A DNA stretch of 64,000 nt from a virus. Made by a program: the position numbers and the translations under genes. This document shows positions 1-64,000 of the stretch, piece by piece. Location of the stretch: positions 20,544-84,543 of the IMG/VR virus record IMGVR_UViG_3300030419_003252, one strand, 5' to 3'. Position 1 is the stretch's first letter. The number at the start of each line of letters is the position of its first letter. The notes beneath the pieces are model-generated. The model ran no database searches. It was not told where the DNA came from and worked only from the letters and a program-made list of their open reading frames with translations.

Positions 1-1
1 T

Positions 2-1159
2 GCAACAATCGTTGGTACCACTAAAGTTTCAGGTGTGACAGTTACTGGTACTGATGCTTTATTTACTAATGCAACTGCTGCTAATGTTACGGGTACAACT
101 TTAGTTTCTGGAGCTATTGTTTCTGGAGCTGTTGGTCGATATGGAACTTTAACGGGTACTACTGCAACATTTACTCAAACTGCATCTGGTGCAGTTATTA
201 CTGGTGATGCTGGTCAATTTACAGTTTTAACAGGTGGGACAATTGAAGCTAGTACAAAATTATCAGGTACTGTTGTTACTGGTAGTACTTCTATTAGTGC
301 TCCGTTAATTACAGGTGCAACAATTGTTGGTACAACTAAAGTTTCGGGTACAACAGTAACAGGTGCTAGTGGTGCATTTACTTCAGTTACTGGTACAACA
401 GGTGTCTTTACTACACTTGCGTCTGGAGCAATTGTTAGTGGTGATGCTATTCAAGGAACAGTAATAACTGGAGGAACAGTTGTAGGTACCACCCTTGTTT
501 CAGGATTAACAGTCAGTGGTAATACAGGTAAATTTACAGATTTAACAGCTACCAATATTACAGGAACAATTATCACAGGTAGTACCAAAATACTTTCTCC
601 ATTAATTACTGGAGCAACAATTGTAGGTACCACTAAAGTCTCAGGATTAGTCGTTACAGGTGATACAGGTCAATTTACTAATGTTACTGCTCAAGACTTT
701 ACTGTTGAAGATGATTTTATAGTTGCTGATGATGTTACTGTTAGTGGTGATTTAGAAGTTGAAGGAACGATTAGTGGAGTAACAGTTACAGGAACTACTG
801 CTAATTTCATTACAGTTAATGCAGATGATTTAAATGTTTCTGATGATTTAGTTATTTCAGATAAATTAACAGTTACTGGAGAAATAGAAGGTAAAGGTGC
901 AAAAATTAGTGGTTTAATAATCACTGGTAGTACAAAAGTTTTATCACCCCTAATTACGGGAGCTACAGTTGTAGGTACCACCACAGTATCGGGTACAACA
1001 GTCACAGGTACTCATGGTCAATTCACAAATATGACAGCAGCTAATATCACAGGCTCAACATTAATTACTGGTACAACAATCAAAATGAGTGGAGATACAG
1101 TTGCAACTCAAACTTATGCAACAGATAGTTCAATTGTCTTTGCTATAGCTCTTGGATAA
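2..1159 (+). CDS. Repetitive tail-fibre/adhesin protein, 5' end cut off
   Basis: The frame is open to the left edge of the window, so the visible part is only the C-terminal portion; the GTG at 35 is just the first possible start inside the window. The protein is built almost entirely of short Val/Thr/Gly repeats such as SGTTVTGxxGxFT and PLITGATVVGTTKVSG. Such repeats usually form a beta-solenoid or a trimeric fibre shaft. There are almost no charged residues except in an acidic stretch around codons 230-300. It lacks the EEGTxTPT C-terminus of its neighbours. It probably forms part of a tail fibre, but no receptor-binding or catalytic domain is recognisable. Confidence 0.75.
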   Translation, partial: ATIVGTTKVSGVTVTGTDALFTNATAANVTGTTLVSGAIVSGAVGRYGTLTGTTATFTQTASGAVITGDAGQFTVLTGGTIEASTKLSGTVVTGSTSISAPLITGATIVGTTKVSGTTVTGASGAFTSVTGTTGVFTTLASGAIVSGDAIQGTVITGGTVVGTTLVSGLTVSGNTGKFTDLTATNITGTIITGSTKILSPLITGATIVGTTKVSGLVVTGDTGQFTNVTAQDFTVEDDFIVADDVTVSGDLEVEGTISGVTVTGTTANFITVNADDLNVSDDLVISDKLTVTGEIEGKGAKISGLIITGSTKVLSPLITGATVVGTTTVSGTTVTGTHGQFTNMTAANITGSTLITGTTIKMSGDTVATQTYATDSSIVFAIALG

Positions 1160-1166
1160 GTGAACT

Positions 1167-1172
1167 TATAAT
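1167..1172 (+). promoter_or_regulatory. Candidate -10 element (TATAAT)
   Basis: A perfect sigma70-type -10 hexamer lies 32 bases upstream of the ATG at 1204. No convincing -35 hexamer is seen at the usual distance, so this is only a candidate. Confidence 0.3.
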
Positions 1173-1203
1173 TAAATTATTAGTGCTAAGGTTTTACAAA
1201 TAA

Positions 1204-1584
1204 ATGGCTCGTTTTCAATCGGTTTGCCGAGCAAGTATTTCAAATAATTCTGGCTCACCAACTACAATTATAACTGGGTCAACAAACTCAAGTGGAGTTC
1301 CTGCTACAACTTACGGAGTTATATTAAGTATTCTGGCATCAAATAAAACAGCTAACTCAGCAGATGTCACAGTTAATTTGATTAAGGCAGGTGGTACTGG
1401 AAGTCAAGTTATAAGTTCTTTAATTACTTCTGGAAATGTTCCAAATAAATCTTCTTTAGAATTTATGACGGGAAATAAAATTATTATCGAACCAGGGGAT
1501 TGGATTAAAGCTTACGCAGGAACTGCAAGTGCAATAGATATAACTGTTTCTTACATGCTTAACCCACAAGATACAACTATCTGA
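1204..1584 (+). CDS. Small fibre-associated virion protein (unknown)
   Basis: A 126-residue protein starting at ATG, 45 bases after the repetitive fibre gene and ending 2 bases before the next fibre gene. The sequence is rich in Ser, Thr, Ile and Asn, has no signal peptide or membrane segment, and ends in a hydrophobic beta-strand-like stretch (ITVSYMLNP). The composition and position fit a small beta-sandwich virion protein, perhaps a fibre tip, collar or adaptor. A TATAAT box at 1167-1172 may supply a promoter. I do not recognise the family. Confidence 0.65.
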   Translation: MARFQSVCRASISNNSGSPTTIITGSTNSSGVPATTYGVILSILASNKTANSADVTVNLIKAGGTGSQVISSLITSGNVPNKSSLEFMTGNKIIIEPGDWIKAYAGTASAIDITVSYMLNPQDTTI

Positions 1585-1586
1585 TC

Positions 1587-3545
1587 ATGCCATATATAGG
1601 TAACATTACTTCTGATTTCAGTATTGATACTGGAAATATAACTAATAGGGCAGTCACTGCTACAAAGTTAAGCCCTTCAAGTGTTGGTTCTAATGGTCAA
1701 GTATTAAGTATAGATGGAAGTGGAAATTTACAATGGGGAAATGATGCTAATGCTCCAGAAGGTACAGCTGTTTTATCTACAGGTGAATCAGGAACTACTA
1801 AATATTTAAGAGTAGATGGAGATGGAACTTGTTCTTGGCAGTTAGCAGTTGATGCAACAAAAACAACATTAACAGGAAGTACAGATAATACTATTACAAC
1901 CGTTACAGGTGCAAATGCGATTCAAGGTGAAGCAAACTTAACTTTTGATGGAAGCACTCTAGCTCTTGCTGGCAATATGCAGTTTACTGCTGCTAATGCA
2001 CAAATTGAATTTAATAATGGAGGTCCAAGATTTTGGAGTCCAGCAGCAAATACACTTACTATTCATACTGGTGGTGGATTTGATTCAACAGATTATGAAA
2101 GACTTCGTGTTGATTCAAGTGGAAATGTAGGTATAGGTACAACAAGTCCAACTGCTAGATTAGATGTTCGACGTGGTGATGAAGACGGTAAAATTGCAGA
2201 ATTTCATACAAGTACTGGTTTCGGATTTGAACTAGGTTCAAGTCAAACAGTGGCTTATATTGCATCTGGTAATGCCCAGATATTTCATCTAAAAACTCAT
2301 AATGGTACAAACTCACTAGAACGGTTAACAATTAAATCTGATGGAAAAGTAGGTATTGGTACAACTAGTCCAGAAGATTTATTACATATAAAAAGTGGAA
2401 AAATAAGAATAGAAAATGAAATAGTTTCAAATAACGATTCGACTATTAGTTACGACAATTCAGATTTTCTTATAGATGTAGATCCAAATAATGTTAGAGG
2501 TTCTAGTCAATTCCAAGTTAAAATAGACACGGTAGCTGGCTTAACTATTGATGATAATAGAAGAGTTGGAATAGGTACAACAAGTCCTGATTCATTACTT
2601 CATGTTGAATCAAGTGGTGCTACTTCTACAAGAATATCTGGCAATAGAGGTGATAGTAATAATTTACATATAGCAAATATTGAATTTGAAAATACTTTTG
2701 ATACTCAAGGTGTAATTGCAGAAATCAAAGCTATTACTGGTAGTAGTGGTACTCAAAGTACTAAAGGTCAACTTACTTTCTCTACAGATGATGGATCTAC
2801 ATTTGCAGAACGTTTGCGTATAGATTCAGTTGGAAGAATACTTCTAGGAACTCAAAAATCATTTGGTACTCAAAGTTATTATGATGATATTACTATTAAT
2901 AATAGTGATAGTGATTCTGGAGCTGCAGGTGGAACAGGAATTAGTTTAATTTCTGGTAATAATAGTTGGGGTGCAATATTATTTGGTGATAGTGATGATG
3001 ATGATGTTGGATATATTAAATATGCACATAGTGGCGACTATATGAGGTTTGCTACAGGTACTGGTATTAGATTTAGAATAGATAGTGATGGTGTTAAATT
3101 TAACGGTGAGACAGCAGCAGTTAATGGATTAAACGACTATGAAGAAGGTACATTCACACCAACTTTAAGAGCTTATTTTAATGGTGCTTGGCGAGATAGT
3201 TCTTATACTACAGCTCCTAGTGAAACAGTTGGTTATTTTACAAGAGTTGGAAATCTTGTGTATATCTTTGGAAGATTTGTAGGTTTTGATTTGGATTCTG
3301 ATTCAGATGGTGCTTATGCTGGATTTGGAGGATTACCATTTGATTCGGCATCAGGTACTGGAAAATATCCAATAATTCAAACATTTAATGCTAATTGTTT
3401 TGCTGATGCTGGTATTGGATTTTATATAGGTGCAAGTTCTAAATATGCTTACAGTGCTAGATATGATTCTGATGATGGACATACTACTTGGAGTAGCAGT
3501 AGTGGTAGAGGTTTTTGGTTCTGGGCTACTTATTTTGCTGCTTAA
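1587..3545 (+). CDS. Tail fibre with VGIGTTSP repeats and EEGT C-terminus
   Basis: A 652-residue fibre-like protein. VGIGTTSP motifs occur at about residues 181, 255 and 327, a spacing of 72-74 residues that suggests repeated shaft modules. Each is preceded by a Ser-Gly/Asn-Gly turn and followed by a Leu-rich strand. The motif NDYEEGTFTPTL at about residue 516 opens a C-terminal domain of about 135 residues, rich in Gly and aromatics, that probably forms the receptor-binding tip. Three other genes in the window share this layout. The stop codon is followed at once by a conserved 22-base element (3550-3571). Fibre assignment is by repeat type and composition; the receptor is unknown. Confidence 0.8.
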   Translation: MPYIGNITSDFSIDTGNITNRAVTATKLSPSSVGSNGQVLSIDGSGNLQWGNDANAPEGTAVLSTGESGTTKYLRVDGDGTCSWQLAVDATKTTLTGSTDNTITTVTGANAIQGEANLTFDGSTLALAGNMQFTAANAQIEFNNGGPRFWSPAANTLTIHTGGGFDSTDYERLRVDSSGNVGIGTTSPTARLDVRRGDEDGKIAEFHTSTGFGFELGSSQTVAYIASGNAQIFHLKTHNGTNSLERLTIKSDGKVGIGTTSPEDLLHIKSGKIRIENEIVSNNDSTISYDNSDFLIDVDPNNVRGSSQFQVKIDTVAGLTIDDNRRVGIGTTSPDSLLHVESSGATSTRISGNRGDSNNLHIANIEFENTFDTQGVIAEIKAITGSSGTQSTKGQLTFSTDDGSTFAERLRIDSVGRILLGTQKSFGTQSYYDDITINNSDSDSGAAGGTGISLISGNNSWGAILFGDSDDDDVGYIKYAHSGDYMRFATGTGIRFRIDSDGVKFNGETAAVNGLNDYEEGTFTPTLRAYFNGAWRDSSYTTAPSETVGYFTRVGNLVYIFGRFVGFDLDSDSDGAYAGFGGLPFDSASGTGKYPIIQTFNANCFADAGIGFYIGASSKYAYSARYDSDDGHTTWSSSSGRGFWFWATYFAA

Positions 3546-3549
3546 AATC

Positions 3550-3571
3550 CTAAATGTACTACGAATAAAAT
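3550..3571 (+). repeat. Fibre-gene 3' element, copy 1
   Basis: This is one of four copies of CTAAATGTAnTACGAATAAA followed by AT. It begins 5 bases after the stop codon of the EEGT-type fibre gene. The other copies are at 6432-6453, 7717-7738 and, on the minus strand, 24547-24568, each directly behind a gene of the same type. It could be a late promoter for the next gene or a recombination site for fibre cassettes. Confidence 0.7.
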
Positions 3572-3594
3572 ATATGTAATATCAATTAAATAAA

Positions 3595-3933
3595 ATGGCT
3601 GTTGTTTGGAATGTAGTTGCCTTAGATCGTGCTCCTACAGAAGGTTCTCTTGCTGATGTCGTTAAAACTGTACATTGGACTGCTCAAGATTCAGAAACTG
3701 TAGGTTCTGGTGATTCTGCTGTTACTCATACAGGTTCTTCTTATGGTTCTATTTCATTAGGTGCTGCTGATGCTAGTAATTTCACAGCATATGATTCAAT
3801 TACTAAAGACAATGCAGTTGCTTGGGCAAAAGCTGCTCTTGGTTCTGATCAAGTTACAGCCATAGAAACAGGAGTTGCGGCACAGATTACTGAGTCGAAA
3901 ACACCGACCTCTAAAACTGGTGTCCCTTGGTAG
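3595..3933 (+). CDS. Conserved cyanophage-type protein, unknown function
   Basis: A 112-residue acidic protein that starts MAVVWNVVALDRAP and contains a repeated VHWTAQDSE-type strand region. It resembles small proteins commonly seen beside fibre genes in marine cyanophages, recognised by pattern rather than by search. There is no signal peptide and no membrane segment. A protein of similar size and layout is encoded on the minus strand at 24197-24505, and that gene also sits next to an EEGT-type fibre gene. The two may therefore be partners of the fibres, but no role is established. Confidence 0.65.
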   Translation: MAVVWNVVALDRAPTEGSLADVVKTVHWTAQDSETVGSGDSAVTHTGSSYGSISLGAADASNFTAYDSITKDNAVAWAKAALGSDQVTAIETGVAAQITESKTPTSKTGVPW

Positions 3934-3969
3934 GATTTGATATATAATTAAAATAGTTTTTAAAGAGTC

Positions 3970-4164
3970 ATGCCTTCCATAGACGAAAGAATCAGTACAT
4001 TAACTGAAGAATTAAAAGGAGCTGTTGAAAAACATAATCAAGCTTTAGAAGTTGTTAATACTGAAAAAGAAAAAGCATTTGGTCTTCAAAAACAGCTTGA
4101 ACTACTAAATGAAATGAAAGCAGAAGAGAATCCAGAAGAAGCAACAGTAACTGAAGTTGTTTAA
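3970..4164 (+). CDS. Small coiled-coil protein
   Basis: A 64-residue, highly charged protein. A heptad-like pattern runs from residue 5 to about 50 (ISTLTEELKGAVEKHNQ and onward), so most of it should form a single helical coiled coil. The C-terminus is acidic and disordered. It lies between fibre genes, 36 bases after the previous stop. A fibre chaperone or trimerisation partner is possible but not shown. Confidence 0.6.
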   Translation: MPSIDERISTLTEELKGAVEKHNQALEVVNTEKEKAFGLQKQLELLNEMKAEENPEEATVTEVV

Positions 4165-4220
4165 ATATTCTCGCTAGAGTTAGTCAATTTAGAATAGTTA
4201 AGAGTTAGTGGTATGGAAGC

Positions 4221-4880
4221 TTGTCTTACATTGGACAAAGACCTGTTGTTGGTAGATATACCAAGTTAGATCAGATTAATACTGGTTTTAATGGTAATAC
4301 TGCTACGTTTAATTTAACTGCTGGTAGTCAAGCAGTTTTACCAGGTACAGAGCAAAATTTATTATTGTCGTTAGGTGGTGTAATACAGGAACCAAAAACA
4401 GATTTCACAATTTCTGGTTCACAAATTACTTTTACCACTGCACCTGTTGCTAATACAACATTCTTTTGTGTTGTTTTTGGCGACATGCAATCAATTGGGC
4501 AACCAAGTGATGGCACAGTTATACCAGCTAGTATTGCAAGCACAGGAGATTTTACTTTTCCTGCTGATATTAAATCTGATGGTACTGGAGGAGTTAAAGT
4601 TCCTGTTGGTAATACAGCACAACGACCTTCTAATGCAGCTGGATATATAAGATATAACAGTCAAATATCTAAATTTGAAGGTTATGGATCTAGTTGGGGA
4701 CTATTAGGAGGTGGTGCAACTGGTGGTGGAGCAGATAAAGTTTTCGTAGAAACAAATCAAGATATAACAACGTCTTATACATTGACTACAAATTTTAATG
4801 CAATGACTGCAGGTCCAGTAGACATTGCAGCATCAGCTACTGTCACTGTCCCAGCTGGGGCTTCTTGGGTAATTGTTTAG
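4221..4880 (+). CDS. Fibre-associated structural protein starting MSYIGQ
   Basis: A 219-residue protein with a TTG start that gives (M)SYIGQRPVVGRYTKLDQI. No ATG lies in frame nearby, and I know SYIG-type N-termini from phage fibre proteins, so the TTG is accepted. An N-terminal beta domain (LLSLGGVIQEPKTDFTISG, residues about 50-70) resembles the particle-attachment domain of some phage fibres. It is followed by a Gly-rich linker and a C-terminus ending TVPAGASWVIV. It overlaps nothing and lies 8 bases upstream of the next start, whose ribosome site spans its stop codon. Confidence 0.65.
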   Translation: MSYIGQRPVVGRYTKLDQINTGFNGNTATFNLTAGSQAVLPGTEQNLLLSLGGVIQEPKTDFTISGSQITFTTAPVANTTFFCVVFGDMQSIGQPSDGTVIPASIASTGDFTFPADIKSDGTGGVKVPVGNTAQRPSNAAGYIRYNSQISKFEGYGSSWGLLGGGATGGGADKVFVETNQDITTSYTLTTNFNAMTAGPVDIAASATVTVPAGASWVIV

Positions 4881-4888
4881 GAGATACT

Positions 4889-6427
4889 ATGGCACTCACA
4901 CTTAACGGAACAACAGGACTTTCAGGTATTGTAGGTAGTGCAGGAACACCAGCATTACAAGGAGGTGATACCAATACTGGTTATTTTTTTGGTACAGATA
5001 CTTTAGGTTTAAGTACAGGTGGTACTCAAAGACTTCAGATTGATTCTAGTGGAAATATAAAACTAGGTTCAGGAGCTACTCAAACGTTAGCTATAAAAGA
5101 TTATGGATATAGTGGAACTTACAAAAATATAATGATTGGAAATCCTGGTTCAAATGTAGGATCAGTAGGTATATGCGTAGATGTTTCAACAATATCTGGA
5201 GGTAATTTTGCAGCTCAACATCAGGCAATATTAGGCAAAAATGGATTTCTTATGCCTAATGAAGCAGGTGATAATTATATTGGAGTATTACGTAGAGATT
5301 CAAGTGCAAATAAACTTTATATTGGTCCAGGTATATCAAGTGGTCTTACAAGTGGTCCTTTAACTCTTGAAACTTCATATGTAGGTATTGGTACAACAGC
5401 TCCTACAGCAGAATTAGAAATTTTTCATGCTACTGATCCAGAAATACATTTAAATATTAATACTCATGGTGATGTAGGAAAAATACTGGGTGATGCAGAT
5501 GGCTTAACATTAACTGGAAACGGAAGTAGCAACCAAATTAGATTTAAAACTAATAATGAGCACCGAATGCGTATAGATTCCAGTGGGAGACTCTTAAAAG
5601 GTGTTCTTAGTTCCGAAGCATCAAGAAGTAATACAAGTACAAGAAATCCACACGTTCAACTTTCAAGTCCTTGGTCTAGTGGATTAGGTAGTACGTCAAT
5701 TACTTGTACAGATGACTATCCAATTCTATTTATTAATAGTAATGCAAATTACGTAGATAATGCTGGAGCAGGTGTAATAACATTTAGTATCAAAGATGGT
5801 GCAGGTAATTATTGCAATACTGCTGAAATAAGATCTCAAATAGATGGTAGTCCAGGTAATGATGATTCCCCTGGAGAATTATCATTTAGAACAACTGCTG
5901 ATGGGTCTTGTCAGCCTACTGAAAGGTTGAAAATCCATAGAAATGGAAATGTTGAAATTAATGATGGTGATTTAATAATAGGAACTGCTGGTCACGGTAT
6001 TGACTTTTCTCAAACTAATTCTTCTGAAACAGGTGTTACCGTTGATGAAGAGGTTTTAGATCATTTTGAAGAAGGAACCTGGACACCAACTCAGCCTACT
6101 GTAGGTTGGTATAGTGGTACAGAAATAGAAGGAAAATACCAACGAGTTGGACATTGGGTTACAGCTAGTTTTATTGTTAGATTTGCGAGTAATGCTAGTG
6201 CTATTGCTGGTTATATAGATGGGCTTCCATATGTTAGTGCTGGAGCTAATACTGAATATAAGTATGGTGGTTCTGTTTCATACACTACTGATAGTAATGT
6301 TAATAGTTTTTTAGTTGAAAATGCTACTGCTCGAATACATTTATATAACGATACTGGTGGGGGTATTCAATTAACTCATTTAGATGATGATTATGTAAGA
6401 GGAACAGTTATATATAGAGTCGCATAG
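4889..6427 (+). CDS. Tail fibre with GIGTT repeats and EEGT C-terminus
   Basis: The start is the ATG at 4889, preceded by AGGAG at 4879-4883, rather than an upstream TTG. The 512-residue product has MALTLNGTTGLSG at the N-terminus, a region with TQRLQIDSSGNI and VGIGTTAP repeats, and the motif DHFEEGTWTPTQ near residue 390 leading into a C-terminal tip domain of about 120 residues. The repeats match those of the neighbouring fibre genes, while the tip domain differs. A conserved 22-base element follows the stop. Confidence 0.8.
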   Translation: MALTLNGTTGLSGIVGSAGTPALQGGDTNTGYFFGTDTLGLSTGGTQRLQIDSSGNIKLGSGATQTLAIKDYGYSGTYKNIMIGNPGSNVGSVGICVDVSTISGGNFAAQHQAILGKNGFLMPNEAGDNYIGVLRRDSSANKLYIGPGISSGLTSGPLTLETSYVGIGTTAPTAELEIFHATDPEIHLNINTHGDVGKILGDADGLTLTGNGSSNQIRFKTNNEHRMRIDSSGRLLKGVLSSEASRSNTSTRNPHVQLSSPWSSGLGSTSITCTDDYPILFINSNANYVDNAGAGVITFSIKDGAGNYCNTAEIRSQIDGSPGNDDSPGELSFRTTADGSCQPTERLKIHRNGNVEINDGDLIIGTAGHGIDFSQTNSSETGVTVDEEVLDHFEEGTWTPTQPTVGWYSGTEIEGKYQRVGHWVTASFIVRFASNASAIAGYIDGLPYVSAGANTEYKYGGSVSYTTDSNVNSFLVENATARIHLYNDTGGGIQLTHLDDDYVRGTVIYRVA

Positions 6428-6431
6428 TTAT

Positions 6432-6453
6432 CTAAATGTATTACGAATAAAAT
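6432..6453 (+). repeat. Fibre-gene 3' element, copy 2
   Basis: Same element as at 3550-3571. Here identity with copy 3 extends over 35 bases (6428-6462 against 7713-7747) and runs up to the leader of the next fibre gene. AAATGTATT occurs twice within it as a direct repeat. Confidence 0.75.
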
Positions 6454-6473
6454 GTATTTAAGGGATTGATATT

Positions 6474-7712
6474 ATGGCACTTAGACTTCGGGGAGCTACA
6501 TCTGGTTATATCGAGTTAAAAGCTCCTGCATCTGCTGGAGATAATACTTTAACTCTGCCAACAAATAACGGAGGTGCTAATCAACTTTTAAAAATAGATG
6601 GTTCAGGAAATTTAAGTTGGCAAGCAAATCTTACTTTTGATGGAACACAATTAAATGTCAAGGGATCAGGAACAGATATTTTAAAGATTGAATCTACTGA
6701 TGCTGGTGCTCAAGGAACAAATTTAATCTTACAGCATAGTCCTGGTGCAGGAAATATGGCTGCTAATGATGTTATTAGTTTGCTTCAATTTAATGGTGTA
6801 GACGATAGCAATAATCCTACTACATACTCTTCAATTCGAGCAGTTGCAACTGATGTTTCTAATAATTCTGAGAAGGGTGATTTAACATTCTTTACTCGTA
6901 ATGGTAGTACTTTTGCTGAATGTATGCGTATAAATTCTAATGGTGATTTAAATCTTGGAAATAATCCAACCAATCAATATGGATATAAATTAAATATACA
7001 AGATAGTGCAATTTTATATGCACAGACTGCATCAAATAATGGAACAGAACTGAAGTTATATTTAGATCACGGAAATACAGTTGCTAATTTTGGAACAGTA
7101 TCAACATCTCATTTAGCATTTGTAACAGCAAACACAGAAAAAGTTCGTATTACATCTGATGGTGATTTAACTATTGATAACGGTGATCTAAAAATAGGAA
7201 CAGCTGGCAAAGGTATTGACTTTAGTATCAATTCTGATGGTTCCAGAGCAGTAACTACTAATGGAAATCTATTTGACGACTATGAAGAAGGGACATTTAA
7301 TGCTCAATTAGGAGGAGCAACTAATCATGGTACACATGAAATAACTGGAGGTGGTACTTATACAAAAATAGGTAGAAAAGTATATATGCAAATATCATTT
7401 CAAAACAGTGATTTAAATGATGGTGCTTCTGGTCAAGTAATAATTAAAAATTTACCATTTACTTTTGTTGATTCAACTGTTAATAGCAGTCATGTTTGTG
7501 CTGGAGTAAGTGCTGATTTTGTTACTACTAATGTTACCTATCCTCATAGTGGAGACATGAACCGATACGTTTGGCAATTAATAGCTTCTGCTGGTCACAT
7601 TAAAGGATATAGAGTTAATGATGGAGGCAGTATGACAGATTGGGATGCTAGTCATTGGGTAGCATCTAGTATGGAACTTAGACTTAATATTAGCTCATTA
7701 ACAGCAACTTAA
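6474..7712 (+). CDS. Tail fibre, EEGT type
   Basis: A 412-residue protein starting MALRLRGATSGYIELKAP, an N-terminal sequence type I associate with marine phage fibres. The middle has SNGDLNLGNNP and ITSDGDLTIDNGDL repeats, and DDYEEGTFNAQL near residue 266 starts the C-terminal domain of about 145 residues. It is shorter than the neighbours because it has fewer shaft repeats. The leader and 3' flank are both nearly identical to those of the adjacent fibre gene, which suggests duplication or exchange of whole cassettes. Confidence 0.78.
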   Translation: MALRLRGATSGYIELKAPASAGDNTLTLPTNNGGANQLLKIDGSGNLSWQANLTFDGTQLNVKGSGTDILKIESTDAGAQGTNLILQHSPGAGNMAANDVISLLQFNGVDDSNNPTTYSSIRAVATDVSNNSEKGDLTFFTRNGSTFAECMRINSNGDLNLGNNPTNQYGYKLNIQDSAILYAQTASNNGTELKLYLDHGNTVANFGTVSTSHLAFVTANTEKVRITSDGDLTIDNGDLKIGTAGKGIDFSINSDGSRAVTTNGNLFDDYEEGTFNAQLGGATNHGTHEITGGGTYTKIGRKVYMQISFQNSDLNDGASGQVIIKNLPFTFVDSTVNSSHVCAGVSADFVTTNVTYPHSGDMNRYVWQLIASAGHIKGYRVNDGGSMTDWDASHWVASSMELRLNISSLTAT

Positions 7713-7716
7713 TTAT

Positions 7717-7738
7717 CTAAATGTATTACGAATAAAAT
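7717..7738 (+). repeat. Fibre-gene 3' element, copy 3
   Basis: Third copy of the element, 4 bases after the stop of the fibre gene at 6474-7712 and 20 bases before the ATG at 7759. It is identical to copy 2 over 35 bases. Confidence 0.75.
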
Positions 7739-7758
7739 GTATTTAAGAGACTGAGATT

Positions 7759-9405
7759 ATGGCAACACTTAAAGTCACAAATATAAAGAACGATGGTTTT
7801 GCTGGTGATCAGCTTTATCTTAAATCAGATGGAAAAATTGGTATAGGTACAGCAAGTCCAGGACATAAATTAGTTATTTCTCAAACGAATAGTGGTGGTA
7901 TAGCAGCAATTCATTTACCTGTTGATGAAAGTACAATATTAGGTCCAAATGCAAATACCTATTTAAAAATGGGTGGAAATGTTGTATTAGGAGCGAATGG
8001 TCAAATAGATCTTACAACTTCAGGTGCTTCAAAATTAACAATAAAAAATGATGGAAATGTAGGTATAGGGACAACAAATCCAACTAATTTATTAGAAATC
8101 TCAGGTGGATTAGTTAGATGTCTTGGTACTGCTTCTGCAAGATTTACAGTTAATAATGGCGCAGCAGAAGGCTTTTTTGGATGGAATAGTGGAACGTTAT
8201 ATCTTGGAGGGGCTTCTGCATTATTAAATATAACTGCATCAGGTAGTAACAATATTCAATTAGAGACTAATAGTTCTACAAGGATGACTATTAAATCAGA
8301 TGGAAATATAGAAGTAGGTGGTAATTTAAAAACTAATAATTTACCTGGTAAAAATTTAGTTATTAACGGTGCGATGCAAATCGCTCAAAGAAGTTCATCA
8401 TCTTCAACTATAGGATATCATACTGTTGATAGGTTTCAAATAGGATATGGAGGGCATGATGAAGTTCTTACAGCTAGTCATCATAGTTTAACTTCTTCTG
8501 ATACTGGACCTTGGGAAGAAGGATTTAGAAAATCTTTCCATGTACAGAATGGAAACCAGACAAGTGGTGCTGATGCAGGAGATTACTCTCAAATAATTTA
8601 CAAACCTGAAGGGCAAGATATAAATCGCTCTGGGTGGAATTTTACAGACCCTAATAGTAAGATAACTCTTTCTTATTGGATTAAAGCTAGTGTTGCACAG
8701 AACTACTATGGATTCATAGAAGCAGGTGGTCCAACACGAATATTTGGTTGGGAAACAGGAGCATTAACTGCTAATACTTGGAAAAAAGTAACTGTTACTA
8801 TTCCAGGCTACGCTAGTTTAGCGATTCCTGATACTAGTGGAACTGCCTTCAGCATTGCCTTCATTCCTTATTATGGGACTAATTATACTGCTGCTAGTGG
8901 TCGAGATGTAGGACAATGGTACACAGCCTATAATTATCTTCCTACTAATACATCTACTTGGTGGACTACTAATGATTCAACATTTGAAATAACAGGCGTT
9001 CAGCTTGAAGTTGGATCTATAGCTACAGAGTTTGAACATAGATCGTATGGTGATGAATTAACTAGGTGTCAGAGATATTTTGTTTCTTATGGTAAGACAA
9101 CAGGTTTTCATATTGGAATGGGAACAGCATATAGTGCAAGTGCTTTAAATATTAGTGTTCCTTTACCAGTGCCTATGAGAGCTGACCCGACAGTTGCTAA
9201 AATTGCAAATGGTAGTAGTGAATGGTTACATGCATATGTTGGAGCAACAGGAACAATCAGTGATCCTACTCCACAATTAGGAGAATCTGGAATGAGTGTT
9301 TATCGTGTATATGTTCCTAGTGCTGGAAGTGGTTGGACCGCTGGAGATTCTTTTTGGTGTCAAATACGTCCTGATGCTAGATTGACTTTTAGTGCTGAAT
9401 TATAA
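7759..9405 (+). CDS. Tail fibre with C-terminal jelly-roll-like domain
   Basis: A 548-residue protein. The N-terminal 200 residues carry KIGIGTASPG and NVGIGTTNPTNLL repeats like the other fibres. From NLVINGAMQIAQRSS (residue about 198) it changes to a domain of a kind frequent at the ends of phage fibres. That domain contains Trp-rich strands (ITLSYWIKAS, TANTWKKVTVTIPG) and the motif VQLEVGSIATEFEHRSYGDE before CQRYF. It resembles carbohydrate-binding jelly rolls, so glycan binding is a reasonable inference. It lacks the EEGT motif, and the conserved 3' element is also missing behind it. Confidence 0.78.
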   Translation: MATLKVTNIKNDGFAGDQLYLKSDGKIGIGTASPGHKLVISQTNSGGIAAIHLPVDESTILGPNANTYLKMGGNVVLGANGQIDLTTSGASKLTIKNDGNVGIGTTNPTNLLEISGGLVRCLGTASARFTVNNGAAEGFFGWNSGTLYLGGASALLNITASGSNNIQLETNSSTRMTIKSDGNIEVGGNLKTNNLPGKNLVINGAMQIAQRSSSSSTIGYHTVDRFQIGYGGHDEVLTASHHSLTSSDTGPWEEGFRKSFHVQNGNQTSGADAGDYSQIIYKPEGQDINRSGWNFTDPNSKITLSYWIKASVAQNYYGFIEAGGPTRIFGWETGALTANTWKKVTVTIPGYASLAIPDTSGTAFSIAFIPYYGTNYTAASGRDVGQWYTAYNYLPTNTSTWWTTNDSTFEITGVQLEVGSIATEFEHRSYGDELTRCQRYFVSYGKTTGFHIGMGTAYSASALNISVPLPVPMRADPTVAKIANGSSEWLHAYVGATGTISDPTPQLGESGMSVYRVYVPSAGSGWTAGDSFWCQIRPDARLTFSAEL

Positions 9406-9407
9406 CT

Positions 9408-9569
9408 ATGGCTGATTATAAATTAAACATCACACCTCCTTCTGAGACTGTTAATTCTGTTTTTAGAAAATCAGATAATGTTTGTATTCCTTTTGCAATA
9501 GGAAATAAAGATTATGATGATTATTTAGAATGGGTAGCAGAAGGAAATACTCCTGATCCTGCTGACTGA
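9408..9569 (+). CDS. Small tail protein ending GNTPDPAD
   Basis: A 53-residue protein whose ATG lies 2 bases after the fibre stop. It ends DYLEWVAEGNTPDPAD, a C-terminal pattern (YxxWxxxGNxPxPAD) that I know from short phage proteins found at the ends of tail-fibre operons, sometimes grouped with XkdW-like or fibre-assembly proteins. Tight coupling to the fibre gene supports a role in fibre assembly or attachment. The exact role is unknown. Confidence 0.65.
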   Translation: MADYKLNITPPSETVNSVFRKSDNVCIPFAIGNKDYDDYLEWVAEGNTPDPAD

Positions 9570-9590
9570 TAAGTCTATTTCTCATATAAT
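9562..9590 (+). promoter_or_regulatory. Sigma70-like promoter candidate
   Basis: CTGACT (9562-9567), a 17-base spacer and a perfect TATAAT (9585-9590) sit 25 bases upstream of the ATG at 9615. The -35 part overlaps the end of the preceding small gene. Spacing and -10 are ideal; the -35 is only a partial match. Confidence 0.5.
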
Positions 9591-9614
9591 TAGGACATCA
9601 ATTACTTTTTCATT

Positions 9615-9866
9615 ATGCAAAAAATAATTAATGTACTTTCTATTGCGTCTTTCGTTATATCTGCTTCCGTTGTTGGTGCTGGTGTTTACATATATGCAAA
9701 TAAGGATGCACTCCTAGAAAGTGCTAAAGAAAAAATTATGAAGCAAGTAGGAGCTGCAGCTGTAGGAGAAGCTTTAAAAAATCTTCCAACTCCAGAACTA
9801 CCTAGTATGACTGGTCCTGTTGCACCAAGAAGTGGAAGAAGTGGGCTAGGAGTTCCTCAGTTCTAA
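9615..9866 (+). CDS. Small membrane-anchored virion-module protein
   Basis: An 83-residue protein. Residues 4-27 form a single hydrophobic helix (INVLSIASFVISASVVGAGV), followed by a charged amphipathic helix (residues 34-55) and a Pro/Gly-rich tail. The stop overlaps the next start in TAATG, so the two genes are translationally coupled. The type resembles conserved small cyanophage proteins near tail genes. No function is known to me. Confidence 0.6.
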   Translation: MQKIINVLSIASFVISASVVGAGVYIYANKDALLESAKEKIMKQVGAAAVGEALKNLPTPELPSMTGPVAPRSGRSGLGVPQF

Positions 9867-10648
9867 TGCCTGAAATACCAGAAATTGGTATCCATAATAT
9901 TGAAATAAGAACAACAGAAATACCAGATTACGACTCAATTCTTAAGTTAAATCTTCCTAGAACTCCTCCTGTAACTTTAAGTATTGGATCTCCAATTATC
10001 GAGTTACCTGGGTGTGTTGAATATAATTCTGGTAACAAGGAATCTAATCAATTAGTTGATGATGATCCGAGAGGTAATCGAATCTTATGTGATGGTACAG
10101 TTCCTAGTTATGACCCCATAGATTACACACCAGAGAACTTAGTACTCACTAAAGCAGCTGAAGTACCAATGGTTCCATTAGATAATAATGAGATAGCTGA
10201 ACCTATTAATCCAGAATTACCTCAACCATCTCTCCCTGAAATTATTTGTCCCCCAAATGACGCTCCTATAGTCGGTACTAAGGTTGAGGGAAACAAAAAA
10301 ATAAGTGGATATGAATTACAGAATGGTCGTTGTATTACTCTTTACGAAGAAGTTCCAATTATTGAACAAGTAGTTACAGCATTACCTACAGCTGGAGCTG
10401 TAACGACTACTGCATCTATTGCTCTTGTGGCAACGTCATCGGCAGTCCTAGCAAAGCCCCTGGCTGATCTTGTTCTGAAGGCAATAAAGCCTCTGATAAA
10501 GACTTCAATGAAGAAGATTCAGAAACTTCTTGGGAAGAAACCGAGGACTTTGAATCGAGCTGAGATTGTTGCGAATCAGTATCGAGAGAAGAAAGGTCTT
10601 CCTGCTCTGAAGGAACTGAAGAAGAAGAAGAAGAAGGAGAAGAAATAA
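9866..10648 (+). CDS. Conserved Pro-rich virion-module protein with Lys-rich tail
   Basis: A 260-residue protein. The N-terminal half is rich in Pro, Ile and Glu (MPEIPEIGIHNIEIRTTEIP) with two or three Cys. Residues 165-205 are hydrophobic and could form a membrane or buried helix (TALPTAGAVTTTASIALVAT). The end is extremely basic (KELKKKKKKEKK). It is coupled to the membrane protein before it. The last 233 bases overlap a convergent minus-strand gene whose C-terminus is Ser/Glu-rich. I recall similar proteins in cyanophages but know no function. Confidence 0.6.
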   Translation: MPEIPEIGIHNIEIRTTEIPDYDSILKLNLPRTPPVTLSIGSPIIELPGCVEYNSGNKESNQLVDDDPRGNRILCDGTVPSYDPIDYTPENLVLTKAAEVPMVPLDNNEIAEPINPELPQPSLPEIICPPNDAPIVGTKVEGNKKISGYELQNGRCITLYEEVPIIEQVVTALPTAGAVTTTASIALVATSSAVLAKPLADLVLKAIKPLIKTSMKKIQKLLGKKPRTLNRAEIVANQYREKKGLPALKELKKKKKKEKK

Positions 10649-11273
10649 TATGTTGATGTTGTGGAATCACTCCATGAGGATTGGTTACAACAATATCGGC
10701 ACAAATTTGAAATGATGGTGATTTTGGATGAAATGAAACGCCTAACCTTTTTTGCTCGGCACAGTGCTTGAGTCGTGCCATTTCAAAATCCAACCGTTTA
10801 TTAGCCAATAGCTGTTTAGTTAAATCTGTTTGAGTATTAGCTGCTCTCAAACAACCTTCATGGTGACGTTTATCTAATGGTATAGATATGGTTGCACTAA
10901 TACCTAATGAAATATTGTTATTTGCTTTCTGCCCAGTCCTTGTAGGAACGTAATACAAGATAGAGCCTGGATTATTCAGATTACCATCATCATCCGTTGT
11001 CATGTCATAGACAGGCGAATCCCAGTAAGATTCATAAGGATCTTTCCAAGAATTACTTCCTGTCACAAATGGCGTGATATTTAACGTTGGTCCTTGACAC
11101 GAGACTCCATTCCCATACGAATTAGTAACGTATGGTCCTTGGAGGACTTGGATGGCTTGATTTGTAACGCTGCCACTACTATTAGCAACAGGAGCAGCGG
11201 AAGCACTAACGCCACCAACGCTTTCTGCACGTACTGACTGGGGGAATAGTGATACCGCATTGAGCAGAGCCAA
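10416..11273 (-). CDS. Secreted/exported protein with Ser-rich tail
   Basis: I place the start at a TTG (11273), giving an N-terminus MALLNAVSLFPQSVRAES with a short signal-peptide-like stretch that ends in VRA. A longer frame begins at 11456, but its first 61 codons overlap the preceding gene and look non-coding. The mature part contains Tyr/Trp/Gly-rich strands, two His- and Cys-containing segments (HHEGCL, LKHCAEQKR), and a C-terminal tail of Ser, Gln and Glu that is antisense to the plus-strand Lys-rich tail. It is the third gene of a run of export-type proteins. Function is unknown; host-surface or virion attachment is possible. Confidence 0.5.
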   Translation of the reverse strand: MALLNAVSLFPQSVRAESVGGVSASAAPVANSSGSVTNQAIQVLQGPYVTNSYGNGVSCQGPTLNITPFVTGSNSWKDPYESYWDSPVYDMTTDDDGNLNNPGSILYYVPTRTGQKANNNISLGISATISIPLDKRHHEGCLRAANTQTDLTKQLLANKRLDFEMARLKHCAEQKRLGVSFHPKSPSFQICADIVVTNPHGVIPQHQHIISSPSSSSSSVPSEQEDLSSLDTDSQQSQLDSKSSVSSQEVSESSSLKSLSEALLPSEQDQPGALLGLPMTLPQEQ

Positions 11274-11284
11274 TAAGATATATT

Positions 11285-11710
11285 TTACTGACTGAATGTT
11301 GAAACGGTATCTGTGACTGATGTTATGTCTGTTGTACGAGTTATTATAGTTTGCGACTTCATCCCTGGTTGACTGACAGTTGTTGTTAATTGCCAAGGCA
11401 AATCTGGATTCTTGATTGTAAAATCTGGCATTTGATTTGCATCCAAACTTGTCCACGTTGTAACCACCCCATTAACGGTATTAGATGTCGAACTTGCAGT
11501 AGGAACTAAACTATCTGCACTTGTAGTTATGTTATTTCCTGTAACTACATATTGCCACCCTGTTTGATAATCTATCACGTTAATCGTTTCGCTTACTTTA
11601 CTAGTAGTCTCCGTATGAGATGTCATCGAACCACTTTGAAAATTTGGCGTGACGGGAACAGAAAAAGCAGGGATTGGTGCTAACAATAAAAGCAGTAAAA
11701 GCCGCTTCAT
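11285..11710 (-). CDS. Secreted Thr-rich protein
   Basis: A 141-residue protein with a clear signal peptide (MKRLLLLLLLAPIPAFS, cleavage probably after AFS) and a mature part dominated by Thr, Ser and Val beta-strands. It lies 5 bases downstream of a second signal-peptide gene and just ahead of a third. Three successive exported proteins are unusual for a phage and suggest action at the host envelope or addition to the particle surface. I recall similar proteins from cyanophages, without known function. Confidence 0.65.
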   Translation of the reverse strand: MKRLLLLLLLAPIPAFSVPVTPNFQSGSMTSHTETTSKVSETINVIDYQTGWQYVVTGNNITTSADSLVPTASSTSNTVNGVVTTWTSLDANQMPDFTIKNPDLPWQLTTTVSQPGMKSQTIITRTTDITSVTDTVSTFSQ

Positions 11711-11715
11711 GACTG

Positions 11716-12234
11716 CTACTTAACGGTTATTTCACTTACGAATTGGCCTACAGCCGAGGTGTTCGCACCTCCAGCGGTTAGAGTCATGACTCCCGAACTC
11801 AAAATAGTACCTGCGAGGGAACCTGCCACACCGCCCGATTGAGTTGTGGTATTACCAAAAGCTGGCATGTCAGCCACTACACCAGAGGTCACGTCAACAC
11901 CAGTACCGATAGGATTTACGGCATCTCCTGCTGTAAAACTTTCCGAAAAACTGAAAGCAGATCCTGCAGTATTTATGTCATATGTACCAGGGTCAAGAGT
12001 TGCTGCTGCGTTATTACTAGGTGCCAATAATTTTCCAAAATGATCATCACCAGATGCAACTTTGATATTAGATCCAGAAACCGCATAAGTTGAACCGATG
12101 CGTTCAGATGTTGTACTAGCTCCTCCCACGTTTAATTGTGTACTAGTTGATAGACGATGAATCAGGTCTGCACGTACTGAAAGTGGACTAAATATTAATA
12201 TCAAAAATGAAAGTAACTTCCACATTTTAAACAT
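11716..12234 (-). CDS. Secreted Gly/Thr-rich protein
   Basis: A 172-residue protein. The N-terminus MFKMWKLLSFLILIFSPLSVRADL is a typical signal peptide with cleavage after VRA. The mature part is rich in Gly, Ala, Ser and Thr and ends in a hydrophobic strand (VGQFVSEITVK), a composition like that of surface or adhesin-like beta proteins. It is the first gene of the exported trio. A second start two codons later (MWKLL) is possible. Confidence 0.65.
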   Translation of the reverse strand: MFKMWKLLSFLILIFSPLSVRADLIHRLSTSTQLNVGGASTTSERIGSTYAVSGSNIKVASGDDHFGKLLAPSNNAAATLDPGTYDINTAGSAFSFSESFTAGDAVNPIGTGVDVTSGVVADMPAFGNTTTQSGGVAGSLAGTILSSGVMTLTAGGANTSAVGQFVSEITVK

Positions 12235-12257
12235 TTACATTACTTAATTAAAGTCTA

Positions 12258-12713
12258 TCACCTACAAATTGATTCCCTTTCTTGATAATATTTATCCAAT
12301 ATCCAAGAACTACTATTAATTTTATCGTCACCTCCAACGCTCCAAACAAACTCTACTCTTGGATCTAAACCATAACGTTTTAATTCAGGTGTATTATTTG
12401 AACTACGATCTCCACCATTAGCAAAATAAATCTTATTAGTTAATTGAAAACATTTTTGAATTGCTCTACATGCAGAGTTATCTGAATCATCCCAATCTAT
12501 AACAATATTAACCATATCTAAATGACTAATTATATTTGCACGTTCTTTCCAAGTCTGGAAGTATTGTCCTTTTTTATTAACCAACCATTGATCACTATTT
12601 AAACCAACAACTAAACAATCAGATAATTTTTTAGCATTTTCAAAATATTTTATATGTCCACTATGTATAGGATCAAATCCTCCTGTAACAAGAGCAATTG
12701 AATCAAAAAACAT
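12258..12713 (-). CDS. Cytidylyltransferase-like nucleotidyltransferase
   Basis: A 151-residue protein of the HIGH-motif nucleotidyltransferase superfamily (TagD/RfaE C-terminal type). The nucleotide-binding motif GGFDPIHSGHIKYF is at residues 11-24, and VVGLNSDQW follows at about 35-43. The second conserved block of the family (ISSS-type) appears as KINSSSWILDKY near the C-terminus. Such enzymes activate a sugar phosphate or polyol phosphate with CTP or ATP. With the glycosyltransferases and cupin at 16-18.7 kb it suggests nucleotide-sugar chemistry. The substrate cannot be told from sequence. Confidence 0.8.
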   Translation of the reverse strand: MFFDSIALVTGGFDPIHSGHIKYFENAKKLSDCLVVGLNSDQWLVNKKGQYFQTWKERANIISHLDMVNIVIDWDDSDNSACRAIQKCFQLTNKIYFANGGDRSSNNTPELKRYGLDPRVEFVWSVGGDDKINSSSWILDKYYQERESICR

Positions 12714-12740
12714 TGAAGTATTCTTTCTAACTACAATATA

Positions 12741-12881
12741 TTACATTCGTCTAATTTTTTTTACAATTGTCTTTGCTCGATGTAATGCTCGACGGAGCAT
12801 ATTTTCTTTTCTAACGAAGTCGATTGTTATATCTTTCTTTGAGTGATATTGCCAATTAGGAATATAAAGTGGACTGTTCAT
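12741..12881 (-). CDS. Small basic protein
   Basis: A 46-residue protein beginning MNSPLYIPNWQYHSKKDITI and ending in a strongly basic helix (LRRALHRAKTIVKKIRRM). It has an excellent ribosome site, GGAGG at 12889-12893, 7 bases before the ATG, one of the best in the minus-strand block. It lies between the holin-like and cytidylyltransferase genes. Nucleic-acid or membrane binding is possible. I do not recognise the family. Confidence 0.6.
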   Translation of the reverse strand: MNSPLYIPNWQYHSKKDITIDFVRKENMLRRALHRAKTIVKKIRRM

Positions 12882-12915
12882 AAGTAAACCTCCTTAGTTA
12901 TGTTCCTCTTTAATT

Positions 12916-13380
12916 TTACATCTGGTACTTAGTTTCCTTACTAGGTGTTTCTGCCTTAATTACTAATGGAGCTTGTTCAATTCTTACAGTTTGTACAGCA
13001 GCAGTTGATGCAGCTTTTGCAATCATTTCTTCCATATCTTTTTTACTAATTTGACCATTATTTTCACCATTCATTTTCATAGTTCCATCGCTTTTTTTAG
13101 ATGCTGTAGTAATATTAAAGGAAGCCAAAACTCCTGTAAATACTGAAGCTATGAATGTTGGATCTATTTTCTGTTGAGGTATTCCTGGGATAGAAACATA
13201 ATTTAATGTTAATATCGCACCCGACCACCCAAGAACTACAATTTTTATCAGTGTAGTAATTGCATTGGCTTGTTCTTCTTTATCATCCAAACCTTCTTTT
13301 AGTTTCTGTAAAGGATTTTTCTTATCAACTTTTTTATCCTTTTTTTCTTCTAGGATTTCCGCATCTTTCTTCTCTGGCAT
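12916..13380 (-). CDS. Putative holin-like membrane protein
   Basis: A 154-residue protein. A Lys/Glu-rich N-terminus (residues 1-40) precedes two hydrophobic segments, about 45-65 (LIKIVVLGWSGAILTLNYV) and 76-92 (FIASVFTGVLASFNI), separated by a short loop with IPGIPQQKIDP. The C-terminal third is soluble and charged. I recall this arrangement in cyanophage proteins listed as possible holins or membrane proteins. No endolysin is visible nearby, so the lysis role is tentative. Confidence 0.6.
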   Translation of the reverse strand: MPEKKDAEILEEKKDKKVDKKNPLQKLKEGLDDKEEQANAITTLIKIVVLGWSGAILTLNYVSIPGIPQQKIDPTFIASVFTGVLASFNITTASKKSDGTMKMNGENNGQISKKDMEEMIAKAASTAAVQTVRIEQAPLVIKAETPSKETKYQM

Positions 13381-13416
13381 TTGTAATATTTAACTGCTAA
13401 TGATTAGTATAGGATT

Positions 13417-13572
13417 ATGACATTTAATAGACACAAGGATATAACTGTAAACGTGTGCTATGAAGTACACGGAGAAAGAAAATGCATCACACTAAATAAG
13501 TATGATGCATTCAATTTACGTAATTACGTTAATAAAGAAGAAGGTGTTGTTTGGTGGTTTACTGCTATTTAG
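13417..13572 (+). CDS. Small plus-strand protein, unknown
   Basis: A 51-residue protein (MTFNRHKDITVNVCYEVHGE to VWWFTAI) encoded on the strand opposite to its neighbours. The codons read like real protein, with an alternating beta pattern and an aromatic C-terminus. Its stop overlaps the end of the convergent minus gene by 8 bases. The region upstream (13381-13416) has AT-rich sequence but no clear promoter. Function is unknown. Confidence 0.5.
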   Translation: MTFNRHKDITVNVCYEVHGERKCITLNKYDAFNLRNYVNKEEGVVWWFTAI

Positions 13573-13738
13573 CTTGCTTTCCTCCAGGGAATAAACCATT
13601 TTTTATAAATACAACTGCTTTATCATCAACAGTATTATCCGTTGAATCAGCAAGTTTAGTTAATAAATCAATAATCAATTGCTTGACTTGAGGAGTATTA
13701 ACAAATTTAAAAAGCAATGGACGAATGAGAGCAATCAT
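13565..13738 (-). CDS. Small conserved phage protein
   Basis: A 57-residue protein from the ATG at 13738, reading MIALIRPLLFKFVNTPQVKQ and ending GLFPGGKQAK. The open frame continues upstream to a CTG that overlaps the previous stop (TGAGTAA), so about ten more N-terminal residues (SKINLVSNDQ) may be translated. The pattern of an amphipathic helix followed by DSTDNTVDDKAVVFIKNG resembles small cyanophage proteins of unknown role near lysis genes. Confidence 0.55.
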   Translation of the reverse strand: MIALIRPLLFKFVNTPQVKQLIIDLLTKLADSTDNTVDDKAVVFIKNGLFPGGKQAK

Positions 13739-13763
13739 TTGATCGTTTGAAACTAAATTTATT

Positions 13764-13967
13764 TTACTCAGCCCTATAAAAAAATAAAGTCTTCCATTTA
13801 GGATTTGCTATCCAATTTGGATCTTCATGTGTTTCAAACCACTTTTTCCAAATTCTAAATTGTTTCTCAGATAAAGCAGATTCACAACGTAAATTAATAG
13901 AATCACCAACTGGTATTTCTTTCATCCATTTTCTAATTTGATAGATAACCATTAATTGAGGTTTCAT
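13764..13967 (-). CDS. Small helical protein, unknown
   Basis: A 67-residue protein from the ATG at 13967 (MKPQLMVIYQIRKWMKEIPV). A TTG at 13994 would add nine residues (MTGKGRTDA) and overlap the preceding stop. The longer frame to 14201 is a shadow of the upstream gene. The sequence is rich in Trp and Lys (FRIWKKWFETHEDPNWIANPKW), which suggests a compact helical domain. No family is recognised. Confidence 0.5.
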   Translation of the reverse strand: MKPQLMVIYQIRKWMKEIPVGDSINLRCESALSEKQFRIWKKWFETHEDPNWIANPKWKTLFFYRAE

Positions 13968-13983
13968 TGCATCTGTTCTACCT

Positions 13984-14211
13984 TTACCTGTCAAACACGA
14001 ATCCATCGAGCGTCTTCTTCTGTTTTCCTTTCTCATCAACCAATCGTTGATTTGTCTCATACTTTTTCCTATAGCCATGCTTGCCAGCCATATCGTTCCG
14101 TCGTTTGTATATATCCATGGCGTCAGCCTCGCTTTCAAAATATGATCGCCAATACGAGTTATCATCACTTTCTTGGTCCTGGTTGTTCTTAAAGTCATCA
14201 TTAACAGTCAT
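13984..14211 (-). CDS. Small charged protein, unknown
   Basis: A 75-residue hydrophilic protein with start ATG at 14211, 11 bases inside the upstream gene. It is rich in Asp, Asn, Lys and Arg with YWRSYFESEADAMDIYKRRN in the middle, and is probably helical. Similar short acidic/basic proteins occur in cyanophage virion-accessory regions, but no function can be given. Confidence 0.5.
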   Translation of the reverse strand: MTVNDDFKNNQDQESDDNSYWRSYFESEADAMDIYKRRNDMAGKHGYRKKYETNQRLVDEKGKQKKTLDGFVFDR

Positions 14212-14473
14212 AAATTTTACATTGTTGTAGAAAGGGAATACGTTCACATTCTTCTTTAAATCTAGCGGGTAAATCTAATTGGTTCTGAGTCGATTTCCAT
14301 TTACAATATTGTTCATCTAAAATTTCAGTATATAAGTTTGAGTCCATAAGTTTTTCATCCTTTAATTGTTGTGCTCTTTCTTCAAGTGCTCTTGCACTAT
14401 TTATAGCTATTTCATCGTAAAATGTATCATCAAAACCTAGATAAGGTTTGTTTGGTACTCGATTAATAGTCAT
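14201..14473 (-). CDS. Small conserved protein, unknown
   Basis: A 90-residue protein (MTINRVPNKPYLGFDDTFYD) with a helical middle (NSARALEERAQQLKDEKL) and a C-terminus containing three Cys (ECERIPFLQQCKIYDC). The Cys pattern is not a standard zinc finger. It lies 8 bases after the end of the larger upstream gene and overlaps the next gene by 11 bases, so these are one operon. Function is unknown. Confidence 0.55.
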   Translation of the reverse strand: MTINRVPNKPYLGFDDTFYDEIAINSARALEERAQQLKDEKLMDSNLYTEILDEQYCKWKSTQNQLDLPARFKEECERIPFLQQCKIYDC

Positions 14474-14481
14474 AAGAAGTC

Positions 14482-15204
14482 TTATGGTTTTGTAGTTAGA
14501 GGAATTAAAGCATCAGGGAATTTTTCATAAGCTTGACGTTCACGACTCCATGCTGTTTTCCATTCTGTAAGAGAATGTTCATGATCCTCTGCTCCAGTAT
14601 AGTTTGGAGTTGTATCACAAATAATATCGTCTTGAGTTGCTGTTGTTTCTAATATCAATCGGTCATAATCTTCAGTAAGTAAAACAGGAAATGGATCAGC
14701 CATTTCTACTACTACACCTACTGCATAATCAAATGGTGTATTAAGATTACTAGAGACACAAAGTAAGTACTCACCTATGTTTAAAGGATAATATCTTGAG
14801 TCTCCTTTATCTAATCGTCTTGCATCAAAATTATTATATAAATCAGATTGAGCACCCATTACATGACCAATATATGGATTTAATACTTTTCCATCTGATG
14901 TGATTGTTATACTATCATCATCAAAAATTGCTCGGCCTTGAATAGGATTTCTATTTATATCGTAAGCAGAAACATTAAACCATTTTTCCCATCCACCAGC
15001 TTTCGTTAATATTATCCAAGCAGAAGTTTCAATCTTAAATTTAAACCAATGGTTAACTGCCCCTCCACCATATCCACCTGATCTTGGAACATGAGTTCCA
15101 CCAAGTTTACCTGTTAAATAACGAATAGAAGTTTGGTCAAATGTTCCAACTAATAACGGATCTTGAGCAGTTCTTTGGCGTTGTGTGGTCTGGTTGCGAG
15201 CCAT
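14482..15204 (-). CDS. Conserved phage protein, possibly virion beta-sandwich
   Basis: A 240-residue protein. A basic N-terminus (MARNQTTQRQRTAQD) is followed by PLLVGTFDQTSIRYLTGKLG and a Gly-rich turn (RSGGYGGGAVNHW). Then come beta-rich segments with Trp pairs (WIILTKAGGWEKWFNVSAYD) and a C-terminal helical part. Composition and size suit a virion or surface protein, and I recall related uncharacterised proteins in cyanophages. No catalytic motif is visible. Confidence 0.55.
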   Translation of the reverse strand: MARNQTTQRQRTAQDPLLVGTFDQTSIRYLTGKLGGTHVPRSGGYGGGAVNHWFKFKIETSAWIILTKAGGWEKWFNVSAYDINRNPIQGRAIFDDDSITITSDGKVLNPYIGHVMGAQSDLYNNFDARRLDKGDSRYYPLNIGEYLLCVSSNLNTPFDYAVGVVVEMADPFPVLLTEDYDRLILETTATQDDIICDTTPNYTGAEDHEHSLTEWKTAWSRERQAYEKFPDALIPLTTKP

Positions 15205-15221
15205 TATTGTTTAACACTAGT

Positions 15222-15875
15222 CTATCCCTCATCATAATCGGGGGTATCTTTGACTGTTAAAGGATGTGCAATAGTTTTTTGATATTTTTCTTGAATAATT
15301 TCTTGTTCTCTATTTAATAATTTAGCTTTACTTAGTCTCATTAATTTGGCTGCATCAAATGTTGTAGTAAAAGGTTGAATCTTATCTGGATAGAATTTTC
15401 TATTCCATTTAGATTTCATATGCAAAGGATTTAAACACCAAGGATTGCCACAAATACGAGTAACAAATAAAGAACCTATATCTCCCCATGCACAATGATA
15501 AATAATTTTATGAGCTGTTATATTTTCTGCTTTCTGACAACTATATTGTGAACGATATGAAGGAAAGCAAACTCGATGAGGACCACGCTTCCCTGGAAGA
15601 CTAGCTTCCCAACATTCATTAAAATCTTTTATTTTTATATGACCCCATAAAGTATTAAATTTTGTTTTGTAATCTTTATGCAAGTAATTTAAATCAAATC
15701 CACAGACATTAGATTGGATTTTTACAGCACAGTGATAACACCAATGTTCTTCTTTATCTCGAATTACATGTTGATGAGGACAAGGAAATCCAATGTAATA
15801 TCCATGTTTATCTAATTCTCTATCAGTTAGATTATTTATATTTTCAACATACCTAAAAGAATTAATACTTGACAT
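15222..15875 (-). CDS. HNH-like protein with extra Cys/His sites
   Basis: A 217-residue protein. An N-terminal Cys/His cluster (CPHQH ... HWCYHC, residues about 32-49) may bind zinc. The C-terminal part has the GNPWCLNPLHM motif (residues about 140-150) typical of phage HNH endonucleases, preceded by AHKIIYHCAWGD, and ends in a basic helix. Such proteins may be homing nucleases or help cleave DNA during packaging. It is followed by 17 bases to the next gene and lies downstream of another short HNH-like gene that overlaps it by 14 bases. Confidence 0.7.
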   Translation of the reverse strand: MSSINSFRYVENINNLTDRELDKHGYYIGFPCPHQHVIRDKEEHWCYHCAVKIQSNVCGFDLNYLHKDYKTKFNTLWGHIKIKDFNECWEASLPGKRGPHRVCFPSYRSQYSCQKAENITAHKIIYHCAWGDIGSLFVTRICGNPWCLNPLHMKSKWNRKFYPDKIQPFTTTFDAAKLMRLSKAKLLNREQEIIQEKYQKTIAHPLTVKDTPDYDEG

Positions 15876-16185
15876 ACGAAAAATATGTAGGCTTTAATTC
15901 TAATCGGTTATCTTTGTTTCGGTTAGACATTTCATGTTGAACACCATGATTATCAGGGCATTCTTTTGTTCTTAAATAATAAACAATACGATGAGCTTGA
16001 TAAGGTTCATTATCGACAAATACTGTGTAATAACCAGTACTAATATTTCTTTTCCCTGCTGGATCGCCAATTTTATTTCCTGCTTTATTAATTGCCCAGG
16101 CTAGTCCACTAGGATATTTATCGGATAAGATAAACAATTCTTCTAATCTCCAAAGCTTTGGCATTGGTTTGTAATTACGAGACAT
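15862..16185 (-). CDS. Short HNH-type endonuclease
   Basis: A 107-residue protein from the ATG at 16185 (MSRNYKPMPKLWRLEELF). The region AHRIVYYLRTKECPDNHGVQ, followed by EMSNRNKDNRLELKP, matches the HNH_3-type signature in which a His and an N-K/R-DNR-x-ENL-like element form the active site. The usual H of the HxD step reads as HEMSNRNKDNR. It is typical of free-standing phage homing endonucleases. It overlaps the next HNH-like gene by 14 bases. Confidence 0.7.
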   Translation of the reverse strand: MSRNYKPMPKLWRLEELFILSDKYPSGLAWAINKAGNKIGDPAGKRNISTGYYTVFVDNEPYQAHRIVYYLRTKECPDNHGVQHEMSNRNKDNRLELKPTYFSYVKY

Positions 16186-16228
16186 GCACAAAAACCAAGA
16201 ATGAGATTAAAATTTCTTAACTCTAGAG

Positions 16229-16993
16229 CTAGATTACACTTTCATTCTCTCTTTTATAGATCTCCTTAAGTTTTTCTTCATTTTTTTCTGAATATTCATA
16301 GGTTCCTATGTGACCTAAACTAACTTTGGATGCTAAATAACTTTTAAATCCAATATCATTTGCACGTTTTACAAAAGAATAATCTTCGCCTAAAAACATA
16401 TTATCTCTATCTTTATCAATCATTGTTTCAAATATATGGCAATGTGTTTCTCCTTGATAAGACATATTTAAATCTGTATAATGTTCAACCATTTTCTCTA
16501 ATACGTGTCTTTTGATACACATAAATCCTGTTGTAAGAAAACGACTTTCTACAAAATCACCTTCTTCTTTTATTTGTTCTTTTAAAAGTTTTTCAGGAAT
16601 TCTTTCTCTGGGATTAAGATTAGGATATTGATCTATTAACCATTTTTTTATTTTATCGGGACCAGATGCAGATTTTAAAGGTAAACTTTTGGCTGGATAA
16701 AATCCAGTAACAATATCTTTATCTGCTGCTAATAAATAATGTACGTGCTTAGGTTCCCAATAAACATCAGCATCAAGCCAAAAAAGATGAGTCCATTCTT
16801 TTTCTTTTAAAGCAGCTGTAACCATCATTGTTCGTCCTAAAGAAATTAATGAACAATTTCTTAAAGTTTGAACTTCATAATTTATACCGTTTTCATCTGC
16901 ATATGGTATGAAATTTAAAAAACTATGGAAACATTTAGCCATTATGTTTCCGCCATAACAAGGAATTGCAAAACGAACTGTAGGAGGTTCCAT
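16229..16993 (-). CDS. Glycosyltransferase, GT-A fold
   Basis: A 254-residue protein. The N-terminus RFAIPCYGGNIMAKCFHSF has the nucleotide-sugar-binding strand of GT-A enzymes, and FWLDADVYWEPKHVHYL around residues 91-107 carries the DxD motif (DAD) that binds metal and sugar nucleotide. SRFLTTGFMCIKRHVLEKM is an acceptor-side block, and EDYSFVKRANDIGFKSYL resembles the ED-x-D motif of inverting family 2 enzymes. With the GT4 enzyme and cupin downstream it forms a sugar module. The acceptor could be virion protein, DNA or host glycan. Confidence 0.78.
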   Translation of the reverse strand: MEPPTVRFAIPCYGGNIMAKCFHSFLNFIPYADENGINYEVQTLRNCSLISLGRTMMVTAALKEKEWTHLFWLDADVYWEPKHVHYLLAADKDIVTGFYPAKSLPLKSASGPDKIKKWLIDQYPNLNPRERIPEKLLKEQIKEEGDFVESRFLTTGFMCIKRHVLEKMVEHYTDLNMSYQGETHCHIFETMIDKDRDNMFLGEDYSFVKRANDIGFKSYLASKVSLGHIGTYEYSEKNEEKLKEIYKRENESVI

Positions 16994-17075
16994 AAAAATT
17001 ATTATTACTTAATTAGTATAGACAAGAAACCAAGAATGAAAGTGTTATTTAATTTATAGTTAAGAAAAAAATAGG

Positions 17076-17435
17076 TCATTCTGGGTTTTTCTGCACACGC
17101 CCATAGTCATCTTCAATACGTACAATGTCGTTTTCAGAAATTTTTTCCCCAAATTGAACTTCTATAAGAACTAAATCTGTTTCGTCTGCTTTGATACGAT
17201 GCGTTCCCATGACAGGGATATGAATACATTTACCTGTTCTAGCTTTTTGCCATATACCATTTGCAAAAACTTCTCCTACTCCTGATGCAATAATCCAAGT
17301 TTCACTGCGATGCTTATGATACTGAAGACTAAGTTGCTGCCCTTTTTTTACATTAATAATTTTGGCTAGATAGCCAGGTCCTTGAAATAAAGCTTGCCAC
17401 CAACCCCAAGGACGAAAGGTAATCTTTCTAAGCAT
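17076..17435 (-). CDS. Cupin, mannose-6-phosphate isomerase/ManC C-terminal type
   Basis: A 119-residue single-domain cupin. RPWGWWQALF at residues 8-17, the metal-binding motif QLSLQYHKHRSETWIIASG at 34-52 and the end motif ENDIVRIEDDYGR match the C-terminal cupin of bifunctional mannose-6-phosphate isomerase/mannose-1-phosphate guanylyltransferase proteins. His and Glu of HxHxxE are present. It would interconvert fructose-6-phosphate and mannose-6-phosphate or bind a related sugar. Its start overlaps the end of the glycosyltransferase gene by 8 bases. Confidence 0.82.
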   Translation of the reverse strand: MLRKITFRPWGWWQALFQGPGYLAKIINVKKGQQLSLQYHKHRSETWIIASGVGEVFANGIWQKARTGKCIHIPVMGTHRIKADETDLVLIEVQFGEKISENDIVRIEDDYGRVQKNPE

Positions 17436-18681
17436 TACCTATTTTCCTCTTCTTACGATTTTTTTTCTTAAGTGGAACTTTTTTTACGGAATGATCTACA
17501 CCTTTAATAGCATCTTCAAATATACCTGCAAATTGAGCACCAATAACTTCCCAAGTAAATTGTTTTTCTAAAGCTCTTTCATAACAAAGTTCAGCTGTTG
17601 CTTGTAGTTTTTTCGGATTTTTATATAGTTCATTTAGTATTTCTGTTAAATGATCTGTAGAAGGACAAGGCATTTCCCTACCGAAATTAGTATCAGTATC
17701 TATATGATCACAACGTATAAGTTGACCATAGCCTTCAAAAATTTCTTTACAAGATGTATGTCCTGGTACAACTTGAGCAACTTTACAAGCAGCTTGTTCA
17801 AAATTAACAAGACCCCAACCCTCACCTTTGCAGGTATTCACACCAACATCAGCTGCGTTATAAATCGTATTGAGCATTTCTAATTCAACACTTGGAGGAC
17901 CATCAACATCTGCTGTCAAAATGATTCTGTTATTTGGATCTAATTTATTTCGTTTCATTTCTCGATCAAAGAGATGCATAATATCCCAACCTTGATCCTT
18001 TTTACCCATATGTAAGTACAACTGGGTATTGGGTTTATCTCTTGCAAACTTAGCGAAGGCAGCAATGGTTATATCAATTCGTTTACGGAATTGGTTTCGA
18101 TTACCATTGAAGACAATAAATATATCTTCTTTTATATTTAATTTTTTTCTAGCTTCCGCTTTATCTATAGGAAAGAATTGCCCTGGTGTTACACCATGAG
18201 GAACAACAGCTATTGGTTTTGTAATACCACCTTGAATAAATTCATAAGCACCAAACTGTGTATAAGAAATAACTCCATCCCAATCATTAGCAGTATCAGC
18301 TAAACAACCAATCCAACCATAAGAATCCATTGGTGAATAACCAACAAATTTAAATTTTTTATCTTTATGAAAATCTTGTATACGTCTATATTGTTCATTA
18401 ATGATCCACATATCATTAATGGTAAAAACTAAATCTGGTTTTTCTATTTGAACAATTTCTCGAATTCGATCTTCTCCAAACGGTGCAGTTTGAAATCTAT
18501 TCGATGAAGGATACATCTTATATTTCTTTTGAAAGGGTGTTGGATCACCCCACCAGTTATGGGCTAAGACAACAATATTGAATTGTTTTGCTAGGAAAGG
18601 TAAAACATTTTCTGTTACACGAGCGAATCCAGTTTTTGCAGCTATATCACCACACCATAAAAGCTTTGGTTTTTTTGCCAT
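17428..18681 (-). CDS. Glycosyltransferase family 4-like
   Basis: A 417-residue two-domain GT-B enzyme. The N-terminal domain starts LLWCGDIAAKTGFARVTENV, a Gly-rich acceptor loop. The C-terminal domain contains FIVFNGNRNQFRKRIDITI (residues about 188-206) and the retaining-GT signature GVNTCKGEGWGLVNFEQAAC (about 286-305), with the EGWGLVNFE glutamates that contact the nucleotide sugar. A Lys/Arg-rich tail ends the protein. It should transfer a sugar to an unknown acceptor and is coupled to the cupin gene. Confidence 0.85.
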   Translation of the reverse strand: MAKKPKLLWCGDIAAKTGFARVTENVLPFLAKQFNIVVLAHNWWGDPTPFQKKYKMYPSSNRFQTAPFGEDRIREIVQIEKPDLVFTINDMWIINEQYRRIQDFHKDKKFKFVGYSPMDSYGWIGCLADTANDWDGVISYTQFGAYEFIQGGITKPIAVVPHGVTPGQFFPIDKAEARKKLNIKEDIFIVFNGNRNQFRKRIDITIAAFAKFARDKPNTQLYLHMGKKDQGWDIMHLFDREMKRNKLDPNNRIILTADVDGPPSVELEMLNTIYNAADVGVNTCKGEGWGLVNFEQAACKVAQVVPGHTSCKEIFEGYGQLIRCDHIDTDTNFGREMPCPSTDHLTEILNELYKNPKKLQATAELCYERALEKQFTWEVIGAQFAGIFEDAIKGVDHSVKKVPLKKKNRKKRKIGNA

Positions 18682-18738
18682 TACAATTCTATTTCTGTAT
18701 TAAATATACATAGATTAGACAGAAATAGTAATAATTAA

Positions 18739-21315
18739 TTACCGATCTTCTCTTTCTTTCTTATCAAGAACTTCACCATATTCTTCTCTCCATTTTTCTT
18801 TATTCAATCCAACTTCAATTAATGAAGGGTAATCTTGATACTTGGGATCAGAGGTACGACAAGCAATGTTCTTAACTCTCATGCCTCTACGATCTTTAAA
18901 TTTATAAACATTTAGTCTTAATTGATGAACACAAACATCCATTAATAGTGTTTCAAATCTGCTACGGCCAAGGATATTACTATTTGATCCTTTAGAAAAT
19001 TCACAATAGCTTGCATAAAGCCACTTATCCCAAGACATATAAACGTTAGATGATCCTGGTTGAGAACTTTTAGCTAAACCAATTGGAGCAGTAGTATCTG
19101 GATCAAATACTAAACAATGATCCATCCAATCCATAATCTGATTTGATTTAAGGATTTGTTCTCGATGATGTTTAGCAAAGAACTTAACTTTATTATTTGT
19201 TTCCATTAGATACTCCCGCATTTCCATCTCGGTCATATCTAATAACCAATTCACCAATCCTGGAAGTAATGAAGCGAAATCACCAAATGGTGTTCCACTG
19301 TCATCCATATCAATTAAGGTGCGTTGTTCAGCTGAACTGCCAGTGAAAGGTCTATCAAAAGGAATAGTAAGACGACGACGTGCAAGCCCAGATGTAGGAT
19401 CTGTCGTTTGTATTGGTTCATTTGCAGTTATCATTACCAACCCATTAAATTTAAACGGCTTTAATGAACCAGATTGAAATTTACGTTCATTCCGAATTAA
19501 ATCACGACCAGTAATTGCTTTTAATACTGAGACTGAACCACCATATCTTTCAACATCATTGAACAAAAGTAATTTCTTTTTATACAAGTTAGCTGTTTCA
19601 AATCTACTCTTTTCTAAGTGATCAAGAGAAGAGATGATAGCGTTTGTATCTCCTACTAATGCATGAGCAAGGTTGGAATAAGTAGACTTACCAGACTTAC
19701 CTGGACCAACAATTTCAACGAATTTCTGTATATCTGAATGACTTAATAGCACAGCACGTAACCATGCTCTAAGGACTTGTACACGTCCCCAGCTACCATC
19801 TTGTACATGTTTTAACCATTTAATAATTGGCTCACAAGAAGCTGAAGGATCATAAGCATATGGCAATTGTTGAGTCATATGCATATCTCTATCAAATGGT
19901 ATTAATTCTTTTGTCTCAACTATTAAAATTCCGTTTGTAAAAAGTAGATGTTCATTACCTTCGTACCAATCATCAAATATGACACTAATTTTTAATTGCT
20001 CTAATACATCATTTACTAAATTCATACTGTACCCATTAGGTAGCAGTTCTTTCTTTAACATCTCTAATCGACCTTTTATTTCACCTCTCATTTCAGTATC
20101 AGAGAGTGCTGTCCATAATCCTTTACTCTCTACCTCATAAAGTAAGAAACAATTTTGTGCTTGACTATATCTTAAATTTCCTTGATAACTCTGAAGTAAA
20201 ACACTTGCAATAATATCGGAAGAAGGATTCCTTGGCTTTTGTTCTCGACCTTTTGAATTAATTCGAGGATTACGAATCACCTTTTTGGTTGGAGCTGGAG
20301 TTGTAACTGGATCGAATTCAGTGAGCATTTTTGATACCTTGTCTAATGTTTCTTCGTCAATTTCACGATTGATTACCTTGTGATCTTCTGAAGGTCGCCA
20401 ACCATTTTGTTTTGCATGATGGAACAATGAACCAAGTGTTCTTGCTCCTCCTTTGTTGAAAGTACGCCAACGATTTTGACATTCACCTTCTTTATATTTT
20501 TCAGACTGTTTAGACCATTGATCCCAATCATCTAATAGAGATTCATCTAATTGATGCAAGGACTGACCAACAGTAATCCAAATATCGTAGTCATCAGCTG
20601 CTTCTGGAGGCATAGCCCACATAGCTTCTGATGCAAGTTGCATGTCTCTTTCGAGAGCAGCTTCAGCATTAATAGCAAAGCTTGGACCTACTATTCTAGT
20701 CGTTTCCTTTGCTGGTACACCTTGTTTTACGTTTTTGTTAATGATGCAATCAAGTAACCATTCAGGAAATTCAGGTAACTTTGAGATCCATTCAAATCCT
20801 TCTTCTGGAGCTGTAAAATATCCATCCGTATCGGGATGTAAACCCATCAAAACTCCTTGATGCTTTTTCCAAAGAATTTCTAGTTTTTCTTTTGCAGTCT
20901 CTGCATGCCAGGTATATTTATTGCGAACAAAGTGTTTATGTTTTTCTCTTGGTAGACGATAGAGCTTTCTTTCCCTACCTTCTTTTCCACTAAGAATAGT
21001 TAATGTTTTAGGTAATGCCTGATCTAATTCTTTATCAGATAAACCTTCAATCAGGTTGTATACACTAGGGCCATCAACATCAACCCATACCAAACCATAA
21101 GGGTGATTAAAAACTGGACCCGATATAAGACCGATGGCTTTGCATCGCCCTGCAAGTATTTCAGCTTCAATTTCATGGAGACTACAAGGATTGTTTTGCC
21201 AACCAGAGATATATGGATCTTTATTGCCTCCTAATGGAGTAAGAGGCCAGTCAGCTGAAATGAATTCAAGTTTTACTTCGCCTGGTCTGATTGATTTTGG
21301 AGTTGAGTTAGTCAT
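18739..21315 (-). CDS. Primase-helicase, AEP primase plus D5-type SF3 helicase
   Basis: An 858-residue replication protein. The N-terminal domain contains GLVWVDVDGPSVY (DVD at residues 79-81), the metal-binding motif of archaeo-eukaryotic type primases. Residues 224-306 match the PriCT-2 linker domain (ISVG-like DIWITVGQSLHQL ... WRTF). The C-terminal helicase has Walker A GPGKSGKST (537-545), Walker B LLLFNDVE (582-589) and the sensor strand NGLVMITANEP (624-634), as in D5/phage P4-alpha-type helicases. It would prime and unwind DNA for the family A polymerase. It shares an ATGA overlap with the small gene upstream. Confidence 0.88.
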   Translation of the reverse strand: MTNSTPKSIRPGEVKLEFISADWPLTPLGGNKDPYISGWQNNPCSLHEIEAEILAGRCKAIGLISGPVFNHPYGLVWVDVDGPSVYNLIEGLSDKELDQALPKTLTILSGKEGRERKLYRLPREKHKHFVRNKYTWHAETAKEKLEILWKKHQGVLMGLHPDTDGYFTAPEEGFEWISKLPEFPEWLLDCIINKNVKQGVPAKETTRIVGPSFAINAEAALERDMQLASEAMWAMPPEAADDYDIWITVGQSLHQLDESLLDDWDQWSKQSEKYKEGECQNRWRTFNKGGARTLGSLFHHAKQNGWRPSEDHKVINREIDEETLDKVSKMLTEFDPVTTPAPTKKVIRNPRINSKGREQKPRNPSSDIIASVLLQSYQGNLRYSQAQNCFLLYEVESKGLWTALSDTEMRGEIKGRLEMLKKELLPNGYSMNLVNDVLEQLKISVIFDDWYEGNEHLLFTNGILIVETKELIPFDRDMHMTQQLPYAYDPSASCEPIIKWLKHVQDGSWGRVQVLRAWLRAVLLSHSDIQKFVEIVGPGKSGKSTYSNLAHALVGDTNAIISSLDHLEKSRFETANLYKKKLLLFNDVERYGGSVSVLKAITGRDLIRNERKFQSGSLKPFKFNGLVMITANEPIQTTDPTSGLARRRLTIPFDRPFTGSSAEQRTLIDMDDSGTPFGDFASLLPGLVNWLLDMTEMEMREYLMETNNKVKFFAKHHREQILKSNQIMDWMDHCLVFDPDTTAPIGLAKSSQPGSSNVYMSWDKWLYASYCEFSKGSNSNILGRSRFETLLMDVCVHQLRLNVYKFKDRRGMRVKNIACRTSDPKYQDYPSLIEVGLNKEKWREEYGEVLDKKEREDR

Positions 21316-21497
21316 GGGATTTGATTAGGTTTGAAGGTTACTTCAAAATGCTTGTCTGGGAAGACCTCTTCACTTAATAGCTTGAATGCGTGAAGATGCA
21401 TAGAAGTTGGCAAATGAAAACAATCCCCTTCCGTCGCATCTTTCATGCGATTTTGAAGGCTATTCATCCACTCACCAACGGAAACGTGTATTTCCAT
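21312..21497 (-). CDS. Small protein coupled to primase-helicase
   Basis: A 61-residue protein (MEIHVSVGEWMNSLQNRMKD to FKPNQIP) whose stop overlaps the primase-helicase start in ATGA. It is rich in His, Phe and Leu with a predicted helix at the N-terminus. It probably serves the replication module through translational coupling. I do not recognise its family. Confidence 0.55.
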   Translation of the reverse strand: MEIHVSVGEWMNSLQNRMKDATEGDCFHLPTSMHLHAFKLLSEEVFPDKHFEVTFKPNQIP

Positions 21498-21576
21498 TGG
21501 GGTTATTTTTTTCGTGTTCTTTTATCCTAATCCGAAGAAACCAAAATAAATTGTTCAAAATATTAAGGTTCAATTT

Positions 21577-22431
21577 TTAAATTAGATCAGGATCGTAAAC
21601 ATTACAATTATCAATTTGTTTATAATATTCTTCTACAATTTTTAACCAATCTTTTTGTAGCATATCTAAATAACGTCTTGAAATTTTAAATACTTGAGTT
21701 CTTATAGGAGTTGAAACTAAGACAGCAGCCTGTTGAACTTTTATATTTAAAGTCTGTTGTATAGCTAGATCATAGGCAGCTAATTGTTTACAACATTTTT
21801 TAAATTTCATATGACCACTTAATAAATCTCTCCATTCTTTTGATCCTTTTTCAAATTGTTTAGGCCACTTTCTACTATATGGTTTTACACTTGTTTTTAA
21901 ATCTGCAAGTGTAAGTTTGTTATTAGCAACGCCAATAATATCTGGTGCACCAGCCCAAGCTCTACCTTCTTTATCACAGCCCCAAACACGAGCAACATCA
22001 TCAGCTCCAAGAGTAAATTTATATTTATCTAATACAGGAGATTCAGCCCAAAGAACTTCTGAAAACTGATCAAGTATTGGAGGCATACCACCCCAGTAAT
22101 CCTCATACTCAGTAGGTATTTCAGGTTCTTTATTTCCTTTAAGATATTGTTCCATACCAAAATGGATGGCTGTTCCACGTTCAGCTGCTTTTTCTTTTAC
22201 ACCTGGATTAGCCTTAGACCACATTTCTAATTTTCTTTTATTTGCTTCTGAAGCTGTTTCTGAAATAATTGTTGTTACTGAAGGAGCTGGTCCTGTGAAT
22301 AGTGGAGTTGTATAGTGCCGCTTACCATTAACAGTTATCCGAGCTGCAGTTTTATTTATATCCCGCATTAACGCAGGGTTTATCTCCTGATCTTCTTTAT
22401 CACATTCGAGAATATTAGTTGAACTCATCAA
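21577..22431 (-). CDS. PD-(D/E)XK nuclease, RecB/Cas4-like
   Basis: A 284-residue protein. ERGTAIHFGMEQYL (residues about 82-95) is the conserved helix of the PDDEXK_1/RecB nuclease group. GAPDIIGVANN, then LTLADLKTSVKPYS (about 160-187), gives the catalytic D ... D-L-K triad, and CKQLAAYDLAIQQ the QxxxY motif. These enzymes trim DNA ends and act in recombination or replication. All core residues are present. It is the first gene of the minus-strand run that includes the primase-helicase. Confidence 0.82.
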   Translation of the reverse strand: MMSSTNILECDKEDQEINPALMRDINKTAARITVNGKRHYTTPLFTGPAPSVTTIISETASEANKRKLEMWSKANPGVKEKAAERGTAIHFGMEQYLKGNKEPEIPTEYEDYWGGMPPILDQFSEVLWAESPVLDKYKFTLGADDVARVWGCDKEGRAWAGAPDIIGVANNKLTLADLKTSVKPYSRKWPKQFEKGSKEWRDLLSGHMKFKKCCKQLAAYDLAIQQTLNIKVQQAAVLVSTPIRTQVFKISRRYLDMLQKDWLKIVEEYYKQIDNCNVYDPDLI

Positions 22432-22496
22432 GGAGATTAATCTTTGCGTTTACGCTATCGTCCTTGTCAAGTATAGGAGGAAAAATAATATTTTAT

Positions 22497-22524
22497 CTGA
22501 CAAATTTTAGAAATTAGTTATATT
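22497..22524 (+). promoter_or_regulatory. Sigma70-like promoter candidate
   Basis: CTGACA at 22497-22502, a 16-base spacer and TATATT at 22519-22524 lie upstream of the plus-strand methyltransferase gene, with an AGAGG ribosome site following. The intergenic stretch separates divergent genes, so a promoter is expected here. Confidence 0.45.
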
Positions 22525-22548
22525 CAAAGAGGTAATCATTAGAGCAAA

Positions 22549-23136
22549 ATGACTTTTTGGAATGAATATTTCGAGGAAGTATCACAAAATTTAGCAGGAA
22601 GATCTGGTAGTTTTAAACAAATTTTTAAGTATTTAGATAGTCTTAAATGTAAAGAGGTATTCATTGTAGAGACAGGCTGCTACAGAGAAGAAGACAATTA
22701 TAGTGGTGATGGTTGTTCTACATTATTGTTTGACAATTATGTACAACACAGAGGTGGAAATGTTATATCAATTGATATTAATCCTAAAGCATGTGAGCTT
22801 GCCAGAAGTAATACGAGTAAGCAAGTTGAAGTTATTTGTGGTGACTCAGTAGAAGAACTTGGTTATTTAGAAGGAATGGTAGATTTACTTTACTTAGATT
22901 CATTTAACATCACAGACTGGGGAAATGATTGGGAATCATCTTCACATCATTTAAAAGAATTATTTGCAGCTAAAAATATTATCAAACCAGGAACTTTAAT
23001 TGTTGTAGATGATAATTTAAGAGCAGCAGATGGCAGACTACTAGGGAAAGGTCGCCTAATTGGTGAACTAATGGAAGCATTAGATTTGAAACCTTACATA
23101 GATGAATACCAAATAGGATGGATTTGGAAAGAATAA
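22549..23136 (+). CDS. Class I SAM-dependent methyltransferase-like protein
   Basis: A 195-residue protein. VFIVETGCYREED (residues about 38-50) is the Gly-containing SAM-binding motif I, VISIDINPKACELAR (about 72-86) motif II with its acidic ribose-binding residue, and VDLLYLDSFNITDW the motif IV region. IVVDDNLR follows. The order matches the small Methyltransf_24 group. The substrate may be a sugar, a small molecule or protein. It lies on the plus strand between minus-strand blocks, which suggests an inserted accessory gene. Confidence 0.72.
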   Translation: MTFWNEYFEEVSQNLAGRSGSFKQIFKYLDSLKCKEVFIVETGCYREEDNYSGDGCSTLLFDNYVQHRGGNVISIDINPKACELARSNTSKQVEVICGDSVEELGYLEGMVDLLYLDSFNITDWGNDWESSSHHLKELFAAKNIIKPGTLIVVDDNLRAADGRLLGKGRLIGELMEALDLKPYIDEYQIGWIWKE

Positions 23137-23152
23137 TACTTAAGTATTAATC

Positions 23153-23419
23153 ATGAGCTGGAAAAGCAGTAAAAAAAGAATACGAAAGAATAGAGAAAAA
23201 TTAATAAAGCATAAGAAAACATTATGCTGTAAAGCTTGTGGTTTAGATGATTATCGTGTCTTAGAATTTCATCATCTTGGAGATAAAGAAAACAATATTT
23301 CTCGCATGGTAGGAGTTGGCTACAGCTGGAAAAGTATTGTAAAAGAGATGGATAAATGTATTGCTTTATGTAGTAACTGTCATCGTATTGAACACTGGAC
23401 AGAAGTTGAATCAGCTTGA
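23153..23419 (+). CDS. HNH endonuclease, cyanophage type
   Basis: An 88-residue protein starting 16 bases after the methyltransferase. A basic N-terminus is followed by CCKACGLDDYRVLEFHHLGD (residues about 24-43) and then CIALCSNCHRIEHW (about 67-80). The two CxxC pairs bind zinc, and the HH and NCHR residues form the beta-beta-alpha-metal active site. It may be a mobile nuclease, perhaps brought in with the methyltransferase. Confidence 0.82.
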   Translation: MSWKSSKKRIRKNREKLIKHKKTLCCKACGLDDYRVLEFHHLGDKENNISRMVGVGYSWKSIVKEMDKCIALCSNCHRIEHWTEVESA

Positions 23420-23830
23420 TTGAGCTATAGCAGCTTGATGTGGTGAATCAGCTTGGCTAATAAAATTTTCTTTTGAAGGTTGCTTTAATTCTTCAACGCA
23501 TGCATCTTCACATTCTTGATCATTAATATCACATTCAGCAGAACAATTTAAATACTCATCTACTGGATCAGAAGTTGGTGCTGGTTCTAATTTAATTTCA
23601 CCACTTTCTACTTTTTGTACAAATTCCATACGATCAAACCATCCATCTCGCTGTGCTTTACCTGCTTCATTTAAACAGAAGTCTTCCCATAAACCAGTAA
23701 AAAGTCCATGCATTGGATGATCAGGATTATCTCGTCCTGCACATTTGTACATATGATTTTGAAAAATTACTCTACGGTTATTTTCTTCTAACCATTCACG
23801 AGTTCCAAGTTGATCAGCTTTGTTTGTCAT
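23411..23830 (-). CDS. Conserved Cys-containing protein, unknown
   Basis: From the ATG at 23830 (MTNKADQLGTREWLEENNRR) the protein has 139 residues. The middle region (FTGLWEDFCLNEAGKAQRDGW) is probably helical, and the C-terminal part has a Cys-rich acidic stretch (CSAECDINDQECEDACVEEL) that could bind metal or form disulfides. The stop overlaps the convergent HNH gene by 9 bases. It also overlaps the preceding gene by 17 bases. I have seen similar proteins in marine phages without known function. Confidence 0.55.
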   Translation of the reverse strand: MTNKADQLGTREWLEENNRRVIFQNHMYKCAGRDNPDHPMHGLFTGLWEDFCLNEAGKAQRDGWFDRMEFVQKVESGEIKLEPAPTSDPVDEYLNCSAECDINDQECEDACVEELKQPSKENFISQADSPHQAAIAQSS

Positions 23831-24020
23831 TTTCCTCAATAGCTATAAGGGAAGTATAGACGTTTTTAACTGCAGGATTTATATCAAATAAAACTTCATG
23901 TAGTTCTGCTTCAATATATTTAATAAATTCTTGTTGAGTTTTGCCTTTAAAAGGATCATAATCTAAATCTAAATCAACAGAAAAGCTTAAAGTCAAACGA
24001 GGTATTGGAATGGAATCCAT
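23814..24020 (-). CDS. Small protein, unknown
   Basis: A 68-residue protein (MDSIPIPRLTLSFSVDLDLD). An N-terminal beta segment is followed by an amphipathic helix (TQQEFIKYIEAELHEVLFD). It overlaps the following gene by 17 bases, which points to coupled translation. No family is recognised. Confidence 0.5.
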   Translation of the reverse strand: MDSIPIPRLTLSFSVDLDLDYDPFKGKTQQEFIKYIEAELHEVLFDINPAVKNVYTSLIAIEENDKQS

Positions 24021-24064
24021 TTAATTTACTAATGATATATTTACGATAGCAGTCTTTAATTTCT

Positions 24065-24196
24065 ATGGATGGAGCAGTAGATGCTTGGCATAGTTTAAGT
24101 TGGTTTGATGGAGTCGCATTCTCAATCTGGCTTGGTATTTTGTACTATGGCAAATTGAGAATAGATCTCCATTTTGAACGTAAGCGTAAGAAATAA
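24065..24196 (+). CDS. Small membrane protein
   Basis: A 43-residue plus-strand protein (MDGAVDAWHSLSWFDGVAFS). A short hydrophobic segment (VAFSIWLGILYYG) is followed by a basic tail HFERKRKK, giving a single-pass topology with the C-terminus inside. The stop abuts the end of the convergent minus gene at 24197. The size and type are typical of small phage membrane proteins. Function is unknown. Confidence 0.5.
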   Translation: MDGAVDAWHSLSWFDGVAFSIWLGILYYGKLRIDLHFERKRKK

Positions 24197-24505
24197 TTAC
24201 TCAGCTGGTTTCTCAGCAATTAATTTAGCTTTCCACGCATTTTTTACGTCTGTGGTCCAAGCTGCTGTGCAAATGCTTTTTACTTCGTCTGCAATATCAG
24301 TTGTACCATCTGGTTCTTTTGATAAAGGATTATCAACAAGATTATCAGATGCATCAAGAGTACCTGGATCAAGTACAAATCTATGAAATGAACGAGTTAG
24401 TTCAACACCATCTTTTTTGATGACTGTTGCTTTTCTAACTTGTACATGTTTGTATTGTCCTACGACTTCTATTTTGTCGTATTCAATTGTTTCAGTTAAT
24501 GCCAT
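24197..24505 (-). CDS. Conserved small protein beside fibre gene
   Basis: A 102-residue protein (MALTETIEYDKIEVVGQYKH) with an N-terminal beta region (VQVRKATVIKKDGVELTRSF) and a C-terminal helical part with two Trp. It lies directly downstream of the minus-strand fibre gene and the copy 4 element, the same relation that the 112-residue protein at 3595 has to its fibre gene. This points to a fibre-associated role, unproven. A GGAGG ribosome site precedes the ATG. Confidence 0.6.
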   Translation of the reverse strand: MALTETIEYDKIEVVGQYKHVQVRKATVIKKDGVELTRSFHRFVLDPGTLDASDNLVDNPLSKEPDGTTDIADEVKSICTAAWTTDVKNAWKAKLIAEKPAE

Positions 24506-24546
24506 TAGGAAAATCCCTCCGAATTAAACAGGTTTAGGCATTCAGT

Positions 24547-24568
24547 ATTTTATTCGTACTACATTTAG
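24547..24568 (-). repeat. Fibre-gene 3' element, copy 4 (minus strand)
   Basis: Fourth copy, here reading on the minus strand directly behind the stop of the large minus-strand fibre gene. It matches copy 1 over the complete 22 bases (CTAAATGTAGTACGAATAAA against CTAAATGTACTACGAATAAA, then AT), with one base different. Confidence 0.75.
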
Positions 24569-24572
24569 ATAT

Positions 24573-27032
24573 CTAAGCAGCCATATAAGTCGCAGAACCA
24601 TAAAGATAATTATCACCACTACCAGCTGCAAAATCACTTCCTTGAACTTGAGTTGATACAGTACTATTTGTTGCTTGTTTATACCAGTAGATAGTAGTAC
24701 CTCCAGAAATTAATCCCCTAAAATTAGGCATATCAGTATTCCATTCTCTTACAAAAGAAAAAGATAGACCAAATCGAGAGCTACTGTGATCTAAACAAGA
24801 AAAAGGAAGACCAGTTAAAGTAAAATTACCGCTAGGAGAATTAATAGCAGTAGTATAAAATGTCCAAGTAATATTAACTATTCTACCTACTCTTGTAAAA
24901 TGTCCACTAGCTACGACAGTTGCTGACCCTGAAGTTTCAAAATTTGCTACAGGAGTCCAAGTCCCTTCTTCGTAGTGATCTAAAACTTCTCCAGGTGAGG
25001 CATCTGTTGTAGCTCCTGTAGCAGAAGTACCAGTTTGAGCACTAAAGTCAATACCTTTACCAGCAGGTGCTTTTAAATTTCCATCAGTAGTTAGTTCCCA
25101 TGTTCTATTAACACCTGCAGCAGCATCACTCACTTTGAAAGTTTGTCTTCCATTACCAGACTGCACATACATAGCACTGCCAGTGGCATAAAGTCGTCCA
25201 CCAGATGCAGAATCAGAACTATTTACATGAATCGTTCCATCACTTGTTATACGAAATCTTTCACTACTACCAGTAGCAAAACGAAGTTCACTACCTCTTA
25301 TACCAAAACCTGCTAAAGTATCAGCTTCATCATTAGTTGCTTGGAAACCAGCAAGATTACCAATTTCTCCAATACTACCGCTATATAAAATATTTTTATC
25401 TTCTCCACAATGAATATGGAAAAATGCTGAAGGTGCAACCGTTCCATCACCTGTTCCTATAGCAACTCCAGTAGAAGTTATTTCCATTTTTTGAGCAACA
25501 GCTTGTGTTCCTGTGCCAGCAGCAAATCTTAAACTGGTACCTCTAAGTCCTAGATGCGTTATTAAATGACTATCATTAATAGGAACTATACAAGGAACAG
25601 AACCTACTTCTCCTTGATCACCACTATAGACAATATGTTTATCTGTATCAAGTTTTACATGGAATGGAGCTTGTGGACTTGTTGTACCTATACCTACTTT
25701 TCCGTCTGACTTTATATACATACGTGTATTGGAACCAGCACGAAGTAAAAGATTGTCACCATTTGCTCCAACCATTACTCCAGTATCAGTTGTGGTGTTA
25801 TCTCTTATTTGAATCCAGGCATTTGCATCATCAGATTTAAACAGAGCAGTTACGTCTGTACCTGATACTGCTTCAACAGATAATCTATAATCTGGACTTG
25901 TTATACCAATACCTACGTTCCCAGTACTACCTTGTACTGTCATTAATGTTGAATCATTTACCTGTAAAAAAACATCTCTATTAACACTACCCGCATTTAA
26001 TTTTAAATCATTTCCTGTTTTAGAACGTAATTCGTTTAAACATTCAATAGTTCCTTCTACGTCTAATGTTTCACTAGGACTTGTTGTACCTATACCTACC
26101 AGGCCATCTGATGTAATACGAACATGTTCTTCATTGTTAGTAGTGGAATTTGAAGTTGATAATGTTAAATATGTTGTTATTCCATTTACTCCTGAATACA
26201 TTCTTAACCCACCAACAACTCCCACCCCTGCACCAGATGGGTCTTGCTTTTCAAATTCAAAACCACCTATTAATTGATCAGTGTTTAAGCTCGTGTCAGT
26301 ATTTTCTAGGCGTATTACTGCTGTATCTGCTCCTGCTAAATGCAGTAATGTATCTGGACTTGTTGTACCAATACCTACATTTCCAGATTCCCTAATAGTC
26401 ATACGAGTAGAAGGATTACTTCCACTTTCTGACGTACCAAAGAAGATTATTCCATCATCTTTATTAGTAGTATCTAAACCTGAACGAAAACCTAATATTG
26501 TAACTTCATTATCATTCCAAAAACCACTAACACCTCCTAAGAAATCATCATCTCCAGTAGCTGCATTTCCTATTTTGACTTTATATCCCGATGTGTCAGA
26601 TGATTTAAGACGTAGATGCCCATCAGTTATATGTATTTTTTCACTAGGATTTGTTGTACCGATACCTATCTTTCCATCAAATTTTATATGAAAATTTGTT
26701 GCTCCTTTATTTTTTACAGCAAAATATGATTGGTTATTTGAAGCATTAGTAGGATCGTTATCAATAACAAATGCATTAACAGTTCGATCTAGAATTATGT
26801 CACCGTAACCACTATTACCTGTATGCTGGAATCTTACTGTTGTATCTGTTCCACTTGGAGATTTAGTTAAAATTCTTGTACCATTAACAGTTAATAATTC
26901 AGCAGAATTAATTCCTAAAGATATAGTATTAGCTGCTGACAAATACATCCCATTAGCTGGAGCACTGGATGTCCCTGTAAAATTTAATGCTTGAACTAAA
27001 TCACTAATTAATTGGGCTTTTGTTTGTGACAT
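24573..27032 (-). CDS. Large tail fibre with many VGIGTTSP repeats, EEGT type
   Basis: An 819-residue fibre, the largest complete one here. The N-terminus MSQTKAQLISDLVQALNFTG is followed by at least seven units ending in VGIGTTSP or a close form (for example KIGIGTTNPSEKI, NVGIGITSPDYRL), alternating with Asn/Asp-rich strands. LDHYEEGTWTPV near residue 685 begins the C-terminal tip domain. It lies on the minus strand among replication and accessory genes, about 17 kb from the main fibre block, and it carries the block's 3' element. It may be an alternative or additional adhesin. Confidence 0.8.
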   Translation of the reverse strand: MSQTKAQLISDLVQALNFTGTSSAPANGMYLSAANTISLGINSAELLTVNGTRILTKSPSGTDTTVRFQHTGNSGYGDIILDRTVNAFVIDNDPTNASNNQSYFAVKNKGATNFHIKFDGKIGIGTTNPSEKIHITDGHLRLKSSDTSGYKVKIGNAATGDDDFLGGVSGFWNDNEVTILGFRSGLDTTNKDDGIIFFGTSESGSNPSTRMTIRESGNVGIGTTSPDTLLHLAGADTAVIRLENTDTSLNTDQLIGGFEFEKQDPSGAGVGVVGGLRMYSGVNGITTYLTLSTSNSTTNNEEHVRITSDGLVGIGTTSPSETLDVEGTIECLNELRSKTGNDLKLNAGSVNRDVFLQVNDSTLMTVQGSTGNVGIGITSPDYRLSVEAVSGTDVTALFKSDDANAWIQIRDNTTTDTGVMVGANGDNLLLRAGSNTRMYIKSDGKVGIGTTSPQAPFHVKLDTDKHIVYSGDQGEVGSVPCIVPINDSHLITHLGLRGTSLRFAAGTGTQAVAQKMEITSTGVAIGTGDGTVAPSAFFHIHCGEDKNILYSGSIGEIGNLAGFQATNDEADTLAGFGIRGSELRFATGSSERFRITSDGTIHVNSSDSASGGRLYATGSAMYVQSGNGRQTFKVSDAAAGVNRTWELTTDGNLKAPAGKGIDFSAQTGTSATGATTDASPGEVLDHYEEGTWTPVANFETSGSATVVASGHFTRVGRIVNITWTFYTTAINSPSGNFTLTGLPFSCLDHSSSRFGLSFSFVREWNTDMPNFRGLISGGTTIYWYKQATNSTVSTQVQGSDFAAGSGDNYLYGSATYMAA

Positions 27033-27092
27033 TCTTTCCCACGAATACTGGCGATAGTATTATTTTAACGCCAGCATTTTTAGGAATAACTA

Positions 27093-27359
27093 TTATTTAT
27101 CAATCATTTTTTCAAGAGCATGGACTTGGTTCTGTCTGTAATAAGCCAAGCGTTCCTGGATCAGGTTGTAATAATTGATCGCACCATCAACCATTTCTTG
27201 TGCCTCCATGCTTCCTGCTAAATTTTCATTAGCAAGCATTGCAGCTGTTAAAACAGTAACACCCCATTCAATTTTGCTACCAATTAAAGCCTCCAGAGGA
27301 GTCCCTTCCTGAGTAAACCCAGCGAGCAAATTGTATAGATTAGCTGGATCTTTCTCCAT
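27093..27359 (-). CDS. Small helical protein, unknown
   Basis: The ATG at 27359 follows GAGGAG by 4 bases and gives an 88-residue protein (MEKDPANLYNLLAGFTQEG). An upstream TTG frame is possible but overlaps the previous gene. The protein is predicted all-helical, rich in Ala, Leu and Glu. It ends HALEKMIDK. Its place after the Gp157-like gene suggests an accessory replication or host-takeover role, which is not shown by sequence. Confidence 0.55.
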   Translation of the reverse strand: MEKDPANLYNLLAGFTQEGTPLEALIGSKIEWGVTVLTAAMLANENLAGSMEAQEMVDGAINYYNLIQERLAYYRQNQVHALEKMIDK

Positions 27360-27394
27360 GAACTCCTCTATTCTTTTTTCTATTCTATAAGAAT

Positions 27395-27802
27395 TTATCC
27401 TTCTGTCTTTTGCATCCAGTACCAATAGCAATGCTTCGCATTCTGATGAAACCGTTTTCCTTGAAGTAATTTAAACTTCTTTTCTTCTAGTTCGTGCATT
27501 TTATCTTCGTTATAAGGGAGAGGTTCTCCATTATCACAAAGCATTGCCATCTCTAATTCGTTCAGTTCCATCTGGACTGTGTAGTCTTCAAGGTTATGTT
27601 GATGACAGCACATCCATGTATGGGCATCTTCAAGATTCTTCGGTGGTTGAAGCTTCAGGAAAAAGCTGTCGGGAATGCTCGGATGTTTCCAGTTCCAATT
27701 TGCCATTTCCGTGTGCTCGTCTACGGAGTATTGCGATGGTGGGGTATACGTAAACTCCTTCGGGGAGTCGTTCGTTACTTTTGTTTGCGTTGCGGAGGGC
27801 AT
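27395..27802 (-). CDS. Protein overlapping the Gp157-like gene, unknown
   Basis: A 135-residue protein from the ATG at 27802 (MPSATQTKVTNDSPKEFTYT). The core has aromatic and His/Cys residues (WMCCHQHNLEDYTVQMELNE) and the end HCYWYWMQKTEG. It overlaps the 3' part of the upstream gene by 173 bases in another frame; both frames look protein-like there. A start nearer 27710 (MANWNWKHPS) would remove most of the overlap. Function is unknown. Confidence 0.5.
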   Translation of the reverse strand: MPSATQTKVTNDSPKEFTYTPPSQYSVDEHTEMANWNWKHPSIPDSFFLKLQPPKNLEDAHTWMCCHQHNLEDYTVQMELNELEMAMLCDNGEPLPYNEDKMHELEEKKFKLLQGKRFHQNAKHCYWYWMQKTEG

Positions 27803-28352
27803 CTTTGTTGGGAATAATTTTGACTTGAGATTTGGTTGAAGTACTTTCGTCAAGCACATCACCTTGTATAGAACGTACCACGGTTTTTGTAGTAGTTACA
27901 ACTTCTGTTTTGGTTAAAAACTTTTGTTGTTGTTCTTGTGTCCAATCTTCAGGATTAGAATCTATTCTGATACTAGAAGTTGATTTCTTACTAAGAAGAA
28001 ATTTATATTTATTCCCAGTTAAACTATTTTTCCCAACAGGTAACATTCGACCTATATATCTAAGTAATCCTTCAAGACGATCTATTTTGTTTTGATAAGA
28101 TTTCTTAGCAGTCTTAAGAAGTTCTTCTTCTTTCTTTACTCTTTCTAAACAATCTTCATTGTTTACAAGATAAGAATAGATCATGTCTACTCTTGCAGAT
28201 TTCTCATTAATCGCTAACTCTAATTCTTCTGTTATCTTCTTTTCCTCTTCAGGAGTTAATAAAGATTTATCAGAAGAAAGTAAAGCTCTTTCATGATTGA
28301 GAACCTGGAGGAGATCCATCTTAGATAGATCCATTGAATTGTTTTGTGTCAT
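27630..28352 (-). CDS. Gp157-like phage protein
   Basis: A 240-residue protein with the general layout of siphovirus Gp157 proteins: an N-terminal helix, LTPEEEKKITEELELAINEK (residues 37-56), a long coiled coil with VKKEEELLKTAKKSYQNKID, then a conserved beta part (YKFLLSKKSTSSIRID) and LTKTEVVTTTKTVVRSI. The family was first named for phage resistance in Streptococcus thermophilus; its biochemical role is not known to me. LPEGVYVYPT looks like the normal end, so the last 30 residues, which overlap the next gene, may be an extension. Confidence 0.65.
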   Translation of the reverse strand: MTQNNSMDLSKMDLLQVLNHERALLSSDKSLLTPEEEKKITEELELAINEKSARVDMIYSYLVNNEDCLERVKKEEELLKTAKKSYQNKIDRLEGLLRYIGRMLPVGKNSLTGNKYKFLLSKKSTSSIRIDSNPEDWTQEQQQKFLTKTEVVTTTKTVVRSIQGDVLDESTSTKSQVKIIPNKDALRNANKSNERLPEGVYVYPTIAILRRRAHGNGKLELETSEHSRQLFPEASTTEES

Positions 28353-28400
28353 TTAAAAATGGAGTTGAGTTGATTAGTTTTACATCATTTCGGATGGAGG

Positions 28401-28604
28401 CTACTCCTCAAAGTATTTATTTAAAACTTCCAAGCGATCATGATGAGTAGAAATAATATCTAACTGATCATGAACAGCTGATAAGACATCAGAGTGTTCT
28501 CCAATACCTGTAGGGTTTTTTAAATAAATTTCAACATTAGCTTTGGCTTTTTGTATGTGACCTTCAGCATGTGCTTTGGCTGCATCAATAATTGTTCGTC
28601 TCAT
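28401..28604 (-). CDS. Small conserved cyanophage protein
   Basis: A 67-residue protein (MRRTIIDAAKAHAEGHIQKA) that is almost all helical, with the conserved-looking centre VEIYLKNPTGIGEHSDVLSA and a coiled-coil C-terminus. I recall very similar short proteins in marine T4-like cyanophages, function unknown. It is the last gene before a divergent plus-strand membrane protein. Confidence 0.65.
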   Translation of the reverse strand: MRRTIIDAAKAHAEGHIQKAKANVEIYLKNPTGIGEHSDVLSAVHDQLDIISTHHDRLEVLNKYFEE

Positions 28605-28694
28605 TCTTAATCATTAGCTACTACTATCTTAATCTTTCTTGCATCGAAATAAATTTTGAAGTAGTCTTCTTAAACATGATTAGATTTGAATTGA

Positions 28695-28862
28695 ATGAAA
28701 AATAAACCAGTACGACATCAAATTAAATCGAGTTGGTACTATCTATTTTGGGCAATCATGACAGCAGCTGTTGTTACTGGCCAGTTATATGTTGGGACTA
28801 GTTATAAAGCAATGTCAAATAGTATTGAAAGATTAATTAATAATGGAATCATTATTAGATAA
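28695..28862 (+). CDS. Small membrane protein, cyanophage type
   Basis: A 55-residue plus-strand protein (MKNKPVRHQIKSSWYYLFWA). A basic N-terminus is followed by one membrane helix (FWAIMTAAVVTGQLYVG) and a polar tail. The pattern RHQIKSSWYYxFW is one I associate with conserved small cyanophage proteins. Its 3' end overlaps the convergent minus gene by 8 bases. Confidence 0.65.
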   Translation: MKNKPVRHQIKSSWYYLFWAIMTAAVVTGQLYVGTSYKAMSNSIERLINNGIIIR

Positions 28863-29037
28863 ATAAATCATACTCTTCATCTCTGATTTTTAATTTTGCA
28901 TGTTTCTTAGCTTTCTTATAAATAGATCTGCCAAGTTTATAACTTGCGAAACTAATTGCAGCAATAGTGACAGGATTACCAATAGCAGTAAACACACCTG
29001 CGCCCATTAATGCCAGAGGACCGAACTTGTTAATCAT
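28855..29037 (-). CDS. Small membrane-associated protein
   Basis: A 60-residue protein from the ATG at 29037 (MINKFGPLALMGAGVFTAIG). A Gly/Ala-rich hydrophobic helix covers residues 6-32, and the C-terminus is basic then acidic (YKKAKKHAKLKIRDEEYDLF). A start at 29058 would add seven residues. It shares its 5' region with the divergent gene at 29085. Function is unknown. Confidence 0.5.
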   Translation of the reverse strand: MINKFGPLALMGAGVFTAIGNPVTIAAISFASYKLGRSIYKKAKKHAKLKIRDEEYDLFI

Positions 29038-29084
29038 TAGATGTGATCCTGGATGCATGTAGAATAGAAAAAGAAGGAGGTCTT

Positions 29085-29312
29085 ATGGAAAAAAGTCGTG
29101 AAAACAAGATTGATTTCTTAGAGTATCAAATACCTTTAGAAGACCAATTTGTCTTTGAAAGACTTAAGAGAAGCGTTGAAGGTTCTGAGAATGTAGAAGC
29201 TATAAAAATGATGGCAATCTATTTCGCACAGATTGCCACCCAACGTAATGCAATTATAAAGGGACTAATTAAAGATCTAATTAGCCCCGATAATATAATC
29301 CTTAAATCATAA
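29085..29312 (+). CDS. Small helical protein, unknown
   Basis: The ATG at 29085 follows a perfect AGGAGG (29075-29080), so this start is preferred to an upstream in-frame one. The 75-residue product (MEKSRENKIDFLEYQIPLED) is charged and helical and ends RNAIIKGLIKDLISPDNIIL. The 3' end overlaps the convergent minus gene by 6 bases. No family is recognised. Confidence 0.6.
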   Translation: MEKSRENKIDFLEYQIPLEDQFVFERLKRSVEGSENVEAIKMMAIYFAQIATQRNAIIKGLIKDLISPDNIILKS

Positions 29313-30329
29313 GGAAGTATCTTCACCAGTAGGAAGTGTTTTAACTTCTACTTCAGTAGTAGTTGTATCATCTTCAGATCCTTTAGGAAGAATACGAAGA
29401 CCTTCTTTAATACCGTAAGCACCACCTAGTTTCTTAGCATCTTGCATTGAATGCTGATTGATATAATCCTGATACCAAGGATCATCAAGCTTGCCCCATA
29501 CTTTAGCTCTATCTTCATCTGGAATAGTCAGACTATGTAGAGATTCAAGTGCAGCTTCTTGAGTGCTGTAATCAGGAACATCAAAGCCTTCGATAGCACA
29601 GATTTCAACGTTATTATTACCTCTCATGTCTGAAGCAAGAGTAGGAATAAAGACTGTTGTTGAATGAAATCTCTCATTAAATTTAAGAGGGACTTCTGTA
29701 CTTAATGCTTTAGATAAACACTTGCTCATTTCTTTTTCAAAGAGACGAACTTTATCTGCCATATCTGTTCCATTTAATCCTTTTAATGTAAGGACAATAG
29801 GAATCTTATGTGCAGGAGTATTATCTGATTTAAGAATGTTAACCAAGTATTTGGTTCTTACACCGTACTTGCGTTTGTACATTTCATTCTTAGATGAGGC
29901 AAGCTCTGATGCAGCTTTATCATCATCGAATTTTGCTTTAACAATAGGATCATCAAAACATCCAATTGTTGTTCTTAATCCAAATGTTTCTTCTACCATT
30001 AAAGGAGAACGCATTAGGATTTGTACTCTTGGTTGAGTAAAGTTTAAACCTTCTTCAACAGAAGTATGTGGTGGCATACCAAAGGTTTGTTTATAGTCCC
30101 AAGCAACAGAGCCTTTATCAAAGTCAGATGCTTCAGCTGTCCAACCGCAAGTATCAAGATCTGATTTACGAATAAACCAACCTCTTTGTTTTGATTTGTT
30201 TAGGGGCTGAATTGTGACAAAAGATTGAAGTCCATCAACAAATTCTTTTTCCTTAAACATAAGGAAAGAATCAATGGATCTTTTAGAAAGAGCAGATTGT
30301 TTCTTAGTAGGACTCATAGAAATAGTCAT
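29307..30329 (-). CDS. Conserved replication-module protein, unknown (DUF5895-like?)
   Basis: A 340-residue protein. The N-terminus has two nearby ATGs (MTISMSPTKKQ). The middle contains RGWFIRKSDLDTCGWTAEAS and GLNFTQPRVQILMRSPLMVE, which recall a protein family found in cyanobacteria, their plasmids and phages (possibly DUF5895; not verified). A beta-rich core is followed by an acidic Thr-rich tail (EDDTTTTEVEVKTLPTGED). It sits directly downstream of the ssDNA-binding candidate and near the polymerase, which suggests a replication or recombination role. Confidence 0.5.
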   Translation of the reverse strand: MTISMSPTKKQSALSKRSIDSFLMFKEKEFVDGLQSFVTIQPLNKSKQRGWFIRKSDLDTCGWTAEASDFDKGSVAWDYKQTFGMPPHTSVEEGLNFTQPRVQILMRSPLMVEETFGLRTTIGCFDDPIVKAKFDDDKAASELASSKNEMYKRKYGVRTKYLVNILKSDNTPAHKIPIVLTLKGLNGTDMADKVRLFEKEMSKCLSKALSTEVPLKFNERFHSTTVFIPTLASDMRGNNNVEICAIEGFDVPDYSTQEAALESLHSLTIPDEDRAKVWGKLDDPWYQDYINQHSMQDAKKLGGAYGIKEGLRILPKGSEDDTTTTEVEVKTLPTGEDTSL

Positions 30330-30350
30330 AGAAATAAGCAGGGTTAAAAA

Positions 30351-30390
30351 CTAGGTCTTACACCAGCACTGGTGGGAACTGGATGCCTAG
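30351..30390 (-). promoter_or_regulatory. GTAAGTCC-family leader hairpin 1
   Basis: On the minus strand CTAGG and CCTAG form an outer stem that encloses a CACCAG/CTGGTG inner hairpin, followed by TGTAAGACC. The element lies 21 bases before the gene starting at 30329. It shares its layout with the elements at 34670, 37961, 41221, 42579 and 46052. Confidence 0.6.
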
Positions 30391-30395
30391 AAAAG

Positions 30396-31232
30396 TTAGA
30401 AAGGATCAGTTTCTGATACAGCTTCTACAGGAGTTTCTTGATTCATGATTGGAGATGGATTTGGATTTGGAGCTATACTCCATTCTGGTCCATCAGTTGC
30501 AGGACTGGAATCACTTGTTACAGTTCTCAATTTAGTTGTGTCAGTTTTCTGACTTGCGTTGTTATTAAAAGGTTCTAACTTACTACTGAGAGTTATACCT
30601 TGTTTATCAGCAATTAAAAGTAGACTTGAGAACCGATCTTCTTGAGTAGCTTTATCTTTCCAAGTTTCAGTAACGAGTGATCCTCTTATGGTTGCACCTA
30701 TATTCTTTTTATTTAGGAAGTTCATTATGTGTTCTGCATAATTAATTCCTTTGTACTTATTATTAGTATTATAGTTAGCCTTAAAAGTATAGAAAGCAGG
30801 AGAATCTACCTTATTCCATACAGCTAATCTTTGTTTAGCACTCATAAAACCAGAGGAATGATGTAAACAATCTTTTTCAGTTAAATCATTTACACAACGA
30901 CCAGCAAGAGTAAAGGAATTAAATTCTTCTCCATCATTAAAGCCTTGAGGTACAAGGATTACATTGCCTTGTTGTAACCATTTGTTTTGTACTTTTGTTT
31001 CTTTATTATAAGAAAAGTAAAGTTGTGTACCTTCTACAAAGATCCTATGACCTTTCTTAACAGACTTAAGTTTGTCTTTAGCAGGTCCCCAAATTCTTAA
31101 TTCAAGTTGGGTAGGAACATACTTTCCATATCTAGGAGCAGGGATTTCTATTTGACAGAAAACACCTGGTACTTCTCTGCCTGTTTCTCTTGCATCTTCA
31201 AGAGCAACAGCAGTTAGAGTTGCATAATTCAT
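30396..31232 (-). CDS. Putative ssDNA-binding protein with two OB folds
   Basis: A 278-residue protein. The first part (residues 20-90) has alternating strands with LELRIWGPAKDKLKSVKKG and RIFVEGTQLYFSYN. The second (105-215) begins FNSFTLAGRCVNDLTEKD, followed by IRGSLVTETW and RFSSLLLIADKQG; both resemble OB-fold domains of SSB type. The C-terminal 60 residues are disordered and end EAVSETDPF, like the acidic DDxPF tip by which SSB proteins recruit partners. Its position between the polymerase and an unknown replication protein supports the role. Confidence 0.6.
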   Translation of the reverse strand: MNYATLTAVALEDARETGREVPGVFCQIEIPAPRYGKYVPTQLELRIWGPAKDKLKSVKKGHRIFVEGTQLYFSYNKETKVQNKWLQQGNVILVPQGFNDGEEFNSFTLAGRCVNDLTEKDCLHHSSGFMSAKQRLAVWNKVDSPAFYTFKANYNTNNKYKGINYAEHIMNFLNKKNIGATIRGSLVTETWKDKATQEDRFSSLLLIADKQGITLSSKLEPFNNNASQKTDTTKLRTVTSDSSPATDGPEWSIAPNPNPSPIMNQETPVEAVSETDPF

Positions 31233-31285
31233 AAGTTGAATTGAACAGTAAGTGAATAATAGTTTAACGTCATTTCGGACAAAAG

Positions 31286-33160
31286 TTAATGGGTTTCAGC
31301 CCAGTTTTTACCAAGCTTATAATCCCCTTCAATTTTACATTTAAAATTAAAGAACTCTCCAGCTTGGATAAAGGATTTCATAACCTCTTTATATATAGAT
31401 TCCTTATGTTGTTTTGCACATGTAAGTTGTACTTCGTCATGGATCATTAGCAGTTGTTCCCATCCATCTCCATAAGGTAACTTTAGATTTTGTTGTATAT
31501 TGTTGTGAATGTTTACAACTACTTGTTTCATAATGATTGAACCAGCTGATTGTAATAAAACATTAAGAGCTTTATAGTCTTCTCGACAATAAAGAACACG
31601 ACGATCTAAACCTACTAAGTAACCACGAGTAGCTAAAGTATCTTTAATTTTTTCTCTTAATTTTTTTAGTGCAGGCAAGCTATTCATAAAGTTATCAATC
31701 CTTGTTCTACCAATCTGTTTCAGTTTTTGTTCATTAGTTTCAGAAGAATCAAATATCTTTCCAGCTTTAAGATCTCCGCTTCCATAAAGTATTCCATAAA
31801 GAAGAGTTTTAGCTTTATCTTTTTCATTTACACCAAACTTTTGCATGTTGTATTCATGAATATTTTCAAAGCCAACTTTCTTTGGATTAACAACAATGTC
31901 TGCATATTCACCACCATCCCAGATAGCTAAGTATCCAGCAAGGCAACGAACTTCTAAACCTTTAGCATCAAACCCCATCATTTCCCAATCATATGGGGCA
32001 TGAAATAAACTTCTGCACTCATTACCATAGGGACTTTTAACTTTTGGAACCTGGCTACAGTTGGGATTTCGATGTGAACATCGACCTGTAATTGTTCCAT
32101 TAGTTATAACATCACCATGGATACGACTATTAGAATTGTCTACTAATTTTAGCCAAGCATTATTACCATCAGCTATTTGGCCTAGTCGTTTCTTTAATAA
32201 TTGATACTCAGCTAAGGCTTTAGCTTCTGGGAAATCGAGGTTTTCAAGGACTGTATCGTCAAGTTTTGGATTACCTTTCTCAGTTCTTCCTTCTGGAACC
32301 CATTGGTACTTTGCTTGTAAGCGTTCAATAATTTGTTTACGTGATCCTGGGTTGAAATGTTCATAAGTTATTTTCTCAAATGGAACACCCTTCTGATAAC
32401 CACGCTTTTGATTGTTTACTTTAGGAGTAAAAAATTCAGAGCGTTTTATAGGAGGAAATAATTCAATTAAATGTTTCTCAAGTTTTTCTTTCTTTGCTCT
32501 GAGTACATCCACAAGATCAAGACATCTATCCACATCGAATGGAACTCCTGATCTAATTTGTCTGTTAATTGCTGTAGCAAACTCATGCTCAAGAGATAAG
32601 GCTGCTTGAGAATAGTTCTGTTTAATAATGTGTTGCCACAATTTTTCAGTAACCCGAACATCTTGGATGCAATAGTCGAGCATCTCTTGGGAGTACTCGG
32701 AGAAATCGTTAAACTCAATCTTTTCATCTGAGAGCCTGTAGCCCCAGGACTTGAGTGAGTGAGCACCTTTGTATTTCGGTGGAACTTGCGAATAGAATTC
32801 TTCATCTCTAGCAAATCGAATTTCTTTAGGCCAAATCAAACGACTACAAATAAGCGTGTCAATGATTCGAGCTTTAAAAGTTACTGAAAATAATTTATTT
32901 AAAACAGGTATGTCATAAAAAAGAATGTTGTGACCGATTAAAACATCAGCGGTGTCCAGATGACTAATAGCGTTATCAATAGCATCAGGGCCATAGCTGA
33001 AAGTGTTTCCTGATTGAAGGTCATAAATAACCAAGCAATGGATTTTTGAAACGTCATCATAAAGTCCATCAGACTCTAAATCAAATATAAGCCAAGATTC
33101 ATTTTCTGAATCTGCCGTAGTCTTGAATTGAGAAGTCTTCACGTTTAAGCTTTGGGTCAT
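31286..33160 (-). CDS. Family A DNA polymerase with 3'-5' exonuclease
   Basis: A 624-residue replicative polymerase, T7-like in layout. Exonuclease motifs are FDLESDGL (D27, E29), GHNILFYDIPVL (N78, D83) and YCIQDVRV (Y163, D167). Polymerase motif A is MGFDAKGLEVRCLAG (D398, E403), motif B KDKAKTLLYGILYGSG (K451, Y455) and motif C MIHDEVQL (H574-E576); all catalytic residues are present. The residue equivalent to E. coli Phe762 is Tyr455, as in T7. At 624 residues it is shorter than T7 polymerase (704). It overlaps the small gene upstream by 62 bases. Confidence 0.93.
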   Translation of the reverse strand: MTQSLNVKTSQFKTTADSENESWLIFDLESDGLYDDVSKIHCLVIYDLQSGNTFSYGPDAIDNAISHLDTADVLIGHNILFYDIPVLNKLFSVTFKARIIDTLICSRLIWPKEIRFARDEEFYSQVPPKYKGAHSLKSWGYRLSDEKIEFNDFSEYSQEMLDYCIQDVRVTEKLWQHIIKQNYSQAALSLEHEFATAINRQIRSGVPFDVDRCLDLVDVLRAKKEKLEKHLIELFPPIKRSEFFTPKVNNQKRGYQKGVPFEKITYEHFNPGSRKQIIERLQAKYQWVPEGRTEKGNPKLDDTVLENLDFPEAKALAEYQLLKKRLGQIADGNNAWLKLVDNSNSRIHGDVITNGTITGRCSHRNPNCSQVPKVKSPYGNECRSLFHAPYDWEMMGFDAKGLEVRCLAGYLAIWDGGEYADIVVNPKKVGFENIHEYNMQKFGVNEKDKAKTLLYGILYGSGDLKAGKIFDSSETNEQKLKQIGRTRIDNFMNSLPALKKLREKIKDTLATRGYLVGLDRRVLYCREDYKALNVLLQSAGSIIMKQVVVNIHNNIQQNLKLPYGDGWEQLLMIHDEVQLTCAKQHKESIYKEVMKSFIQAGEFFNFKCKIEGDYKLGKNWAETH

Positions 33161-33341
33161 TTTCCTTAATCCAATTCAAGAATTTTTGCATCTGAGTTCG
33201 ATGCGGGTTATGAAAAAGTTTAGAAACATTAGAAGGTGAATCAAGTGGAACTAAACTAAATTTGTCTTTTTCTACTCGTATTCCATACGGAAGTCCCTTC
33301 TTCCAACAGGCAATTACGTAAGACATTGTTGTTTTCTTCAT
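33099..33341 (-). CDS. Small basic protein upstream of polymerase
   Basis: An 80-residue protein (MKKTTMSYVIACWKKGLPYG), basic, with beta strands first and a C-terminal helix (TQMQKFLNWIKENDPKLKRE). It overlaps the first 21 codons of the polymerase gene, so translation is coupled. No family is recognised. Confidence 0.55.
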   Translation of the reverse strand: MKKTTMSYVIACWKKGLPYGIRVEKDKFSLVPLDSPSNVSKLFHNPHRTQMQKFLNWIKENDPKLKREDFSIQDYGRFRK

Positions 33342-33385
33342 GGAAGATTTCGCATAAATACTAATACAATTTTTATTAAATTCAA

Positions 33386-33679
33386 CTAACTAATAGCAGT
33401 TGATTTGTGTTCTGCTTTGATTATGGTTGAAAGAGAAACTTGATAAATAGTGGACCATTCCTTACGAGATAGCATATATTTATTTCGTTTTATTAATTCA
33501 GATTGATACTGATTTAATGCTTCTTTTGGACCTGTCCTTATAGTTGTAGTGAGATACCTTTCAATTGTTCTAAACTTTGCTTTACAATCTAAACATTTAC
33601 AATATCTTTTAGTAAATTCTCCACGACCTTCAGTTGTACCAACTCTTGTGTTGGTTGATTTACATTCAGGACATTGCAT
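33386..33679 (-). CDS. Zinc-ribbon protein
   Basis: A 97-residue protein. CPECKSTNTRV at residues 3-13 and CKCLDCKAKFRTIERY at 27-42 form a four-Cys zinc ribbon like those at the N-terminus of NrdR or of transcription-factor-type phage regulators. The C-terminal part is helical and basic. It may bind DNA or RNA as a transcription regulator. It sits upstream of the polymerase and has an AATTC-containing leader. Confidence 0.65.
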   Translation of the reverse strand: MQCPECKSTNTRVGTTEGRGEFTKRYCKCLDCKAKFRTIERYLTTTIRTGPKEALNQYQSELIKRNKYMLSRKEWSTIYQVSLSTIIKAEHKSTAIS

Positions 33680-33782
33680 TTTGATTTGTTAATGAATTGT
33701 TAAATTTGTATTCTTTGTTACAAGCTGAACTACAAAGATCCCTTCTATGGAATACTATTAATTCAGTAACAAAGGCTACCAA

Positions 33783-33926
33783 ATGACTTGTAAATTAACT
33801 TACAGAGGTATCGCCTATATCAAGAAAGATACAGGCAGATACTTGAAAGACACTCCAGCTAATAGAGAAATTCTATTAGATGCAAAGCGATTTGCCGCTA
33901 AGAAGAAGCCTCTTGCGGTTGTTTAG
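33783..33926 (+). CDS. Small DUF4278-like protein
   Basis: A 47-residue plus-strand protein. It starts MTCKLTYRGIAYIKKDTGRY, and the pattern LxYRGxxY near the N-terminus is that of the short DUF4278 proteins widespread in cyanobacteria. The C-terminus is basic (AKRFAAKKKPLAVV). The 3' end overlaps the convergent minus gene by 29 bases. A cyanobacterial-type small protein supports the host assignment. Function unknown. Confidence 0.5.
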   Translation: MTCKLTYRGIAYIKKDTGRYLKDTPANREILLDAKRFAAKKKPLAVV

Positions 33927-34233
33927 GAACAGGAATTTTATCTAGTTCCAATTGATCAAGTGCATAAAGTATTGTTTGTGCACCTGCAAATCCAAAAGAA
34001 TCACAGATAGCATCCTCCCGTTTTTCTTTCGATTGAAGATAGAAATTCAGGAGGAGTTCTTCTGCTTTCTTGAAATTTAAGCGATCACCTGTTAGTTGTT
34101 CGATATATTCTGCTGGCATTGTTTTAACAATTTGAACAGATATTTCATCTATAACTAAAGGCCAAGTATGTTCTGGAATTAAATCCATTGTTTCTTTGAC
34201 AAGACCGCTATCAATAATTTTCTGTTTAGACAT
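33898..34233 (-). CDS. Small conserved protein, unknown
   Basis: A 111-residue protein from the ATG at 34233 (MSKQKIIDSGLVKETMDLIP); a start at 34254 would add seven residues. It is mostly helical, with LINFY-like and DSFGFAGAQTILYALDQLEL regions, and has an acidic N-terminal half. No motif is recognised. The end is convergent with the DUF4278-like gene. Confidence 0.5.
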   Translation of the reverse strand: MSKQKIIDSGLVKETMDLIPEHTWPLVIDEISVQIVKTMPAEYIEQLTGDRLNFKKAEELLLNFYLQSKEKREDAICDSFGFAGAQTILYALDQLELDKIPVPKQPQEASS

Positions 34234-34262
34234 ACAAGGTTTACGTAACTTCACACTTAAGT

Positions 34263-34625
34263 TTACGCAGGTTGAGTTTGTGCGTCTATAGCATGTTCCA
34301 TTAAACCTTGTTCTTTAAGCTTATCTATCATTTTGCTCATAACGATTGCATGCTTCTGAGTTTGTTTCATGTACCACTGAACACGATCAGCTTCCATGAT
34401 ATGTTCTGAACCATTTGGCTCAACATATTTCCAACTTCCATCAGGTTGAGGATCACCTTGAAGAGCTAAACTTTCACTGTTACGTGTATAACGTAGCTCA
34501 AGATTATGATGATCTTGTAGACCATCTTCTGATACCCAAGTAGCACCTATATGATAACGTTTATCGCTATCACTAAATGCATGGAACTGAGGGATAATTG
34601 CTTTTGCAGCTTGAATAATTTGCAT
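34263..34625 (-). CDS. Small protein, unknown
   Basis: A 120-residue protein from the ATG at 34625 (MQIIQAAKAIIPQFHAFSDS). The longer frame to 34670 lies inside the leader hairpin and is less likely. The middle has Trp/His-rich strands (YHIGATWVSEDGLQDHHNLE) and the end is helical with KQTQKHAIVMSKMIDKLKEQ. The leader contains CAATTCAACTC in place of a Shine-Dalgarno site. No family is recognised. Confidence 0.5.
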   Translation of the reverse strand: MQIIQAAKAIIPQFHAFSDSDKRYHIGATWVSEDGLQDHHNLELRYTRNSESLALQGDPQPDGSWKYVEPNGSEHIMEADRVQWYMKQTQKHAIVMSKMIDKLKEQGLMEHAIDAQTQPA

Positions 34626-34669
34626 AGTCGTAATAAAAGTGAACAGAGTTGAATTGTGCATAAAAAGCA

Positions 34670-34700
34670 CACTAGGACTTACACATTAAGATGCCTAGTG
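34670..34700 (-). promoter_or_regulatory. GTAAGTCC-family leader hairpin 2
   Basis: On the minus strand a perfect 7-bp stem CACTAGG/CCTAGTG closes a loop that contains GCATC and GTGTAAGT. It sits between the gene ending at 34725 and the gene starting at 34625. Confidence 0.65.
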
Positions 34701-34724
34701 AAAGATTTCAAGTAATGTTAATGA

Positions 34725-35207
34725 CTATAAATAACCAGCTAATTCACAACCTGGCTCATCAAAAAACCAAGAGATATTTATGTCTTCAAACTTTTCTCTT
34801 AGAGCAGAACAAATATATTCTGGCGGTCCCCAAGGAGTTTCAAAAGTATAAATTATCTGGTGGTCATCCCAATCTTGAATCTCTATGTCTTTGGTATCAA
34901 GATCCCATTTGATACCCCAGTTATTAATCCTCCAGTTGTACCATCTTTCATCTGGACGACCTGTAGATTTAAATCTAGGAGTACCCCATTTTTCATCAGG
35001 ATCTGGTGGGACTGGAAGCTCACCTTTCTTTGCGATTGGATTATCAGCAGTATCTTTTAGATCTGTTTCTGCTGGGGTATTAAGCCAATCTGGTTCAGGA
35101 ATAATTTGATGAAATGGACGTTCAGATTCAAAGATAGATTTAATTTGTTTTAAATCTTCTGAATTATCAGAGTATATTTCAACTCTGTTATGGCACCAAT
35201 TAGGCAT
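34725..35207 (-). CDS. Api92/YubB-like ferredoxin-fold protein
   Basis: A 160-residue protein. MPNWCHNRVEIYSDNSEDLK followed by PFHQIIPEPDW is the signature of the phage and plasmid Api92-like (DUF1281) proteins, which start MxNWCxNxV and have PFxxIxPxP. WYNWRINNWGIKWDLDTKDI and YTFETPWGPPEYICSALRE complete the pattern (NWGTKWD and FxTAWSPP in relatives). The function is unknown, but the family is linked to conjugative plasmids and antirestriction neighbourhoods, as here. Confidence 0.8.
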   Translation of the reverse strand: MPNWCHNRVEIYSDNSEDLKQIKSIFESERPFHQIIPEPDWLNTPAETDLKDTADNPIAKKGELPVPPDPDEKWGTPRFKSTGRPDERWYNWRINNWGIKWDLDTKDIEIQDWDDHQIIYTFETPWGPPEYICSALREKFEDINISWFFDEPGCELAGYL

Positions 35208-35679
35208 TTACTTTTTCCTCCTTTTCTTGAAGGTCATCGTATTCTTGTCCAGCTTTAGCTGAGACTTCCTCATACTTTTTCCAGTTCTTCTTTAACTCTT
35301 CCTTGGCTTTATCTATATCTTGTTGTAATAAAGCAATGGCACAACATTCATTGATTTGAAGAGTATCTAAATCTTCTGAGACAGAGCCATGTCTATGGAT
35401 CCAATACTCATCACAATAACCTGTAGTTGTATGAAGAGTATCGTGAACATTTAGACCTTTCTCTTTCTCATCTTGAAGAGTGTAAGCAACATCATATCCT
35501 TTATTTTCTAAAGTATATGAAGCAAAATACCAATCATTTATGGTATGAAGTTTCTTAGAAATTTGCTGCTTCCAATCTTTAATTTCAGCAAAGATATTCC
35601 TTCGATCAGAAAGAATTTTCTTAACTTTTGGTTGAGCATCAATCCAGTTGGATCGTTTCATTGAAGTAGATTCTGGCAT
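35200..35679 (-). CDS. Charged helical protein, unknown
   Basis: A 159-residue protein from the ATG at 35679 (MPESTSMKRSNWIDAQPKVK); a second start lies 6 codons later. It has a central part with His, Tyr and Cys (HTTTGYCDEYWIHRHGSVSE) and a C-terminal coiled coil (KAKEELKKNWKKYEEVSAKA). The stop overlaps the next start by 8 bases. It accompanies the ArdC-like gene. No family is recognised. Confidence 0.5.
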   Translation of the reverse strand: MPESTSMKRSNWIDAQPKVKKILSDRRNIFAEIKDWKQQISKKLHTINDWYFASYTLENKGYDVAYTLQDEKEKGLNVHDTLHTTTGYCDEYWIHRHGSVSEDLDTLQINECCAIALLQQDIDKAKEELKKNWKKYEEVSAKAGQEYDDLQEKEEKVNA

Positions 35680-35683
35680 GAGA

Positions 35684-36634
35684 TTAATTAGATTTGGTTT
35701 GAGATTTTGTTTTATCCTGCTTTGGATGAAGGATAAAATTCTTAGCACGATTAGCTTCTCTTAAAGACTCTTTAAGAATAGATGGATCTCTGCGTAAACA
35801 TTTGATCCATGACTGTAAATAGTTTGCATGATTTCTTGTATCTGAATTAATTTGTAACTCATCTGAAATCAAGAAGGCAGCTAGTTCAGCTACTAATTCT
35901 TCTTCTGCATAACTAGTTAAGCCATATTTTCCTGACATAGGACGCTTTAAACGTTTTTCATGTCCAGTTGAGTGAGCTAATTCATGTGCCCAGGTGGAGT
36001 ACAAGGCATGAGCAGAATGGAACTTCTTACGCTCAGGCATTGTGACTATATCTAAAGAAGGAGTGTAATAAGCCCTTTCACCAGCCCATTGGGTTTCTAA
36101 CCTTTCTTGACGGTGGTATGCAGCGAATAACTTTTCGCATTTTTCCATCCGTTCAGGTTCAGGTCTTGGTTGTTCAGCTTCTCCTTGATGTCTAGCAATA
36201 ACTTCATTTTTATCTTCTCCTTCTATGTCTTTGACATTAAAGATAGGAGAGAAATAAAAGTTGCCAATTCTAGACTCTTTAACCTTTTCACCAAAGGAAT
36301 TTTCTACATCAACTTGATACATTGATGGAACACATATGTAACAAGCCTTTGATCCTTTACGGATACGCCAACCTTTAGATTTAATTTGACCGCCTCCAGC
36401 CCATAAGGGTAGAGGATAACCTCTAGCTATTTGATAGAAGGATAATAATGCAGGATTTTGTCCTGTATAAATGTGATGACTAAGGATGTTTTGTTGTTTA
36501 CCTCCATTAGTACAATCCCATTCTTTTCTCCAAGGTTGTCTACCTGATTCCATTAAGGTAATTAGTTCTTCAACTAATTTTTCTTCTGGAGTAGGTTTAT
36601 TGCCTTTGGATTTTGAGCGAGTTTTTGTTGTCAT
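35684..36634 (-). CDS. ArdC-type antirestriction protein with zincin domain
   Basis: A 316-residue protein. The N-terminal part, with RQPWRKEWDCTNGGKQQNIL and RIRKGSKACYICVP, matches the ssDNA-binding ArdC N domain of antirestriction and TraC-like proteins. The C-terminal metallopeptidase-like domain has HELAHSTGHEKRLKR (HELAH at residues 217-221) and YAEEELVAELAAFLI with the third zinc ligand (about 242-256). ArdC protects incoming DNA from host restriction or degradation. All zinc residues are present. Neighbours are plasmid-like, suggesting transfer from a conjugative element. Confidence 0.85.
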   Translation of the reverse strand: MTTKTRSKSKGNKPTPEEKLVEELITLMESGRQPWRKEWDCTNGGKQQNILSHHIYTGQNPALLSFYQIARGYPLPLWAGGGQIKSKGWRIRKGSKACYICVPSMYQVDVENSFGEKVKESRIGNFYFSPIFNVKDIEGEDKNEVIARHQGEAEQPRPEPERMEKCEKLFAAYHRQERLETQWAGERAYYTPSLDIVTMPERKKFHSAHALYSTWAHELAHSTGHEKRLKRPMSGKYGLTSYAEEELVAELAAFLISDELQINSDTRNHANYLQSWIKCLRRDPSILKESLREANRAKNFILHPKQDKTKSQTKSN

Positions 36635-36833
36635 TTGAATTGAGCTTGATTTGTTTTTGAAGTTTTAATGCGGCAGCTTCTGCATCTGATCGTAGGGGAT
36701 ATAAAGTCCCCCACCAAACAGTTTTGCCATCGTAATACCAAGGTTTAAATTCATAAACTAAACCTTGTATGACAGGTTCAACGCCACATTTATCTGGATA
36801 TAGATCACTAGATCTATAGGCGTGAAATTCCAT
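36597..36833 (-). CDS. Small protein coupled to ArdC gene
   Basis: A 78-residue protein (MEFHAYRSSDLYPDKCGVEP). The core is aromatic (GLVYEFKPWYYDGKTVWWGT) and the tail helical and basic. It overlaps the ArdC-like gene by 38 bases, implying coupling. It ends only a few bases after the following plasmid-type gene in the same operon. No family is recognised. Confidence 0.55.
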   Translation of the reverse strand: MEFHAYRSSDLYPDKCGVEPVIQGLVYEFKPWYYDGKTVWWGTLYPLRSDAEAAALKLQKQIKLNSNDNKNSLKIQRQ

Positions 36834-36836
36834 AGA

Positions 36837-37136
36837 TTAATAATCTTCTGGATAAAGAACCGTTGTATTACACATATCAGGATTCTTAGGATCATTACCA
36901 TAACCTTCAGTAATAACCCAAAGAGTTTTACCTTCGTGTGCTTTCTTATAAACAGAATGGATTCTTCCTCCATTCTTTTGTTCAAGACTTGATTGATTTA
37001 ATTGAGCATCTTCATCACATAAGTCACCCCAATCATTAGTGAAGTGACGTATGAGAAGACGACCAACTATATTTGGAGGTACTGTTCTATCTACTTGAGC
37101 AGTAGAAACTAAAGTACCAAAAGAGTTGTGAATCAT
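36837..37136 (-). CDS. Plasmid-type protein, HFTNDWGDLxEED family
   Basis: A 99-residue protein. RHFTNDWGDLCDEDAQLNQS, followed by KTLWVITEGYGNDP and NTTVLYPEDY, matches a widespread small plasmid protein with the pattern HVxGDWGDLxEED ... WIITEADRSxTTILLPxEY. In databases that family is sometimes misnamed as a type I restriction subunit. Its function is unknown. It supports the view that the ArdC region came from a plasmid-like source. The start overlaps the preceding stop. Confidence 0.75.
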   Translation of the reverse strand: MIHNSFGTLVSTAQVDRTVPPNIVGRLLIRHFTNDWGDLCDEDAQLNQSSLEQKNGGRIHSVYKKAHEGKTLWVITEGYGNDPKNPDMCNTTVLYPEDY

Positions 37137-37315
37137 AGAGAAGGGTTTCGTTGAGCTGCAGTTAAACTTGGATGACCATCATGGGACCAATAGACTTCAG
37201 ATTCATAAATGTCTCTGGCTATGTCCATGCGTTCATCTTCTGTGAGATTGGGATGATCTTCACAGACAATTTCCCAGATGCGTTCTTTCGCTTCCTGGCT
37301 TAGTGGATCACTCAT
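37133..37315 (-). CDS. Small acidic protein, unknown
   Basis: A 60-residue acidic protein (MSDPLSQEAKERIWEIVCED) with two helices and DERMDIARDIYESEVYWSHD in the middle. The start has a strong GGAGG site within the preceding tiny gene, and the stop overlaps the next start in ATGA. No family is recognised. Confidence 0.6.
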   Translation of the reverse strand: MSDPLSQEAKERIWEIVCEDHPNLTEDERMDIARDIYESEVYWSHDGHPSLTAAQRNPSL

Positions 37316-37398
37316 GAGTTACCTCCTAAGTAGTAGTTAATTAACAATAAGATCCCAATGATGGAAGAAGATTCCATGAAAGCTCTTAAAGCATTCAT
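37312..37398 (-). CDS. Tiny membrane peptide with ATGA overlaps at both ends
   Basis: A 28-residue peptide, MNALRAFMESSSIIGILLLI then NYYLGGNS. Residues 12-22 are strongly hydrophobic, so one short membrane helix is likely. Its start overlaps the stop of the upstream gene in ATGA and its stop overlaps the start of the downstream gene in ATGA. The exact coupling on both sides argues that it is translated. Function unknown. Confidence 0.55.
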   Translation of the reverse strand: MNALRAFMESSSIIGILLLINYYLGGNS

Positions 37399-37601
37399 TT
37401 ACCTAAAGCCTGTTTAGATAAGTATTGATTAAATAGATCTGCATCCCATTGGTTTCTAAGTTTGATTGACAAACCTAGATAAGCCATCTTCTCATTACCC
37501 ATAGGAAGGCTATTAGCATGATGGCAAAGATGATCTTCTAACATTTTAAATTCTCGTTCATTCAAAAGGAATAAACGAGTGGAACCATCTTCAAGATTCA
37601 T
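37395..37601 (-). CDS. Small protein, unknown
   Basis: A 68-residue protein from the ATG at 37601 (MNLEDGSTRLFLLNEREFKM), which overlaps the previous stop in TAATG. It has a beta hairpin then helices (LEDHLCHHANSLPMGNEKMA). No family is recognised. Confidence 0.55.
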   Translation of the reverse strand: MNLEDGSTRLFLLNEREFKMLEDHLCHHANSLPMGNEKMAYLGLSIKLRNQWDADLFNQYLSKQALGK

Positions 37602-37936
37602 TAGCACTTCTCCTTATTAATAAGTAATTTGGCATGATATTCTGCAACAGATTTCATACCAGTAAAGAAACTAGAAGCAATATCTTTTTCAGCTGCTAGA
37701 TGTTCTTGGTATTCACGTCGAATTGTTTCATTATCAAAGGCACTGCCTTCAGCATATTTACCAAAGACATCTTTGAATTCATTAACAATTCTAACTTTTC
37801 TATCAGGATCTGATTTCTTCCAGAAATTTAGCAAGGCTGATTCAGATGAACCAGTTCCATACTTTTCAAAACACCAGATAGCAAAAGGCGTGGTGTATTT
37901 TTCGGTGATAGATGTCACCTCATTTGAGTTAGTCAT
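37601..37936 (-). CDS. Small conserved protein, unknown
   Basis: A 111-residue protein from the ATG at 37936 (MTNSNEVTSITEKYTTPFAI). It is helical and charged, with WCFEKYGTGSSESALLNFWK, and ends AKLLINKEKC. The leader hairpin at 37961-37987 and an AGCTT-containing AT-rich leader precede the start. Function is unknown. Confidence 0.55.
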   Translation of the reverse strand: MTNSNEVTSITEKYTTPFAIWCFEKYGTGSSESALLNFWKKSDPDRKVRIVNEFKDVFGKYAEGSAFDNETIRREYQEHLAAEKDIASSFFTGMKSVAEYHAKLLINKEKC

Positions 37937-37960
37937 AAGCTGAATAAAGTAAATAAAAAC

Positions 37961-37987
37961 TTGGGACTTACACCAAAGGATGCCCAA
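37961..37987 (-). promoter_or_regulatory. GTAAGTCC-family leader hairpin 3
   Basis: On the minus strand TTGGG and CCCAA pair around CATCCTTTGGTGTAAGT, with CC/GG as a small inner pair. The element fills the gap between the ParB-like gene and the gene starting at 37936. Confidence 0.65.
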
Positions 37988-37991
37988 TAGA

Positions 37992-38867
37992 TCAACGATT
38001 CTTGATAATATCTATAATATTTGTTCCATAAATTTCATCTCTTGGGATGATTGGTAACATTGGAGGAGTATTAGGAGACATAAACTTTTTAACTGCTTTA
38101 CCTTTCTTCCAATCGTTAAAGCACTTAATCTGTGAATTCAATTGGATCTGAGCAGCAAAACCACCATTACCTCTTCTTCTGAAAGAAGGATTACTTAATT
38201 GATTCCTAAAGGAAAGAATTGAAGATTCAGCAGGTAGGTTTGCACCAGTAGAAAGAAGAGTAAAGTATTCCATTATTTCTTCTACACGCCATTCATAATC
38301 ATCCGCTATTAGTGAGAATGTTAAAGCCGCACTCTTACTAAAGCATTTGAATTGCTTATGGCATTTAGTTAGAAATGGAAAGAATGTCTCAATAATTTCC
38401 TGTTTCGTATTCCAATATCTAACAATCTTGGCATGGTTAGGACCATTGGCAGATCCCCATCTAACTCTTGGGTTCTCTGTATAAGAGATATACATCTTAA
38501 TTGCTGCAGCTAACGTATTGTGATTTGCTGCACATCCTGAAAGAGTGAGCATATCACCAGCAGTACGAGTTGCACCAATATCAATAACTCCAAAGGTAGA
38601 TGGATCACAGTTAGTACCAAGAAGGATACGAACTGCTTTTCTAGCTTTAACTATGGCTGCCAAACGATGTTGTCCATCTAGCAGATTTCCTTCTGGATCT
38701 AAAGCAATACCTTGATTAGTAATTTTCCAGTCACCCGCTTCAATTGAACGGGTATACATCATTAGTTTTGATGTACGAATCTTACGATTCTTATTGTTAT
38801 TTTGTGTTAAGATTTTTTCTGCCCATTCGGGAGTCATTAACACAACTTCAAAGTGTGGATCAGGCAT
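37992..38867 (-). CDS. ParB-like (DGQHRL) phage/plasmid protein
   Basis: A 291-residue protein. ALDPEGNLLDGQHRLAAIVK around residues 55-74 is the core of the ParB/sulfiredoxin-like nuclease fold (GxxxDGQHRL), and the preceding IEAGDWKITNQG and following VIDIGATRTAGDML blocks match phage and plasmid proteins that share it. Some relatives are nucleases or CTP-binding switches. The role here is unknown, perhaps DNA binding or regulation. The start has a CAATTCAAATC leader. The C-terminal part is helical and basic. Confidence 0.72.
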   Translation of the reverse strand: MPDPHFEVVLMTPEWAEKILTQNNNKNRKIRTSKLMMYTRSIEAGDWKITNQGIALDPEGNLLDGQHRLAAIVKARKAVRILLGTNCDPSTFGVIDIGATRTAGDMLTLSGCAANHNTLAAAIKMYISYTENPRVRWGSANGPNHAKIVRYWNTKQEIIETFFPFLTKCHKQFKCFSKSAALTFSLIADDYEWRVEEIMEYFTLLSTGANLPAESSILSFRNQLSNPSFRRRGNGGFAAQIQLNSQIKCFNDWKKGKAVKKFMSPNTPPMLPIIPRDEIYGTNIIDIIKNR

Positions 38868-38930
38868 GATTTGAATTGCGATTGAATGTAATAAACAGTT
38901 TAAAGTCTTGCTTATTACTGGACTCGTAAC

Positions 38931-39134
38931 TTAAAAGATTTTAATGTTACGTTTAGACACGCCTGTTCCGTCTAGTGCAATAGATGCACGAACACCAGAC
39001 TTTCTACCATTCAGTGTTAGACGCAGCGGTCCAAGTTTCAATGACTTGGACGCTGATTGCGGTCCTCTTTCTGTGACATTAACTCCGAAGATTGTTTTAT
39101 CGAAGTTGATGAAGGATCGTTTCCTTTTTGCCAT
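38931..39134 (-). CDS. Small basic protein with DUF4236-like core
   Basis: A 67-residue protein (MAKRKRSFINFDKTIFGVNV). The second half, SLKLGPLRLTLNGRKSGVRA then DGTGVSKRNIKIF, resembles the short beta-sheet DUF4236 family with its GPxRLxxxxxGxxxS pattern, although the match is by eye. Its start lies inside the 3' part of the upstream gene (about 97 bases overlap), with an AAATCAAC leader. Function unknown. Confidence 0.5.
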   Translation of the reverse strand: MAKRKRSFINFDKTIFGVNVTERGPQSASKSLKLGPLRLTLNGRKSGVRASIALDGTGVSKRNIKIF

Positions 39135-39343
39135 TGAGTTTTAGTTGATTTGGTTTTAATAGTGTAGCTCCGAGGCCGCCACTGTGGATCATTGTACTCG
39201 TTCACTTTTAACCTTCTGATGTGTTTGAGTTTAAGATTTAAGTTACAAAAGAATTCTGTATTCTTTTTACATAACGAGACTAAATGTTCCATTTCGACTA
39301 ATTCAATTAAGCAAGTAAGTTCTTCCTGATTTAAATTAGTCAT
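39038..39343 (-). CDS. Small protein overlapping the next gene, unknown
   Basis: A 101-residue protein (MTNLNQEELTCLIELVEMEH). The first 60 residues look like a normal helical domain with KKNTEFFCNLNLKLKHIRRL. The last 32 codons overlap the next gene in another frame and are Ser/Lys/Gln-rich, so the true end of function may be earlier. I cannot tell whether the overlap is real or reflects a lost stop codon. Confidence 0.45.
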   Translation of the reverse strand: MTNLNQEELTCLIELVEMEHLVSLCKKNTEFFCNLNLKLKHIRRLKVNEYNDPQWRPRSYTIKTKSTKTQWQKGNDPSSTSIKQSSELMSQKEDRNQRPSH

Positions 39344-39349
39344 AAAGAT

Positions 39350-39613
39350 TTAATCCTCAATGTTACCTTGTATCCTTGGACCAAATGTACGATCTATATG
39401 TTTATAAATCACACGATCTACATGTTGATGACGAAGCCCATTTGTTTCATCTTGAACTTCAAGAAAAACACGATCAGCTTCTTCTAAGGAGTTACAAGGA
39501 ATATAGCCTCGCCTAATTTCGTAAACGTTGATTCTCCAAGGACCTTTATCTTCTTTACTGTTTTGATACCAATTACTTAGGTAATCATGCTCATACCAGG
39601 TACTATCTTTCAT
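39350..39613 (-). CDS. Small protein, unknown
   Basis: An 87-residue protein (MKDSTWYEHDYLSNWYQNSK) with aromatic and charged residues and a basic middle (RHQHVDRVIYKHIDRTFGPR). The start overlaps the stop of a tiny membrane peptide gene in ATGA. No family is recognised. Confidence 0.55.
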   Translation of the reverse strand: MKDSTWYEHDYLSNWYQNSKEDKGPWRINVYEIRRGYIPCNSLEEADRVFLEVQDETNGLRHQHVDRVIYKHIDRTFGPRIQGNIED

Positions 39614-39702
39614 AATGGATGATTAGGATGTGAATTATTAATAAGTAGTCTTATTAATAAATAACAAATGAAAATAGAACATGCAACGAAAATGTAACTC
39701 AT
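39610..39702 (-). CDS. Tiny membrane peptide with ATGA overlaps at both ends
   Basis: A 30-residue peptide, MSYIFVACSIFICYLLIRLL then INNSHPNHPL. Residues 3-21 form one strong membrane helix. As with the peptide at 37312-37398, both ends overlap neighbouring genes in ATGA, so it fits exactly into a coupled series and is probably real. Function unknown. Confidence 0.6.
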   Translation of the reverse strand: MSYIFVACSIFICYLLIRLLINNSHPNHPL

Positions 39703-39926
39703 AGTTTTAATTGATTATCAAAAGCCATAGTAGATACATTTCCAGTTGCTTTACCTTTAACCCAATAAATCCATTGAGACATTCCTCTATCTACTTTTAC
39801 AATTTTGTAGGGTTTACCATGAATAAGGCTTGAGCCTTGATTGGTTGTTGCTGTAACAATGTCACCTACTTTAAACTTAGGTGCATCATCGGTGATGCCT
39901 ATACCTTTTAATTCAGTATTATCCAT
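39699..39926 (-). CDS. Small SH3/KOW-like protein
   Basis: A 75-residue protein (MDNTELKGIGITDDAPKFKV). FKVGDIVTATTNQGSSLIHG then YKIVKVDRGMSQWIYWVKG looks like a small beta-barrel of the KOW or SH3 kind. A second protein of this type is encoded at 42677-42937. Start and upstream stop overlap. Its role may be RNA or protein binding, which is not proven. Confidence 0.6.
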   Translation of the reverse strand: MDNTELKGIGITDDAPKFKVGDIVTATTNQGSSLIHGKPYKIVKVDRGMSQWIYWVKGKATGNVSTMAFDNQLKL

Positions 39927-40351
39927 TAGCTATGCACCGCAAGATGTTCTTTCGATGCTTTGCTATGCATTTCATCTAAGGTAATAGGTGGTTCACCAAC
40001 TAAACCCAATTCTTCATCAGTTGGATCAGGCCATGGGTCCCATTCCTTTTTAATCGCTTCAGTTATTACTTCATCACGATCCATTGAGAATGTAAGAACT
40101 CCAAGGTCTTCTAAGTATTCAGAAGCTCGATCTTCATCTTGTTGAGTACAATATTTGAGCGCATTATTTATACGTTCTACATCAGCATCATTCTTTTGCT
40201 TTTGCCATACATGATCAGTAAGGAGCAAAGCTTCTCTAAAGTATTCATCCTTTAGGTCAGGATCTGGAATGCCATGTGAAATAGTCGTTAACTTTTTAGA
40301 TAACGCTATACATAATTCTTTCCAGGCAGATTCAGATGTAAGTGATGTCAT
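39926..40351 (-). CDS. Acidic helical protein, unknown
   Basis: A 141-residue acidic protein (MTSLTSESAWKELCIALSKK) with helices in the first half and a Pro/Asp-rich stretch (KKEWDPWPDPTDEELGLVGE). It is coupled to the SH3-like gene. No family is recognised. Confidence 0.55.
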   Translation of the reverse strand: MTSLTSESAWKELCIALSKKLTTISHGIPDPDLKDEYFREALLLTDHVWQKQKNDADVERINNALKYCTQQDEDRASEYLEDLGVLTFSMDRDEVITEAIKKEWDPWPDPTDEELGLVGEPPITLDEMHSKASKEHLAVHS

Positions 40352-40406
40352 AGGTAGGTAATAGAAATTACTTGGTTGTGGCTGTTAATCGGGGGTGTGG
40401 GGGAGA

Positions 40407-40553
40407 TTATTTACTCCCCTTTAATACACCCCATTTAATTCCTTTGCTTGAAAAATCTTTCCATTCTTTACGAATGTAATCAATTGCTACAAGTGTTAGA
40501 ACAATAATAGCTGTGATGATGTGTTCATCAATCAGAGTTTTCTTAGACATCAT
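40407..40553 (-). CDS. Small membrane protein
   Basis: A 48-residue protein beginning MMSKKTLIDEHIITAIIVLT. One membrane helix covers residues 11-25, followed by a basic tail (IRKEWKDFSSKGIKWGVLKG). The start overlaps the stop of the upstream gene (TGATG-like). It is too short for most gene finders but has normal codon patterns. Function unknown. Confidence 0.55.
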   Translation of the reverse strand: MMSKKTLIDEHIITAIIVLTLVAIDYIRKEWKDFSSKGIKWGVLKGSK

Positions 40554-40717
40554 GAGTTGCTCGGATAACGAGTACCAAAATTAATACCAATCCATTCTTG
40601 AATAGCTTGAGAACTAAGCTGTTCAATAGGAATATGATCATGCTTAGAGATAATCTCTAATTTGTCGTGGATTTCTTTTGGTACGACTACATTTTCGATC
40701 TTTAAATAATGATTCAT
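40550..40717 (-). CDS. Small ribbon-helix-helix-like protein
   Basis: A 55-residue protein, MNHYLKIENVVVPKEIHDKL then EIISKHDHIPIEQLSSQAIQ and EWIGINFGTR. A beta strand followed by two helices (VPKEIHDKLEIISKHDHI, PIEQLSSQAIQEWI) fits a ribbon-helix-helix DNA-binding fold or a CopG-like small regulator. Its start overlaps the preceding stop in ATGA-like fashion, and its stop overlaps the next start. It may act as a repressor. The assignment is by pattern only. Confidence 0.55.
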   Translation of the reverse strand: MNHYLKIENVVVPKEIHDKLEIISKHDHIPIEQLSSQAIQEWIGINFGTRYPSNS

Positions 40718-41073
40718 GTCCAGTCTGAAGGTTCAGTCTCATACATCTCATCATTATTTTGCATCCAGTCAGGCAACATGTCATCTGTTACCTCTTGGTT
40801 GAAGTAACAATTCGTTTGCTCTGCTTGGATTTTCATTCGTTCCTCATATTTGTCTGCTTCATGGTCAAGAATGTCCATGTTGGCATCGACAAGGAACTGG
40901 GGATCTTCCTTACCTTTATTGGAATAACAAACATAATCCTCAAGGTTATGTTCTGGGAAATCAATCTTATAGTTATCAAGATTCTTTACACCAGGAGGAA
41001 GTGGTTCTTGCCAATACCAATCTTTTGGTTTCGGATGATCAGTGTGATACTCATCATCATGATTAATAGTCAT
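40714..41073 (-). CDS. Acidic protein, unknown
   Basis: A 119-residue very acidic protein (MTINHDDEYHTDHPKPKDWY) rich in Asp, Glu, Asn and Trp. It is related in composition to the small proteins around it and may be a DNA-mimic or a host-binding protein, which is a guess from charge. It overlaps both neighbours by 3-4 bases. No family is recognised. Confidence 0.55.
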   Translation of the reverse strand: MTINHDDEYHTDHPKPKDWYWQEPLPPGVKNLDNYKIDFPEHNLEDYVCYSNKGKEDPQFLVDANMDILDHEADKYEERMKIQAEQTNCYFNQEVTDDMLPDWMQNNDEMYETEPSDWT

Positions 41074-41207
41074 AAGTTCTCCTGTTGGTTTTTAAGCCAC
41101 TTAAAGTAAGTGCTTCTTGTAGCACCTGCTTTCCCATACTTAAGGATAGAATCCTTTTTGCTGGAATTCGGCTTGCGAATCTTTGAAGCTTTCTTTGGAC
41201 GTGGCAT
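41070..41207 (-). CDS. Small basic protein, possible DNA binder
   Basis: A 45-residue basic protein, MPRPKKASKIRKPNSSKKDS then ILKYGKAGATRSTYFKWLKN. The GKAGATRSTYFKWLK part could be the recognition helix of a minimal helix-turn-helix. It is the first gene of a short coupled run and is preceded by the leader hairpin at 41221-41257 and a divergent intergenic region. A regulatory role is possible but unproven. Confidence 0.55.
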   Translation of the reverse strand: MPRPKKASKIRKPNSSKKDSILKYGKAGATRSTYFKWLKNQQENL

Positions 41208-41220
41208 GTTTAAACAGCTC

Positions 41221-41257
41221 GACTGGGACTTACGCAAGATTAACTTGCAGCCCAGTC
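41221..41257 (-). promoter_or_regulatory. GTAAGTCC-family leader hairpin 4
   Basis: Clearest member: on the minus strand a 7-bp stem GACTGGG/CCCAGTC encloses a GCAAG/CTTGC inner hairpin, then GTAAGTCC. It lies 14 bases before the gene that starts at 41207. Confidence 0.7.
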
Positions 41258-41318
41258 TTTCTAAAGTTTATAGAGAATAATTACAGGTAAAATGGGTATA
41301 TAGATTTGTATAAAACGT

Positions 41319-42116
41319 GTGTTACTTCAGAGACTTGCAGGAACGACTCAAGGGATGAGTCCTATTACTAGTCTTAGAGATAGAAGATTAGTACCAAACA
41401 AATTTAGATATGTTCAGGACTTAATCCTTCCTGAAGCAGGAGGCACACGTTTAAGTAAGACAATCAATACACCAGAAGGTCCAATGATTGTTTCCATAGA
41501 TCATCATCAATCTATGGGTCTTGATCGAGGTATTCCTGAAGGTATAGCTTCAGATCTTCAAGACGTGTTTAGAAGAGATAGACATGCTTTAGTTACTGCT
41601 AATCAACCTTTGCTTAATGAAATTCAAGCTAAAGGTACAGGGGTTTCTGGTTTAGGAACTCTATCTTTTGGTTGGGACACAGAAGCAATGGGTCGTCAAG
41701 GATATGACCATTTACATGCACCTAGAAAGGGCATGGGTGCAGGTACAAGTCGAGGCTTATTAAACCAAGTTAAAGAGGTTTATCAAGATGACTTAATACC
41801 ACAAATGGTTGCAATGAATCCTGGTCAAACCATACTTCTAAGTAATGAACCAACCAGTTTACAAAGAGCTTCTCTTTACCAAAGAGCAGGTTTAATGGGA
41901 GGATTAGATCCAATTGGTATGCAGTATTCAATGGTGCAACCAACTGGTCAAATACAACCTATTCAACTCTTTGGAGGTCATTTACCTACTGCGATGACTA
42001 TTCCAGCAGCACAAGATATGGTACGTAAAGCCAAGCTATACAGTGAAGTTCCAGGACAAGAGGCTAAAGTCAAGAGCTTATATCAGAGAGCTGCTGCTTT
42101 AGGTTGGACTCCTTGA
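41319..42116 (+). CDS. Isolated plus-strand gene, unknown
   Basis: A 265-residue protein reading from a GTG at 41319, with an ATG at 41355 as an alternative (MSPITSLRDRRLVPNKFRYV). Motifs such as PGQTILLSNEPTSLQRASLY then QRAGLMGGLDP recall the LYxRAGF strand of GNAT acetyltransferases, but no full GNAT motif is clear. The composition resembles the virion-block proteins. It is the only plus-strand gene in more than 12 kb of minus genes and is convergent with the next minus gene (overlap 34 bases). Function unknown. Confidence 0.5.
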   Translation: MLLQRLAGTTQGMSPITSLRDRRLVPNKFRYVQDLILPEAGGTRLSKTINTPEGPMIVSIDHHQSMGLDRGIPEGIASDLQDVFRRDRHALVTANQPLLNEIQAKGTGVSGLGTLSFGWDTEAMGRQGYDHLHAPRKGMGAGTSRGLLNQVKEVYQDDLIPQMVAMNPGQTILLSNEPTSLQRASLYQRAGLMGGLDPIGMQYSMVQPTGQIQPIQLFGGHLPTAMTIPAAQDMVRKAKLYSEVPGQEAKVKSLYQRAAALGWTP

Positions 42117-42556
42117 ACTTGAGGCATAGATAAACTTGTTACTGTTACATACATCATCTCTGGTAGTTTCTCTGGATAAAAGTCTGCTAATACAGGACAT
42201 AACCAGATGAAACTCTCTTCTGGTTGTAGGAAGTCTTCTAACTGTAGGTAATCAAGACAATGATAAATAGATCCACCAAGTTCATCTTTAGGTAGATGAC
42301 ACTTGAGTCTTAAATCATAATCTGTTTCGTATTCTTCAGTAGAGAATTCAACTTTGATCAATCCATCTTGAATCTTCTTAATATGTTCTTCACCATACTT
42401 CTGTTTAAGTAAGGCATTTACTAGCTTTGTTGCTGAGTGCAATAGTGGTTCATCTTCTATGCAACTTCCATTAGGAAACTCATAGTCGAAGCACCAAAGT
42501 TTCTGGTCATCTTGTCCTAATTGATTCTGGATGTAATGACAGGTGATTGTAAACAT
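42083..42556 (-). CDS. Acidic conserved protein, unknown
   Basis: A 157-residue protein (MFTITCHYIQNQLGQDDQKL) with Cys, Trp and acidic residues and an alternating strand-helix pattern (CFDYEFPNGSCIEDEPLLHS). The leader CTCAACTCAACTC precedes the ATG. Its 3' end overlaps the convergent plus gene. No family is recognised with confidence. Confidence 0.5.
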   Translation of the reverse strand: MFTITCHYIQNQLGQDDQKLWCFDYEFPNGSCIEDEPLLHSATKLVNALLKQKYGEEHIKKIQDGLIKVEFSTEEYETDYDLRLKCHLPKDELGGSIYHCLDYLQLEDFLQPEESFIWLCPVLADFYPEKLPEMMYVTVTSLSMPQVQGVQPKAAAL

Positions 42557-42578
42557 AGAGTTGAGTTGAGGTTAATAA

Positions 42579-42617
42579 TGGGACTTACATAGATGTTATG
42601 GTTATGCAGACCTATGT
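42579..42617 (-). promoter_or_regulatory. GTAAGTCC-family leader hairpin 5
   Basis: On the minus strand ACATAG (from CTATGT at 42612-42617) pairs with CTATGT (ACATAG at 42587-42592), and GTAAGTCCCA follows. It lies 23 bases before the ATG at 42556. The outer stem is weaker than in other copies. Confidence 0.5.
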
Positions 42618-42618
42618 T

Positions 42619-42642
42619 CTCTTGGCCCCTTAATTCCAAGAG
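42619..42642 (-). other. Intercistronic hairpin CTCTTGG/CCAAGAG
   Basis: A perfect 7-bp stem with a 10-base loop lies downstream of the gene ending at 42677 and immediately upstream of leader hairpin 5. There is no T-run, so it is not a simple terminator. Confidence 0.5.
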
Positions 42643-42676
42643 AAATACATCTATTGCCCAGCTTCGCTGCTAGACG

Positions 42677-42937
42677 TTACTCTTTCCCATTGGTGATGGG
42701 TGCAGCGGTGGGGGTTTGGGGTACTAGAGATAAACGATTTTGACCGTGGCGAGAGACTCGTCCACTATCAAATTTCACTTCGTAATACCAATGAACACGT
42801 CCAACTTTATTGGCCTGTGGTATAGCTTTAAGGACTTTCCCATAGTCCACTCGTGGTCCAGATGCTGTTCCACCTGTTCCTACTTTGACTACGGGATCTC
42901 CGAGCTTAAACTTTTGGCCAACTGTTGGATTTGTCAT
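42677..42937 (-). CDS. SH3/KOW-like protein
   Basis: An 86-residue protein (MTNPTVGQKFKLGDPVVKVG) with beta-barrel-like alternation (FKLGDPVVKVGTGG, VHWYYEVKFDSGRVSRHG) and a Pro/Ala-rich tail. It is a likely paralogue of the protein at 39699-39926. The start overlaps the preceding stop in ATGA. Function unknown. Confidence 0.6.
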   Translation of the reverse strand: MTNPTVGQKFKLGDPVVKVGTGGTASGPRVDYGKVLKAIPQANKVGRVHWYYEVKFDSGRVSRHGQNRLSLVPQTPTAAPITNGKE

Positions 42938-43140
42938 TGATTGGGTTTCCTTCTCTTAATCTTTTTAATCAAGACCTTGGATTTGTCAAGCTTTGGTAGT
43001 CGTTCACCTTTTGGAAAGGTAAACTCCAAATTCTGGACAATTCCATCATGATAAGTCTTCTTAATAGAAAAGTATACACGATCATCTGTAGTAATTACAG
43101 TGACGTGATCAGGAGAAGTAATATCAATTTGTTCCTTCAT
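42934..43140 (-). CDS. Small basic beta protein, unknown
   Basis: A 68-residue protein (MKEQIDITSPDHVTVITTDD) with beta strands and a very basic C-terminus (KVLIKKIKRRKPNQ). The gene overlaps the upstream gene by 17 bases and is coupled to the SH3-like gene. No family is recognised. Confidence 0.55.
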   Translation of the reverse strand: MKEQIDITSPDHVTVITTDDRVYFSIKKTYHDGIVQNLEFTFPKGERLPKLDKSKVLIKKIKRRKPNQ

Positions 43141-43315
43141 CTTCTAGTATTGTTGGAATTTGATTGAGACTTGAGCCGTCCCAATCGTGGTCTTCCAGGT
43201 ACTCAAGCCTTGCAGCATCGAGTGCCTTGTTGAGCTTGTACTCTTCATAAGCTTGTTCAGCTAGTTCGTCACGCTCTTCTTTTCGCTGACGATCATATTC
43301 ACTCATAGTTGACAT
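43124..43315 (-). CDS. Small charged helical protein
   Basis: A 63-residue protein from the ATG at 43315 (MSTMSEYDRQRKEERDELAE); the leader TATTCAAATC abuts this start, matching other genes here. MSEYDRQ at 43306 is an alternative. It is almost fully helical and charged, and ends GSSLNQIPTILEDEGTN. Function unknown. Confidence 0.55.
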   Translation of the reverse strand: MSTMSEYDRQRKEERDELAEQAYEEYKLNKALDAARLEYLEDHDWDGSSLNQIPTILEDEGTN

Positions 43316-43334
43316 GATTTGAATAGAAATAGGG

Positions 43335-43517
43335 TTAATAGCCAAGCTTGTCACAAAGAACTCTAAACTTGTCAGGGTTCTTTGCGATGTAGTTTGGGTT
43401 ATCACAATCACGTTGCAATACGAAACGCATTGAAGTGAGTGATGATAGGGGTAATATAACTGCTACTGAAAGCATAAAGATGCAAGCAGTCATAAAAATT
43501 TTAGTGTGATTTTCCAT
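43335..43517 (-). CDS. Small exported or membrane protein
   Basis: A 60-residue protein (MENHTKIFMTACIFMLSVAV). Residues 7-28 are hydrophobic (signal peptide or anchor), followed by a polar part with two Cys (QRDCDNPNYIAKNPDKFRVL, then CDKLGY). The pattern is close to that of a 63-residue protein at 44845-45036, whose C-terminus also has CDDFGYP, so the two are probably related. Function unknown. Confidence 0.6.
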   Translation of the reverse strand: MENHTKIFMTACIFMLSVAVILPLSSLTSMRFVLQRDCDNPNYIAKNPDKFRVLCDKLGY

Positions 43518-43535
43518 AGGATTAAATCAACAATA

Positions 43536-43574
43536 GAGGGAAAGAATCCCTCAGTCTGCCCCCGAAGGAGCAGA
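43536..43574 (-). other. Tandem hairpins with UUCG tetraloop
   Basis: On the minus strand an 8-bp stem TCTGCTCC/GGGGCAGA closed by a TTCG loop (43555-43574) is followed by GAGGG/CCCTC with a 7-base loop (43536-43552). They fill the gap between the gene ending at 43585 and the gene starting at 43517. C(UUCG)G hairpins are very stable. There is no T-run. Confidence 0.65.
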
Positions 43575-43584
43575 GGGAGAGAAT

Positions 43585-43839
43585 CTAGATGTGCTCTTCA
43601 AATATGCCATCAACCATGGATTGATAGTAGTAATTCTGCATTTCGGATTTCATATCCAAGAGTCTTGTTGTTGGAGGTAACTCTTTCGAGTCAATCCTCC
43701 TCCAAGTCTTAGAGAAATCACTGAAGAACTCAAGGTGTAACCAGAGTTGTTCAAATTTAGAATTAGGCTGCTTATCAATATTCCAGAAGACACGTTGATC
43801 TTCTTGGGGTTGGTAATAGCAGGATGTGAAGTGTTCCAT
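43585..43839 (-). CDS. Small protein, unknown
   Basis: An 84-residue protein from the ATG at 43839 (MEHFTSCYYQPQEDQRVFWN). It is aromatic and charged, with FEQLWLHLEFFSDFSKTWRR. It starts just past the stop of the gene upstream, so the two are coupled. No family is recognised. Confidence 0.5.
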   Translation of the reverse strand: MEHFTSCYYQPQEDQRVFWNIDKQPNSKFEQLWLHLEFFSDFSKTWRRIDSKELPPTTRLLDMKSEMQNYYYQSMVDGIFEEHI

Positions 43840-43840
43840 C

Positions 43841-44227
43841 TTAGAAAAGGATGCCCCAGATGAATACAACAGCGGCAAGCACAAGTGCAAAGTCACGCTC
43901 TTGTCTTAAATCATCAATTGTTTTGGCATCCTCAGCCTGTATTACACAAGCTTCATCAATGATGTCGGCTTTCAAGGATTTCTCAGTGATCTCCTGGATA
44001 GGTTCTACTGATACTTCCTTAGCTTTAGACACCTTGGGAGCTTGTATTTTCACAGGCTCTACAATCTTCTTAACTGCTTCTAACTCTTTGAGCTGTTGCT
44101 CTAGAGGAGTAGCAATTGCAAGTTGAGCTTGAAGGTCTTCCTTAGCTTGAGCAATTTCTGCTTCAATAGGATGAACAGCATGTTTTGCAACAGGGTTGTT
44201 CTTACGACTTCTAGTTCTTCGTGCCAT
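43841..44227 (-). CDS. Membrane-anchored coiled-coil protein
   Basis: A 128-residue protein from the ATG at 44227 (MARRTRSRKNNPVAKHAVHP). The N-terminus is basic, the middle is a coiled coil (EAEIAQAKEDLQAQLAIATP to EQQLKELEAVKKIVEPVKI), and the C-terminus ends in one membrane helix (FALVLAAVVFIWGILF). C-terminal anchoring with a cytoplasmic coiled coil suggests a scaffold at the inner membrane. Leader CAATTCAATTC precedes the start. Confidence 0.6.
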   Translation of the reverse strand: MARRTRSRKNNPVAKHAVHPIEAEIAQAKEDLQAQLAIATPLEQQLKELEAVKKIVEPVKIQAPKVSKAKEVSVEPIQEITEKSLKADIIDEACVIQAEDAKTIDDLRQERDFALVLAAVVFIWGILF

Positions 44228-44255
44228 AGGAATTGAATTGTAGTTGAGTAGTGTG

Positions 44256-44285
44256 GTCGGACTAGTTCCACTAATTAAAGTCCAA
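44256..44285 (-). other. Second hairpin of junction 6 (GGACT/AGTCC)
   Basis: Minus-strand GGACT and AGTCC flank TTTAATTAGTGGAACT-type sequence. It is nearly the same as the hairpin at 44780-44806 (GTATTGGACTyTAAyyAGTG core), which shows a duplicated element. It lies about 30 bases before the start at 44227. Confidence 0.55.
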
Positions 44286-44287
44286 TA

Positions 44288-44332
44288 CGAGGGAGGGGAG
44301 TTGAACCCCTCCAAAGATGCCTACATCTCTCG
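44288..44332 (-). other. T-loop minihelix, junction 6
   Basis: On the minus strand CGAG (44332-44329, inside the last codons of the SSB gene) pairs with CTCG (44291-44288). Inside is a perfect 7-bp hairpin GGAGGGG/CCCCTCC with loop TTCAACT, which fits the tRNA T-loop consensus TTCRANY. There is no anticodon or D arm, so it is not a tRNA gene. Confidence 0.7.
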
Positions 44333-44758
44333 GTTAGCCATTGATACGCCAACATTGCCAGCGCAATCAGTAGCTATTGTTCCACCAGAAGCTTTCGCCT
44401 CTGCTGTCGCTTCAGCTAATTCACGTAGTTCTCTACTGATCTTTCCAAGACCATTATCGACTGAACGTGAAGAGGTGACAACAACCTGATACCTACCACG
44501 AGGTTCTCCAGTATTCTTGTCAGTCCAAGTGTTGTAGGAGTTACGTGTCGTTAAGGCAATGTTATCGCCTTTGTTGAAACGTTCGGAGATCTTCTTACCA
44601 TCGCCATTGAAAGCAATGACAGGTTGAGCGGATTCTCCGTCTCTAGAACCCATTGGGATGACACGGAATTCAGTGATGGCTACACCATCCTTTGGATAAC
44701 GTGTGGTGATGTCGGTCACGATGCGACCTACAAGAGTACCTTGGTTGAATACAGACAT
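44321..44758 (-). CDS. ssb: Single-stranded DNA-binding protein, SSB type
   Basis: A 145-residue protein from the ATG at 44758 (MSVFNQGTLVGRIVTDITTR). LVGRIVTDITTRYPKDGVAI then FRVIPMGSRDGESAQPVIAF, NKGDNIALTTRNSYNTWTDK and YQVVVTSSRS reproduce the strand order of bacterial SSB OB folds. It lacks the acidic DDxPF tip and ends SMANREM, so it may not recruit host partners, in contrast to the 278-residue candidate at 30396. Leader CACAATTCAAATCAGCTC precedes the start. The last codons form the outer stem of a minihelix. Confidence 0.75.
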   Translation of the reverse strand: MSVFNQGTLVGRIVTDITTRYPKDGVAITEFRVIPMGSRDGESAQPVIAFNGDGKKISERFNKGDNIALTTRNSYNTWTDKNTGEPRGRYQVVVTSSRSVDNGLGKISRELRELAEATAEAKASGGTIATDCAGNVGVSMANREM

Positions 44759-44779
44759 GAGCTGATTTGAATTGTGTGG

Positions 44780-44806
44780 CTGGACTAGTTCCACTGGTTA
44801 GAGTCC
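44780..44806 (-). other. Second hairpin of junction 5 (GGACT/AGTCC)
   Basis: On the minus strand TGGACT and AGTCCA flank a region nearly identical to that at 44256-44285. It lies about 22 bases before the SSB start. Confidence 0.55.
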
Positions 44807-44810
44807 AATA

Positions 44811-44855
44811 CCAAGCCAGGAGATTTGATCTCCCAGCATCACGCTTATGACTTGG
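44811..44855 (-). other. T-loop minihelix, junction 5
   Basis: On the minus strand CCAAG (44855-44851, end of the upstream gene) pairs with CTTGG (44815-44811). The inner hairpin GGGAG/CTCCT has a 7-base loop ATCAAAT, similar to a T-loop at positions 2-7. Confidence 0.6.
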
Positions 44856-45036
44856 TTGGGTATCCAAAATCATCACAGAAGTTGAGATGATTCTGGTGTA
44901 AGTGTTCAGGCCAATCATGTGTAAGGCACTGATGAGCAGTAGCCTTATCAATTAGATGACCAATCACAGAGGGAATGCCTATAAAGAAAGCTGCCGTAGC
45001 AGCTACTGATAGAACAGCTTTATAAGGGGTAGGCAT
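44845..45036 (-). CDS. Small exported or membrane protein
   Basis: A 63-residue protein (MPTPYKAVLSVAATAAFFIG) with a hydrophobic helix at residues 7-29 and a His/Cys-rich polar tail (CLTHDWPEHLHQNHLNFCDD, then FGYPTKS). It resembles the protein at 43335-43517 in layout and in the C-terminal CDxxGYP motif. The start is 5 bases after a hairpin-T-run. Function unknown. Confidence 0.6.
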   Translation of the reverse strand: MPTPYKAVLSVAATAAFFIGIPSVIGHLIDKATAHQCLTHDWPEHLHQNHLNFCDDFGYPTKS

Positions 45037-45040
45037 GGTT

Positions 45041-45066
45041 AAAAAAAACTACTCTCAGCGAGTAGT
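45041..45066 (-). terminator. Terminator-like hairpin beside a start codon
   Basis: Minus-strand ACTACTC/GAGTAGT (7 bp, loop GCTGA) is followed by eight Ts, the form of an intrinsic terminator. The T-run ends only 4 bases before the ATG at 45036. It may attenuate transcription or shape the ribosome site. It resembles the hairpins at 45528-45546 and 45288-45304, which lack the T-run. Confidence 0.6.
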
Positions 45067-45069
45067 AAT

Positions 45070-45110
45070 ACCGAGGGAGGGGAATCGAACCCCTCCTTCA
45101 CCTTCTCGGT
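45070..45110 (-). other. T-loop minihelix, junction 4
   Basis: Best example. A 6-bp outer stem ACCGAG/CTCGGT begins at the last base of the upstream gene (45110). It encloses a perfect 7-bp hairpin GGAGGGG/CCCCTCC with loop TTCGATT, an exact TTCRANY match. It is followed 3 bases later by the terminator-like hairpin. Confidence 0.75.
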
Positions 45111-45274
45111 TAGTGAATCAACTTTGGATCAGATACAAGATTAGTGATCCATGCATCCCATTCCTCTGGGGAGAAATTATCTGCAACGATCTTTGGAAAA
45201 TCTTGTGCAATGAGTCCAAGATCCTTAAGGATTCTTGTGTCATGTTTAAATCTACGTTGATTTGAGTTAGCCAT
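45110..45274 (-). CDS. Small protein, unknown
   Basis: A 54-residue protein from the ATG at 45274 (MANSNQRRFKHDTRILKDLG). It has one basic helix and an acidic helix (NFSPEEWDAWITNLVSDPKL). A longer frame upstream runs through a hairpin and is unlikely. The leader is TTTATTCAGCTCA. Function unknown. Confidence 0.55.
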   Translation of the reverse strand: MANSNQRRFKHDTRILKDLGLIAQDFPKIVADNFSPEEWDAWITNLVSDPKLIH

Positions 45275-45287
45275 TGAGCTGAATAAA

Positions 45288-45304
45288 CCATCCTCAGTGG
45301 ATGG
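45288..45304 (-). other. Second hairpin of junction 3 (RCTGA loop)
   Basis: CCATCC/GGATGG with loop ACTGA on the minus strand, 13 bases before the ATG at 45274. The 5-base loop is the same as in the hairpin at 45528-45546. Confidence 0.6.
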
Positions 45305-45308
45305 CAAT

Positions 45309-45353
45309 GGATAAGGGAGGGATTGCACCTCCCACTAGCCTTACGCTTTATCC
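45309..45353 (-). other. T-loop minihelix, junction 3
   Basis: Outer stem GGATAA/TTATCC, beginning in the last codons (GAG GAT AAA) of the upstream gene and spanning its stop. The inner 6-bp hairpin GGGAGG/CCTCCC has loop TGCAATC. Confidence 0.7.
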
Positions 45354-45517
45354 TCTTCCTTAGCAGCAGGAAGTTGTGGTTCCGTGTAGATCATCTGGGC
45401 GATGCCTCTACGGAGATCTCTAGTAGCAGTTCTAATTTGCTTAGGGTTTTCAATGACATCACCTGTCATATGGAATCCTTTAGCAACTATGCTCTGTACT
45501 TTAGATAAGATCTTCAT
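45341..45517 (-). CDS. Small protein, unknown
   Basis: A 58-residue protein, MKILSKVQSIVAKGFHMTGD then VIENPKQIRTATRDLRRGIA and ending PQLPAAKEEDKA. It is helical and basic with an acidic tail. It is embedded between two complex intercistronic RNA structures. Codons and tight spacing suggest that it is real. Function unknown. Confidence 0.55.
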   Translation of the reverse strand: MKILSKVQSIVAKGFHMTGDVIENPKQIRTATRDLRRGIAQMIYTEPQLPAAKEEDKA

Positions 45518-45527
45518 TGGTTTAATG

Positions 45528-45546
45528 ACTACTCTCAGTGAGTAGT
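45528..45546 (-). other. Second hairpin of junction 2 (RCTGA loop)
   Basis: ACTACTC/GAGTAGT with loop ACTGA on the minus strand, 10 bases before the ATG at 45517. It has the same stem as the terminator-like hairpin at 45041-45066 but lacks a T-run. Confidence 0.65.
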
Positions 45547-45550
45547 AATG

Positions 45551-45593
45551 GCTATTGGGGGAGTTGCACCCCCCATGCCCCTAACGGGATAGC
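45551..45593 (-). other. T-loop minihelix, junction 2
   Basis: Outer stem GCTAT/ATAGC on the minus strand, with the 5' side in the last codons (AAG CTA TCC) of the upstream gene. The inner stem GGGGG/CCCCC has a 7-base loop TGCAACT. Confidence 0.7.
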
Positions 45594-45796
45594 TTTAGGC
45601 GTATGCCTACGTCACATTTCTCTGCATATGCCCGTGTTGAAAAATCACCACTGAGCATTGCAATACGAGCGTTAACTTCGCCTAAGAAGGCAGCAGTACT
45701 GATATTAGAAATATCAGCTGAGTTAACGATGACGTTAAAACCGTTCAATAGGTTTCCAGCTGCTTGCCAGCATCTGTTCCAGAAGAGATCGGTCAT
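45581..45796 (-). CDS. Small protein, unknown
   Basis: A 71-residue protein (MTDLFWNRCWQAAGNLLNGF), mostly helical, Ala-rich and with a basic end (KCDVGIRLKLSR). The last codons form part of the junction 2 minihelix. Function unknown. Confidence 0.55.
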   Translation of the reverse strand: MTDLFWNRCWQAAGNLLNGFNVIVNSADISNISTAAFLGEVNARIAMLSGDFSTRAYAEKCDVGIRLKLSR

Positions 45797-45819
45797 TGTT
45801 TGGATAACTCCAAAGGTGT

Positions 45820-45841
45820 GGTACCTATCTCCACGGGAGGT
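45820..45841 (-). other. Second hairpin of junction 1
   Basis: On the minus strand TACCT and AGGTA flank CTCC/GGAG. It has no RCTGA loop, but occupies the same place between minihelix and next start. Confidence 0.4.
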
Positions 45842-45844
45842 AAG

Positions 45845-45887
45845 ACTGAGGGAAGGGAGTTGAACCCCTCCTTAAAACCCACTCAGT
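45845..45887 (-). other. T-loop minihelix, junction 1
   Basis: Outer stem ACTGAG/CTCAGT starts in the last sense codon and stop (AAC TGA) of the upstream gene. The inner 7-bp hairpin GGAGGGG/CCCTTCC has one G-U pair and loop TTCAACT, an exact T-loop consensus. Confidence 0.7.
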
Positions 45888-46017
45888 TAGTTGGTACATA
45901 TGAATGCCATGAGCCGCTGTAATGATGAGTAGCAAAGGCCATTCCTATGCAGAAGACTGCAAATGGAATTGGATGCTCGTCAATCATGTAAGCGAAAGCT
46001 GCAAAGATGCGATTCAT
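45883..46017 (-). CDS. Small membrane-like protein, first gene of the minus block
   Basis: A 44-residue protein, MNRIFAAFAYMIDEHPIPFA then VFCIGMAFATHHYSGSWHSY. Two short hydrophobic segments (residues 4-12 and 18-30) and aromatic/His residues suggest membrane association. AAGGAG lies before the start. It is the first gene after the putative origin, so its transcript carries the leader hairpin at 46052-46083. Function unknown. Confidence 0.6.
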   Translation of the reverse strand: MNRIFAAFAYMIDEHPIPFAVFCIGMAFATHHYSGSWHSYVPTN

Positions 46018-46051
46018 TTAAGTAACTCCTTGAGTTGAAGTGAACAAAAGC

Positions 46052-46083
46052 CTGGGCTTACAACTGCTTACGCAGAACGCCAG
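46052..46083 (-). promoter_or_regulatory. GTAAGTCC-family leader hairpin 6
   Basis: CTGG/CCAG outer stem with a CTGC/GCAG inner hairpin, then TTGTAAGCCCAG on the minus strand. It lies at the probable 5' end of the long minus-strand transcript that starts near 46090. Confidence 0.55.
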
Positions 46084-46093
46084 AGTTATTACA

Positions 46094-46117
46094 GTTCTAT
46101 ATAACGTTTGTCAGGCG
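46094..46117 (-). promoter_or_regulatory. Minus-strand promoter candidate
   Basis: The minus strand reads CTGACA, then AACGTTATATAGAACTGTAA. TATATA or TGTAAT could be the -10 with a short spacer. A promoter is expected here because the minus block starts downstream. The motif ACGTTnTATA also occurs in the intergenic region at 41270-41318. Confidence 0.35.
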
Positions 46118-46146
46118 ACGATTCTCTCCCCAATTTCGGGCGCAAC

Positions 46147-46188
46147 TGTGGAAAAACTCAGGGATTTTGTGGAAAAACCTGTGGAATT
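46147..46188 (-). promoter_or_regulatory. DnaA-box-like cluster
   Basis: Two copies of TTTTCCACA on the minus strand, 21 bases apart start to start, plus AATTCCACA. They are in one orientation and on one face of the helix. Confidence 0.6.
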
Positions 46189-46284
46189 CAGAGGAGAATG
46201 TCTGTGAAACGGAACATTCGACTCGGCGCGTTCTCTTCGCCGAAATCGGCGGCGTTCACCACGTCTCGTCGGTGAGAATGTATA

Positions 46285-46315
46285 AGTAGGGGGCTTCGCC
46301 CTTTCTTTTTTTCTA
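46285..46315 (+). terminator. Terminator-like hairpin, plus strand
   Basis: GGGGGC, loop TTC, GCCCTT, then TCTTTTTTTC. Four G-C pairs plus G-U pairs with a T-run form a plausible intrinsic terminator. No plus-strand gene precedes it, so it might stop leftover transcription across the origin or end a short origin transcript. Confidence 0.45.
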
Positions 46316-46505
46316 TGCGGGTTTATATTCAGGAGGCTGTTGGGAGACTACTCAGATAATTTTTCACCCTATTTGAGGTATACACGGCCCAATTTTTTGA
46401 ACAAAAAGTCTAATTTTGTAGCGAAATTCCCCAATTAGCCCAAGAATGGGGCCAAAAAGTGCGGATGCTAAATATTACTTAACCTAAATATTACTAATCG
46501 TTGAC

Positions 46506-46715
46506 TTATACAAGTACGTTCTTATATTTACCTGCAGCTTTTACAGCTTTACGGAAAGCTTCTTCATCTGGAACTTCAAATGCGAGTTCTCTTTTAGCAG
46601 AATTGATAAAATCTTTAACGGTAAGGTCATCTTCACCACCAACGGACATTTCCAAAGCCTTATCCTTTATGGCTTCCATCGCCTCCACTCTCTTCATTCG
46701 TGTATTAGCGTCCAT
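46506..46715 (-). CDS. Small helical protein, unknown
   Basis: A 69-residue protein (MDANTRMKRVEAMEAIKDKA). It is helical, with acidic and basic residues mixed, and ends KAVKAAGKYKNVLV. It is the last minus gene, divergent from the plus-strand virion block. Function unknown. Confidence 0.6.
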   Translation of the reverse strand: MDANTRMKRVEAMEAIKDKALEMSVGGEDDLTVKDFINSAKRELAFEVPDEEAFRKAVKAAGKYKNVLV

Positions 46716-46816
46716 AAATCTATTGATTTGTCTTATCTACTAATAATAATCGCACTATTTTTTAGATTTGTGAAGAATAGAATGATTACAAGGAAAATAT
46801 TGGATAAGAAGCTGAT

Positions 46817-49528
46817 ATGGCTGTCTCACCTGCAGATTTTTACGCATATAGCCAAGCGACGGGTACACCAGTGCCTCAAGATAAGAGATCTCAAGCATTA
46901 TTAGCACCAGCAGTCTTTCAATGGCGTAAATCACAACTTCAACGTGCAGAAAATGAAGGAAATGTTGTAGATACCGTAGGAAAAGTAGCATTAGGAGCAG
47001 GAGCCTTGGCAGGAGGTGGATTTGGTGCTCGTCGTTTAGTTCGAGCATTACGATCTTCACCTCAAACTGCTCAAAAAGTTGCGGATACAGTTACAGATGA
47101 AGCTGCAGTTAGAAATGCTGCAGCAGGAGTGATAGATACTAGAAATCGTTCTGGAACAGTTGATTTAAGTCAGAAGAAACAAAGCTTAGATAATTTAGTA
47201 GCAGAGCAAGCCTTGGATGCAGGTCAATCTTCATCCGACCAGTTAGATCAAATAGCTGAAAGTGCATTACAAAGAGATACTGATTCTATTAAATATGGCA
47301 AGGCACAAGTTTTACAAGAAGAAATAAGAGATGCTCAGATCCGTGAAACAAAACCTGGCTTTACTCCAGACTATACAAAGAAAGGACTTACTCAAGCAGA
47401 TCTTGATGTACTTAATCAAACACAAGTAGGAAAAGTTTTACAGTCAGAAAGATATGGAGGAGAACTATCACCTCAAGGTGATATTGAAATACGTACACGT
47501 TCAGGTAGTGAAGGTTTAAGTGCAGCTAGTACTTCTGCTGTATATACAACTGATTCCTTAAAAGCAAGACCTGGTATTACAGGACAAGAAATTAGAGATC
47601 GTACTCTTGCAGCAGCTAAGTTTGATCGTGGTAGTACAGAACAAAATTTGTTATTAAATCCAAATGTAGCAACAGAAGACGTTAGAGATTTATTAACAAC
47701 AACTTATGTTGAAACTCCAAGAGGTGGTTACATTAATCCTACGGATGAAGTTATAGGTGGTGCAAGAGCATCTATGACAGAGGTAGATAATTTAGTTGAT
47801 GATGCTCTTATAGGATCTTCTACACCTGAAAATTTAGAAGCACAAATGAGTTCTGCAGGGTTCTTAGATGAGTTTATAGATAAAGATATGGATGGAAGTC
47901 GAGGAGTTGTAGGTACAGGCGGTCCTTTACGTGAAACTAAATCTTATGTTGAAAGAATACGAGGTAAAGGAACAACAAATGTACCTGGACAAGTTGAATT
48001 AGTTGATTCTCCAGGAACTATTGGTTCTACAAGACAAGAACGTCAATTAGATGAAGTTATATCAACTCGCTCTGATGCAGGAGAAGTAGGTACAGGTGTT
48101 TTATTTAAAGATGATCCAGAAATATCTGTTTTAGATACAATTACTGATAAGCCTAGAACAACAAAACAGACTGATGTACTTGATAGACAATTAACTTTAG
48201 AAGGTAGTGCAAAGAGAGATTTATCTGCTTGGGCAAATGATCCACGCTATTTAAATGAATATGGAGAAGTTGATCCTAAGAAGATTCCTCTTCGTGAAAG
48301 ATTACAAGCTCCATTAATTTCAAATGATGTAAATATTGAAGGTAGTAAGAAAGTAGGAAATATTGAGTCGGTAGCTCCTGAACAAGCTTTCACATTAGGT
48401 CAGCAAGCTGATGGATCAAATATTAGTATTATTCAAGGTACACAAAAAGATCCTAATAGATTAATTGTTGTTAGAAATCAAAGAGGTCAAGGTGGAAAAC
48501 CTATTACCCAACAAATATGGGATATGCCAGAGGCAGATAATCTTTTAACTTTCAATCAAACTATAGAGTCAGGTTCTGATGTTCTTAATACACAACCATA
48601 TATGTTTGGGGTGGTTGAAAGAGATCCTAGAACAGGGCAAGAATATCTTGGTACAAGAGCGAAAAGAGGTCCTTTATTACAACGTGTGACTAATACTAGA
48701 GGTCAAACTGAATTAAGACCTACGCAAGTTAGTCGTAGTGACTTAAAGAATATAGCTGATCAAGCCTCAACTAGATGGGAAGCACCTGGAGTTAAACAAG
48801 CATGGATGGAAGCGAATGCTCCTGAAGCAGTTGATCCAAGAACAAAAGCTTTTGTCGAAAAGCCTTATCATAAGAATACATTTATTGCTCAACAACTTAA
48901 GCAACAATTAGCACAAGGCAAAGTTGTTAAAAAAGCAGATATTCCTATTGTTAAGACAAAACCTATGCTTACTGGAGATGGGCGTGTTCTTCCTGGACAA
49001 AATATTGCAATAGGTCCTGCAGGTCCAGAGAAGACGACAAGAGTTGGACAAATTGATTTACCAGTATTAGACGATACTAGAAGTGGAGCTGCTGATCGTT
49101 TTGTTCAAGATTTAATGCGAACAAGTGGTGATTCAGAATTTAGAGGTAGACCACTTCCAGAAGGTCCAAACTTAAGAGCACGAAAAAAATTAGTTGATTG
49201 GGAAGCAGATAAAGTTGTTGTTCCTGGTGTTACTAGAGAGACAAAAGGATTAGGAGGTATTGATCCTATGCAATTAGAAGATGCAGCTTCTTCTGAGAAT
49301 GTTGCATACTTTACTCCTCGATTAGAAAGTAAACCTCCACAACAGAAACCTGATACTTTACCTTCACAACGTAAGGAGTTATGGGATGTAGGTAATCCTG
49401 CACCTCCTAGAGTTGCTTCACAAGATAGTATTGATGATTTAAATTTAAAGGTAGATAATTTAGCTAACTCGTTATTAAATCAAAGTGCTAAATCTGCACG
49501 TAGAGCTGGCAAAAGGAGGGGACGCTAA
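46817..49528 (+). CDS. Very large virion-block protein, unknown
   Basis: A 903-residue protein that opens the plus-strand virion block. The N-terminus (MAVSPADFYAYSQATGTPVP) is followed by a hydrophobic Gly-rich segment at about 55-75 (VALGAGALAGGGFGARRLVR). The rest is long, hydrophilic and repeat-poor with many Arg/Thr/Asp residues and a helical C-terminus (IDDLNLKVDNLANSLLNQSA). The layout suggests an internal virion or ejection protein. There is no recognisable enzyme motif. Leader AAGAAG precedes the ATG. Confidence 0.6.
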   Translation: MAVSPADFYAYSQATGTPVPQDKRSQALLAPAVFQWRKSQLQRAENEGNVVDTVGKVALGAGALAGGGFGARRLVRALRSSPQTAQKVADTVTDEAAVRNAAAGVIDTRNRSGTVDLSQKKQSLDNLVAEQALDAGQSSSDQLDQIAESALQRDTDSIKYGKAQVLQEEIRDAQIRETKPGFTPDYTKKGLTQADLDVLNQTQVGKVLQSERYGGELSPQGDIEIRTRSGSEGLSAASTSAVYTTDSLKARPGITGQEIRDRTLAAAKFDRGSTEQNLLLNPNVATEDVRDLLTTTYVETPRGGYINPTDEVIGGARASMTEVDNLVDDALIGSSTPENLEAQMSSAGFLDEFIDKDMDGSRGVVGTGGPLRETKSYVERIRGKGTTNVPGQVELVDSPGTIGSTRQERQLDEVISTRSDAGEVGTGVLFKDDPEISVLDTITDKPRTTKQTDVLDRQLTLEGSAKRDLSAWANDPRYLNEYGEVDPKKIPLRERLQAPLISNDVNIEGSKKVGNIESVAPEQAFTLGQQADGSNISIIQGTQKDPNRLIVVRNQRGQGGKPITQQIWDMPEADNLLTFNQTIESGSDVLNTQPYMFGVVERDPRTGQEYLGTRAKRGPLLQRVTNTRGQTELRPTQVSRSDLKNIADQASTRWEAPGVKQAWMEANAPEAVDPRTKAFVEKPYHKNTFIAQQLKQQLAQGKVVKKADIPIVKTKPMLTGDGRVLPGQNIAIGPAGPEKTTRVGQIDLPVLDDTRSGAADRFVQDLMRTSGDSEFRGRPLPEGPNLRARKKLVDWEADKVVVPGVTRETKGLGGIDPMQLEDAASSENVAYFTPRLESKPPQQKPDTLPSQRKELWDVGNPAPPRVASQDSIDDLNLKVDNLANSLLNQSAKSARRAGKRRGR

Positions 49529-49749
49529 TGGCTGAAAAAAAGAAAAGTAAAAAGAAGTGGATAGGAGATGCCATTAGTCGCCCTGGTGCTTTTACAGCGA
49601 AAGCGAAAAAGAAGGGTATTACTTCTGCACAGCTTCAAGAAAACGTTTTAGCCAACCCAGATGACTATGACGAAAAAACGGTGAAGCAAGCCAACTTACG
49701 TAAAACCCTAGTAAGTTTAAATAAGAATAAAAAGTCTAAAAAAGAATGA
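49528..49749 (+). CDS. Small basic phage protein, WIxxAIxxPGA type
   Basis: A 73-residue basic protein (MAEKKKSKKKWIGDAISRPG). KWIGDAISRPGAFTAKAKKK is a motif seen in small basic proteins of many large DNA phages (W-I-x-x-A-I-x-x-x-G-A-L-x-x-x-A-K), usually ending QARLxxTL; here KQANLRKTL. It overlaps the preceding stop in TAATG. The role may be nucleic-acid binding or capsid-associated, not known. Confidence 0.65.
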   Translation: MAEKKKSKKKWIGDAISRPGAFTAKAKKKGITSAQLQENVLANPDDYDEKTVKQANLRKTLVSLNKNKKSKKE

Positions 49750-50393
49750 AAGATTCCAGACTTGATTTAGGACGCTATATCAGTAATCCCTTTAATAGAA
49801 GGGGACAGATGCCTAAGCGTTTAGATTTTGATGATCTGTTTTCTTCAAAAGCTAGAGAAGGAGAATATCCTTGGAACCCTTCAAGATTTGGAACCAAAGA
49901 TTTATTAAAGCGATCACAAACTCGCAAAATGAATTTAAACCCTGATTTGAATTTTGTTGGGAACTCACCATTCTTTGATGAAAATCCTGAAAAAATAAAT
50001 TCTGATTATGAATTATTTGAAGGTCTTGGCAGATTTAATCGACCATTTGATTATGACTTTGATGAAGGTAGACCATTAACAAAACAACGTCCACAACAAC
50101 AACCAGACTTTAATCCTATGTGGAAAGAGGCTTATGATTTTAGTCCAACTTTAAGTCCTGAAAAATCTTCTAAGAACCCAATGCCTCGCATGCGCAACCC
50201 TGATCCAAATGGATACCTCATGCGTGTAGCTGAAGCAGATGTTGAAAATGAATTTGAAGGTAATAAATCTGTTGCTCAATTACTTAGCAAAGCAGGTGGA
50301 AGAGTTAATCAAGTTGCTAAAGAACAAGAAGAAGCACAAGGTAAAAAATCAATTGATGAAGCAAAGGATAGTCCAGATAAAATAGATAAATAA
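49746..50393 (+). CDS. Virion-block protein, unknown
   Basis: A 215-residue hydrophilic protein (MKDSRLDLGRYISNPFNRRG) rich in Pro, Asn and Phe, with no membrane segment and a helical Lys/Glu-rich end. The start overlaps the preceding stop in ATGA. It may be disordered and internal to the particle. No family is recognised. Confidence 0.55.
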   Translation: MKDSRLDLGRYISNPFNRRGQMPKRLDFDDLFSSKAREGEYPWNPSRFGTKDLLKRSQTRKMNLNPDLNFVGNSPFFDENPEKINSDYELFEGLGRFNRPFDYDFDEGRPLTKQRPQQQPDFNPMWKEAYDFSPTLSPEKSSKNPMPRMRNPDPNGYLMRVAEADVENEFEGNKSVAQLLSKAGGRVNQVAKEQEEAQGKKSIDEAKDSPDKIDK

Positions 50394-50408
50394 TCGGAGA
50401 GAATACTT

Positions 50409-50975
50409 GTGGCGTGGGGACAAGCATTAAAATTAGCTGGTAGAGGTGCTCTCAGATCTATGAGAGATCCAATTGGTAGAGAGTTAGTAAGACAATCAAT
50501 TCCTGGCGCAGTTTTAAATGCAGGAGCTACAACATTATTTACAGGTAATCCATTACTAGGACTAGCTTCTGGAGGATTAGATTTTGCAGGAAGTGCAGGA
50601 ATGTCAAGAGGAATGCATCACTTAGGCGTAAAACATAAGTTACCTTGGTTAGTAGGAAGCACAGATAAAGTCACAAATCAAGTTACAGGAAAAGTTAGAG
50701 ACATGTATACTCCAAGCGTTGTTCAAAATATTGGAATATATGGAACAAGTTTCGGAGCACCAATGGCTGTAGAAGGTATGTTTATGAATCGTCAACCTGG
50801 TGCTATGCAACTAGCAGGACAAGGAGGATCTATTAATCAACAAGTTGGACAAAGACAAGCAATTAATAATTTACGTAGCGAACAGTTAGCAAGAAATACA
50901 ATGTATCAAACTGGTGGTTTACCTTATCGAGTTACTCATCAGTATGCCGATGACATCGTGAGAGGGATTACTTAA
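50409..50975 (+). CDS. Hydrophobic virion-block protein
   Basis: A 188-residue protein starting at GTG (MAWGQALKLAGRGALRSMRD) with GGAG 9 bases upstream. Residues 30-60 form a Gly/Ala-rich hydrophobic hairpin (PGAVLNAGATTLFTGNPLLG), suggesting membrane penetration or ejection. It ends ADDIVRGIT and overlaps the next start in TAATG. Function unknown. Confidence 0.55.
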   Translation: MAWGQALKLAGRGALRSMRDPIGRELVRQSIPGAVLNAGATTLFTGNPLLGLASGGLDFAGSAGMSRGMHHLGVKHKLPWLVGSTDKVTNQVTGKVRDMYTPSVVQNIGIYGTSFGAPMAVEGMFMNRQPGAMQLAGQGGSINQQVGQRQAINNLRSEQLARNTMYQTGGLPYRVTHQYADDIVRGIT

Positions 50976-51958
50976 TGAACCCTATTAAGTATTTACAATC
51001 TTTAGGTGATTCTTATAAGCAAGGATTTCAAGCAGCCAATATTCGGATGCTTAAAAAGGGTGATAGGACTCATGGAATATTACCTGTTCAAAAAAGAACT
51101 AGAGAATTTTATAGATACTTAGGAGAAGATGTACCTGCATTTGAACATCCAATGCCAGGTGGTCAACCAGCTAAAAAATATGAAGCTTCTAAAGGAATAA
51201 AAGTAACAGAACCAGTTAAATATGCAGGTGCTTTAGGAGCACGTTTATTAACTGATCTTTCAGAAGATGCCACTCGTCATTTGTATTGGAGGCATAACCA
51301 TCCAATGGCAATTGCTGATCGTATTTCAGATGCAGTTGTTGGAGATCGTTTATATAAGGCTGGTTATACTCCTACCCAAAGAGCAGCGATTACCTTGGCT
51401 GGTATTGGAGCACCTACCGCTGCTTCTCTTGGAGTATGGGATATTACAAATCCAGGAGAACAATTTAGACCAAAAGGTTATGCACAAAGCTATGCAGATG
51501 TAGGTTCAGAAGATCGTAGAAAAACTGGACAACCTGGATTAGAAACTGTAGAACGTATGGTCTTAGGTAGACGTGGTAGACCATTAAAATATGAAACAGC
51601 TAAAGCAGAAATTCCTAATTTAACTCCACAAAAATATAGTCAATTTATGCGTGACTATTACCAAAATAAAGGACTAACTGGTTTAGGTTTAGTGAAAGGA
51701 ACAATGGAAAATATTGAAGGTCATCCTGAATTAAGGATCATAGGATTCCCTGTTGGCCTACAAGCCGCTGGAGCATTAGCTGGAGGCACAACTGCTATTC
51801 GTGCTGCTTTACCTAAAGGAGGAAGTCCTAGAGCACGTATGGTTATGGCTGCTGGTGCTTTAGGTGCAGGTGGTGGTATGGCTGCAGGTAAGTTAACTAA
51901 CATGGCGATTGCAGCTGCTAACAGACCTACCTATCCTTCAACATACAATTATCAATAG
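50975..51958 (+). CDS. Virion-block protein with Gly/Ala-rich hydrophobic segments
   Basis: A 327-residue protein (MNPIKYLQSLGDSYKQGFQA). Two or three hydrophobic stretches near residues 128-150 and 255-310 (AAGALAGGTTAIRAALPKGG, AGALGAGGGMAAGKLTN) could insert in membranes. Between them lies a basic region. Composition matches the previous protein, so these may be partners of an internal core or ejection complex. No family is recognised. Confidence 0.55.
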   Translation: MNPIKYLQSLGDSYKQGFQAANIRMLKKGDRTHGILPVQKRTREFYRYLGEDVPAFEHPMPGGQPAKKYEASKGIKVTEPVKYAGALGARLLTDLSEDATRHLYWRHNHPMAIADRISDAVVGDRLYKAGYTPTQRAAITLAGIGAPTAASLGVWDITNPGEQFRPKGYAQSYADVGSEDRRKTGQPGLETVERMVLGRRGRPLKYETAKAEIPNLTPQKYSQFMRDYYQNKGLTGLGLVKGTMENIEGHPELRIIGFPVGLQAAGALAGGTTAIRAALPKGGSPRARMVMAAGALGAGGGMAAGKLTNMAIAAANRPTYPSTYNYQ

Positions 51959-52007
51959 ATATGTACACTGATAAAATAAATATATTAGATCAGAAATGAA
52001 AAATTAA

Positions 52008-52715
52008 ATGGGCATATATTCTGACTATTGGAGTGGAGCATCTTTAAGGCAGCCTACAGTTGTGCAAAACACTGGAGGGACACCAGATCCATTTACATAT
52101 CAGATGTTAATGGGTGGAGTAAATAAACCAAATCAATGGATTAATCAAGGACTTGCAGGATTTTTTCCAAAGACAGCAAATGTAAGAGGATTATCTGGAT
52201 TAGCTCCAGGTATGCAAGGACCTGTTACTAAAGCTGCCTTAATGAAAGGTGGTATGAATGTTGCTCGATTAGGTGGTAGAAGAATTCCAATTCTTGCAGG
52301 TGGTATTCAAGCTTTGAGTGGTGATCCTATTGGAGGAATTGGTACTGCAGGTGGTGGAATAATAGGAGGAATGTTAGGAGCACCTCTAGGACCTGTTGGT
52401 GTTGCGGCAGGTTCAATTATTGGTTCATCTATTGGTTCTGGTCTTGCTAAAGGTACAGCTAATACTGTAGGCGGTATTGTAGGCATTAATCCTAATGATC
52501 CTTTAAGTGGTCCTGATTGGAATATTGGTCCATTTGCTGTAACACCTTATGCAAAAACTAAGAAGAGAACTAGAAGAGGAATTGAATTAGCTAGAATGCA
52601 AATGCCTTTATACGATGAAATTGAAGATAAAAGAAATGAACGTCTAATGCAAAGAGATATGCTCCAACAACGTGCTCAGTTGGTCAGCAATATTCTTACT
52701 TCATCACCATATTGA
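52008..52715 (+). CDS. Gly-rich hydrophobic virion-block protein
   Basis: A 235-residue protein (MGIYSDYWSGASLRQPTVVQ). Residues 85-165 are a long Gly-rich hydrophobic region (GGIIGGMLGAPLGPVGVAAG and SIIGSSIGSGLAKG), typical of membrane-interacting phage ejection proteins or holin-like Gly-zipper domains. The C-terminus is charged and helical. A TAAAATA motif upstream may be a late promoter. Function inferred only. Confidence 0.55.
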   Translation: MGIYSDYWSGASLRQPTVVQNTGGTPDPFTYQMLMGGVNKPNQWINQGLAGFFPKTANVRGLSGLAPGMQGPVTKAALMKGGMNVARLGGRRIPILAGGIQALSGDPIGGIGTAGGGIIGGMLGAPLGPVGVAAGSIIGSSIGSGLAKGTANTVGGIVGINPNDPLSGPDWNIGPFAVTPYAKTKKRTRRGIELARMQMPLYDEIEDKRNERLMQRDMLQQRAQLVSNILTSSPY

Positions 52716-52725
52716 GGACATAATA

Positions 52726-53490
52726 ATGAGCGAACAAAAGTTAGTTAATCCTAAAGGCAATTGGTTCCAAAGATTTGCAAAAGAATGGGGTAAAACTAAT
52801 ATGCTTCAAAAGATGGGTCTACAACATGATCCTAATCAAAAGCATTTTGGAATAAATCCTTTAATGGCGAATCCTATTACTGCAGGTATAGGAATAACTT
52901 CATGGGCTTTACAAAAAGCAAATAGAGATCATACAGGTACAGATACTGTAGTTGAAGATGGGATACTTAAAGCGAAAGATAGACCAGGTAATTTGATGAG
53001 AGGAATAACAGGAACAGCTGATTTTGTTGGAGATTTAACTGGACAATCATGGGATTTTGATAGACAAGGACAATGGTTTGGAAATCAAGGAAAAGCAGAA
53101 GAAGGAAAAATAGGAAGTCTTGCACCTAATTATGAAATAATTGGAGGTCAAGTTCAAGCTAAAAAAAATACACAATTAAAACCAGGAGAAAACGAAGGAG
53201 GTGAATTAATGTCGGAAAGTGATATAGAAGACGAGGAAAGAGAAGACTTTGATAAATGGCAGGAGAAATTAAAAGAAACAGAAGCGGCTGGTAATCGTTT
53301 AGCTGATAGAAACTTAATTAGGAAAAATATTGCAGCTCTTCCTGCATTAATGGCAGCTGGTAATTTAGGTGTTGCTGATGCTGCTAGACATCATTCAGAA
53401 CAGACTGTAAAGGCAATGGCTCATATCCCACAATTACAATTAGCTTCTATGTCTTATCAGCCAATGATCAATTATTCATTAGGTCGATAA
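52726..53490 (+). CDS. Virion-block protein, unknown
   Basis: A 254-residue protein from the ATG at 52726 (MSEQKLVNPKGNWFQRFAKE); upstream in-frame sequence overlaps the previous gene and is ignored. It has one modest hydrophobic patch (MANPITAGIGITSWALQ), a Gly/Asp middle with SLAPNYEIIGGQVQAKKN, a very acidic stretch (ESDIEDEEREDFDKWQEKLK) and a helical Ala-rich end. No family recognised. Confidence 0.55.
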   Translation: MSEQKLVNPKGNWFQRFAKEWGKTNMLQKMGLQHDPNQKHFGINPLMANPITAGIGITSWALQKANRDHTGTDTVVEDGILKAKDRPGNLMRGITGTADFVGDLTGQSWDFDRQGQWFGNQGKAEEGKIGSLAPNYEIIGGQVQAKKNTQLKPGENEGGELMSESDIEDEEREDFDKWQEKLKETEAAGNRLADRNLIRKNIAALPALMAAGNLGVADAARHHSEQTVKAMAHIPQLQLASMSYQPMINYSLGR

Positions 53491-53521
53491 CTTTAGGTTT
53501 AAAGGTACTAAACTAGATAGG

Positions 53522-53545
53522 AGTATTAGCTGACCCATTAATACT
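53522..53545 (+). other. Intercistronic hairpin AGTATTA/TAATACT
   Basis: A perfect 7-bp palindrome with a 10-base loop lies between two virion-block genes, 17 bases before the ATG at 53563. No T-run follows. It may be an mRNA processing or stability element. Confidence 0.45.
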
Positions 53546-53562
53546 TATGAAACAGGGTACAT

Positions 53563-54132
53563 ATGAGATTTCTAACCAATCTTTTTGGAGGACAGAATGA
53601 CAATAAAAAGTCTAAAAGTGACTCCTCTGGTAATGGAGGTGGGTTTGGTGGGTTATTGGGAGGCCAGGGAGGAGGGGATATGTGGGGTGCAATAGGTAGT
53701 TCTTTAATTAGCGGAATATTTGCTGGTCGAGCTGCTTCTCAGCAAGCAAATGCTCAGATGCGCATGACAGAAGCGCAAGATAGAAGATTTAATAATATGA
53801 TCCTCGAAAATCGAGGGATAGGTAAGTTAAAAATTGCGAATGCATTGTGGCAGGATTGGGCCAATGATCGCATGCAAAATAATAATTTAGAAAGACAAAA
53901 AGATGCTGCATTGTTTGAAGCTAAAACATTAGCTCCTTGGCAAAATGCTGCTGAAGTTGATCGAGCGGAACGACTGACAAACTTTGCTTTAAGTGAAGAT
54001 GCAACAGAACAAAGACGACGACAAAATGTTGCGCAGCTTGGTGCTAATCTATTAAATAAACGTGCAACTATGGCAGGATTATTTGGTGAAACTTATATGG
54101 ATCAAAGAGATTATCAAAGAGCGAGGACTTAA
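53563..54132 (+). CDS. Virion-block protein with helical core
   Basis: A 189-residue protein (MRFLTNLFGGQNDNKKSKSD). A Gly-rich N-terminus with GLLGGQGGGDMWGAIGSSLI leads into a hydrophobic segment, followed by long Gln/Arg/Ala-rich helices. This general pattern is seen in phage internal virion (ejection) proteins. Function inferred weakly. Confidence 0.55.
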   Translation: MRFLTNLFGGQNDNKKSKSDSSGNGGGFGGLLGGQGGGDMWGAIGSSLISGIFAGRAASQQANAQMRMTEAQDRRFNNMILENRGIGKLKIANALWQDWANDRMQNNNLERQKDAALFEAKTLAPWQNAAEVDRAERLTNFALSEDATEQRRRQNVAQLGANLLNKRATMAGLFGETYMDQRDYQRART

Positions 54133-54134
54133 TT

Positions 54135-55193
54135 ATGGGCGGTACTAGAGTAACTTACAATCCACCACCACCACCTCCAAAGGATGATTTTCCTGAAAAA
54201 TATTTAGCGTATCAACAAAAGAAAGATGAAGATCGTGATTATGTAGATTGGACTAAACAATTACAAAAGTATCAAACTCAGAAGAGTCAACAAGCAAGTG
54301 GTAGAGCAGGTTGGCAAGATTTTAAAACAGGAATTCAGAATCAACTTGGTCAAAATTTATTAACTTATGAAGGAGCTAGAAAAGCATTAACAGATTATGC
54401 AAGTAAATATAATTTAGCTGGGGGCTTACAGGGACCTGGTGCTGACCCTCGTAAGAATTGGGAACGTTATCAAACTGATGGTCCTGAAGGTGGATTTACG
54501 GAATTACCTGATTATCAAACACCTGATAGTTGGAAAGATTGGAGTGTTCAAGGTGCATTAACGGAGTTACACAACAAGTATGCTGGTGCATCTGTTGATG
54601 ATCCGTCAACACCTGATATTGATGAAAGTTTAGGTATTAGAGGTACACGATTTAAAGCAGGTGTGAATCAGCTTTATAAAGAACTTTTAGGTCAAGATGC
54701 GACTGCAGATCAATTAAGCACTGCAATGTCGAATTATAAACTAGGAGTTAATGCTGATATTGATTCACTTAGAACATCAATAATATCAAGTAAAGATTAT
54801 AAAGATAAATTCCAGAAGAGTTATTTAGAAAATTATTATGATAGTGAATTTGGTGAAGCATTAAAAGATGCTGAAGGTAAATCTACTAAACAACGTACTT
54901 GGAAATTTAATAAGAATTTATTACCTAAATATGCTGAAGGTTTAGGAGGTAAAACAGGTATAACAACTCCTGAATTTACAGATACGTTTACAGGAACTCC
55001 AAGTGAAATTAAGGAACAAATTCAAAATGTCAGAGATACTCGTAAATTCTTATATAGTGCTGGGCTAACAAATCTTCAAGGAGATATTGATAAAGAAACT
55101 CAGAAACTTAAGAACGAAGGTGGTAGAGAAATTGCAAGAATTGGTAAAGAAGGAGATATTTATCAAAGTGTAGTAGGTGCTTTTAATTTCTAA
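54135..55193 (+). CDS. Virion-block protein, unknown
   Basis: A 352-residue hydrophilic protein (MGGTRVTYNPPPPPPKDDFP). A Pro-rich N-terminus is followed by many Tyr/Lys/Gln-rich helices with KAGVNQLYKELLGQDATADQ, which recalls EF-hand-like or DUF4214-type repeats (a guess). It starts 2 bases after the previous stop. Function unknown. Confidence 0.55.
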   Translation: MGGTRVTYNPPPPPPKDDFPEKYLAYQQKKDEDRDYVDWTKQLQKYQTQKSQQASGRAGWQDFKTGIQNQLGQNLLTYEGARKALTDYASKYNLAGGLQGPGADPRKNWERYQTDGPEGGFTELPDYQTPDSWKDWSVQGALTELHNKYAGASVDDPSTPDIDESLGIRGTRFKAGVNQLYKELLGQDATADQLSTAMSNYKLGVNADIDSLRTSIISSKDYKDKFQKSYLENYYDSEFGEALKDAEGKSTKQRTWKFNKNLLPKYAEGLGGKTGITTPEFTDTFTGTPSEIKEQIQNVRDTRKFLYSAGLTNLQGDIDKETQKLKNEGGREIARIGKEGDIYQSVVGAFNF

Positions 55194-55198
55194 AAGTA

Positions 55199-55211
55199 TC
55201 CTTGCTATAAT
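55199..55211 (+). promoter_or_regulatory. Extended -10 promoter candidate
   Basis: TTGCTATAAT (TATAAT at 55206-55211) has the TGn extension of extended -10 promoters, 33 bases before the ATG at 55244 and just after the stop at 55193. The -35 is poor, which is common for this class. Confidence 0.5.
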
Positions 55212-55243
55212 TATTTCAGTATTTAATCTCGCAGAGGAAAAGC

Positions 55244-55432
55244 ATGTCCGATGATCTATTAACTCAACCAGAAGGACAAACTGGTGGCGATGATTATTTT
55301 GATATTTATAAATTTGAGAATCTCCTTTCTCGTTTAGAAGCTTCAAAAGGTCGTCAACAACGTCAGAAATCTTTAGAAGGTCGCCGTGATACATTCGCAG
55401 CTGGTCTTTCTAACATGATGAGCAATTTCTAA
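55244..55432 (+). CDS. Small virion-block protein with DDYF motif
   Basis: A 62-residue protein (MSDDLLTQPEGQTGGDDYFD). GGDDYFDIYKFENLL near residues 14-28 shares a short motif with the next gene and with the protein at 56236. The remainder is helical and basic. AGAGGA precedes the ATG. Function unknown; a docking peptide is inferred. Confidence 0.6.
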   Translation: MSDDLLTQPEGQTGGDDYFDIYKFENLLSRLEASKGRQQRQKSLEGRRDTFAAGLSNMMSNF

Positions 55433-55454
55433 ATTCTCTTAGTTTATTTTCGTC

Positions 55455-55709
55455 ATGGCTACTGGTAACACTGTCCCTACAGGACAAACTGATGTCGATG
55501 ATTGGTTTGACCTGGATAAGTATAGAGAAGCTGCTGGAGTAGCCTACGAATTTTCCAAAAAGAAAATGGAGGCTGCTGGTGAAGAAGATAGAAAAACTAT
55601 CGGTGAAAAAGGTACCCAACAAAGAACCTCTGCAAAACAAGAGCAGGAATTCCGTCAAAAAGACGAAGAGAGAGACTACAAGCAGGCGCAACGAGCTTAT
55701 AGATATTGA
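55455..55709 (+). CDS. Small protein with DDWF motif, upstream of terminase-small-like gene
   Basis: An 84-residue protein (MATGNTVPTGQTDVDDWFDL). DVDDWFDLDKYREAAG at residues 13-28 is the second example of the DDxF motif. The rest is a charged helix ending RDYKQAQRAYRY. The stop TGA (55707-55709) lies at the start of the conserved part of the next frame, so ribosomes could shift +1 there and produce a fusion. It may be either a free protein or the N-terminal part of a longer one. Confidence 0.55.
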   Translation: MATGNTVPTGQTDVDDWFDLDKYREAAGVAYEFSKKKMEAAGEEDRKTIGEKGTQQRTSAKQEQEFRQKDEERDYKQAQRAYRY

Positions 55710-56196
55710 GCTATTTGATGCATGGGTTGATAATTTAGATTCATCAACTCAAGAGTCTTTTTGTTCTTTTTCTTCCGATAATTATTCAGTCATCGAAATA
55801 TATTTATATTCCCGATTCCTTGGTTATCGGGGATCTATTACTGCGTGTGATCTTTGGATAAAAAATAACTATAAAAAACCAGATCATCGTCAAAAGCTTT
55901 TATTTGAAATAGATGAGATGCAAGAAGATATTCGTAAATTAAGAGCTGATGTAGAAACAGGTTTAGTTAAACGTGATGCAGGGGTTGCACGTATTGCTTC
56001 TATGCAAAAAGAAGTACGTGGTCATATAGATCAAGTTGATAAATTTACAAATACTAAAGATAGAAAAGGATTATTAATGGCTGGTGCAGATCGAGCTATT
56101 AGAGAATTAATGTTTATTTTTAAAGACGATCCAATTGAAATACCTTTAGAAGAAGCAACTATGAGTGTCTGGGCAAGAATGCAGTTAGAAGAGTAA
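55579..56196 (+). CDS. Possible terminase small subunit, start uncertain
   Basis: The frame opens at GTG 55579 and gives 205 residues, but the first 40 overlap the previous gene and look like its shadow. Convincing protein starts near ELIDIELFDAWVDNL (about 55695) and includes YSVIEIYLYSRFLGYRGSIT and a C-terminal coiled coil (EIDEMQEDIRKLRADVETGL). There is no ATG until 55917. Translation may use GTG, a non-AUG codon or a +1 shift from the upstream gene. Lying 1.8 kb before the large terminase gene, it is a candidate small subunit; the fold cannot be verified. Confidence 0.5.
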   Translation: MKKIEKLSVKKVPNKEPLQNKSRNSVKKTKRETTSRRNELIDIELFDAWVDNLDSSTQESFCSFSSDNYSVIEIYLYSRFLGYRGSITACDLWIKNNYKKPDHRQKLLFEIDEMQEDIRKLRADVETGLVKRDAGVARIASMQKEVRGHIDQVDKFTNTKDRKGLLMAGADRAIRELMFIFKDDPIEIPLEEATMSVWARMQLEE

Positions 56197-56204
56197 TAGA
56201 AGTA

Positions 56205-56229
56205 AAATAGATTATATAAAAATTAGAAG
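56205..56229 (+). promoter_or_regulatory. TAAAATA late-promoter candidate 1
   Basis: TAAAATAGATTATATAAAAA lies just upstream of the gene at 56236. It matches the motif at 57141-57162 (TAAAATAGTTTTATATAAAA) in sequence and position, and weaker forms precede the genes at 52008 and 60096. It is probably a late promoter or a shared AT-rich leader. Confidence 0.5.
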
Positions 56230-56235
56230 CAAAAA

Positions 56236-57123
56236 ATGGGTGCTAATAAAGAACCAAAAGCTATGCAAGCTGCTGTAGATCAATTAGAAGCTGCGAAGCG
56301 ATCTAGAGAAGAACGTGCAGGAGCTAATAAACGTAGAGATGCTCAACCTTCTTCTCAAGGACCAAAGACATTTGATGCATTAATTTCTGGCTTACAAGCT
56401 GCAGCAAGAAATAGAAAAGAGCAACAAGCAGCAGAGAGAAGACCATTAAGTGAACCTGCTCCTGTCGGTGCTCCTCCTCCTAGAGATGATTATTTTAGTC
56501 CAGATCGTTTTGCAGCTATGGGTGGAGATTTAAATGCATTAGCGGAAATGCGAAACAAAGTAAAAGGTGGAATCACCCCATCAGGTTGGACACCAGATGC
56601 TCCTAGTCCTACTCCTGCTAGAAATGATTATTTTGATAGAGATCGTTTTGCAGCTATGGGTGGAGATCTAAATAAATTAGATGAAATTAGAGGTAATCCT
56701 CGGACACCAGATGCTCCTAGTCCTACTCCTGCTAGAAATGATTATTTTGATAGAGATCGTTTTAATGAAATGCGAGAAAGAATTGAAGAAAGACGAGCAG
56801 GCAGAAGAAAATCTTTAGATGAAAGAAGAAAATCTTTGGATGAAAGAAGAAGAAGACAAGAAGAATTTAAGAGAGAATTGATAAGAAGAAGAAGAGGTAT
56901 TGATTTTGGTCCTGGAAGAGGTCGTCGTATAGAAGGTCGTCCTGTAGATAGAAATATAGTAAGAGGTCGATATGAAGACCAAATGAATACAGGAGTTTCA
57001 CCATTTGGAGGTTCTTTAGGAGATGGCGATTTTATAAATCCTGAAGATGCTAAAAGAGGTCAACAATATTTAGATTTTATGAAACGAATAATGCGTCAGA
57101 AACAAGGTCAATTCGATAGATAA
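56236..57123 (+). CDS. Virion-block protein with 38-residue repeats and NDYF motifs
   Basis: A 295-residue protein (MGANKEPKAMQAAVDQLEAA). It has three units with (D/N)DYFxxDRFxxM: DDYFSPDRFAAMGGDL, NDYFDRDRFAAMGGDL and NDYFDRDRFNEMRERI, separated by Pro-rich linkers such as TPDAPSPTPARND. A 62-base DNA repeat is exact at 56588-56649 and 56702-56763 (period 114 bases = 38 codons). A basic Arg-rich coil and a flexible C-terminus follow. It may be a scaffold or docking protein, since neighbours share the motif. Confidence 0.65.
   Translation: MGANKEPKAMQAAVDQLEAAKRSREERAGANKRRDAQPSSQGPKTFDALISGLQAAARNRKEQQAAERRPLSEPAPVGAPPPRDDYFSPDRFAAMGGDLNALAEMRNKVKGGITPSGWTPDAPSPTPARNDYFDRDRFAAMGGDLNKLDEIRGNPRTPDAPSPTPARNDYFDRDRFNEMRERIEERRAGRRKSLDERRKSLDERRRRQEEFKRELIRRRRGIDFGPGRGRRIEGRPVDRNIVRGRYEDQMNTGVSPFGGSLGDGDFINPEDAKRGQQYLDFMKRIMRQKQGQFDR
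56588..56763 (+). repeat. In-frame tandem repeat, period 114 bases
   Basis: Two 62-base identical segments, 56588-56649 and 56702-56763, encode the same TPDAPSPTPARNDYFDRDRF peptide, a sign of recent duplication inside the gene. Confidence 0.8.
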
Positions 57124-57138
57124 GAAAAGAATAACTAA

Positions 57139-57162
57139 GCTAAAATAGTTTTATATAAAATT
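57139..57162 (+). promoter_or_regulatory. TAAAATA late-promoter candidate 2
   Basis: GCTAAAATAGTTTTATATAA lies about 15 bases upstream of the ATG at 57176, in the same place relative to its gene as the copy at 56205. Confidence 0.5.
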
Positions 57163-57175
57163 GATGTGTTAGAAA

Positions 57176-57820
57176 ATGGGTGGCGTAGTAAAAGCAGTAA
57201 CTAAACCATTAGCAGGTGCATTTAATTTTGTCACTAAAGCGACAGGTTTAGGTAAAGCAAGTGACTGGAAAGAGAAAAGTAGTACATTTAAAGATCCTAA
57301 TCGTCTTGCATATCAATGGGATGTAGTAAACCAACATCAAGATTCAGCAGCAAGAGGTGATCTATCTAAAGCTAGAGGTGGCTTTACAGGACAAACTACT
57401 GATTATGCTACTTTAGCTCGAGACGCTAGAGCTGCTACTGATGCAACAGGATCACAGGCACAAAAAGAAGCTTTAAATAGAGCTAAAAATAGAAGAGCAG
57501 CACTACAGAGAGAAATGGAAGAAAAACGAAGTGCTATAGCTGGAATGAGAGCTGACGCTAGAGCACAACTAGAAAAAGATATGAGAGATAATGTTGTAGA
57601 TAGAATTCAAGGTGAAACTGCTGAAAGTAGAGCGAAAAGAATGAGAGAAAGAGTTCAAAAAGAAAGAGATATGAATATTTTTGGTAGTAGATCAGATATA
57701 AAAATGCCAGGCGATCCAGGATATGGTGAGATGCAAGAAGAGGAAGAGAAGTTTAAAAAGCCAGCTTATAGAGAATTTTTAGAAAGAATAGCTGCTGCTA
57801 AGAAAGGAGACTTCGGTTAA
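57176..57820 (+). CDS. Virion-block protein, helical, Arg-rich
   Basis: A 214-residue protein (MGGVVKAVTKPLAGAFNFVT). A short amphipathic N-terminal helix is followed by long Arg/Ala/Glu-rich coiled-coil regions (ALNRAKNRRAALQREMEEKR) and a flexible end. The stop overlaps the next small gene in TAATG. It may form part of an internal scaffold. Function unknown. Confidence 0.55.
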   Translation: MGGVVKAVTKPLAGAFNFVTKATGLGKASDWKEKSSTFKDPNRLAYQWDVVNQHQDSAARGDLSKARGGFTGQTTDYATLARDARAATDATGSQAQKEALNRAKNRRAALQREMEEKRSAIAGMRADARAQLEKDMRDNVVDRIQGETAESRAKRMRERVQKERDMNIFGSRSDIKMPGDPGYGEMQEEEEKFKKPAYREFLERIAAAKKGDFG

Positions 57821-57984
57821 TGGCTAAAGGTAAAATGCCACCTCAATTAGTAGAGTATTTTAAAAAAAAGAATGCTAAAAAAAATGATGGCACAGAGATG
57901 GATGACAAAGAAAAACGTAAAGCTGCTTTAGAAAAAGCTCGTAAATATCAAGAGCAAAAAAAAAATAAGCCAAAAGAAAAGTAA
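57820..57984 (+). CDS. Small Lys-rich protein
   Basis: A 54-residue extremely basic protein, MAKGKMPPQLVEYFKKKNAK then KNDGTEMDDKEKRKAALEKA and ending QKKNKPKEK. The MPPQLxEYFKKKxAK opening is one I associate with small phage proteins encoded near terminase genes. Its start overlaps the previous stop in TAATG. It may bind DNA or packaging factors. Confidence 0.65.
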   Translation: MAKGKMPPQLVEYFKKKNAKKNDGTEMDDKEKRKAALEKARKYQEQKKNKPKEK

Positions 57985-58041
57985 TTCAGATTGCGGATGT
58001 AATCATTAGTTATTATTAAAGTAATACTTTGATGATTTGTC

Positions 58042-59568
58042 GTGCCTTCTTATACCCATCTTGCTTATAGACGTAATGCGAAGGCTGCAGCACGTAATCA
58101 ACAAATAAAAAAACCTAAAAATTTAGAATCTTTAGAACGAGCAAGAGAAGATTTTGGATTCTTTTGTGATTATGTAGCTGATAAACCTCCTGCATATCAT
58201 CACAAAGAGTGGAATAGAAATTTTATAACAAATGAAAATAGTAGTTGTTTAATAAAAATTGCTGGACCAAATGTAGATCTTCTTGCTCCTCGTGGTTCTG
58301 CAAAATCAACTGTTCTTGGTTTATTAACTGCGTGGGCTATTGGAATTCATACACAAGCTGGTAAACCATTACAAGTTCTTTATCTTTCTTATACTGTTGA
58401 TATTGCACGATCTAAATCTGCAACTATTAAACGAATTATTGAAAGTAAACGATACCAAGAAGTCTTTCCTAAAGTACGTCTACTTAAAAATGTAACTAGT
58501 AATGAATATTGGTCTATTGATCATAAATTTGCAGGAATAGATACCACTGGTGAAGAACAATTTACGCTTTGTGCTGCTGGATTAAAAGGGTCTGTGACTT
58601 CTAAACGTTCTCATCTAGTTATGATTGATGACGCTATAAAATCAGCTGCTGATATCGCCAATCCTGATATTCGTAAAACAATGCAGGAAAATTGGAATGC
58701 AGTTATCGCTCCGACTATGTTTGAAGGGGGTCGGGCTATTTGTCTTGGGACTCGTTTTAGGCATGACGATATTCATTCCACCACCTTTAACGAACAAAAT
58801 AATTGGACTCAAATTGTACTCTCCGCTATACAAAATGATCCTATAACAGGTGAAGAGAAATCTTATTGGCCTGAGATGTGGTCGTTAGATTATTTAAAAG
58901 AAAAGAAACGTCAATCACCAATTGCTTTTTCTTTTCAATACATGAATAAAGTCGTTCGACAAAATGAATTATCACTTGCACCTGAACTGATTGTTAAAGC
59001 AGAAATATCAACTGAATTTGATACGTTAGGAGTAGGAGTTGATTTATCAGCAGGTATTCGAGAAAAGAATGATTACACCGTTATGGTTCTTGGAGGAAGA
59101 ATTGAAGATCGAATACACATTATTGATTACAGACGAATACGAGTTATGGGTAATTTAGAAAAATTAGATGCTCTAAAAGAATTACTTAATGACTGGTCAA
59201 TCATTGGAATTGATCAAAATAAAATTTATTACCCAACTCATTCCACATGCGACATTTGGTCTGAAGCTGTTCAATATCAAGCATCTTTAGAAGCTGACTT
59301 TAAACGTATTTGTTTGCAAAATGAAAATTTATATAATCTAATTTGGCATCCAGTTAAAGGTTTTAGAGGAGATAAGTTAGCTAGATTCCGTGGAATTATG
59401 GGCATGTTTGAAGATAGAAAAATTATATTTAACCGCTATCGAAACTTTACAAATATGTTTGAAGAATTAACTAACTTTGGTGTTAGTGGACATGATGATT
59501 GTGTAGATGCTCTTGTTTGGTTAGTTACTGGACTAATGAAAAAAGGTTCACTTCAATTAGACTTTTGA
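58042..59568 (+). CDS. terL: Terminase large subunit
   Basis: A 508-residue protein starting at GTG. Walker A APRGSAKST (residues 82-90) and Walker B HLVMIDD (191-197) mark the packaging ATPase, and LCLGTRF-type ICLGTRFRHDDIH (233-245) is the coupling motif region. The RNase H-like nuclease has GVGVDLSAGIREKNDYTVMV (D334 first acidic residue) and GHDDCVDALVWLV (483-495) near the end. All key residues are present, so it should cut and pump DNA into the procapsid. Confidence 0.92.
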   Translation: MPSYTHLAYRRNAKAAARNQQIKKPKNLESLERAREDFGFFCDYVADKPPAYHHKEWNRNFITNENSSCLIKIAGPNVDLLAPRGSAKSTVLGLLTAWAIGIHTQAGKPLQVLYLSYTVDIARSKSATIKRIIESKRYQEVFPKVRLLKNVTSNEYWSIDHKFAGIDTTGEEQFTLCAAGLKGSVTSKRSHLVMIDDAIKSAADIANPDIRKTMQENWNAVIAPTMFEGGRAICLGTRFRHDDIHSTTFNEQNNWTQIVLSAIQNDPITGEEKSYWPEMWSLDYLKEKKRQSPIAFSFQYMNKVVRQNELSLAPELIVKAEISTEFDTLGVGVDLSAGIREKNDYTVMVLGGRIEDRIHIIDYRRIRVMGNLEKLDALKELLNDWSIIGIDQNKIYYPTHSTCDIWSEAVQYQASLEADFKRICLQNENLYNLIWHPVKGFRGDKLARFRGIMGMFEDRKIIFNRYRNFTNMFEELTNFGVSGHDDCVDALVWLVTGLMKKGSLQLDF

Positions 59569-59596
59569 TTTAGAATAAAGAAAAAGAGTTAGTCCA

Positions 59597-59890
59597 GTGG
59601 GACCCGATTATCTGACACTTTTATTAACTGCTGTTATCTCTTCTATTACAGGAGGAGGATGGATAGCAAGTAAAGTTTTAGATAGACATCGAGAACGATT
59701 AAAAGACTCTATTCAAAATTTAGAAAATCAAAGAATGCGTATCAATGCATTGGAGGAACATGTGAATAGAATGCCTTTGGAATATGTTTTAAAAGTTGAT
59801 TTTGTTCGGGAACTACAAGATATGAACGATCACTTTAGAGCAATTCATAATAAGCTTGATAAGCTAATGGAAAAGCTTATAGAAAAATGA
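59597..59890 (+). CDS. Small membrane-anchored coiled-coil protein
   Basis: A 97-residue protein with a GTG start (MGPDYLTLLLTAVISSITGG). A membrane helix covers residues 6-27 and a coiled coil follows to about 75, then Lys/Glu-rich helices. I recall this type in cyanophages directly after terminase; an inner-membrane spanin-like or lysis role is possible. It overlaps the next gene in ATGA. Confidence 0.65.
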   Translation: MGPDYLTLLLTAVISSITGGGWIASKVLDRHRERLKDSIQNLENQRMRINALEEHVNRMPLEYVLKVDFVRELQDMNDHFRAIHNKLDKLMEKLIEK

Positions 59891-60069
59891 CTTACATACT
59901 GGAATTAGAAGATAATGCTTTTGGCGATTTATGTATTAGTTTTCCACCAGAAATAACAGATGAATTGCAATGGGAAAGAGGAGATCATTTAGAGTGGGAC
60001 ATTAAAGGTATAGGAATCATTTTGACTAAATTAAATGATCCCAAAGGTTATAAAGTACAGGAAGAGTAA
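59887..60069 (+). CDS. AbrB/SpoVT-like small protein
   Basis: A 60-residue protein (MTYILELEDNAFGDLCISFP). PPEITDELQWERGDHLEWDI is the typical swapped-hairpin strand-helix-strand motif of AbrB/MazE-type domains (xLGWxxGDxLxW). Such proteins bind DNA as regulators or antitoxins, but no toxin neighbour is seen. Similar proteins sit in virion blocks of cyanophages. It is coupled to the gene before. Confidence 0.7.
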   Translation: MTYILELEDNAFGDLCISFPPEITDELQWERGDHLEWDIKGIGIILTKLNDPKGYKVQEE

Positions 60070-60095
60070 AATAAAAATATAGATTTTTTAACAAA

Positions 60096-60653
60096 ATGGC
60101 AAGTACTCGGTATTACGGAGAACAAAACGTGCCTGGTGCTCCTGGTCAAAGCTTTGTTCCTAATATGAATACAACAGGTGCTCCTGTTGGATATACACCA
60201 CAATTTACTGGTTCTATAGGATATGGAGATCCTATGCAACAAGCAGGAAATGCATCAACATTTTATGGTGGACCACAATTAGGAAACATGGCAGGAATAA
60301 GTTTTGATATTGGTGAAGGACATAAAGGTGCTAGTAGAGGAGCAAAAATGTATAACAAGACAAGAAATAATCCAAATACAAATGAAGTAGAGATGATAAA
60401 AAATATGTTAGGTGGACCACAACTTCCTCAAGCAATGCAAACAGGTGGAACAATGCCAGGTCAACCAGGAAATATGGCTTTTGAAGTAGCAGGTGGGAAT
60501 TTTTTAGATCCTCGTACTTGGATGAGTGGAGAAGCAGATAAACAAATTGATGCTGCTAGACAAGGTAAATATCAAGGTTCTGGAAAAGAAGGATTAACAG
60601 ATCAACTTTTAAAAAGAAATAGCGACATTCAAAATATGATTAATCAAATGTAA
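60096..60653 (+). CDS. Gly/Gln-rich virion-block protein
   Basis: A 185-residue protein (MASTRYYGEQNVPGAPGQSF) rich in Gly, Asn, Gln, Met and Pro, without hydrophobic helices. A Gly-Pro-rich first half and a helical tail (LTDQLLKRNSDIQNMINQM) suggest a structural or scaffold-related protein. It precedes the portal gene. Function unknown. Confidence 0.55.
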   Translation: MASTRYYGEQNVPGAPGQSFVPNMNTTGAPVGYTPQFTGSIGYGDPMQQAGNASTFYGGPQLGNMAGISFDIGEGHKGASRGAKMYNKTRNNPNTNEVEMIKNMLGGPQLPQAMQTGGTMPGQPGNMAFEVAGGNFLDPRTWMSGEADKQIDAARQGKYQGSGKEGLTDQLLKRNSDIQNMINQM

Positions 60654-60657
60654 TTCC

Positions 60658-60804
60658 ATGAAAACAAAAAAGCTTATTAAACAAGCTATAAAAAATAAAA
60701 AGCTATTTTCACAAGAAGAATTACTTTACTTTAAAAAGTGGTTATATCTTAAGAAACAAGCGAAAGCTGCTAAAATCATTAAAAGGAAAGGGGTAAAAGA
60801 TTAA
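60658..60804 (+). CDS. Small Lys-rich protein before portal
   Basis: A 48-residue basic protein, MKTKKLIKQAIKNKKLFSQE then ELLYFKKWLYLKKQAKAAKI. It is probably one or two basic helices. The stop overlaps the portal start in TAATG. FSQEELLYFKKWLYLKKQ fits a small conserved type in cyanophage virion blocks. Function unknown. Confidence 0.6.
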   Translation: MKTKKLIKQAIKNKKLFSQEELLYFKKWLYLKKQAKAAKIIKRKGVKD

Positions 60805-63146
60805 TGGCTACCGACGCTAAGGCCCGTCTTAAAGAAATTATTGATTCTTATCTTGAAAGAGATGGAGGAGGAGGAATTGATACTGGTATCGTAGCGTCAC
60901 ATTTAGCACAAATGAGACTCTTTGGTATTAGACAAGGAGTTGAATTTTTTCCTGCTCAAGACAATTTTGGTAATCAAAGAAAAGATTATATTGATCGAAT
61001 TATTAAATATAATCAACTTGATTCAAGATTAGATTCAATTTGGGATTATTTTTTATGTGATGGTCAAGGATTATTTTATATAAGACCAACACAAAATAAT
61101 TATCGTTTATATTTCTTCCGTAAACACGAATATCGTAGTTATTACAATGTAGATGGAGAATTAGATGAAGTTGTAATTATCTATAGTTATAAAAAAAGAA
61201 GAGGATTAGGAGGAGAACAACCTATAGCTGATTCTTCTTTAACAGGTCAAGATCCACATAGTAAACATGGTAAAAAACATTACATTCGGATTTCAATTAA
61301 AAGAAAAGAAATAGTTGAAACACATTCAGAACATGAAATAAAATTTGAAGCTCCCTATCCATCTATGCCAGGGAAAACAAAAGAGTTAAAAAATACTTTA
61401 GGTTTTATTCCTTGTGTAGAAATTTTCAATAATCCAAAAGGTTTTTCTTCTGAAGGTTCTGGAGAATTTGATGCTTTAGCTAATCACATCTGTACTCATG
61501 ATGAGATTATGCAAACCATGAGAAAGAACGTTACTTTCTTTGGTAATCCAACTTTATTATCGTCAAGACCTAAAACTGATTTAGTAGAAGCAGGTGGGGA
61601 AGCAAGTGTTCAACGTCCCTCTATTGCAGCTAATTCAGGATTCGTTGGACTGGGACCTTTAAGTGCTTCCCGCTATAAATCTGATCCTGTGTCTCGTGGT
61701 GTAGATGGTCAAATACGAGTACCTAGAATTATTGCAAATCTAGAACCAAATGATCGTGTAGGTTATATCGTTCCTGATGCAATCACTGGAGATCAAAATG
61801 CATTTTCTCGTCAATATCGAGAAGAAATACGTACAGCTTTAGGTGGTGTTGATGAGTTATCTATATCAGCTGGAGTAACAGCTACTGAATATAAATCATT
61901 ATTTGGACGAGTTGCAGCTACATCTAAAAAGAAAGCAAAAGCTATTTACGATTATGGTCTTTGCCGTTGTTTAGAATTAATTATTTTCCAAGAAGAAAAG
62001 TTATTTAAAGAAACTCTTGCAGCCGCTGCTGGACTAGAAAAACCAATTGAATTACCTGATGGTGCAAGTGAAGAAGATAATTATGCTTATGAACAAGCTC
62101 AAGCAATGTTTGACCAACAAGTTAAAAATTTAATGATGGCTTGTTTGCAAACTGAGCAAATACCTCCAGGTGTTATTGGTTTAATTCCTGATGGTGATGT
62201 AACAATCCAATGGAGATGGATGGGGCCAGTTTATGAGGACTCAACTCAAGACGTATTAAATAATTCAATTGTTGTAAGAAACCTACAAGAATTAGGGGTA
62301 GATAGCATAGAAGCACTGAAATATCTCTTTCCGTCCAAGACGGATGAGGAAAGAGCAGCAATGCTTTCGGGGTTCCCATTCAGAATGGTGAACGAATTGC
62401 AGGGTGCATACTCTCAATTTGCCAAATTAGTGGGGGGAATGATGCAGACTCCTCACCCACAGTCACCCGACTTACCTATGGCAGCAGATCCACGCCTAGA
62501 TCTGACACCATATCTGTATCGAACACTCGAGGCGTTACAAAAGGAGATGAGTTATGCAGGACGCTACCGTCCAATCGACCCAACCGACGAGCCAAGCACC
62601 AGCAGCCGTCGCACCGAACAGCTACGTGGCGGCAGCTCCAGCAGCTCCACAGGCGGTTCCACAGGCACCAGCCCCATATCAAGTGGGTACGAGCTTCCCT
62701 CAAGCCGTTCCACAGGCGGTCCCCAGTTACCAATCAGCCCCTACTCAGTACGCCCCCCAATCCCAGACTCCATCTTCGGAGGCGGGCAATCCATGGGAGT
62801 CGGCGTTCAACAAGGTGGTAGGGGTCCTGAGCGCACCAGTCCAATCCCCGTTCCAGGGTCAACAGTCGCAGATACCGACTCAGTATTCCCAGGCCAACTA
62901 CGGACAACCCAGCGTCCAGGCTACGCCACAATCGGCTCCGCAGACTTGGCAACCCAGCCAGACATCATCGCCCAACTATTCCCAAACCTCTTCGACTCCT
63001 TCTCAAGAGCGGCTCGCAGAGATAGCCCAGGAAGTGGGGATGAGCAACGACAGCAGGGTAGTGATCGACGCGTTCGGGATAGAGGCTCCAGCGATACTAA
63101 ACCAGTACGCAGTAAATCTAGAAGGAATGCTCGACAACGCAGTTGA
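60804..63146 (+). CDS. Portal protein with long Ser/Pro/Gly/Arg-rich C-terminal tail
   Basis: A 780-residue protein. An N-terminal helical region, WDYFLCDGQGLFYIRPTQNN (about residue 76-95), KTKELKNTLGFIPCVEIFNN and a central region with VPRIIANLEPNDRVGYIVPD and REEIRTALGGVDELSISAGV fit portal (gp8/SPP1-like) proteins of tailed phages. From about residue 583 (62550) the tail turns to Ser, Gly, Thr, Pro and Arg with high-GC codons and overlaps another gene for 593 bases. A portal normally forms the dodecameric DNA channel at one capsid vertex. Confidence 0.8.
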   Translation: MATDAKARLKEIIDSYLERDGGGGIDTGIVASHLAQMRLFGIRQGVEFFPAQDNFGNQRKDYIDRIIKYNQLDSRLDSIWDYFLCDGQGLFYIRPTQNNYRLYFFRKHEYRSYYNVDGELDEVVIIYSYKKRRGLGGEQPIADSSLTGQDPHSKHGKKHYIRISIKRKEIVETHSEHEIKFEAPYPSMPGKTKELKNTLGFIPCVEIFNNPKGFSSEGSGEFDALANHICTHDEIMQTMRKNVTFFGNPTLLSSRPKTDLVEAGGEASVQRPSIAANSGFVGLGPLSASRYKSDPVSRGVDGQIRVPRIIANLEPNDRVGYIVPDAITGDQNAFSRQYREEIRTALGGVDELSISAGVTATEYKSLFGRVAATSKKKAKAIYDYGLCRCLELIIFQEEKLFKETLAAAAGLEKPIELPDGASEEDNYAYEQAQAMFDQQVKNLMMACLQTEQIPPGVIGLIPDGDVTIQWRWMGPVYEDSTQDVLNNSIVVRNLQELGVDSIEALKYLFPSKTDEERAAMLSGFPFRMVNELQGAYSQFAKLVGGMMQTPHPQSPDLPMAADPRLDLTPYLYRTLEALQKEMSYAGRYRPIDPTDEPSTSSRRTEQLRGGSSSSSTGGSTGTSPISSGYELPSSRSTGGPQLPISPYSVRPPIPDSIFGGGQSMGVGVQQGGRGPERTSPIPVPGSTVADTDSVFPGQLRTTQRPGYATIGSADLATQPDIIAQLFPNLFDSFSRAARRDSPGSGDEQRQQGSDRRVRDRGSSDTKPVRSKSRRNARQRS
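62542..62546 (+). promoter_or_regulatory. Shine-Dalgarno inside portal gene
   Basis: AGGAG 7 bases ahead of ATG 62554 (AAAGGAGATGAGTTATG) supports internal initiation of the overlapping gene. Confidence 0.65.
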
Positions 63147-63540
63147 GTGGGGAAATAGAGCAGCTGAAAATATTAAAGGTTTTGCAAATTTTGCTGTTCA
63201 GGAACATCAAGAGAATTTAGCTTATAACGAAATTCTTACAAATCCTGACGTTCTTAGTGATTACACTTTGAAGTTCTTCGGTCCAGAAGGCCCTCATCCT
63301 GTATATGAGAACACAGCTCAGTTAGAGACAAGAGGTTATCCAACACAACCTGTTCAAGGTCAGCAAGTTGGACAACAGACTCAAATGCCAGCTCCTCCAG
63401 CTGCTGCTGCTCCACAGCAACCAGAAAATTTCTGGGGTAGCTTCAATGAGCAAATGGCAAGAGATCCACAGAATGCTTGGAAGATTCTTAACCAAGCACA
63501 GCCAGGAACCGTACAAAATAAACTCTTTGTAATGGAGTAA
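62554..63540 (+). CDS. Putative scaffold/head-assembly protein overlapping portal
   Basis: A 328-residue protein. Its N-terminal 195 residues are Pro/Ala/Gln-rich and disordered (SQAPAAVAPNSYVAAAPAAP), and its C-terminal part has helical segments (LAEIAQEVGMSNDSRVVIDA) and NEILTNPDVLSDYTLKFFGP. The last element resembles the end of cyanophage scaffold-type proteins. A Pro/Gln-rich disordered N-terminus with a compact helical end suits a scaffold. The first 593 bases are also read as the portal tail in another frame. The 3' part is AT-rich like the rest of the genome. Confidence 0.65.
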   Translation: MQDATVQSTQPTSQAPAAVAPNSYVAAAPAAPQAVPQAPAPYQVGTSFPQAVPQAVPSYQSAPTQYAPQSQTPSSEAGNPWESAFNKVVGVLSAPVQSPFQGQQSQIPTQYSQANYGQPSVQATPQSAPQTWQPSQTSSPNYSQTSSTPSQERLAEIAQEVGMSNDSRVVIDAFGIEAPAILNQYAVNLEGMLDNAVEWGNRAAENIKGFANFAVQEHQENLAYNEILTNPDVLSDYTLKFFGPEGPHPVYENTAQLETRGYPTQPVQGQQVGQQTQMPAPPAAAAPQQPENFWGSFNEQMARDPQNAWKILNQAQPGTVQNKLFVME

Positions 63541-63544
63541 AGAT

Positions 63545-64000
63545 ATGAATCCTGCCTATTACAGATATGGCATCCCTACTCTCGGCGGCGCAGTCGTCGG
63601 AGGAGTAGGTGCTGCTCAAGATGGCGGTGATTTTGGAAATGTTCTTGGCGGTACTCTCCTTGGTGCTGGCATAGGTGCTGGTGCTGCAGGAGCCGCAAGA
63701 TCATTTGATGTTGCTGGCCCAGCTGCTGAAAGGATTGCTGGAAAGGTTTCAAAAGTAGGAAAAGGTGGAAGACAAAGTTCTCAAGATTTTCTTAACCGAC
63801 AAATCGCACAACTTTTAAATCAAACACCTGACTCTGAAATACGTAAAGCTGCTTTAATTCAAGCAGGTAGAGGCAGCAAAGCTGTATTTAATCCTTTAAT
63901 TGCAACTAGTGCAGGAGACGTTTCTGGGCTAGGAGCAACAGCTTTAGGAATGGGAGCAATGCTTCCTGCAGGGGCAATAGCTGGAGGTGTTGCTTCTATG
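63545..64000 (+). CDS. Gly/Ala-rich membrane-interacting virion protein, 3' end cut off
   Basis: At least 152 residues from the ATG at 63545 (MNPAYYRYGIPTLGGAVVGG) to the window edge, with GGAGTAAAG before the start. Gly/Ala-rich hydrophobic stretches (NVLGGTLLGAGIGAGAAGAA, and ALGMGAMLPAGAIAGGVASM at the edge) alternate with charged helices. The composition is that of phage ejection proteins, as for several genes at 50-53 kb. The gene runs out of the window. Confidence 0.6.
   Translation, partial: MNPAYYRYGIPTLGGAVVGGVGAAQDGGDFGNVLGGTLLGAGIGAGAAGAARSFDVAGPAAERIAGKVSKVGKGGRQSSQDFLNRQIAQLLNQTPDSEIRKAALIQAGRGSKAVFNPLIATSAGDVSGLGATALGMGAMLPAGAIAGGVASM

What the first reader, a model, noticed from the sequence alone, without database searches (positions are those of the whole stretch)
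44288..45887. Six consecutive gene junctions each hold a T-loop minihelix
On the minus strand, every junction between 45.88 and 44.29 kb has an outer stem that starts in the last codons of the upstream gene and closes beyond its stop, enclosing a hairpin of 5-7 bp with exactly 7 loop bases. The loops are TTCAACT, TTCGATT, TTCAACT, ATCAAAT, TGCAACT and TGCAATC; positions 3-7 all fit the CRANY part of the tRNA T-loop consensus TTCRANY. The outer stems differ in sequence but keep pairing (CCGAG/CTCGG, CCAAG/CTTGG, ACTGAG/CTCAGT, GCTAT/ATAGC, GGATAA/TTATCC), a sign of selection on structure. The shape is that of an acceptor stem stacked on a T arm, a tRNA minihelix without D or anticodon arms. It could be a processing site for RNase P or another tRNA enzyme, a 3' stability element or a decoy for tRNA-binding proteins. 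I know of no described class with this design.
Basis: partly seen in the sequence, partly recalled or inferred. Interest (0 to 1): 0.9.

Follow-up and report, generated by a model that had tools for sequence, protein, structure and literature searches.

The report
tRNA-like elements punctuate cyanophage operons
Between neighbouring genes of many viruses of cyanobacteria sits a small RNA fold that imitates the upper half of a transfer RNA, and in one virus a real transfer RNA gene takes its place, so it probably marks where the host cuts the long viral message into single-gene pieces.

Summary
Confirmed: all six junctions of this EIV1-like cyanophage (terminase 80% identical to Synechococcus phage S-EIV1) carry the element. 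Over 19 sources a descriptor gives 52 hits on the operon strand, 0 on the other, 4 in shuffled DNA. At least 120 stretches of viral contigs match the central hairpin of the commonest class in relatives; 36 aligned copies covary (score 0.571, shuffled 0.160). 'No D arm' is wrong as a rule: most copies have a central hairpin, so the fold is a three-way junction. Acceptor + T-stem is 12 bp, as in tRNA, in 158 of 262 hits, split 5+7, 6+6 or 7+5. The upstream stop codon usually lies inside. Then come N-UU and a pseudoknot or hairpin leading the next gene. T7-like cyanophages, P-SSP7 among them, have the element before the capsid gene in 8 of 20 records; NATL1A-7 has a genuine tRNA-Gly there and 11 a third structure. 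Best reading, about even odds: tRNA punctuation, the host cutting at N73|UU (RNase Z, or RNase E). RNase P would remove the stop codon. Fold shown; cut inferred. No Rfam family matches.

The parts
45845..45887 (-). Element J1: acceptor ACTGAG/CTCAGT (stop codon TGA inside), 10-nt linker, T-arm GGAGGGG-TTCAACT-CCCTTCC
45818..45842 (-). Pseudoknot after J1: TACCT/AGGTA with loop GTGG pairing downstream CCAC
   Evidence: sequence; same form in L004; 109 of 216 distinct downstream regions have such a pseudoknot
45551..45593 (-). Element J2: acceptor GCTAT/ATAGC, central hairpin CCC-GTTA-GGG, T-arm GGGGG-TGCAACT-CCCCC
45528..45546 (-). Hairpin after J2: ACTACT-CACTGAG-AGTAGT
   Evidence: this hairpin (R at one place) also in three viral loci
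45309..45353 (-). Element J3: acceptor GGATAA/TTATCC, central hairpin AGC-GTAAG-GCT, T-arm GGGAGG-TGCAATC-CCTCCC
   Evidence: outermost acceptor pair G-C is T-A in relative L004
45287..45305 (-). Hairpin after J3: GCCATC-CACTGAG-GATGGT
45070..45110 (-). Element J4: acceptor ACCGAG/CTCGGT, 8-nt linker without hairpin, T-arm GGAGGGG-TTCGATT-CCCCTCC
45048..45066 (-). Hairpin after J4: ACTACT-CGCTGAG-AGTAGT, followed by a run of T (terminator-like)
44810..44856 (-). Element J5: acceptor ACCAAG/CTTGGT (8 bp with TC/GG in the predicted fold), central hairpin AGC-GTGAT-GCT, T-arm GGGAG-ATCAAAT-CTCCT
   Evidence: the predicted fold pairs into the loop; one T-stem A-T pair is G-C in L004
44776..44806 (-). 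Pseudoknot after J5: GGACT/AGTCC with GTGG/CCAC
   Evidence: same form before the homologous gene in L004
44288..44332 (-). Element J6: acceptor CGAG/CTCG, central hairpin AGATG-TAGG-CATCT, T-arm GGAGGGG-TTCAACT-CCCCTCC
44253..44283 (-). Pseudoknot after J6: GGACT/AGTCC with GTGG/CCAC
45883..46017 (-). ORF, 44 aa (98% identical in L135)
45581..45796 (-). ORF, 71 aa; in L135 an ORF without BLASTP similarity (E 1e-4) lies between the same two elements
45341..45517 (-). ORF, 58 aa (95% identical in L135)
45110..45280 (-). ORF, 56 aa (80% identical in L135)
44845..45036 (-). ORF, 63 aa, small protein with a hydrophobic stretch; homologues in 7 other arrays, two of these identical
44321..44758 (-). 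single-stranded DNA-binding protein gene
   Evidence: PF00436 E 5.1e-09
43841..44224 (-). ORF, 127 aa, last gene of the punctuated stretch

Best explanation
Each junction carries a tRNA-mimicking processing signal ('tRNA punctuation' with reduced tRNAs). In the polycistronic message the end of one gene and the bases after its stop fold into a three-way junction: acceptor-like stem, optional central hairpin, T-arm. Acceptor and T-arm stack to about 12 bp capped by a T-loop, the part that tRNA end-processing enzymes read. A host tRNA 3'-processing nuclease, most likely RNase Z, otherwise RNase E, cuts in the unpaired linker after the helix (N73|UU). The upstream message keeps a tRNA-like 3' end that shields it from 3' exonucleases; the downstream message starts at or near a pseudoknot or hairpin that shields its 5' end and sets access to its start site. 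Shown here: fold, covariation, 12-bp length, linker, position at the stop codon, the adjoining pseudoknot or hairpin, and a real tRNA in the same slot in one phage. Inferred: that the genes share one transcript, the cut, the enzyme, and the effect on stability.
For: (1) The fold is real and acts as sense-strand RNA: in loci collected only by the central hairpin of the commonest class, 75 copies give T-stem cells of 512 Watson-Crick, 12 G-U, 1 A-C of 525 and acceptor cells of 310, 45, 4 and 16 other of 375; covariation. (2) Acceptor + T-stem is exactly 12 bp in 158 of 262 hits while the split varies 5+7, 6+6, 7+5 (lengths under 11 were cut off by the descriptor, and some of the 262 are chance hits). 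(3) After the helix: A73 in 66 of 75 (C 8, G 1), U74 in 74 of 75, U75 in 71 of 75. RNase Z cuts just after the discriminator and cytidines there suppress it (PMC7479834, passages); tRNA end enzymes accept an acceptor/T-arm minihelix (PMC3714273, passages); cyanobacterial RNase E favours U at +2 (PMC10989914, passages). (4) Swap: in T7-like cyanophages the slot before the capsid leader holds this element (8 of 20 records), a genuine tRNA-Gly in NATL1A-7 (ARAGORN; Rfam tRNA 70.5 bits) or a third structure (11 of 20); 19 of 20 go on with TTGG within a few bases, the tRNA included. (5) Homologous genes of one family are followed by six different T-loop types: the fold is kept, not the sequence. 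(6) Of 216 distinct downstream regions 109 have a pseudoknot (5 after shuffling) and 90 a hairpin only (2 after shuffling).
Against: No transcript ends were available to me; the cut is inferred. Archaeal RNase Zs need a mature 5' end (PMC7479834, passage), and here the 5' side continues into the upstream gene. The stop codon inside the acceptor strand is not explained by processing and points to translation. The commonest class has G, not U, at T-loop position 2, so it departs from the full tRNA consensus, and loops of the ATCRAAT kind may close to fewer bases (J5). In 11 of 20 capsid slots a structure with no tRNA likeness fills the place. Only one tRNA replacement was found. A test that TTC-type loops go with GG in the linker (an elbow contact) was not significant (12 of 18 against 43 of 100, p 0.076). 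No true tRNA was seen inside an EIV1-like array.
Confidence: 0.5

Rival explanations
1. Translational control: the stop codon is built into the element so that a terminating ribosome opens the acceptor stem; when it leaves, the tRNA-like fold and the pseudoknot re-form and govern re-initiation or start-site access of the next gene. No cleavage is needed.
For: Stop codon inside or overlapping the element in 185 of 208, at +1..+3 of the acceptor strand in 153 of 208. Pseudoknot or hairpin before the next gene. Some leaders go on into hairpins holding a GGAG and the start codon, e.g. CATGGA-GATA-TCCATG (seen by eye, not counted).
Against: In the capsid slot of NATL1A-7 a tRNA that begins 31 nt after the upstream ORF ends takes its place. 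The 12-bp length and T-loop have no obvious role. The fixed TGA may follow from the conserved acceptor sequence.
Confidence: 0.22
2. 3'-end barrier or protein-binding site only: the fold stops 3' exonucleases, or binds a tRNA-binding protein, without directing a cut.
For: Stable GC-rich fold at gene ends; the minihelix is a ligand of tRNA enzymes (PMC3714273, passages).
Against: Does not explain the near-invariant UU linker or the pseudoknot or hairpin that follows directly.
Confidence: 0.13
3. DNA-level cassette linkers: the elements are recombination joints (like integron attC sites or the PeSL cassettes of T4-type phages) that let small genes be shuffled.
For: Window and L135 share elements J1 and J2 but have ORFs without similarity between them, and L135 has one extra cassette.
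Against: G-U pairs far outnumber A-C (57 to 5), as expected for sense RNA, not for a folded bottom DNA strand. No Phage_integrase match in 11 of 11 EIV1-like records, some perhaps incomplete, while 14 of 14 control genomes have one. Shuffling by homologous recombination may be a by-product.
Confidence: 0.08
4. Transcription terminators or attenuators between the genes.
For: The hairpin after J4 is followed by a run of T; 7 terminator-like sites on both strands of 44200-46600 against 2.3 in shuffles, one of them at the J5 T-arm.
Against: The six T-arm elements are not followed by a T-run, the J4 hairpin is 1 of 6 following structures, and no sigma-70-like site lies in the junctions on the operon strand to restart transcription (phage-type promoters not covered).
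Confidence: 0.05

Closest known systems
Plant mitochondrial t-elements and the mitochondrial tRNA punctuation model
   Same: tRNA-like structures that define intergenic cleavage sites (PMC8003010, passages)
   Different: Here in phages of cyanobacteria, several in a row in one gene cluster, stop codon inside the acceptor strand, pseudoknot or hairpin directly downstream; cleavage not shown
tRNA genes (tRNA-Gly of cyanophage NATL1A-7 at the same slot)
   Same: 12-bp acceptor/T-arm stack, T-loop, U-rich 3' flank, same position before the capsid leader
   Different: No anticodon arm in most copies, no CCA, not called by ARAGORN in the window
mascRNA and the tRNA-like domain of tmRNA (recalled)
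   Same: tRNA-like folds without a normal anticodon arm, recognised by tRNA enzymes
   Different: Those are parts of stable non-coding RNAs; these lie in gene junctions. Only sub-threshold Rfam matches of the tmRNA clan: 14.1 bits in L135 and 14.8 bits in L330
PeSL cassettes of T4-type phages (recalled; only showed that two papers hold the title phrase, neither was read)
   Same: Repeated intergenic structures in a region of shuffled small genes
   Different: PeSLs combine an early promoter with a stem-loop; no sigma-70-like site was found in these junctions
RNase III sites between T7 early genes (recalled)
   Same: Structured cut sites between phage genes
   Different: Long duplexes for RNase III, no T-loop
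manA, wcaG and PhotoRC-II RNA motifs of cyanophages
   Same: Structured RNAs of cyanophages found by comparison (PMC2864571, passages)
   Different: Associated there with metabolic and photosynthesis genes; none of these families matches the elements in the Rfam scans

Membership tests
tRNA gene | 12-bp acceptor + T-arm stack with T-loop | tested here: met
   158 of 262 hits at exactly 12 bp, 61 at 11, 43 longer; NNCRANY was a search condition, full TTCRANY in 3 of 6 window copies
tRNA gene | anticodon arm / recognised cloverleaf | tested here: not met
   ARAGORN 0 genes in the window; in 58 related loci one element (L133, same record as L169) is called as a tRNA of unknown identity
tRNA gene | aminoacylation | not testable with these tools
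   no CCA in the DNA; could be added after a 3' cut
t-element / tRNA punctuation signal | tRNA-like fold at gene junctions | tested here: met
t-element / tRNA punctuation signal | transcript ends at the fold made by tRNA nucleases | not testable with these tools
   no transcript data
t-element / tRNA punctuation signal | interchangeable with a true tRNA at the same junction | tested here: met
   1 of 20 cyanopodovirus records; a single case
RNase P substrate | 5' cut leaves the upstream message intact | tested here: not met
   stop codon inside or overlapping the element in 185 of 208
RNase Z substrate | no C at positions 74-75 after the discriminator | tested here: met
   C in 1 of 75 at 74, 0 of 75 at 75
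RNase Z substrate | mature 5' end (stated for archaeal enzymes) | tested here: not met
   element continues upstream into the ORF; requirement from PMC7479834 passages
integron attC | fold of the bottom DNA strand and a tyrosine recombinase | tested here: not met
   G-U 57 vs A-C 5 in the sense strand; no PF00589 in 11 of 11 records
PeSL cassette | early promoter next to the stem-loop | tested here: inconclusive
   no sigma-70-like site in junctions; phage-type promoters not covered
known Rfam families | score over the gathering cut-off | tested here: not met
   window 0 matches; 5 array loci: only SCARNA18 (E 0.27) and tmRNA (E 0.072), both below cut-off; 13 cyanopodovirus loci: none over cut-off at an element, apart from the true tRNA
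intrinsic terminator | hairpin followed by a T-run | tested here: not met
   1 of 6 following hairpins has one (after J4); the scan also lists the J5 T-arm with tail TTGGTATTGG

The most novel reading that the evidence does not exclude
Cyanophages of different lineages use a shared code of mRNA punctuation by tRNA mimics. Each viral message ends in a tRNA-like 3' end that host tRNA enzymes mature, perhaps even adding CCA, and since the stop codon lies inside the acceptor strand, a ribosome finishing the gene decides whether the site can fold and be cut, so translation and message release are coupled.
Probability: 0.15. Interest if true: 0.92.

Novelty: new variant of a known kind. Interest (0 to 1): 0.78.

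Why it matters
If true, tRNA punctuation, known to me from mitochondria, also runs viral gene clusters in bacteria, in phages of some of the most abundant photosynthetic cells. It gives a structured RNA family with no Rfam entry in cultured phages (S-EIV1, P-SSP7, S-SBP1, S-TIP37), so it can be tested at once. The natural swap of the minihelix for a real tRNA makes it a ready test of what tRNA enzymes see, and of how phages protect their messages when host RNase E rises during infection (PMC9692554, passages).

Tried and rejected
RNase P processing: rejected as the main use because of the stop codon position and the missing CCA. attC-like recombination: rejected on G-U versus A-C and lack of an integrase. 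Known RNA family: Rfam at gathering score (window) and at E<=1 (5 array loci, 13 cyanopodovirus loci) gave none for the element.

A first hairpin scan missed the S-EIV1 copies, probably through its G+C threshold; the covariance model R1 then found two. The first full descriptor run on 87 of 91 loci (four duplicates left out) also gave hits that look like chance (L009, L036, L055, L062, L065, L079, one in L089) and 7 in shuffled DNA. A search with the 903-aa neighbour protein found no relative. A blastn of the 2.8-kb region found nothing in 'phages'. A pattern for the third capsid-slot structure was badly drawn and matched nothing, so its spread is not known. The elbow test was not significant. 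One genome-contig scan with a stringent type A pattern gave 0 matches; other element types were not sought there. Type B pattern (82 stretches): part of these must be chance, I did not sort them one by one. Nine of the 84 distinct pattern A matches were dropped before the pair counts because no NNCRANY loop sat at the fixed place; most look like chance matches, one (L176) looks like a shifted real copy. The 36 rows of A6 were picked by hand from the 75; its central hairpin is fixed by the search pattern and so says nothing. For S-CBP42 the script looked in the wrong stretch; its element was read by eye. For S-CBP3 the script's pairing differs from the one I read by eye. In one search my range for S-TIP37 cut off part of its acceptor, and the predicted fold there is another one. 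In the array table two copies in L135/L136 were dropped by the HTT filter and L123 came out empty.
Full report
What the window is. The window is 64.0 kb of an 84.5-kb IMG/VR virus record. Its large terminase is 80% identical to that of Synechococcus phage S-EIV1 and its DNA polymerase 59%, so it is an EIV1-like cyanophage; the host is inferred. The finding lies in a leftward run of small genes that includes a single-stranded DNA-binding protein.

The observation. All six hairpins with their loops are there, one in each junction between seven ORFs. RNAfold returns acceptor and T-arm stems in 6 of 6 and a central hairpin in 4 of 6; in J2 and J5 it also pairs some loop bases. z-scores range from -0.70 to -3.10, so energy alone would not settle it. 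A descriptor (T-loop NNCRANY, GC-rich T-stem, acceptor stem) applied to 19 sources, chosen because they had matches, finds 52 copies on the operon strand, 0 on the other strand and 4 in a shuffled set.

Relatives. The closest array found (L004/L135, single-stranded DNA-binding protein 87% identical) has all six elements plus one. Between J1 and J2 its ORF has no BLASTP similarity to the window's, and a whole extra cassette sits after J5. Orthologous junctions differ by paired changes: the outermost J3 acceptor pair G-C is T-A, and one J5 T-stem pair A-T is G-C. Covariance model R1, built from seven copies, matches 18 of 38 records at E<=1, among them S-EIV1 itself at 43452-43501 and 43746-43795 of KJ410740.1. 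From their coordinates many of the 20 without a match end before the place where the array would lie (my inference). Of 38 further records (26 long ones that hold the type A pattern, 10 with the type B pattern, and those of L005 and L007), R1 matches 30, 26 of 26 for pattern A, which is not independent of the pattern; 28 of 38 encode a relative of the window's terminase, one of them weak, 25% identical.

An independent test of the fold. From the 119 loci held, 84 distinct 47-mers were read; 75 have a T-loop at the expected place. In these the T-stem has 512 Watson-Crick, 12 G-U and 1 A-C cells of 525, and the acceptor 310, 45 and 4 of 375, with 16 others. Over all 84, sliding the 3' strand by one to three bases drops pairing from 94% to 61% or less in the T-stem and from 88% to 54% or less in the acceptor. 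On 36 hand-picked rows the covariation score is 0.571 against 0.160 +/- 0.016 shuffled, with 0 of 500 shuffles as high; the number of pairs with a change on both sides, 9, was reached by 4 of 500. G-U pairs outnumber A-C 57 to 5 in the 75, so the selected strand is that of the message.

Anatomy. Of 262 distinct descriptor hits over all loci (13 in shuffled DNA), 219 are followed by HTT[AG] (3 in shuffled). Acceptor + T-stem is 12 bp in 158 of 262, 11 in 61, 13 in 32, 14-16 in 11 (lengths under 11 were cut off by the descriptor, and some hits are chance). The tRNA value of 12 is kept while the split changes (5+7: 87, 7+5: 28, 6+6: 26 of the 219). The commonest loop is TGCAAAC (86 of 219), which has G where tRNA has U. 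Central hairpins are enriched: 75% of 96 distinct central regions against 21% shuffled at a score of 9, and 50% against 14% in the 42 that lack the two common cores. Some copies have none (J4), some two hairpins, approaching a cloverleaf (sequences). Of the 219, 208 follow an ORF of at least 35 codons; the stop codon is inside or overlapping the element in 185 and at +1..+3 of the acceptor strand in 153 (TGA 172, TAA 29, TAG 7 of the 208). In the 75 copies position 73 is A in 66 and C in 8, 74 is U in 74, 75 is U in 71. Next comes an H-type pseudoknot (109 of 216 distinct regions; 5 in shuffles) or only a hairpin (90; 2 in shuffles); 17 have neither. Pseudoknot stems take several forms: GCGG/CCGC, GTGG/CCAC, GCAG/CTGC, GGGG/CCCC.

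Not tied to one gene. A family of small proteins with a motif QC..H.WP occurs in 8 of 18 arrays read, two of them identical in it, and is followed there by six different T-loop types. The fold after the gene is kept while its sequence class changes.

Other phage lineages and the tRNA swap. A blastn with a composite query finds the element in S-EIV1 and in T7-like cyanophages S-SBP1 and S-CBP42, just before the major capsid gene. I fetched that slot from 20 records, some of them near-duplicates, out of 43 records with a match. Eight hold the element: S-SBP1, S-CBP42, S-TIP37, S-CBP3, P-SSP2, P-SSP3, P-SSP7 and an uncultured relative (six by script, S-CBP42 and S-CBP3 with reading by eye). One, NATL1A-7, holds a genuine tRNA-Gly; a search with it listed no second phage with a tRNA there, in the 30 of 67 rows shown. 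Eleven hold a third structure, a stem of varying sequence around CACCTCAGAGTCGGA. Nineteen of the 20 go on with TTGG; S-CBP42 has TTGC. S-SBP1's loop TGCAATG departs from NNCRANY at its last base. In 7 of 13 loci scanned a Glutamine-II riboswitch precedes the small gene upstream.

Mechanism. A slot that can be filled by a minihelix or by a true tRNA, followed by unpaired U residues and then the leader of the next gene, reads as a processing site. tRNA end-processing enzymes accept the acceptor/T-arm minihelix (PMC3714273, passages). RNase Z cuts after the discriminator and is suppressed by cytidines there (PMC7479834, passages), and the 75 copies have C at 74 in one and at 75 in none. Cyanobacterial RNase E favours U at +2 (PMC10989914, passages), which the linker also offers, and RNase E rises in P-SSP7 infection (PMC9692554, passages). 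RNase P would cut off the stop codon. A cut by RNase Z or E would leave each message with a tRNA-like 3' end and a pseudoknot or hairpin near the 5' end. The steps from fold to cut are inferred. Against it: archaeal RNase Zs need a mature 5' end, a structure unlike tRNA fills 11 of 20 capsid slots, and the stop codon placement hints at translation.

Comparison. It works like plant mitochondrial t-elements (PMC8003010, passages). Membership cannot be claimed without mapped ends. Rfam 15 gave no family for it. Literature searches listed no report of it; I saw listings of at most 20 titles each, only open-licence papers are held, the S-EIV1 genome paper was not looked up, and Stazic 2016 and Forner 2007 were not held. 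My statement that it is unreported rests on those listings.

Verdict. A real, widespread structured RNA of cyanophages, confirmed; its role as intercistronic tRNA-type punctuation is the best-supported reading at about even odds.

Noticed in passing
L008:25081-27621 (S-EIV1 terminase); also G050, G051, G062, G072: The S-EIV1 terminase carries an insertion of about 338 aa absent from the window's terminase, intein-like (my reading); four other records show split terminase matches.
   Followed up: no
L328, L329, L331, L333, L335, L336, L340-L344, just before the capsid leader: A second unnamed RNA structure, a stem of varying sequence around the invariant CACCTCAGAGTCGGA, fills the slot of the tRNA-like element in 11 of 20 cyanopodovirus records; no Rfam match at it in the six of the eleven that were scanned (L328, L329, L331, L333, L335, L336).
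   Followed up: partly
L328-L331, L337-L339, upstream of the small ORF before the slot: Glutamine-II riboswitch over the gathering score in 7 of 13 cyanopodovirus loci scanned, so the small ORF lies between a riboswitch and the slot.
   Followed up: no
window 43559-43585 (minus strand); L004 about 7155-7210; L007 about 9950-9990: A different repeated junction motif (GATTCTCTCCCTCT.CTCCTTCGGGGG) at later junctions of the same gene run.
   Followed up: no
window about 46050-46450: A long non-coding leader before the first small gene; by eye strongly conserved in L004 4000-4280.
   Followed up: no
L033, L124, L127, L133, L134 leaders: After the pseudoknot, hairpins such as CATGGA-GATA-TCCATG and ACAGGA-TCCTGT hold a GGAG and the start codon, as in a switch over translation (by eye).
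   Followed up: no
L005:6200-6290: A near-complete tRNA-like cloverleaf (four helices read by eye) before the first small ORF of that stretch, not called by ARAGORN.
   Followed up: no
L133:2769-2863 (same record L169:13268-13362): ARAGORN calls a 95-nt tRNA of unknown identity that ends in one of the elements.
   Followed up: no

What the first reader, a model, noticed from the sequence alone, without database searches (positions are those of the whole stretch)
55285..56800. DDYF-type motif shared by three neighbouring proteins
GGDDYFDIYKF (gene at 55244), DVDDWFDLDKY (55455), and DDYFSPDRF and NDYFDRDRF twice (56236) all fit (D/N)D(Y/W)F(D/S)xx(R/K)(F/Y). They lie near the N-termini or in linkers of otherwise unlike proteins in the head block, so the motif may be a docking peptide for a common partner such as the major capsid protein, portal or terminase.
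Basis: seen in the sequence. Interest (0 to 1): 0.7.

Follow-up and report, generated by a model that had tools for sequence, protein, structure and literature searches.

The report
Shared N-terminal peptide in cyanophage head-block proteins
Two small neighbouring proteins of an S-EIV1-type cyanophage begin with the same short peptide because they share ancestry at that end; the peptide is real and under selection, but many relatives have lost its signature letters, so it may help assemble the virus head without being the universal docking tag first proposed.

Summary
(D/N)D(Y/W)F(D/S)xx(R/K)(F/Y) occurs five times in the window, only in the three named genes, against 0.001 expected from shuffling. 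The window is an S-EIV1-type cyanophage.

The motif has two origins. (1) Genes A (55244) and B (55455) share a homologous 25-residue N-terminus, roughly MTSSVPxGQxxxDD[YW]FD[IL]xK[FY] (profile-profile E 2e-10); A is tandemly duplicated in many relatives. (2) The three copies in protein C (56236) are one internal DNA repeat, and most relatives' C proteins lack the motif.

In a motif-unbiased sample of 81 loci, 61/102 A copies and 71/81 B copies keep the full motif. Those lacking it mostly keep F-[DN/S]-[IVL]-x-x-[FY]-x-x-L-L, the start of a helix. A docking role in assembly is plausible but untested.

By-product: the conserved gene after B (small-terminase candidate) starts at a GTG inside B with its own ribosome-binding site, a conserved 131-nt overlap. 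It looked like a +1 frameshift until this was checked. The overlap is noteworthy; the motif is modest.

The parts
55244..55432 (+). Gene A, 62 aa; motif DDYFDIYKF at residues 16-24 (55289-55315), then a conserved segment FENLLSRLEASKGRQQRQKSLEGRRD...GLSNMMSNF
   Evidence: 224 relatives in IMG/VR; copies in tandem in many relatives; homolog in S-EIV1 KJ410740
55455..55709 (+). Gene B, 84 aa; motif DDWFDLDKY at residues 15-23 (55497-55523), one long predicted helix 20-83, C-terminus QAQRAYRY
   Evidence: AF2 model
55568..55581 (+). Ribosome-binding site GGAGG (55568-55572) and GTG start (55579-55581) of the next gene, inside gene B in the +1 frame
   Evidence: conserved: GTG with SD-like match in 158 of 175 distinct B genes and 156 of 181 junctions, ATG with AGGAG in two further ones; letters checked
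55579..56196 (+). Overlapping gene, 205 aa, helical, small-terminase-like by position; its first 43 codons lie in gene B in another frame
56236..57123 (+). Gene C, 295 aa, low-complexity, fast-evolving protein; DDYFSPDRF 56485-56511, NDYFDRDRF 56623-56649 and 56737-56763
56468..56801 (+). 82-nt direct repeat, three copies, that carries the three motif copies of gene C; copies 2 and 3 share 62 identical bases (56588-56649, 56702-56763)
54183..54203 (+). Lead only: DDFPEKY near the N-terminus of the gene upstream of A; in relatives PPP(P/K)DD(T/S)F(A/E)K(Y/F)LxY, similar letters with other spacing
   Evidence: 61 of 76 distinct relatives match
58042..59568 (+). Terminase large subunit, landmark
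   Evidence: PHROG 38 E 4e-77, Pfam Terminase_6C, 80% identical to S-EIV1

Best explanation
The motif is the N-terminal segment of two paralogous small helical proteins (A and B) encoded side by side between the internal-protein genes and the terminase gene of S-EIV1-type cyanophages. It consists of a flexible leader (often SVPxGQxxx) followed by DD[YW]FD[IL]xK[FY], which caps a long amphipathic helix (FD[IL]xx[FY]xx LL/AA). Shown: A and B are homologous over this stretch, and amino acids rather than codons are conserved there. Inferred: A and B arose by tandem duplication, as gene A still does in many genomes, and the segment anchors each protein to the growing head or packaging machine. The aromatic helix face would do the binding and the acidic DD[YW] would tune it, which is why DD[YW] can be lost while F-[DN]-[IL]-x-x-[FY] stays. 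The copies in gene C are a separate local gain, spread inside the gene by DNA repeat expansion.
For: Homology of the A and B N-termini: hhalign 25 columns, E 2e-10, 40% identity; BLASTP of the two window proteins E 2e-5. Tandem copies of A, 1 to 3 per genome, and degenerate A-like neighbours: S-EIV1 54-aa ORF QGFSLDGFTGLLDRLRESKDRQ, L117 GNFDTQRFEGLLSKL. Residues invariant with free synonymous codons: A in 140 distinct genes, B in 175. Hydrophobic core kept in A copies without DDY. AF2 of B: helix 20-83 with the motif at its N-terminal end, low confidence there. Repeat expansion in C. Position in the head block next to terminase.
Against: No binding partner is shown and virion membership of A or B was not tested; the S-EIV1 paper was not held. 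The A/B likeness rests on about 25 residues, so a transferred or convergent peptide is not excluded. Motif presence in A and B is associated across loci (46 both, 25 B only, 9 neither, 1 A only; Fisher p 0.0014, not corrected for phylogeny), but 25 genomes keep it in B alone.
Confidence: 0.5

Rival explanations
1. Docking peptide proper: the acidic-aromatic motif is a short linear motif that binds one shared partner (capsid protein, portal, scaffold or terminase), and A, B, C and possibly the gene upstream of A use it to be recruited, as first proposed.
For: N-terminal or linker position and nearly invariant letters with free codons; the motif turns up in low-complexity C proteins of the window, L064 and L071, with a near-match in L005; a similar DD[TS]F(A/E)K[YF]L stretch starts the neighbouring conserved protein; presence in A and B is associated.
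Against: Full motif absent in 41 of 102 A copies and 10 of 81 B copies in an unbiased sample; most C relatives lack it; the A/B likeness is explained by homology; the upstream gene's version has different spacing.
Confidence: 0.25
2. Head-targeting leader: the N-terminal 20 to 25 residues direct A and B into the prohead, as the N-terminal capsid targeting sequence does for T4 internal proteins, possibly with cleavage.
For: N-terminal position, small proteins, location among presumed internal-protein genes (a gp14-like hit upstream is below Pfam's cut-off), exchangeable leaders in A and B.
Against: No protease or cleavage site was identified or searched for; in A the body is more conserved than the leader.
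Confidence: 0.12
3. Plain paralogy: DD[YW]F is only the helix cap of a duplicated small protein, with no separate docking function.
For: Homology, helix start at residue 20, loss of DD[YW] while the hydrophobic helix face persists.
Against: D, F, D and K are nearly invariant in the main group, which is more than helix capping usually needs; B keeps the full motif in 71 of 81 loci.
Confidence: 0.13

Closest known systems
Synechococcus phage S-EIV1 (KJ410740) and its environmental relatives
   Same: Same gene order around A, B, the overlapping gene and terminase; A 78% and terminase 80% identical; motif present in its A and B
   Different: Its A and B are annotated only as hypothetical proteins; no motif copies in its gene C region; its terminase gene spans about 1 kb more than the window's
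Capsid targeting sequence of phage T4 internal proteins (from own knowledge)
   Same: Short N-terminal segment shared by several small proteins made in the head block
   Different: No sequence comparison was made; no cleavage or prohead protease was tested here
Encapsulation and docking peptides (SLiMs) in multi-component shells (from own knowledge)
   Same: Short acidic/aromatic helix-forming stretch at a flexible terminus, several copies in one low-complexity protein
   Different: No shell partner identified; motif not retained across the family
Programmed frameshift fusions in phages (Listeria phage PSA +1 shifts, PMC5009743)
   Same: Gene B and the next gene overlap in the +1 frame, with synonymous constraint at the end of B
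   Different: A conserved ribosome-binding site and GTG start inside B explain the second protein without frameshifting

Membership tests
S-EIV1-type A and B gene families | Sequence similarity and synteny with S-EIV1 and IMG/VR relatives | tested here: met
Universal docking motif of this phage group | Motif retained in relatives of all carriers | tested here: not met
   61 of 102 A copies, 71 of 81 B copies; most C proteins lack it
Universal docking motif of this phage group | Binds a common head partner | not testable with these tools
   no complex prediction or binding data available
T4-type capsid targeting sequence | N-terminal in the carrier protein | tested here: met
   A residues 16-24, B residues 15-23
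T4-type capsid targeting sequence | Cleaved by prohead protease; carrier packaged in the head | not tested
   no protease search and no virion proteome at hand
Programmed +1 frameshift (B to next gene) | Downstream frame has no initiation site of its own | tested here: not met
   GTG with SD-like match in 156 of 181 junctions; all 181 have an in-frame start upstream; two exceptions use ATG with AGGAG
Small terminase subunit (gene at 55579) | Encoded just upstream of the large subunit in conserved synteny | tested here: met
   one to three small genes lie in between
Small terminase subunit (gene at 55579) | Sequence or fold match to known small terminases | tested here: inconclusive
   no PHROG, Pfam or PDB sequence match; weak helical-hairpin match to 4xvn, Foldseek E 9.7, VIA Z 7.1, no better than unrelated helices

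The most novel reading that the evidence does not exclude
The acidic-aromatic N-terminal stretch is a recruitment code of S-EIV1-type phages: one head component reads DDxF...K(Y/F) on several proteins (the protein upstream of A, A, B and, in some phages, C), with spacing variants still recognised, so that gain, loss and multiplication of the motif tune what is built into the head.
Probability: 0.15. Interest if true: 0.6.

Novelty: new member of a known kind. Interest (0 to 1): 0.33.

Why it matters
S-EIV1-type cyanophages recur widely in the viral metagenome contigs searched here, yet the proteins of this block carry no function. The work gives A and B a family definition (conserved core, tandem copies, exchangeable leader), shows which part of the motif is essential by conservation, and corrects the start of the overlapping gene, the best small-terminase candidate, which the S-EIV1 record starts at a TTG after B's stop codon. 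If the docking idea were shown, these peptides would offer a handle on head assembly in a phage group without genetics.

Tried and rejected
(1) Chance: rejected, 5 observed against 0.001 in shuffles. Rejected after the conserved GTG with SD inside B was found; the constraint is explained by dual coding. A translation of the supposed fusion and its alignments are therefore not used as evidence. (3) AUU or AUC initiation at B's stop: six of 181 junctions lack any ATN codon there. (4) Consensus RNA structure at the junction: none by RNAalifold. (5) Gene C as three independent carriers: rejected, one repeat. (6) Profile scan for further motif carriers among the other gene families of these loci: no family scored like A and B; the only lead is the weak N-terminal resemblance in the gene upstream of A. 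(7) Fold search to name the gene at 55579: inconclusive. (8) A search for close relatives of protein C in IMG/VR found none. (9) The S-EIV1 genome paper is not in the library.

Full report
Setting. The window is bases 20544-84543 of an 84.5-kb virus record. The terminase large subunit is 80% identical to that of Synechococcus phage S-EIV1, the only phage record that matched, and protein A is 78% identical. The gene order around the finding is the same in S-EIV1 and in the IMG/VR relatives examined: internal-protein-like genes, A, B, a conserved 205-aa gene, a variable gene (C), a 54-aa gene, terminase large subunit, portal.

The five motif copies are at the stated genes and nowhere else in the window. 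The expectation from shuffling is 0.001. In the 80 loci fetched with protein A, nearly every genome carries the motif in both A and B, usually behind PxGQ.

What the motif is. In A and B the likeness is not limited to nine residues. The two families align over 25 columns at the N-terminus, MTSSVPxGQxxxDD[YW]FD[IL]xK[FY] (hhalign E 2e-10). Outside this segment they differ. Tandem duplication is a live process here: A occurs once to three times per genome, and degenerate A-like ORFs sit beside it in S-EIV1 and L117. In codon terms the motif is selected at the protein level: D, F, D, K are nearly invariant while their third bases vary. AF2 of B gives one long helix from residue 20 with the motif at its start, at pLDDT around 57 to 63, so this placement is suggestive only.

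Protein C. The three copies in C lie in one 82-nt repeat, and copies 2 and 3 share 62 identical bases. Relatives' C proteins are low-complexity and fast-evolving; besides the window only L064 and L071 carry the motif, with a near-match in L005. Similarity of C to A beyond the motif is not significant (BLASTP E 0.10).

Conservation test. The first set of loci was fetched with A itself and is biased towards the motif. I therefore counted in loci fetched with the neighbouring 205-aa gene: 61 of 102 A copies and 71 of 81 B copies keep the full motif (at least one A copy there, in L240, is cut by a contig end and counts as lacking it). A copies without it keep F-[DNK]-[IV]-x-x-F-x-x-L-L-x-[RK]-L-E-x-S-K; B copies without it keep an acidic-F stretch before the helix or have another leader. 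Loss in A and B is associated (Fisher p 0.0014), but related phages are not independent and 25 genomes keep it in B only.

A lead. The gene upstream of A starts in 61 of 76 distinct relatives with PPP(P/K)DD(T/S)F(A/E)K(Y/F)LxY. The letters resemble the motif but the spacing differs, so I do not count it as a carrier. It is the main reason the broader recruitment reading is kept at 15%.

The overlap after B. The gene at 55579 overlaps B by 131 nt in the +1 frame. All 181 distinct junctions keep B's stop and the +1 frame, and synonymous choice in B collapses over its last codons (for example arginine -5 almost always CGA, tyrosines -3 and -1 always TAT). I first read this as a programmed +1 frameshift, because most junctions have no start codon near the stop. 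Looking further upstream, glycine -43 of B is GGT in 161 of 175 genes, which makes a GTG in the +1 frame, with a GGAG-type site just before it in 158 (in the window GGAGG 55568-55572, GTG 55579). GTG plus SD is present in 156 of 181 junctions, and two exceptions use an ATG with AGGAG two codons away. Internal initiation with dual coding is therefore the better explanation, and frameshifting is rejected. The S-EIV1 record starts this gene at a TTG after B's stop codon, which is probably too late.

The gene at 55579. It is one of the most conserved genes of the block. AF2 gives an all-helical model, mean pLDDT 78. Position suggests a small terminase subunit, but no sequence or fold search supports that specifically.

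Mechanism. Best supported is that A and B are paralogous helical proteins whose shared N-terminal segment anchors them during head assembly, with the hydrophobic helix start essential and DD[YW] modulating. Homology and selection are shown; the anchoring role is inferred from position and conservation, with no partner identified.

Verdict. The motif is real, selected and confined to this phage group as far as searched. Its sharing is mostly explained by paralogy plus one repeat expansion. Interest is modest; the conserved dual-coding overlap is the more useful by-product.

Noticed in passing
window 55568-55709: The gene at 55579 starts at a GTG with its own ribosome-binding site inside gene B; 131-nt same-strand dual-coding overlap conserved across the phage group. 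The S-EIV1 record starts this gene at a TTG after B's stop codon.
   Followed up: yes
window 62554-63540: An ORF overlaps the last 593 nt of the portal-like gene (60804-63146) in the +1 frame. Its conserved part already starts before the portal stop, also in relatives and S-EIV1; overlapping gene or other arrangement, not resolved.
   Followed up: partly
L008 1732-3147: The homolog of the gene upstream of A begins MA followed by an intein-like (Hint) insert of about 130 residues ending in HN, before the PPPP-DTTF leader; a second relative starts in a similar way.
   Followed up: no
L037 5866-6177; L235; L238: Some A copies carry, in place of the usual leader, a longer one with a DYxxYLxxYPDLxxAF...HYxxxGxxEGR repeat-like sequence (L037 copy: MDNGDYAGYLNRYPDLKSAFGSDLEAARDHYNRSGRAEGR).
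   Followed up: no
L083 (KJ410740 54080-56620): The S-EIV1 terminase gene is about 1 kb longer than the window's and matches in two pieces, which suggests an insert such as an intein or intron.
   Followed up: no
window 56803-56844: Tandem 21-nt repeat (RRKSLDE) in gene C directly after the third motif copy.
   Followed up: no
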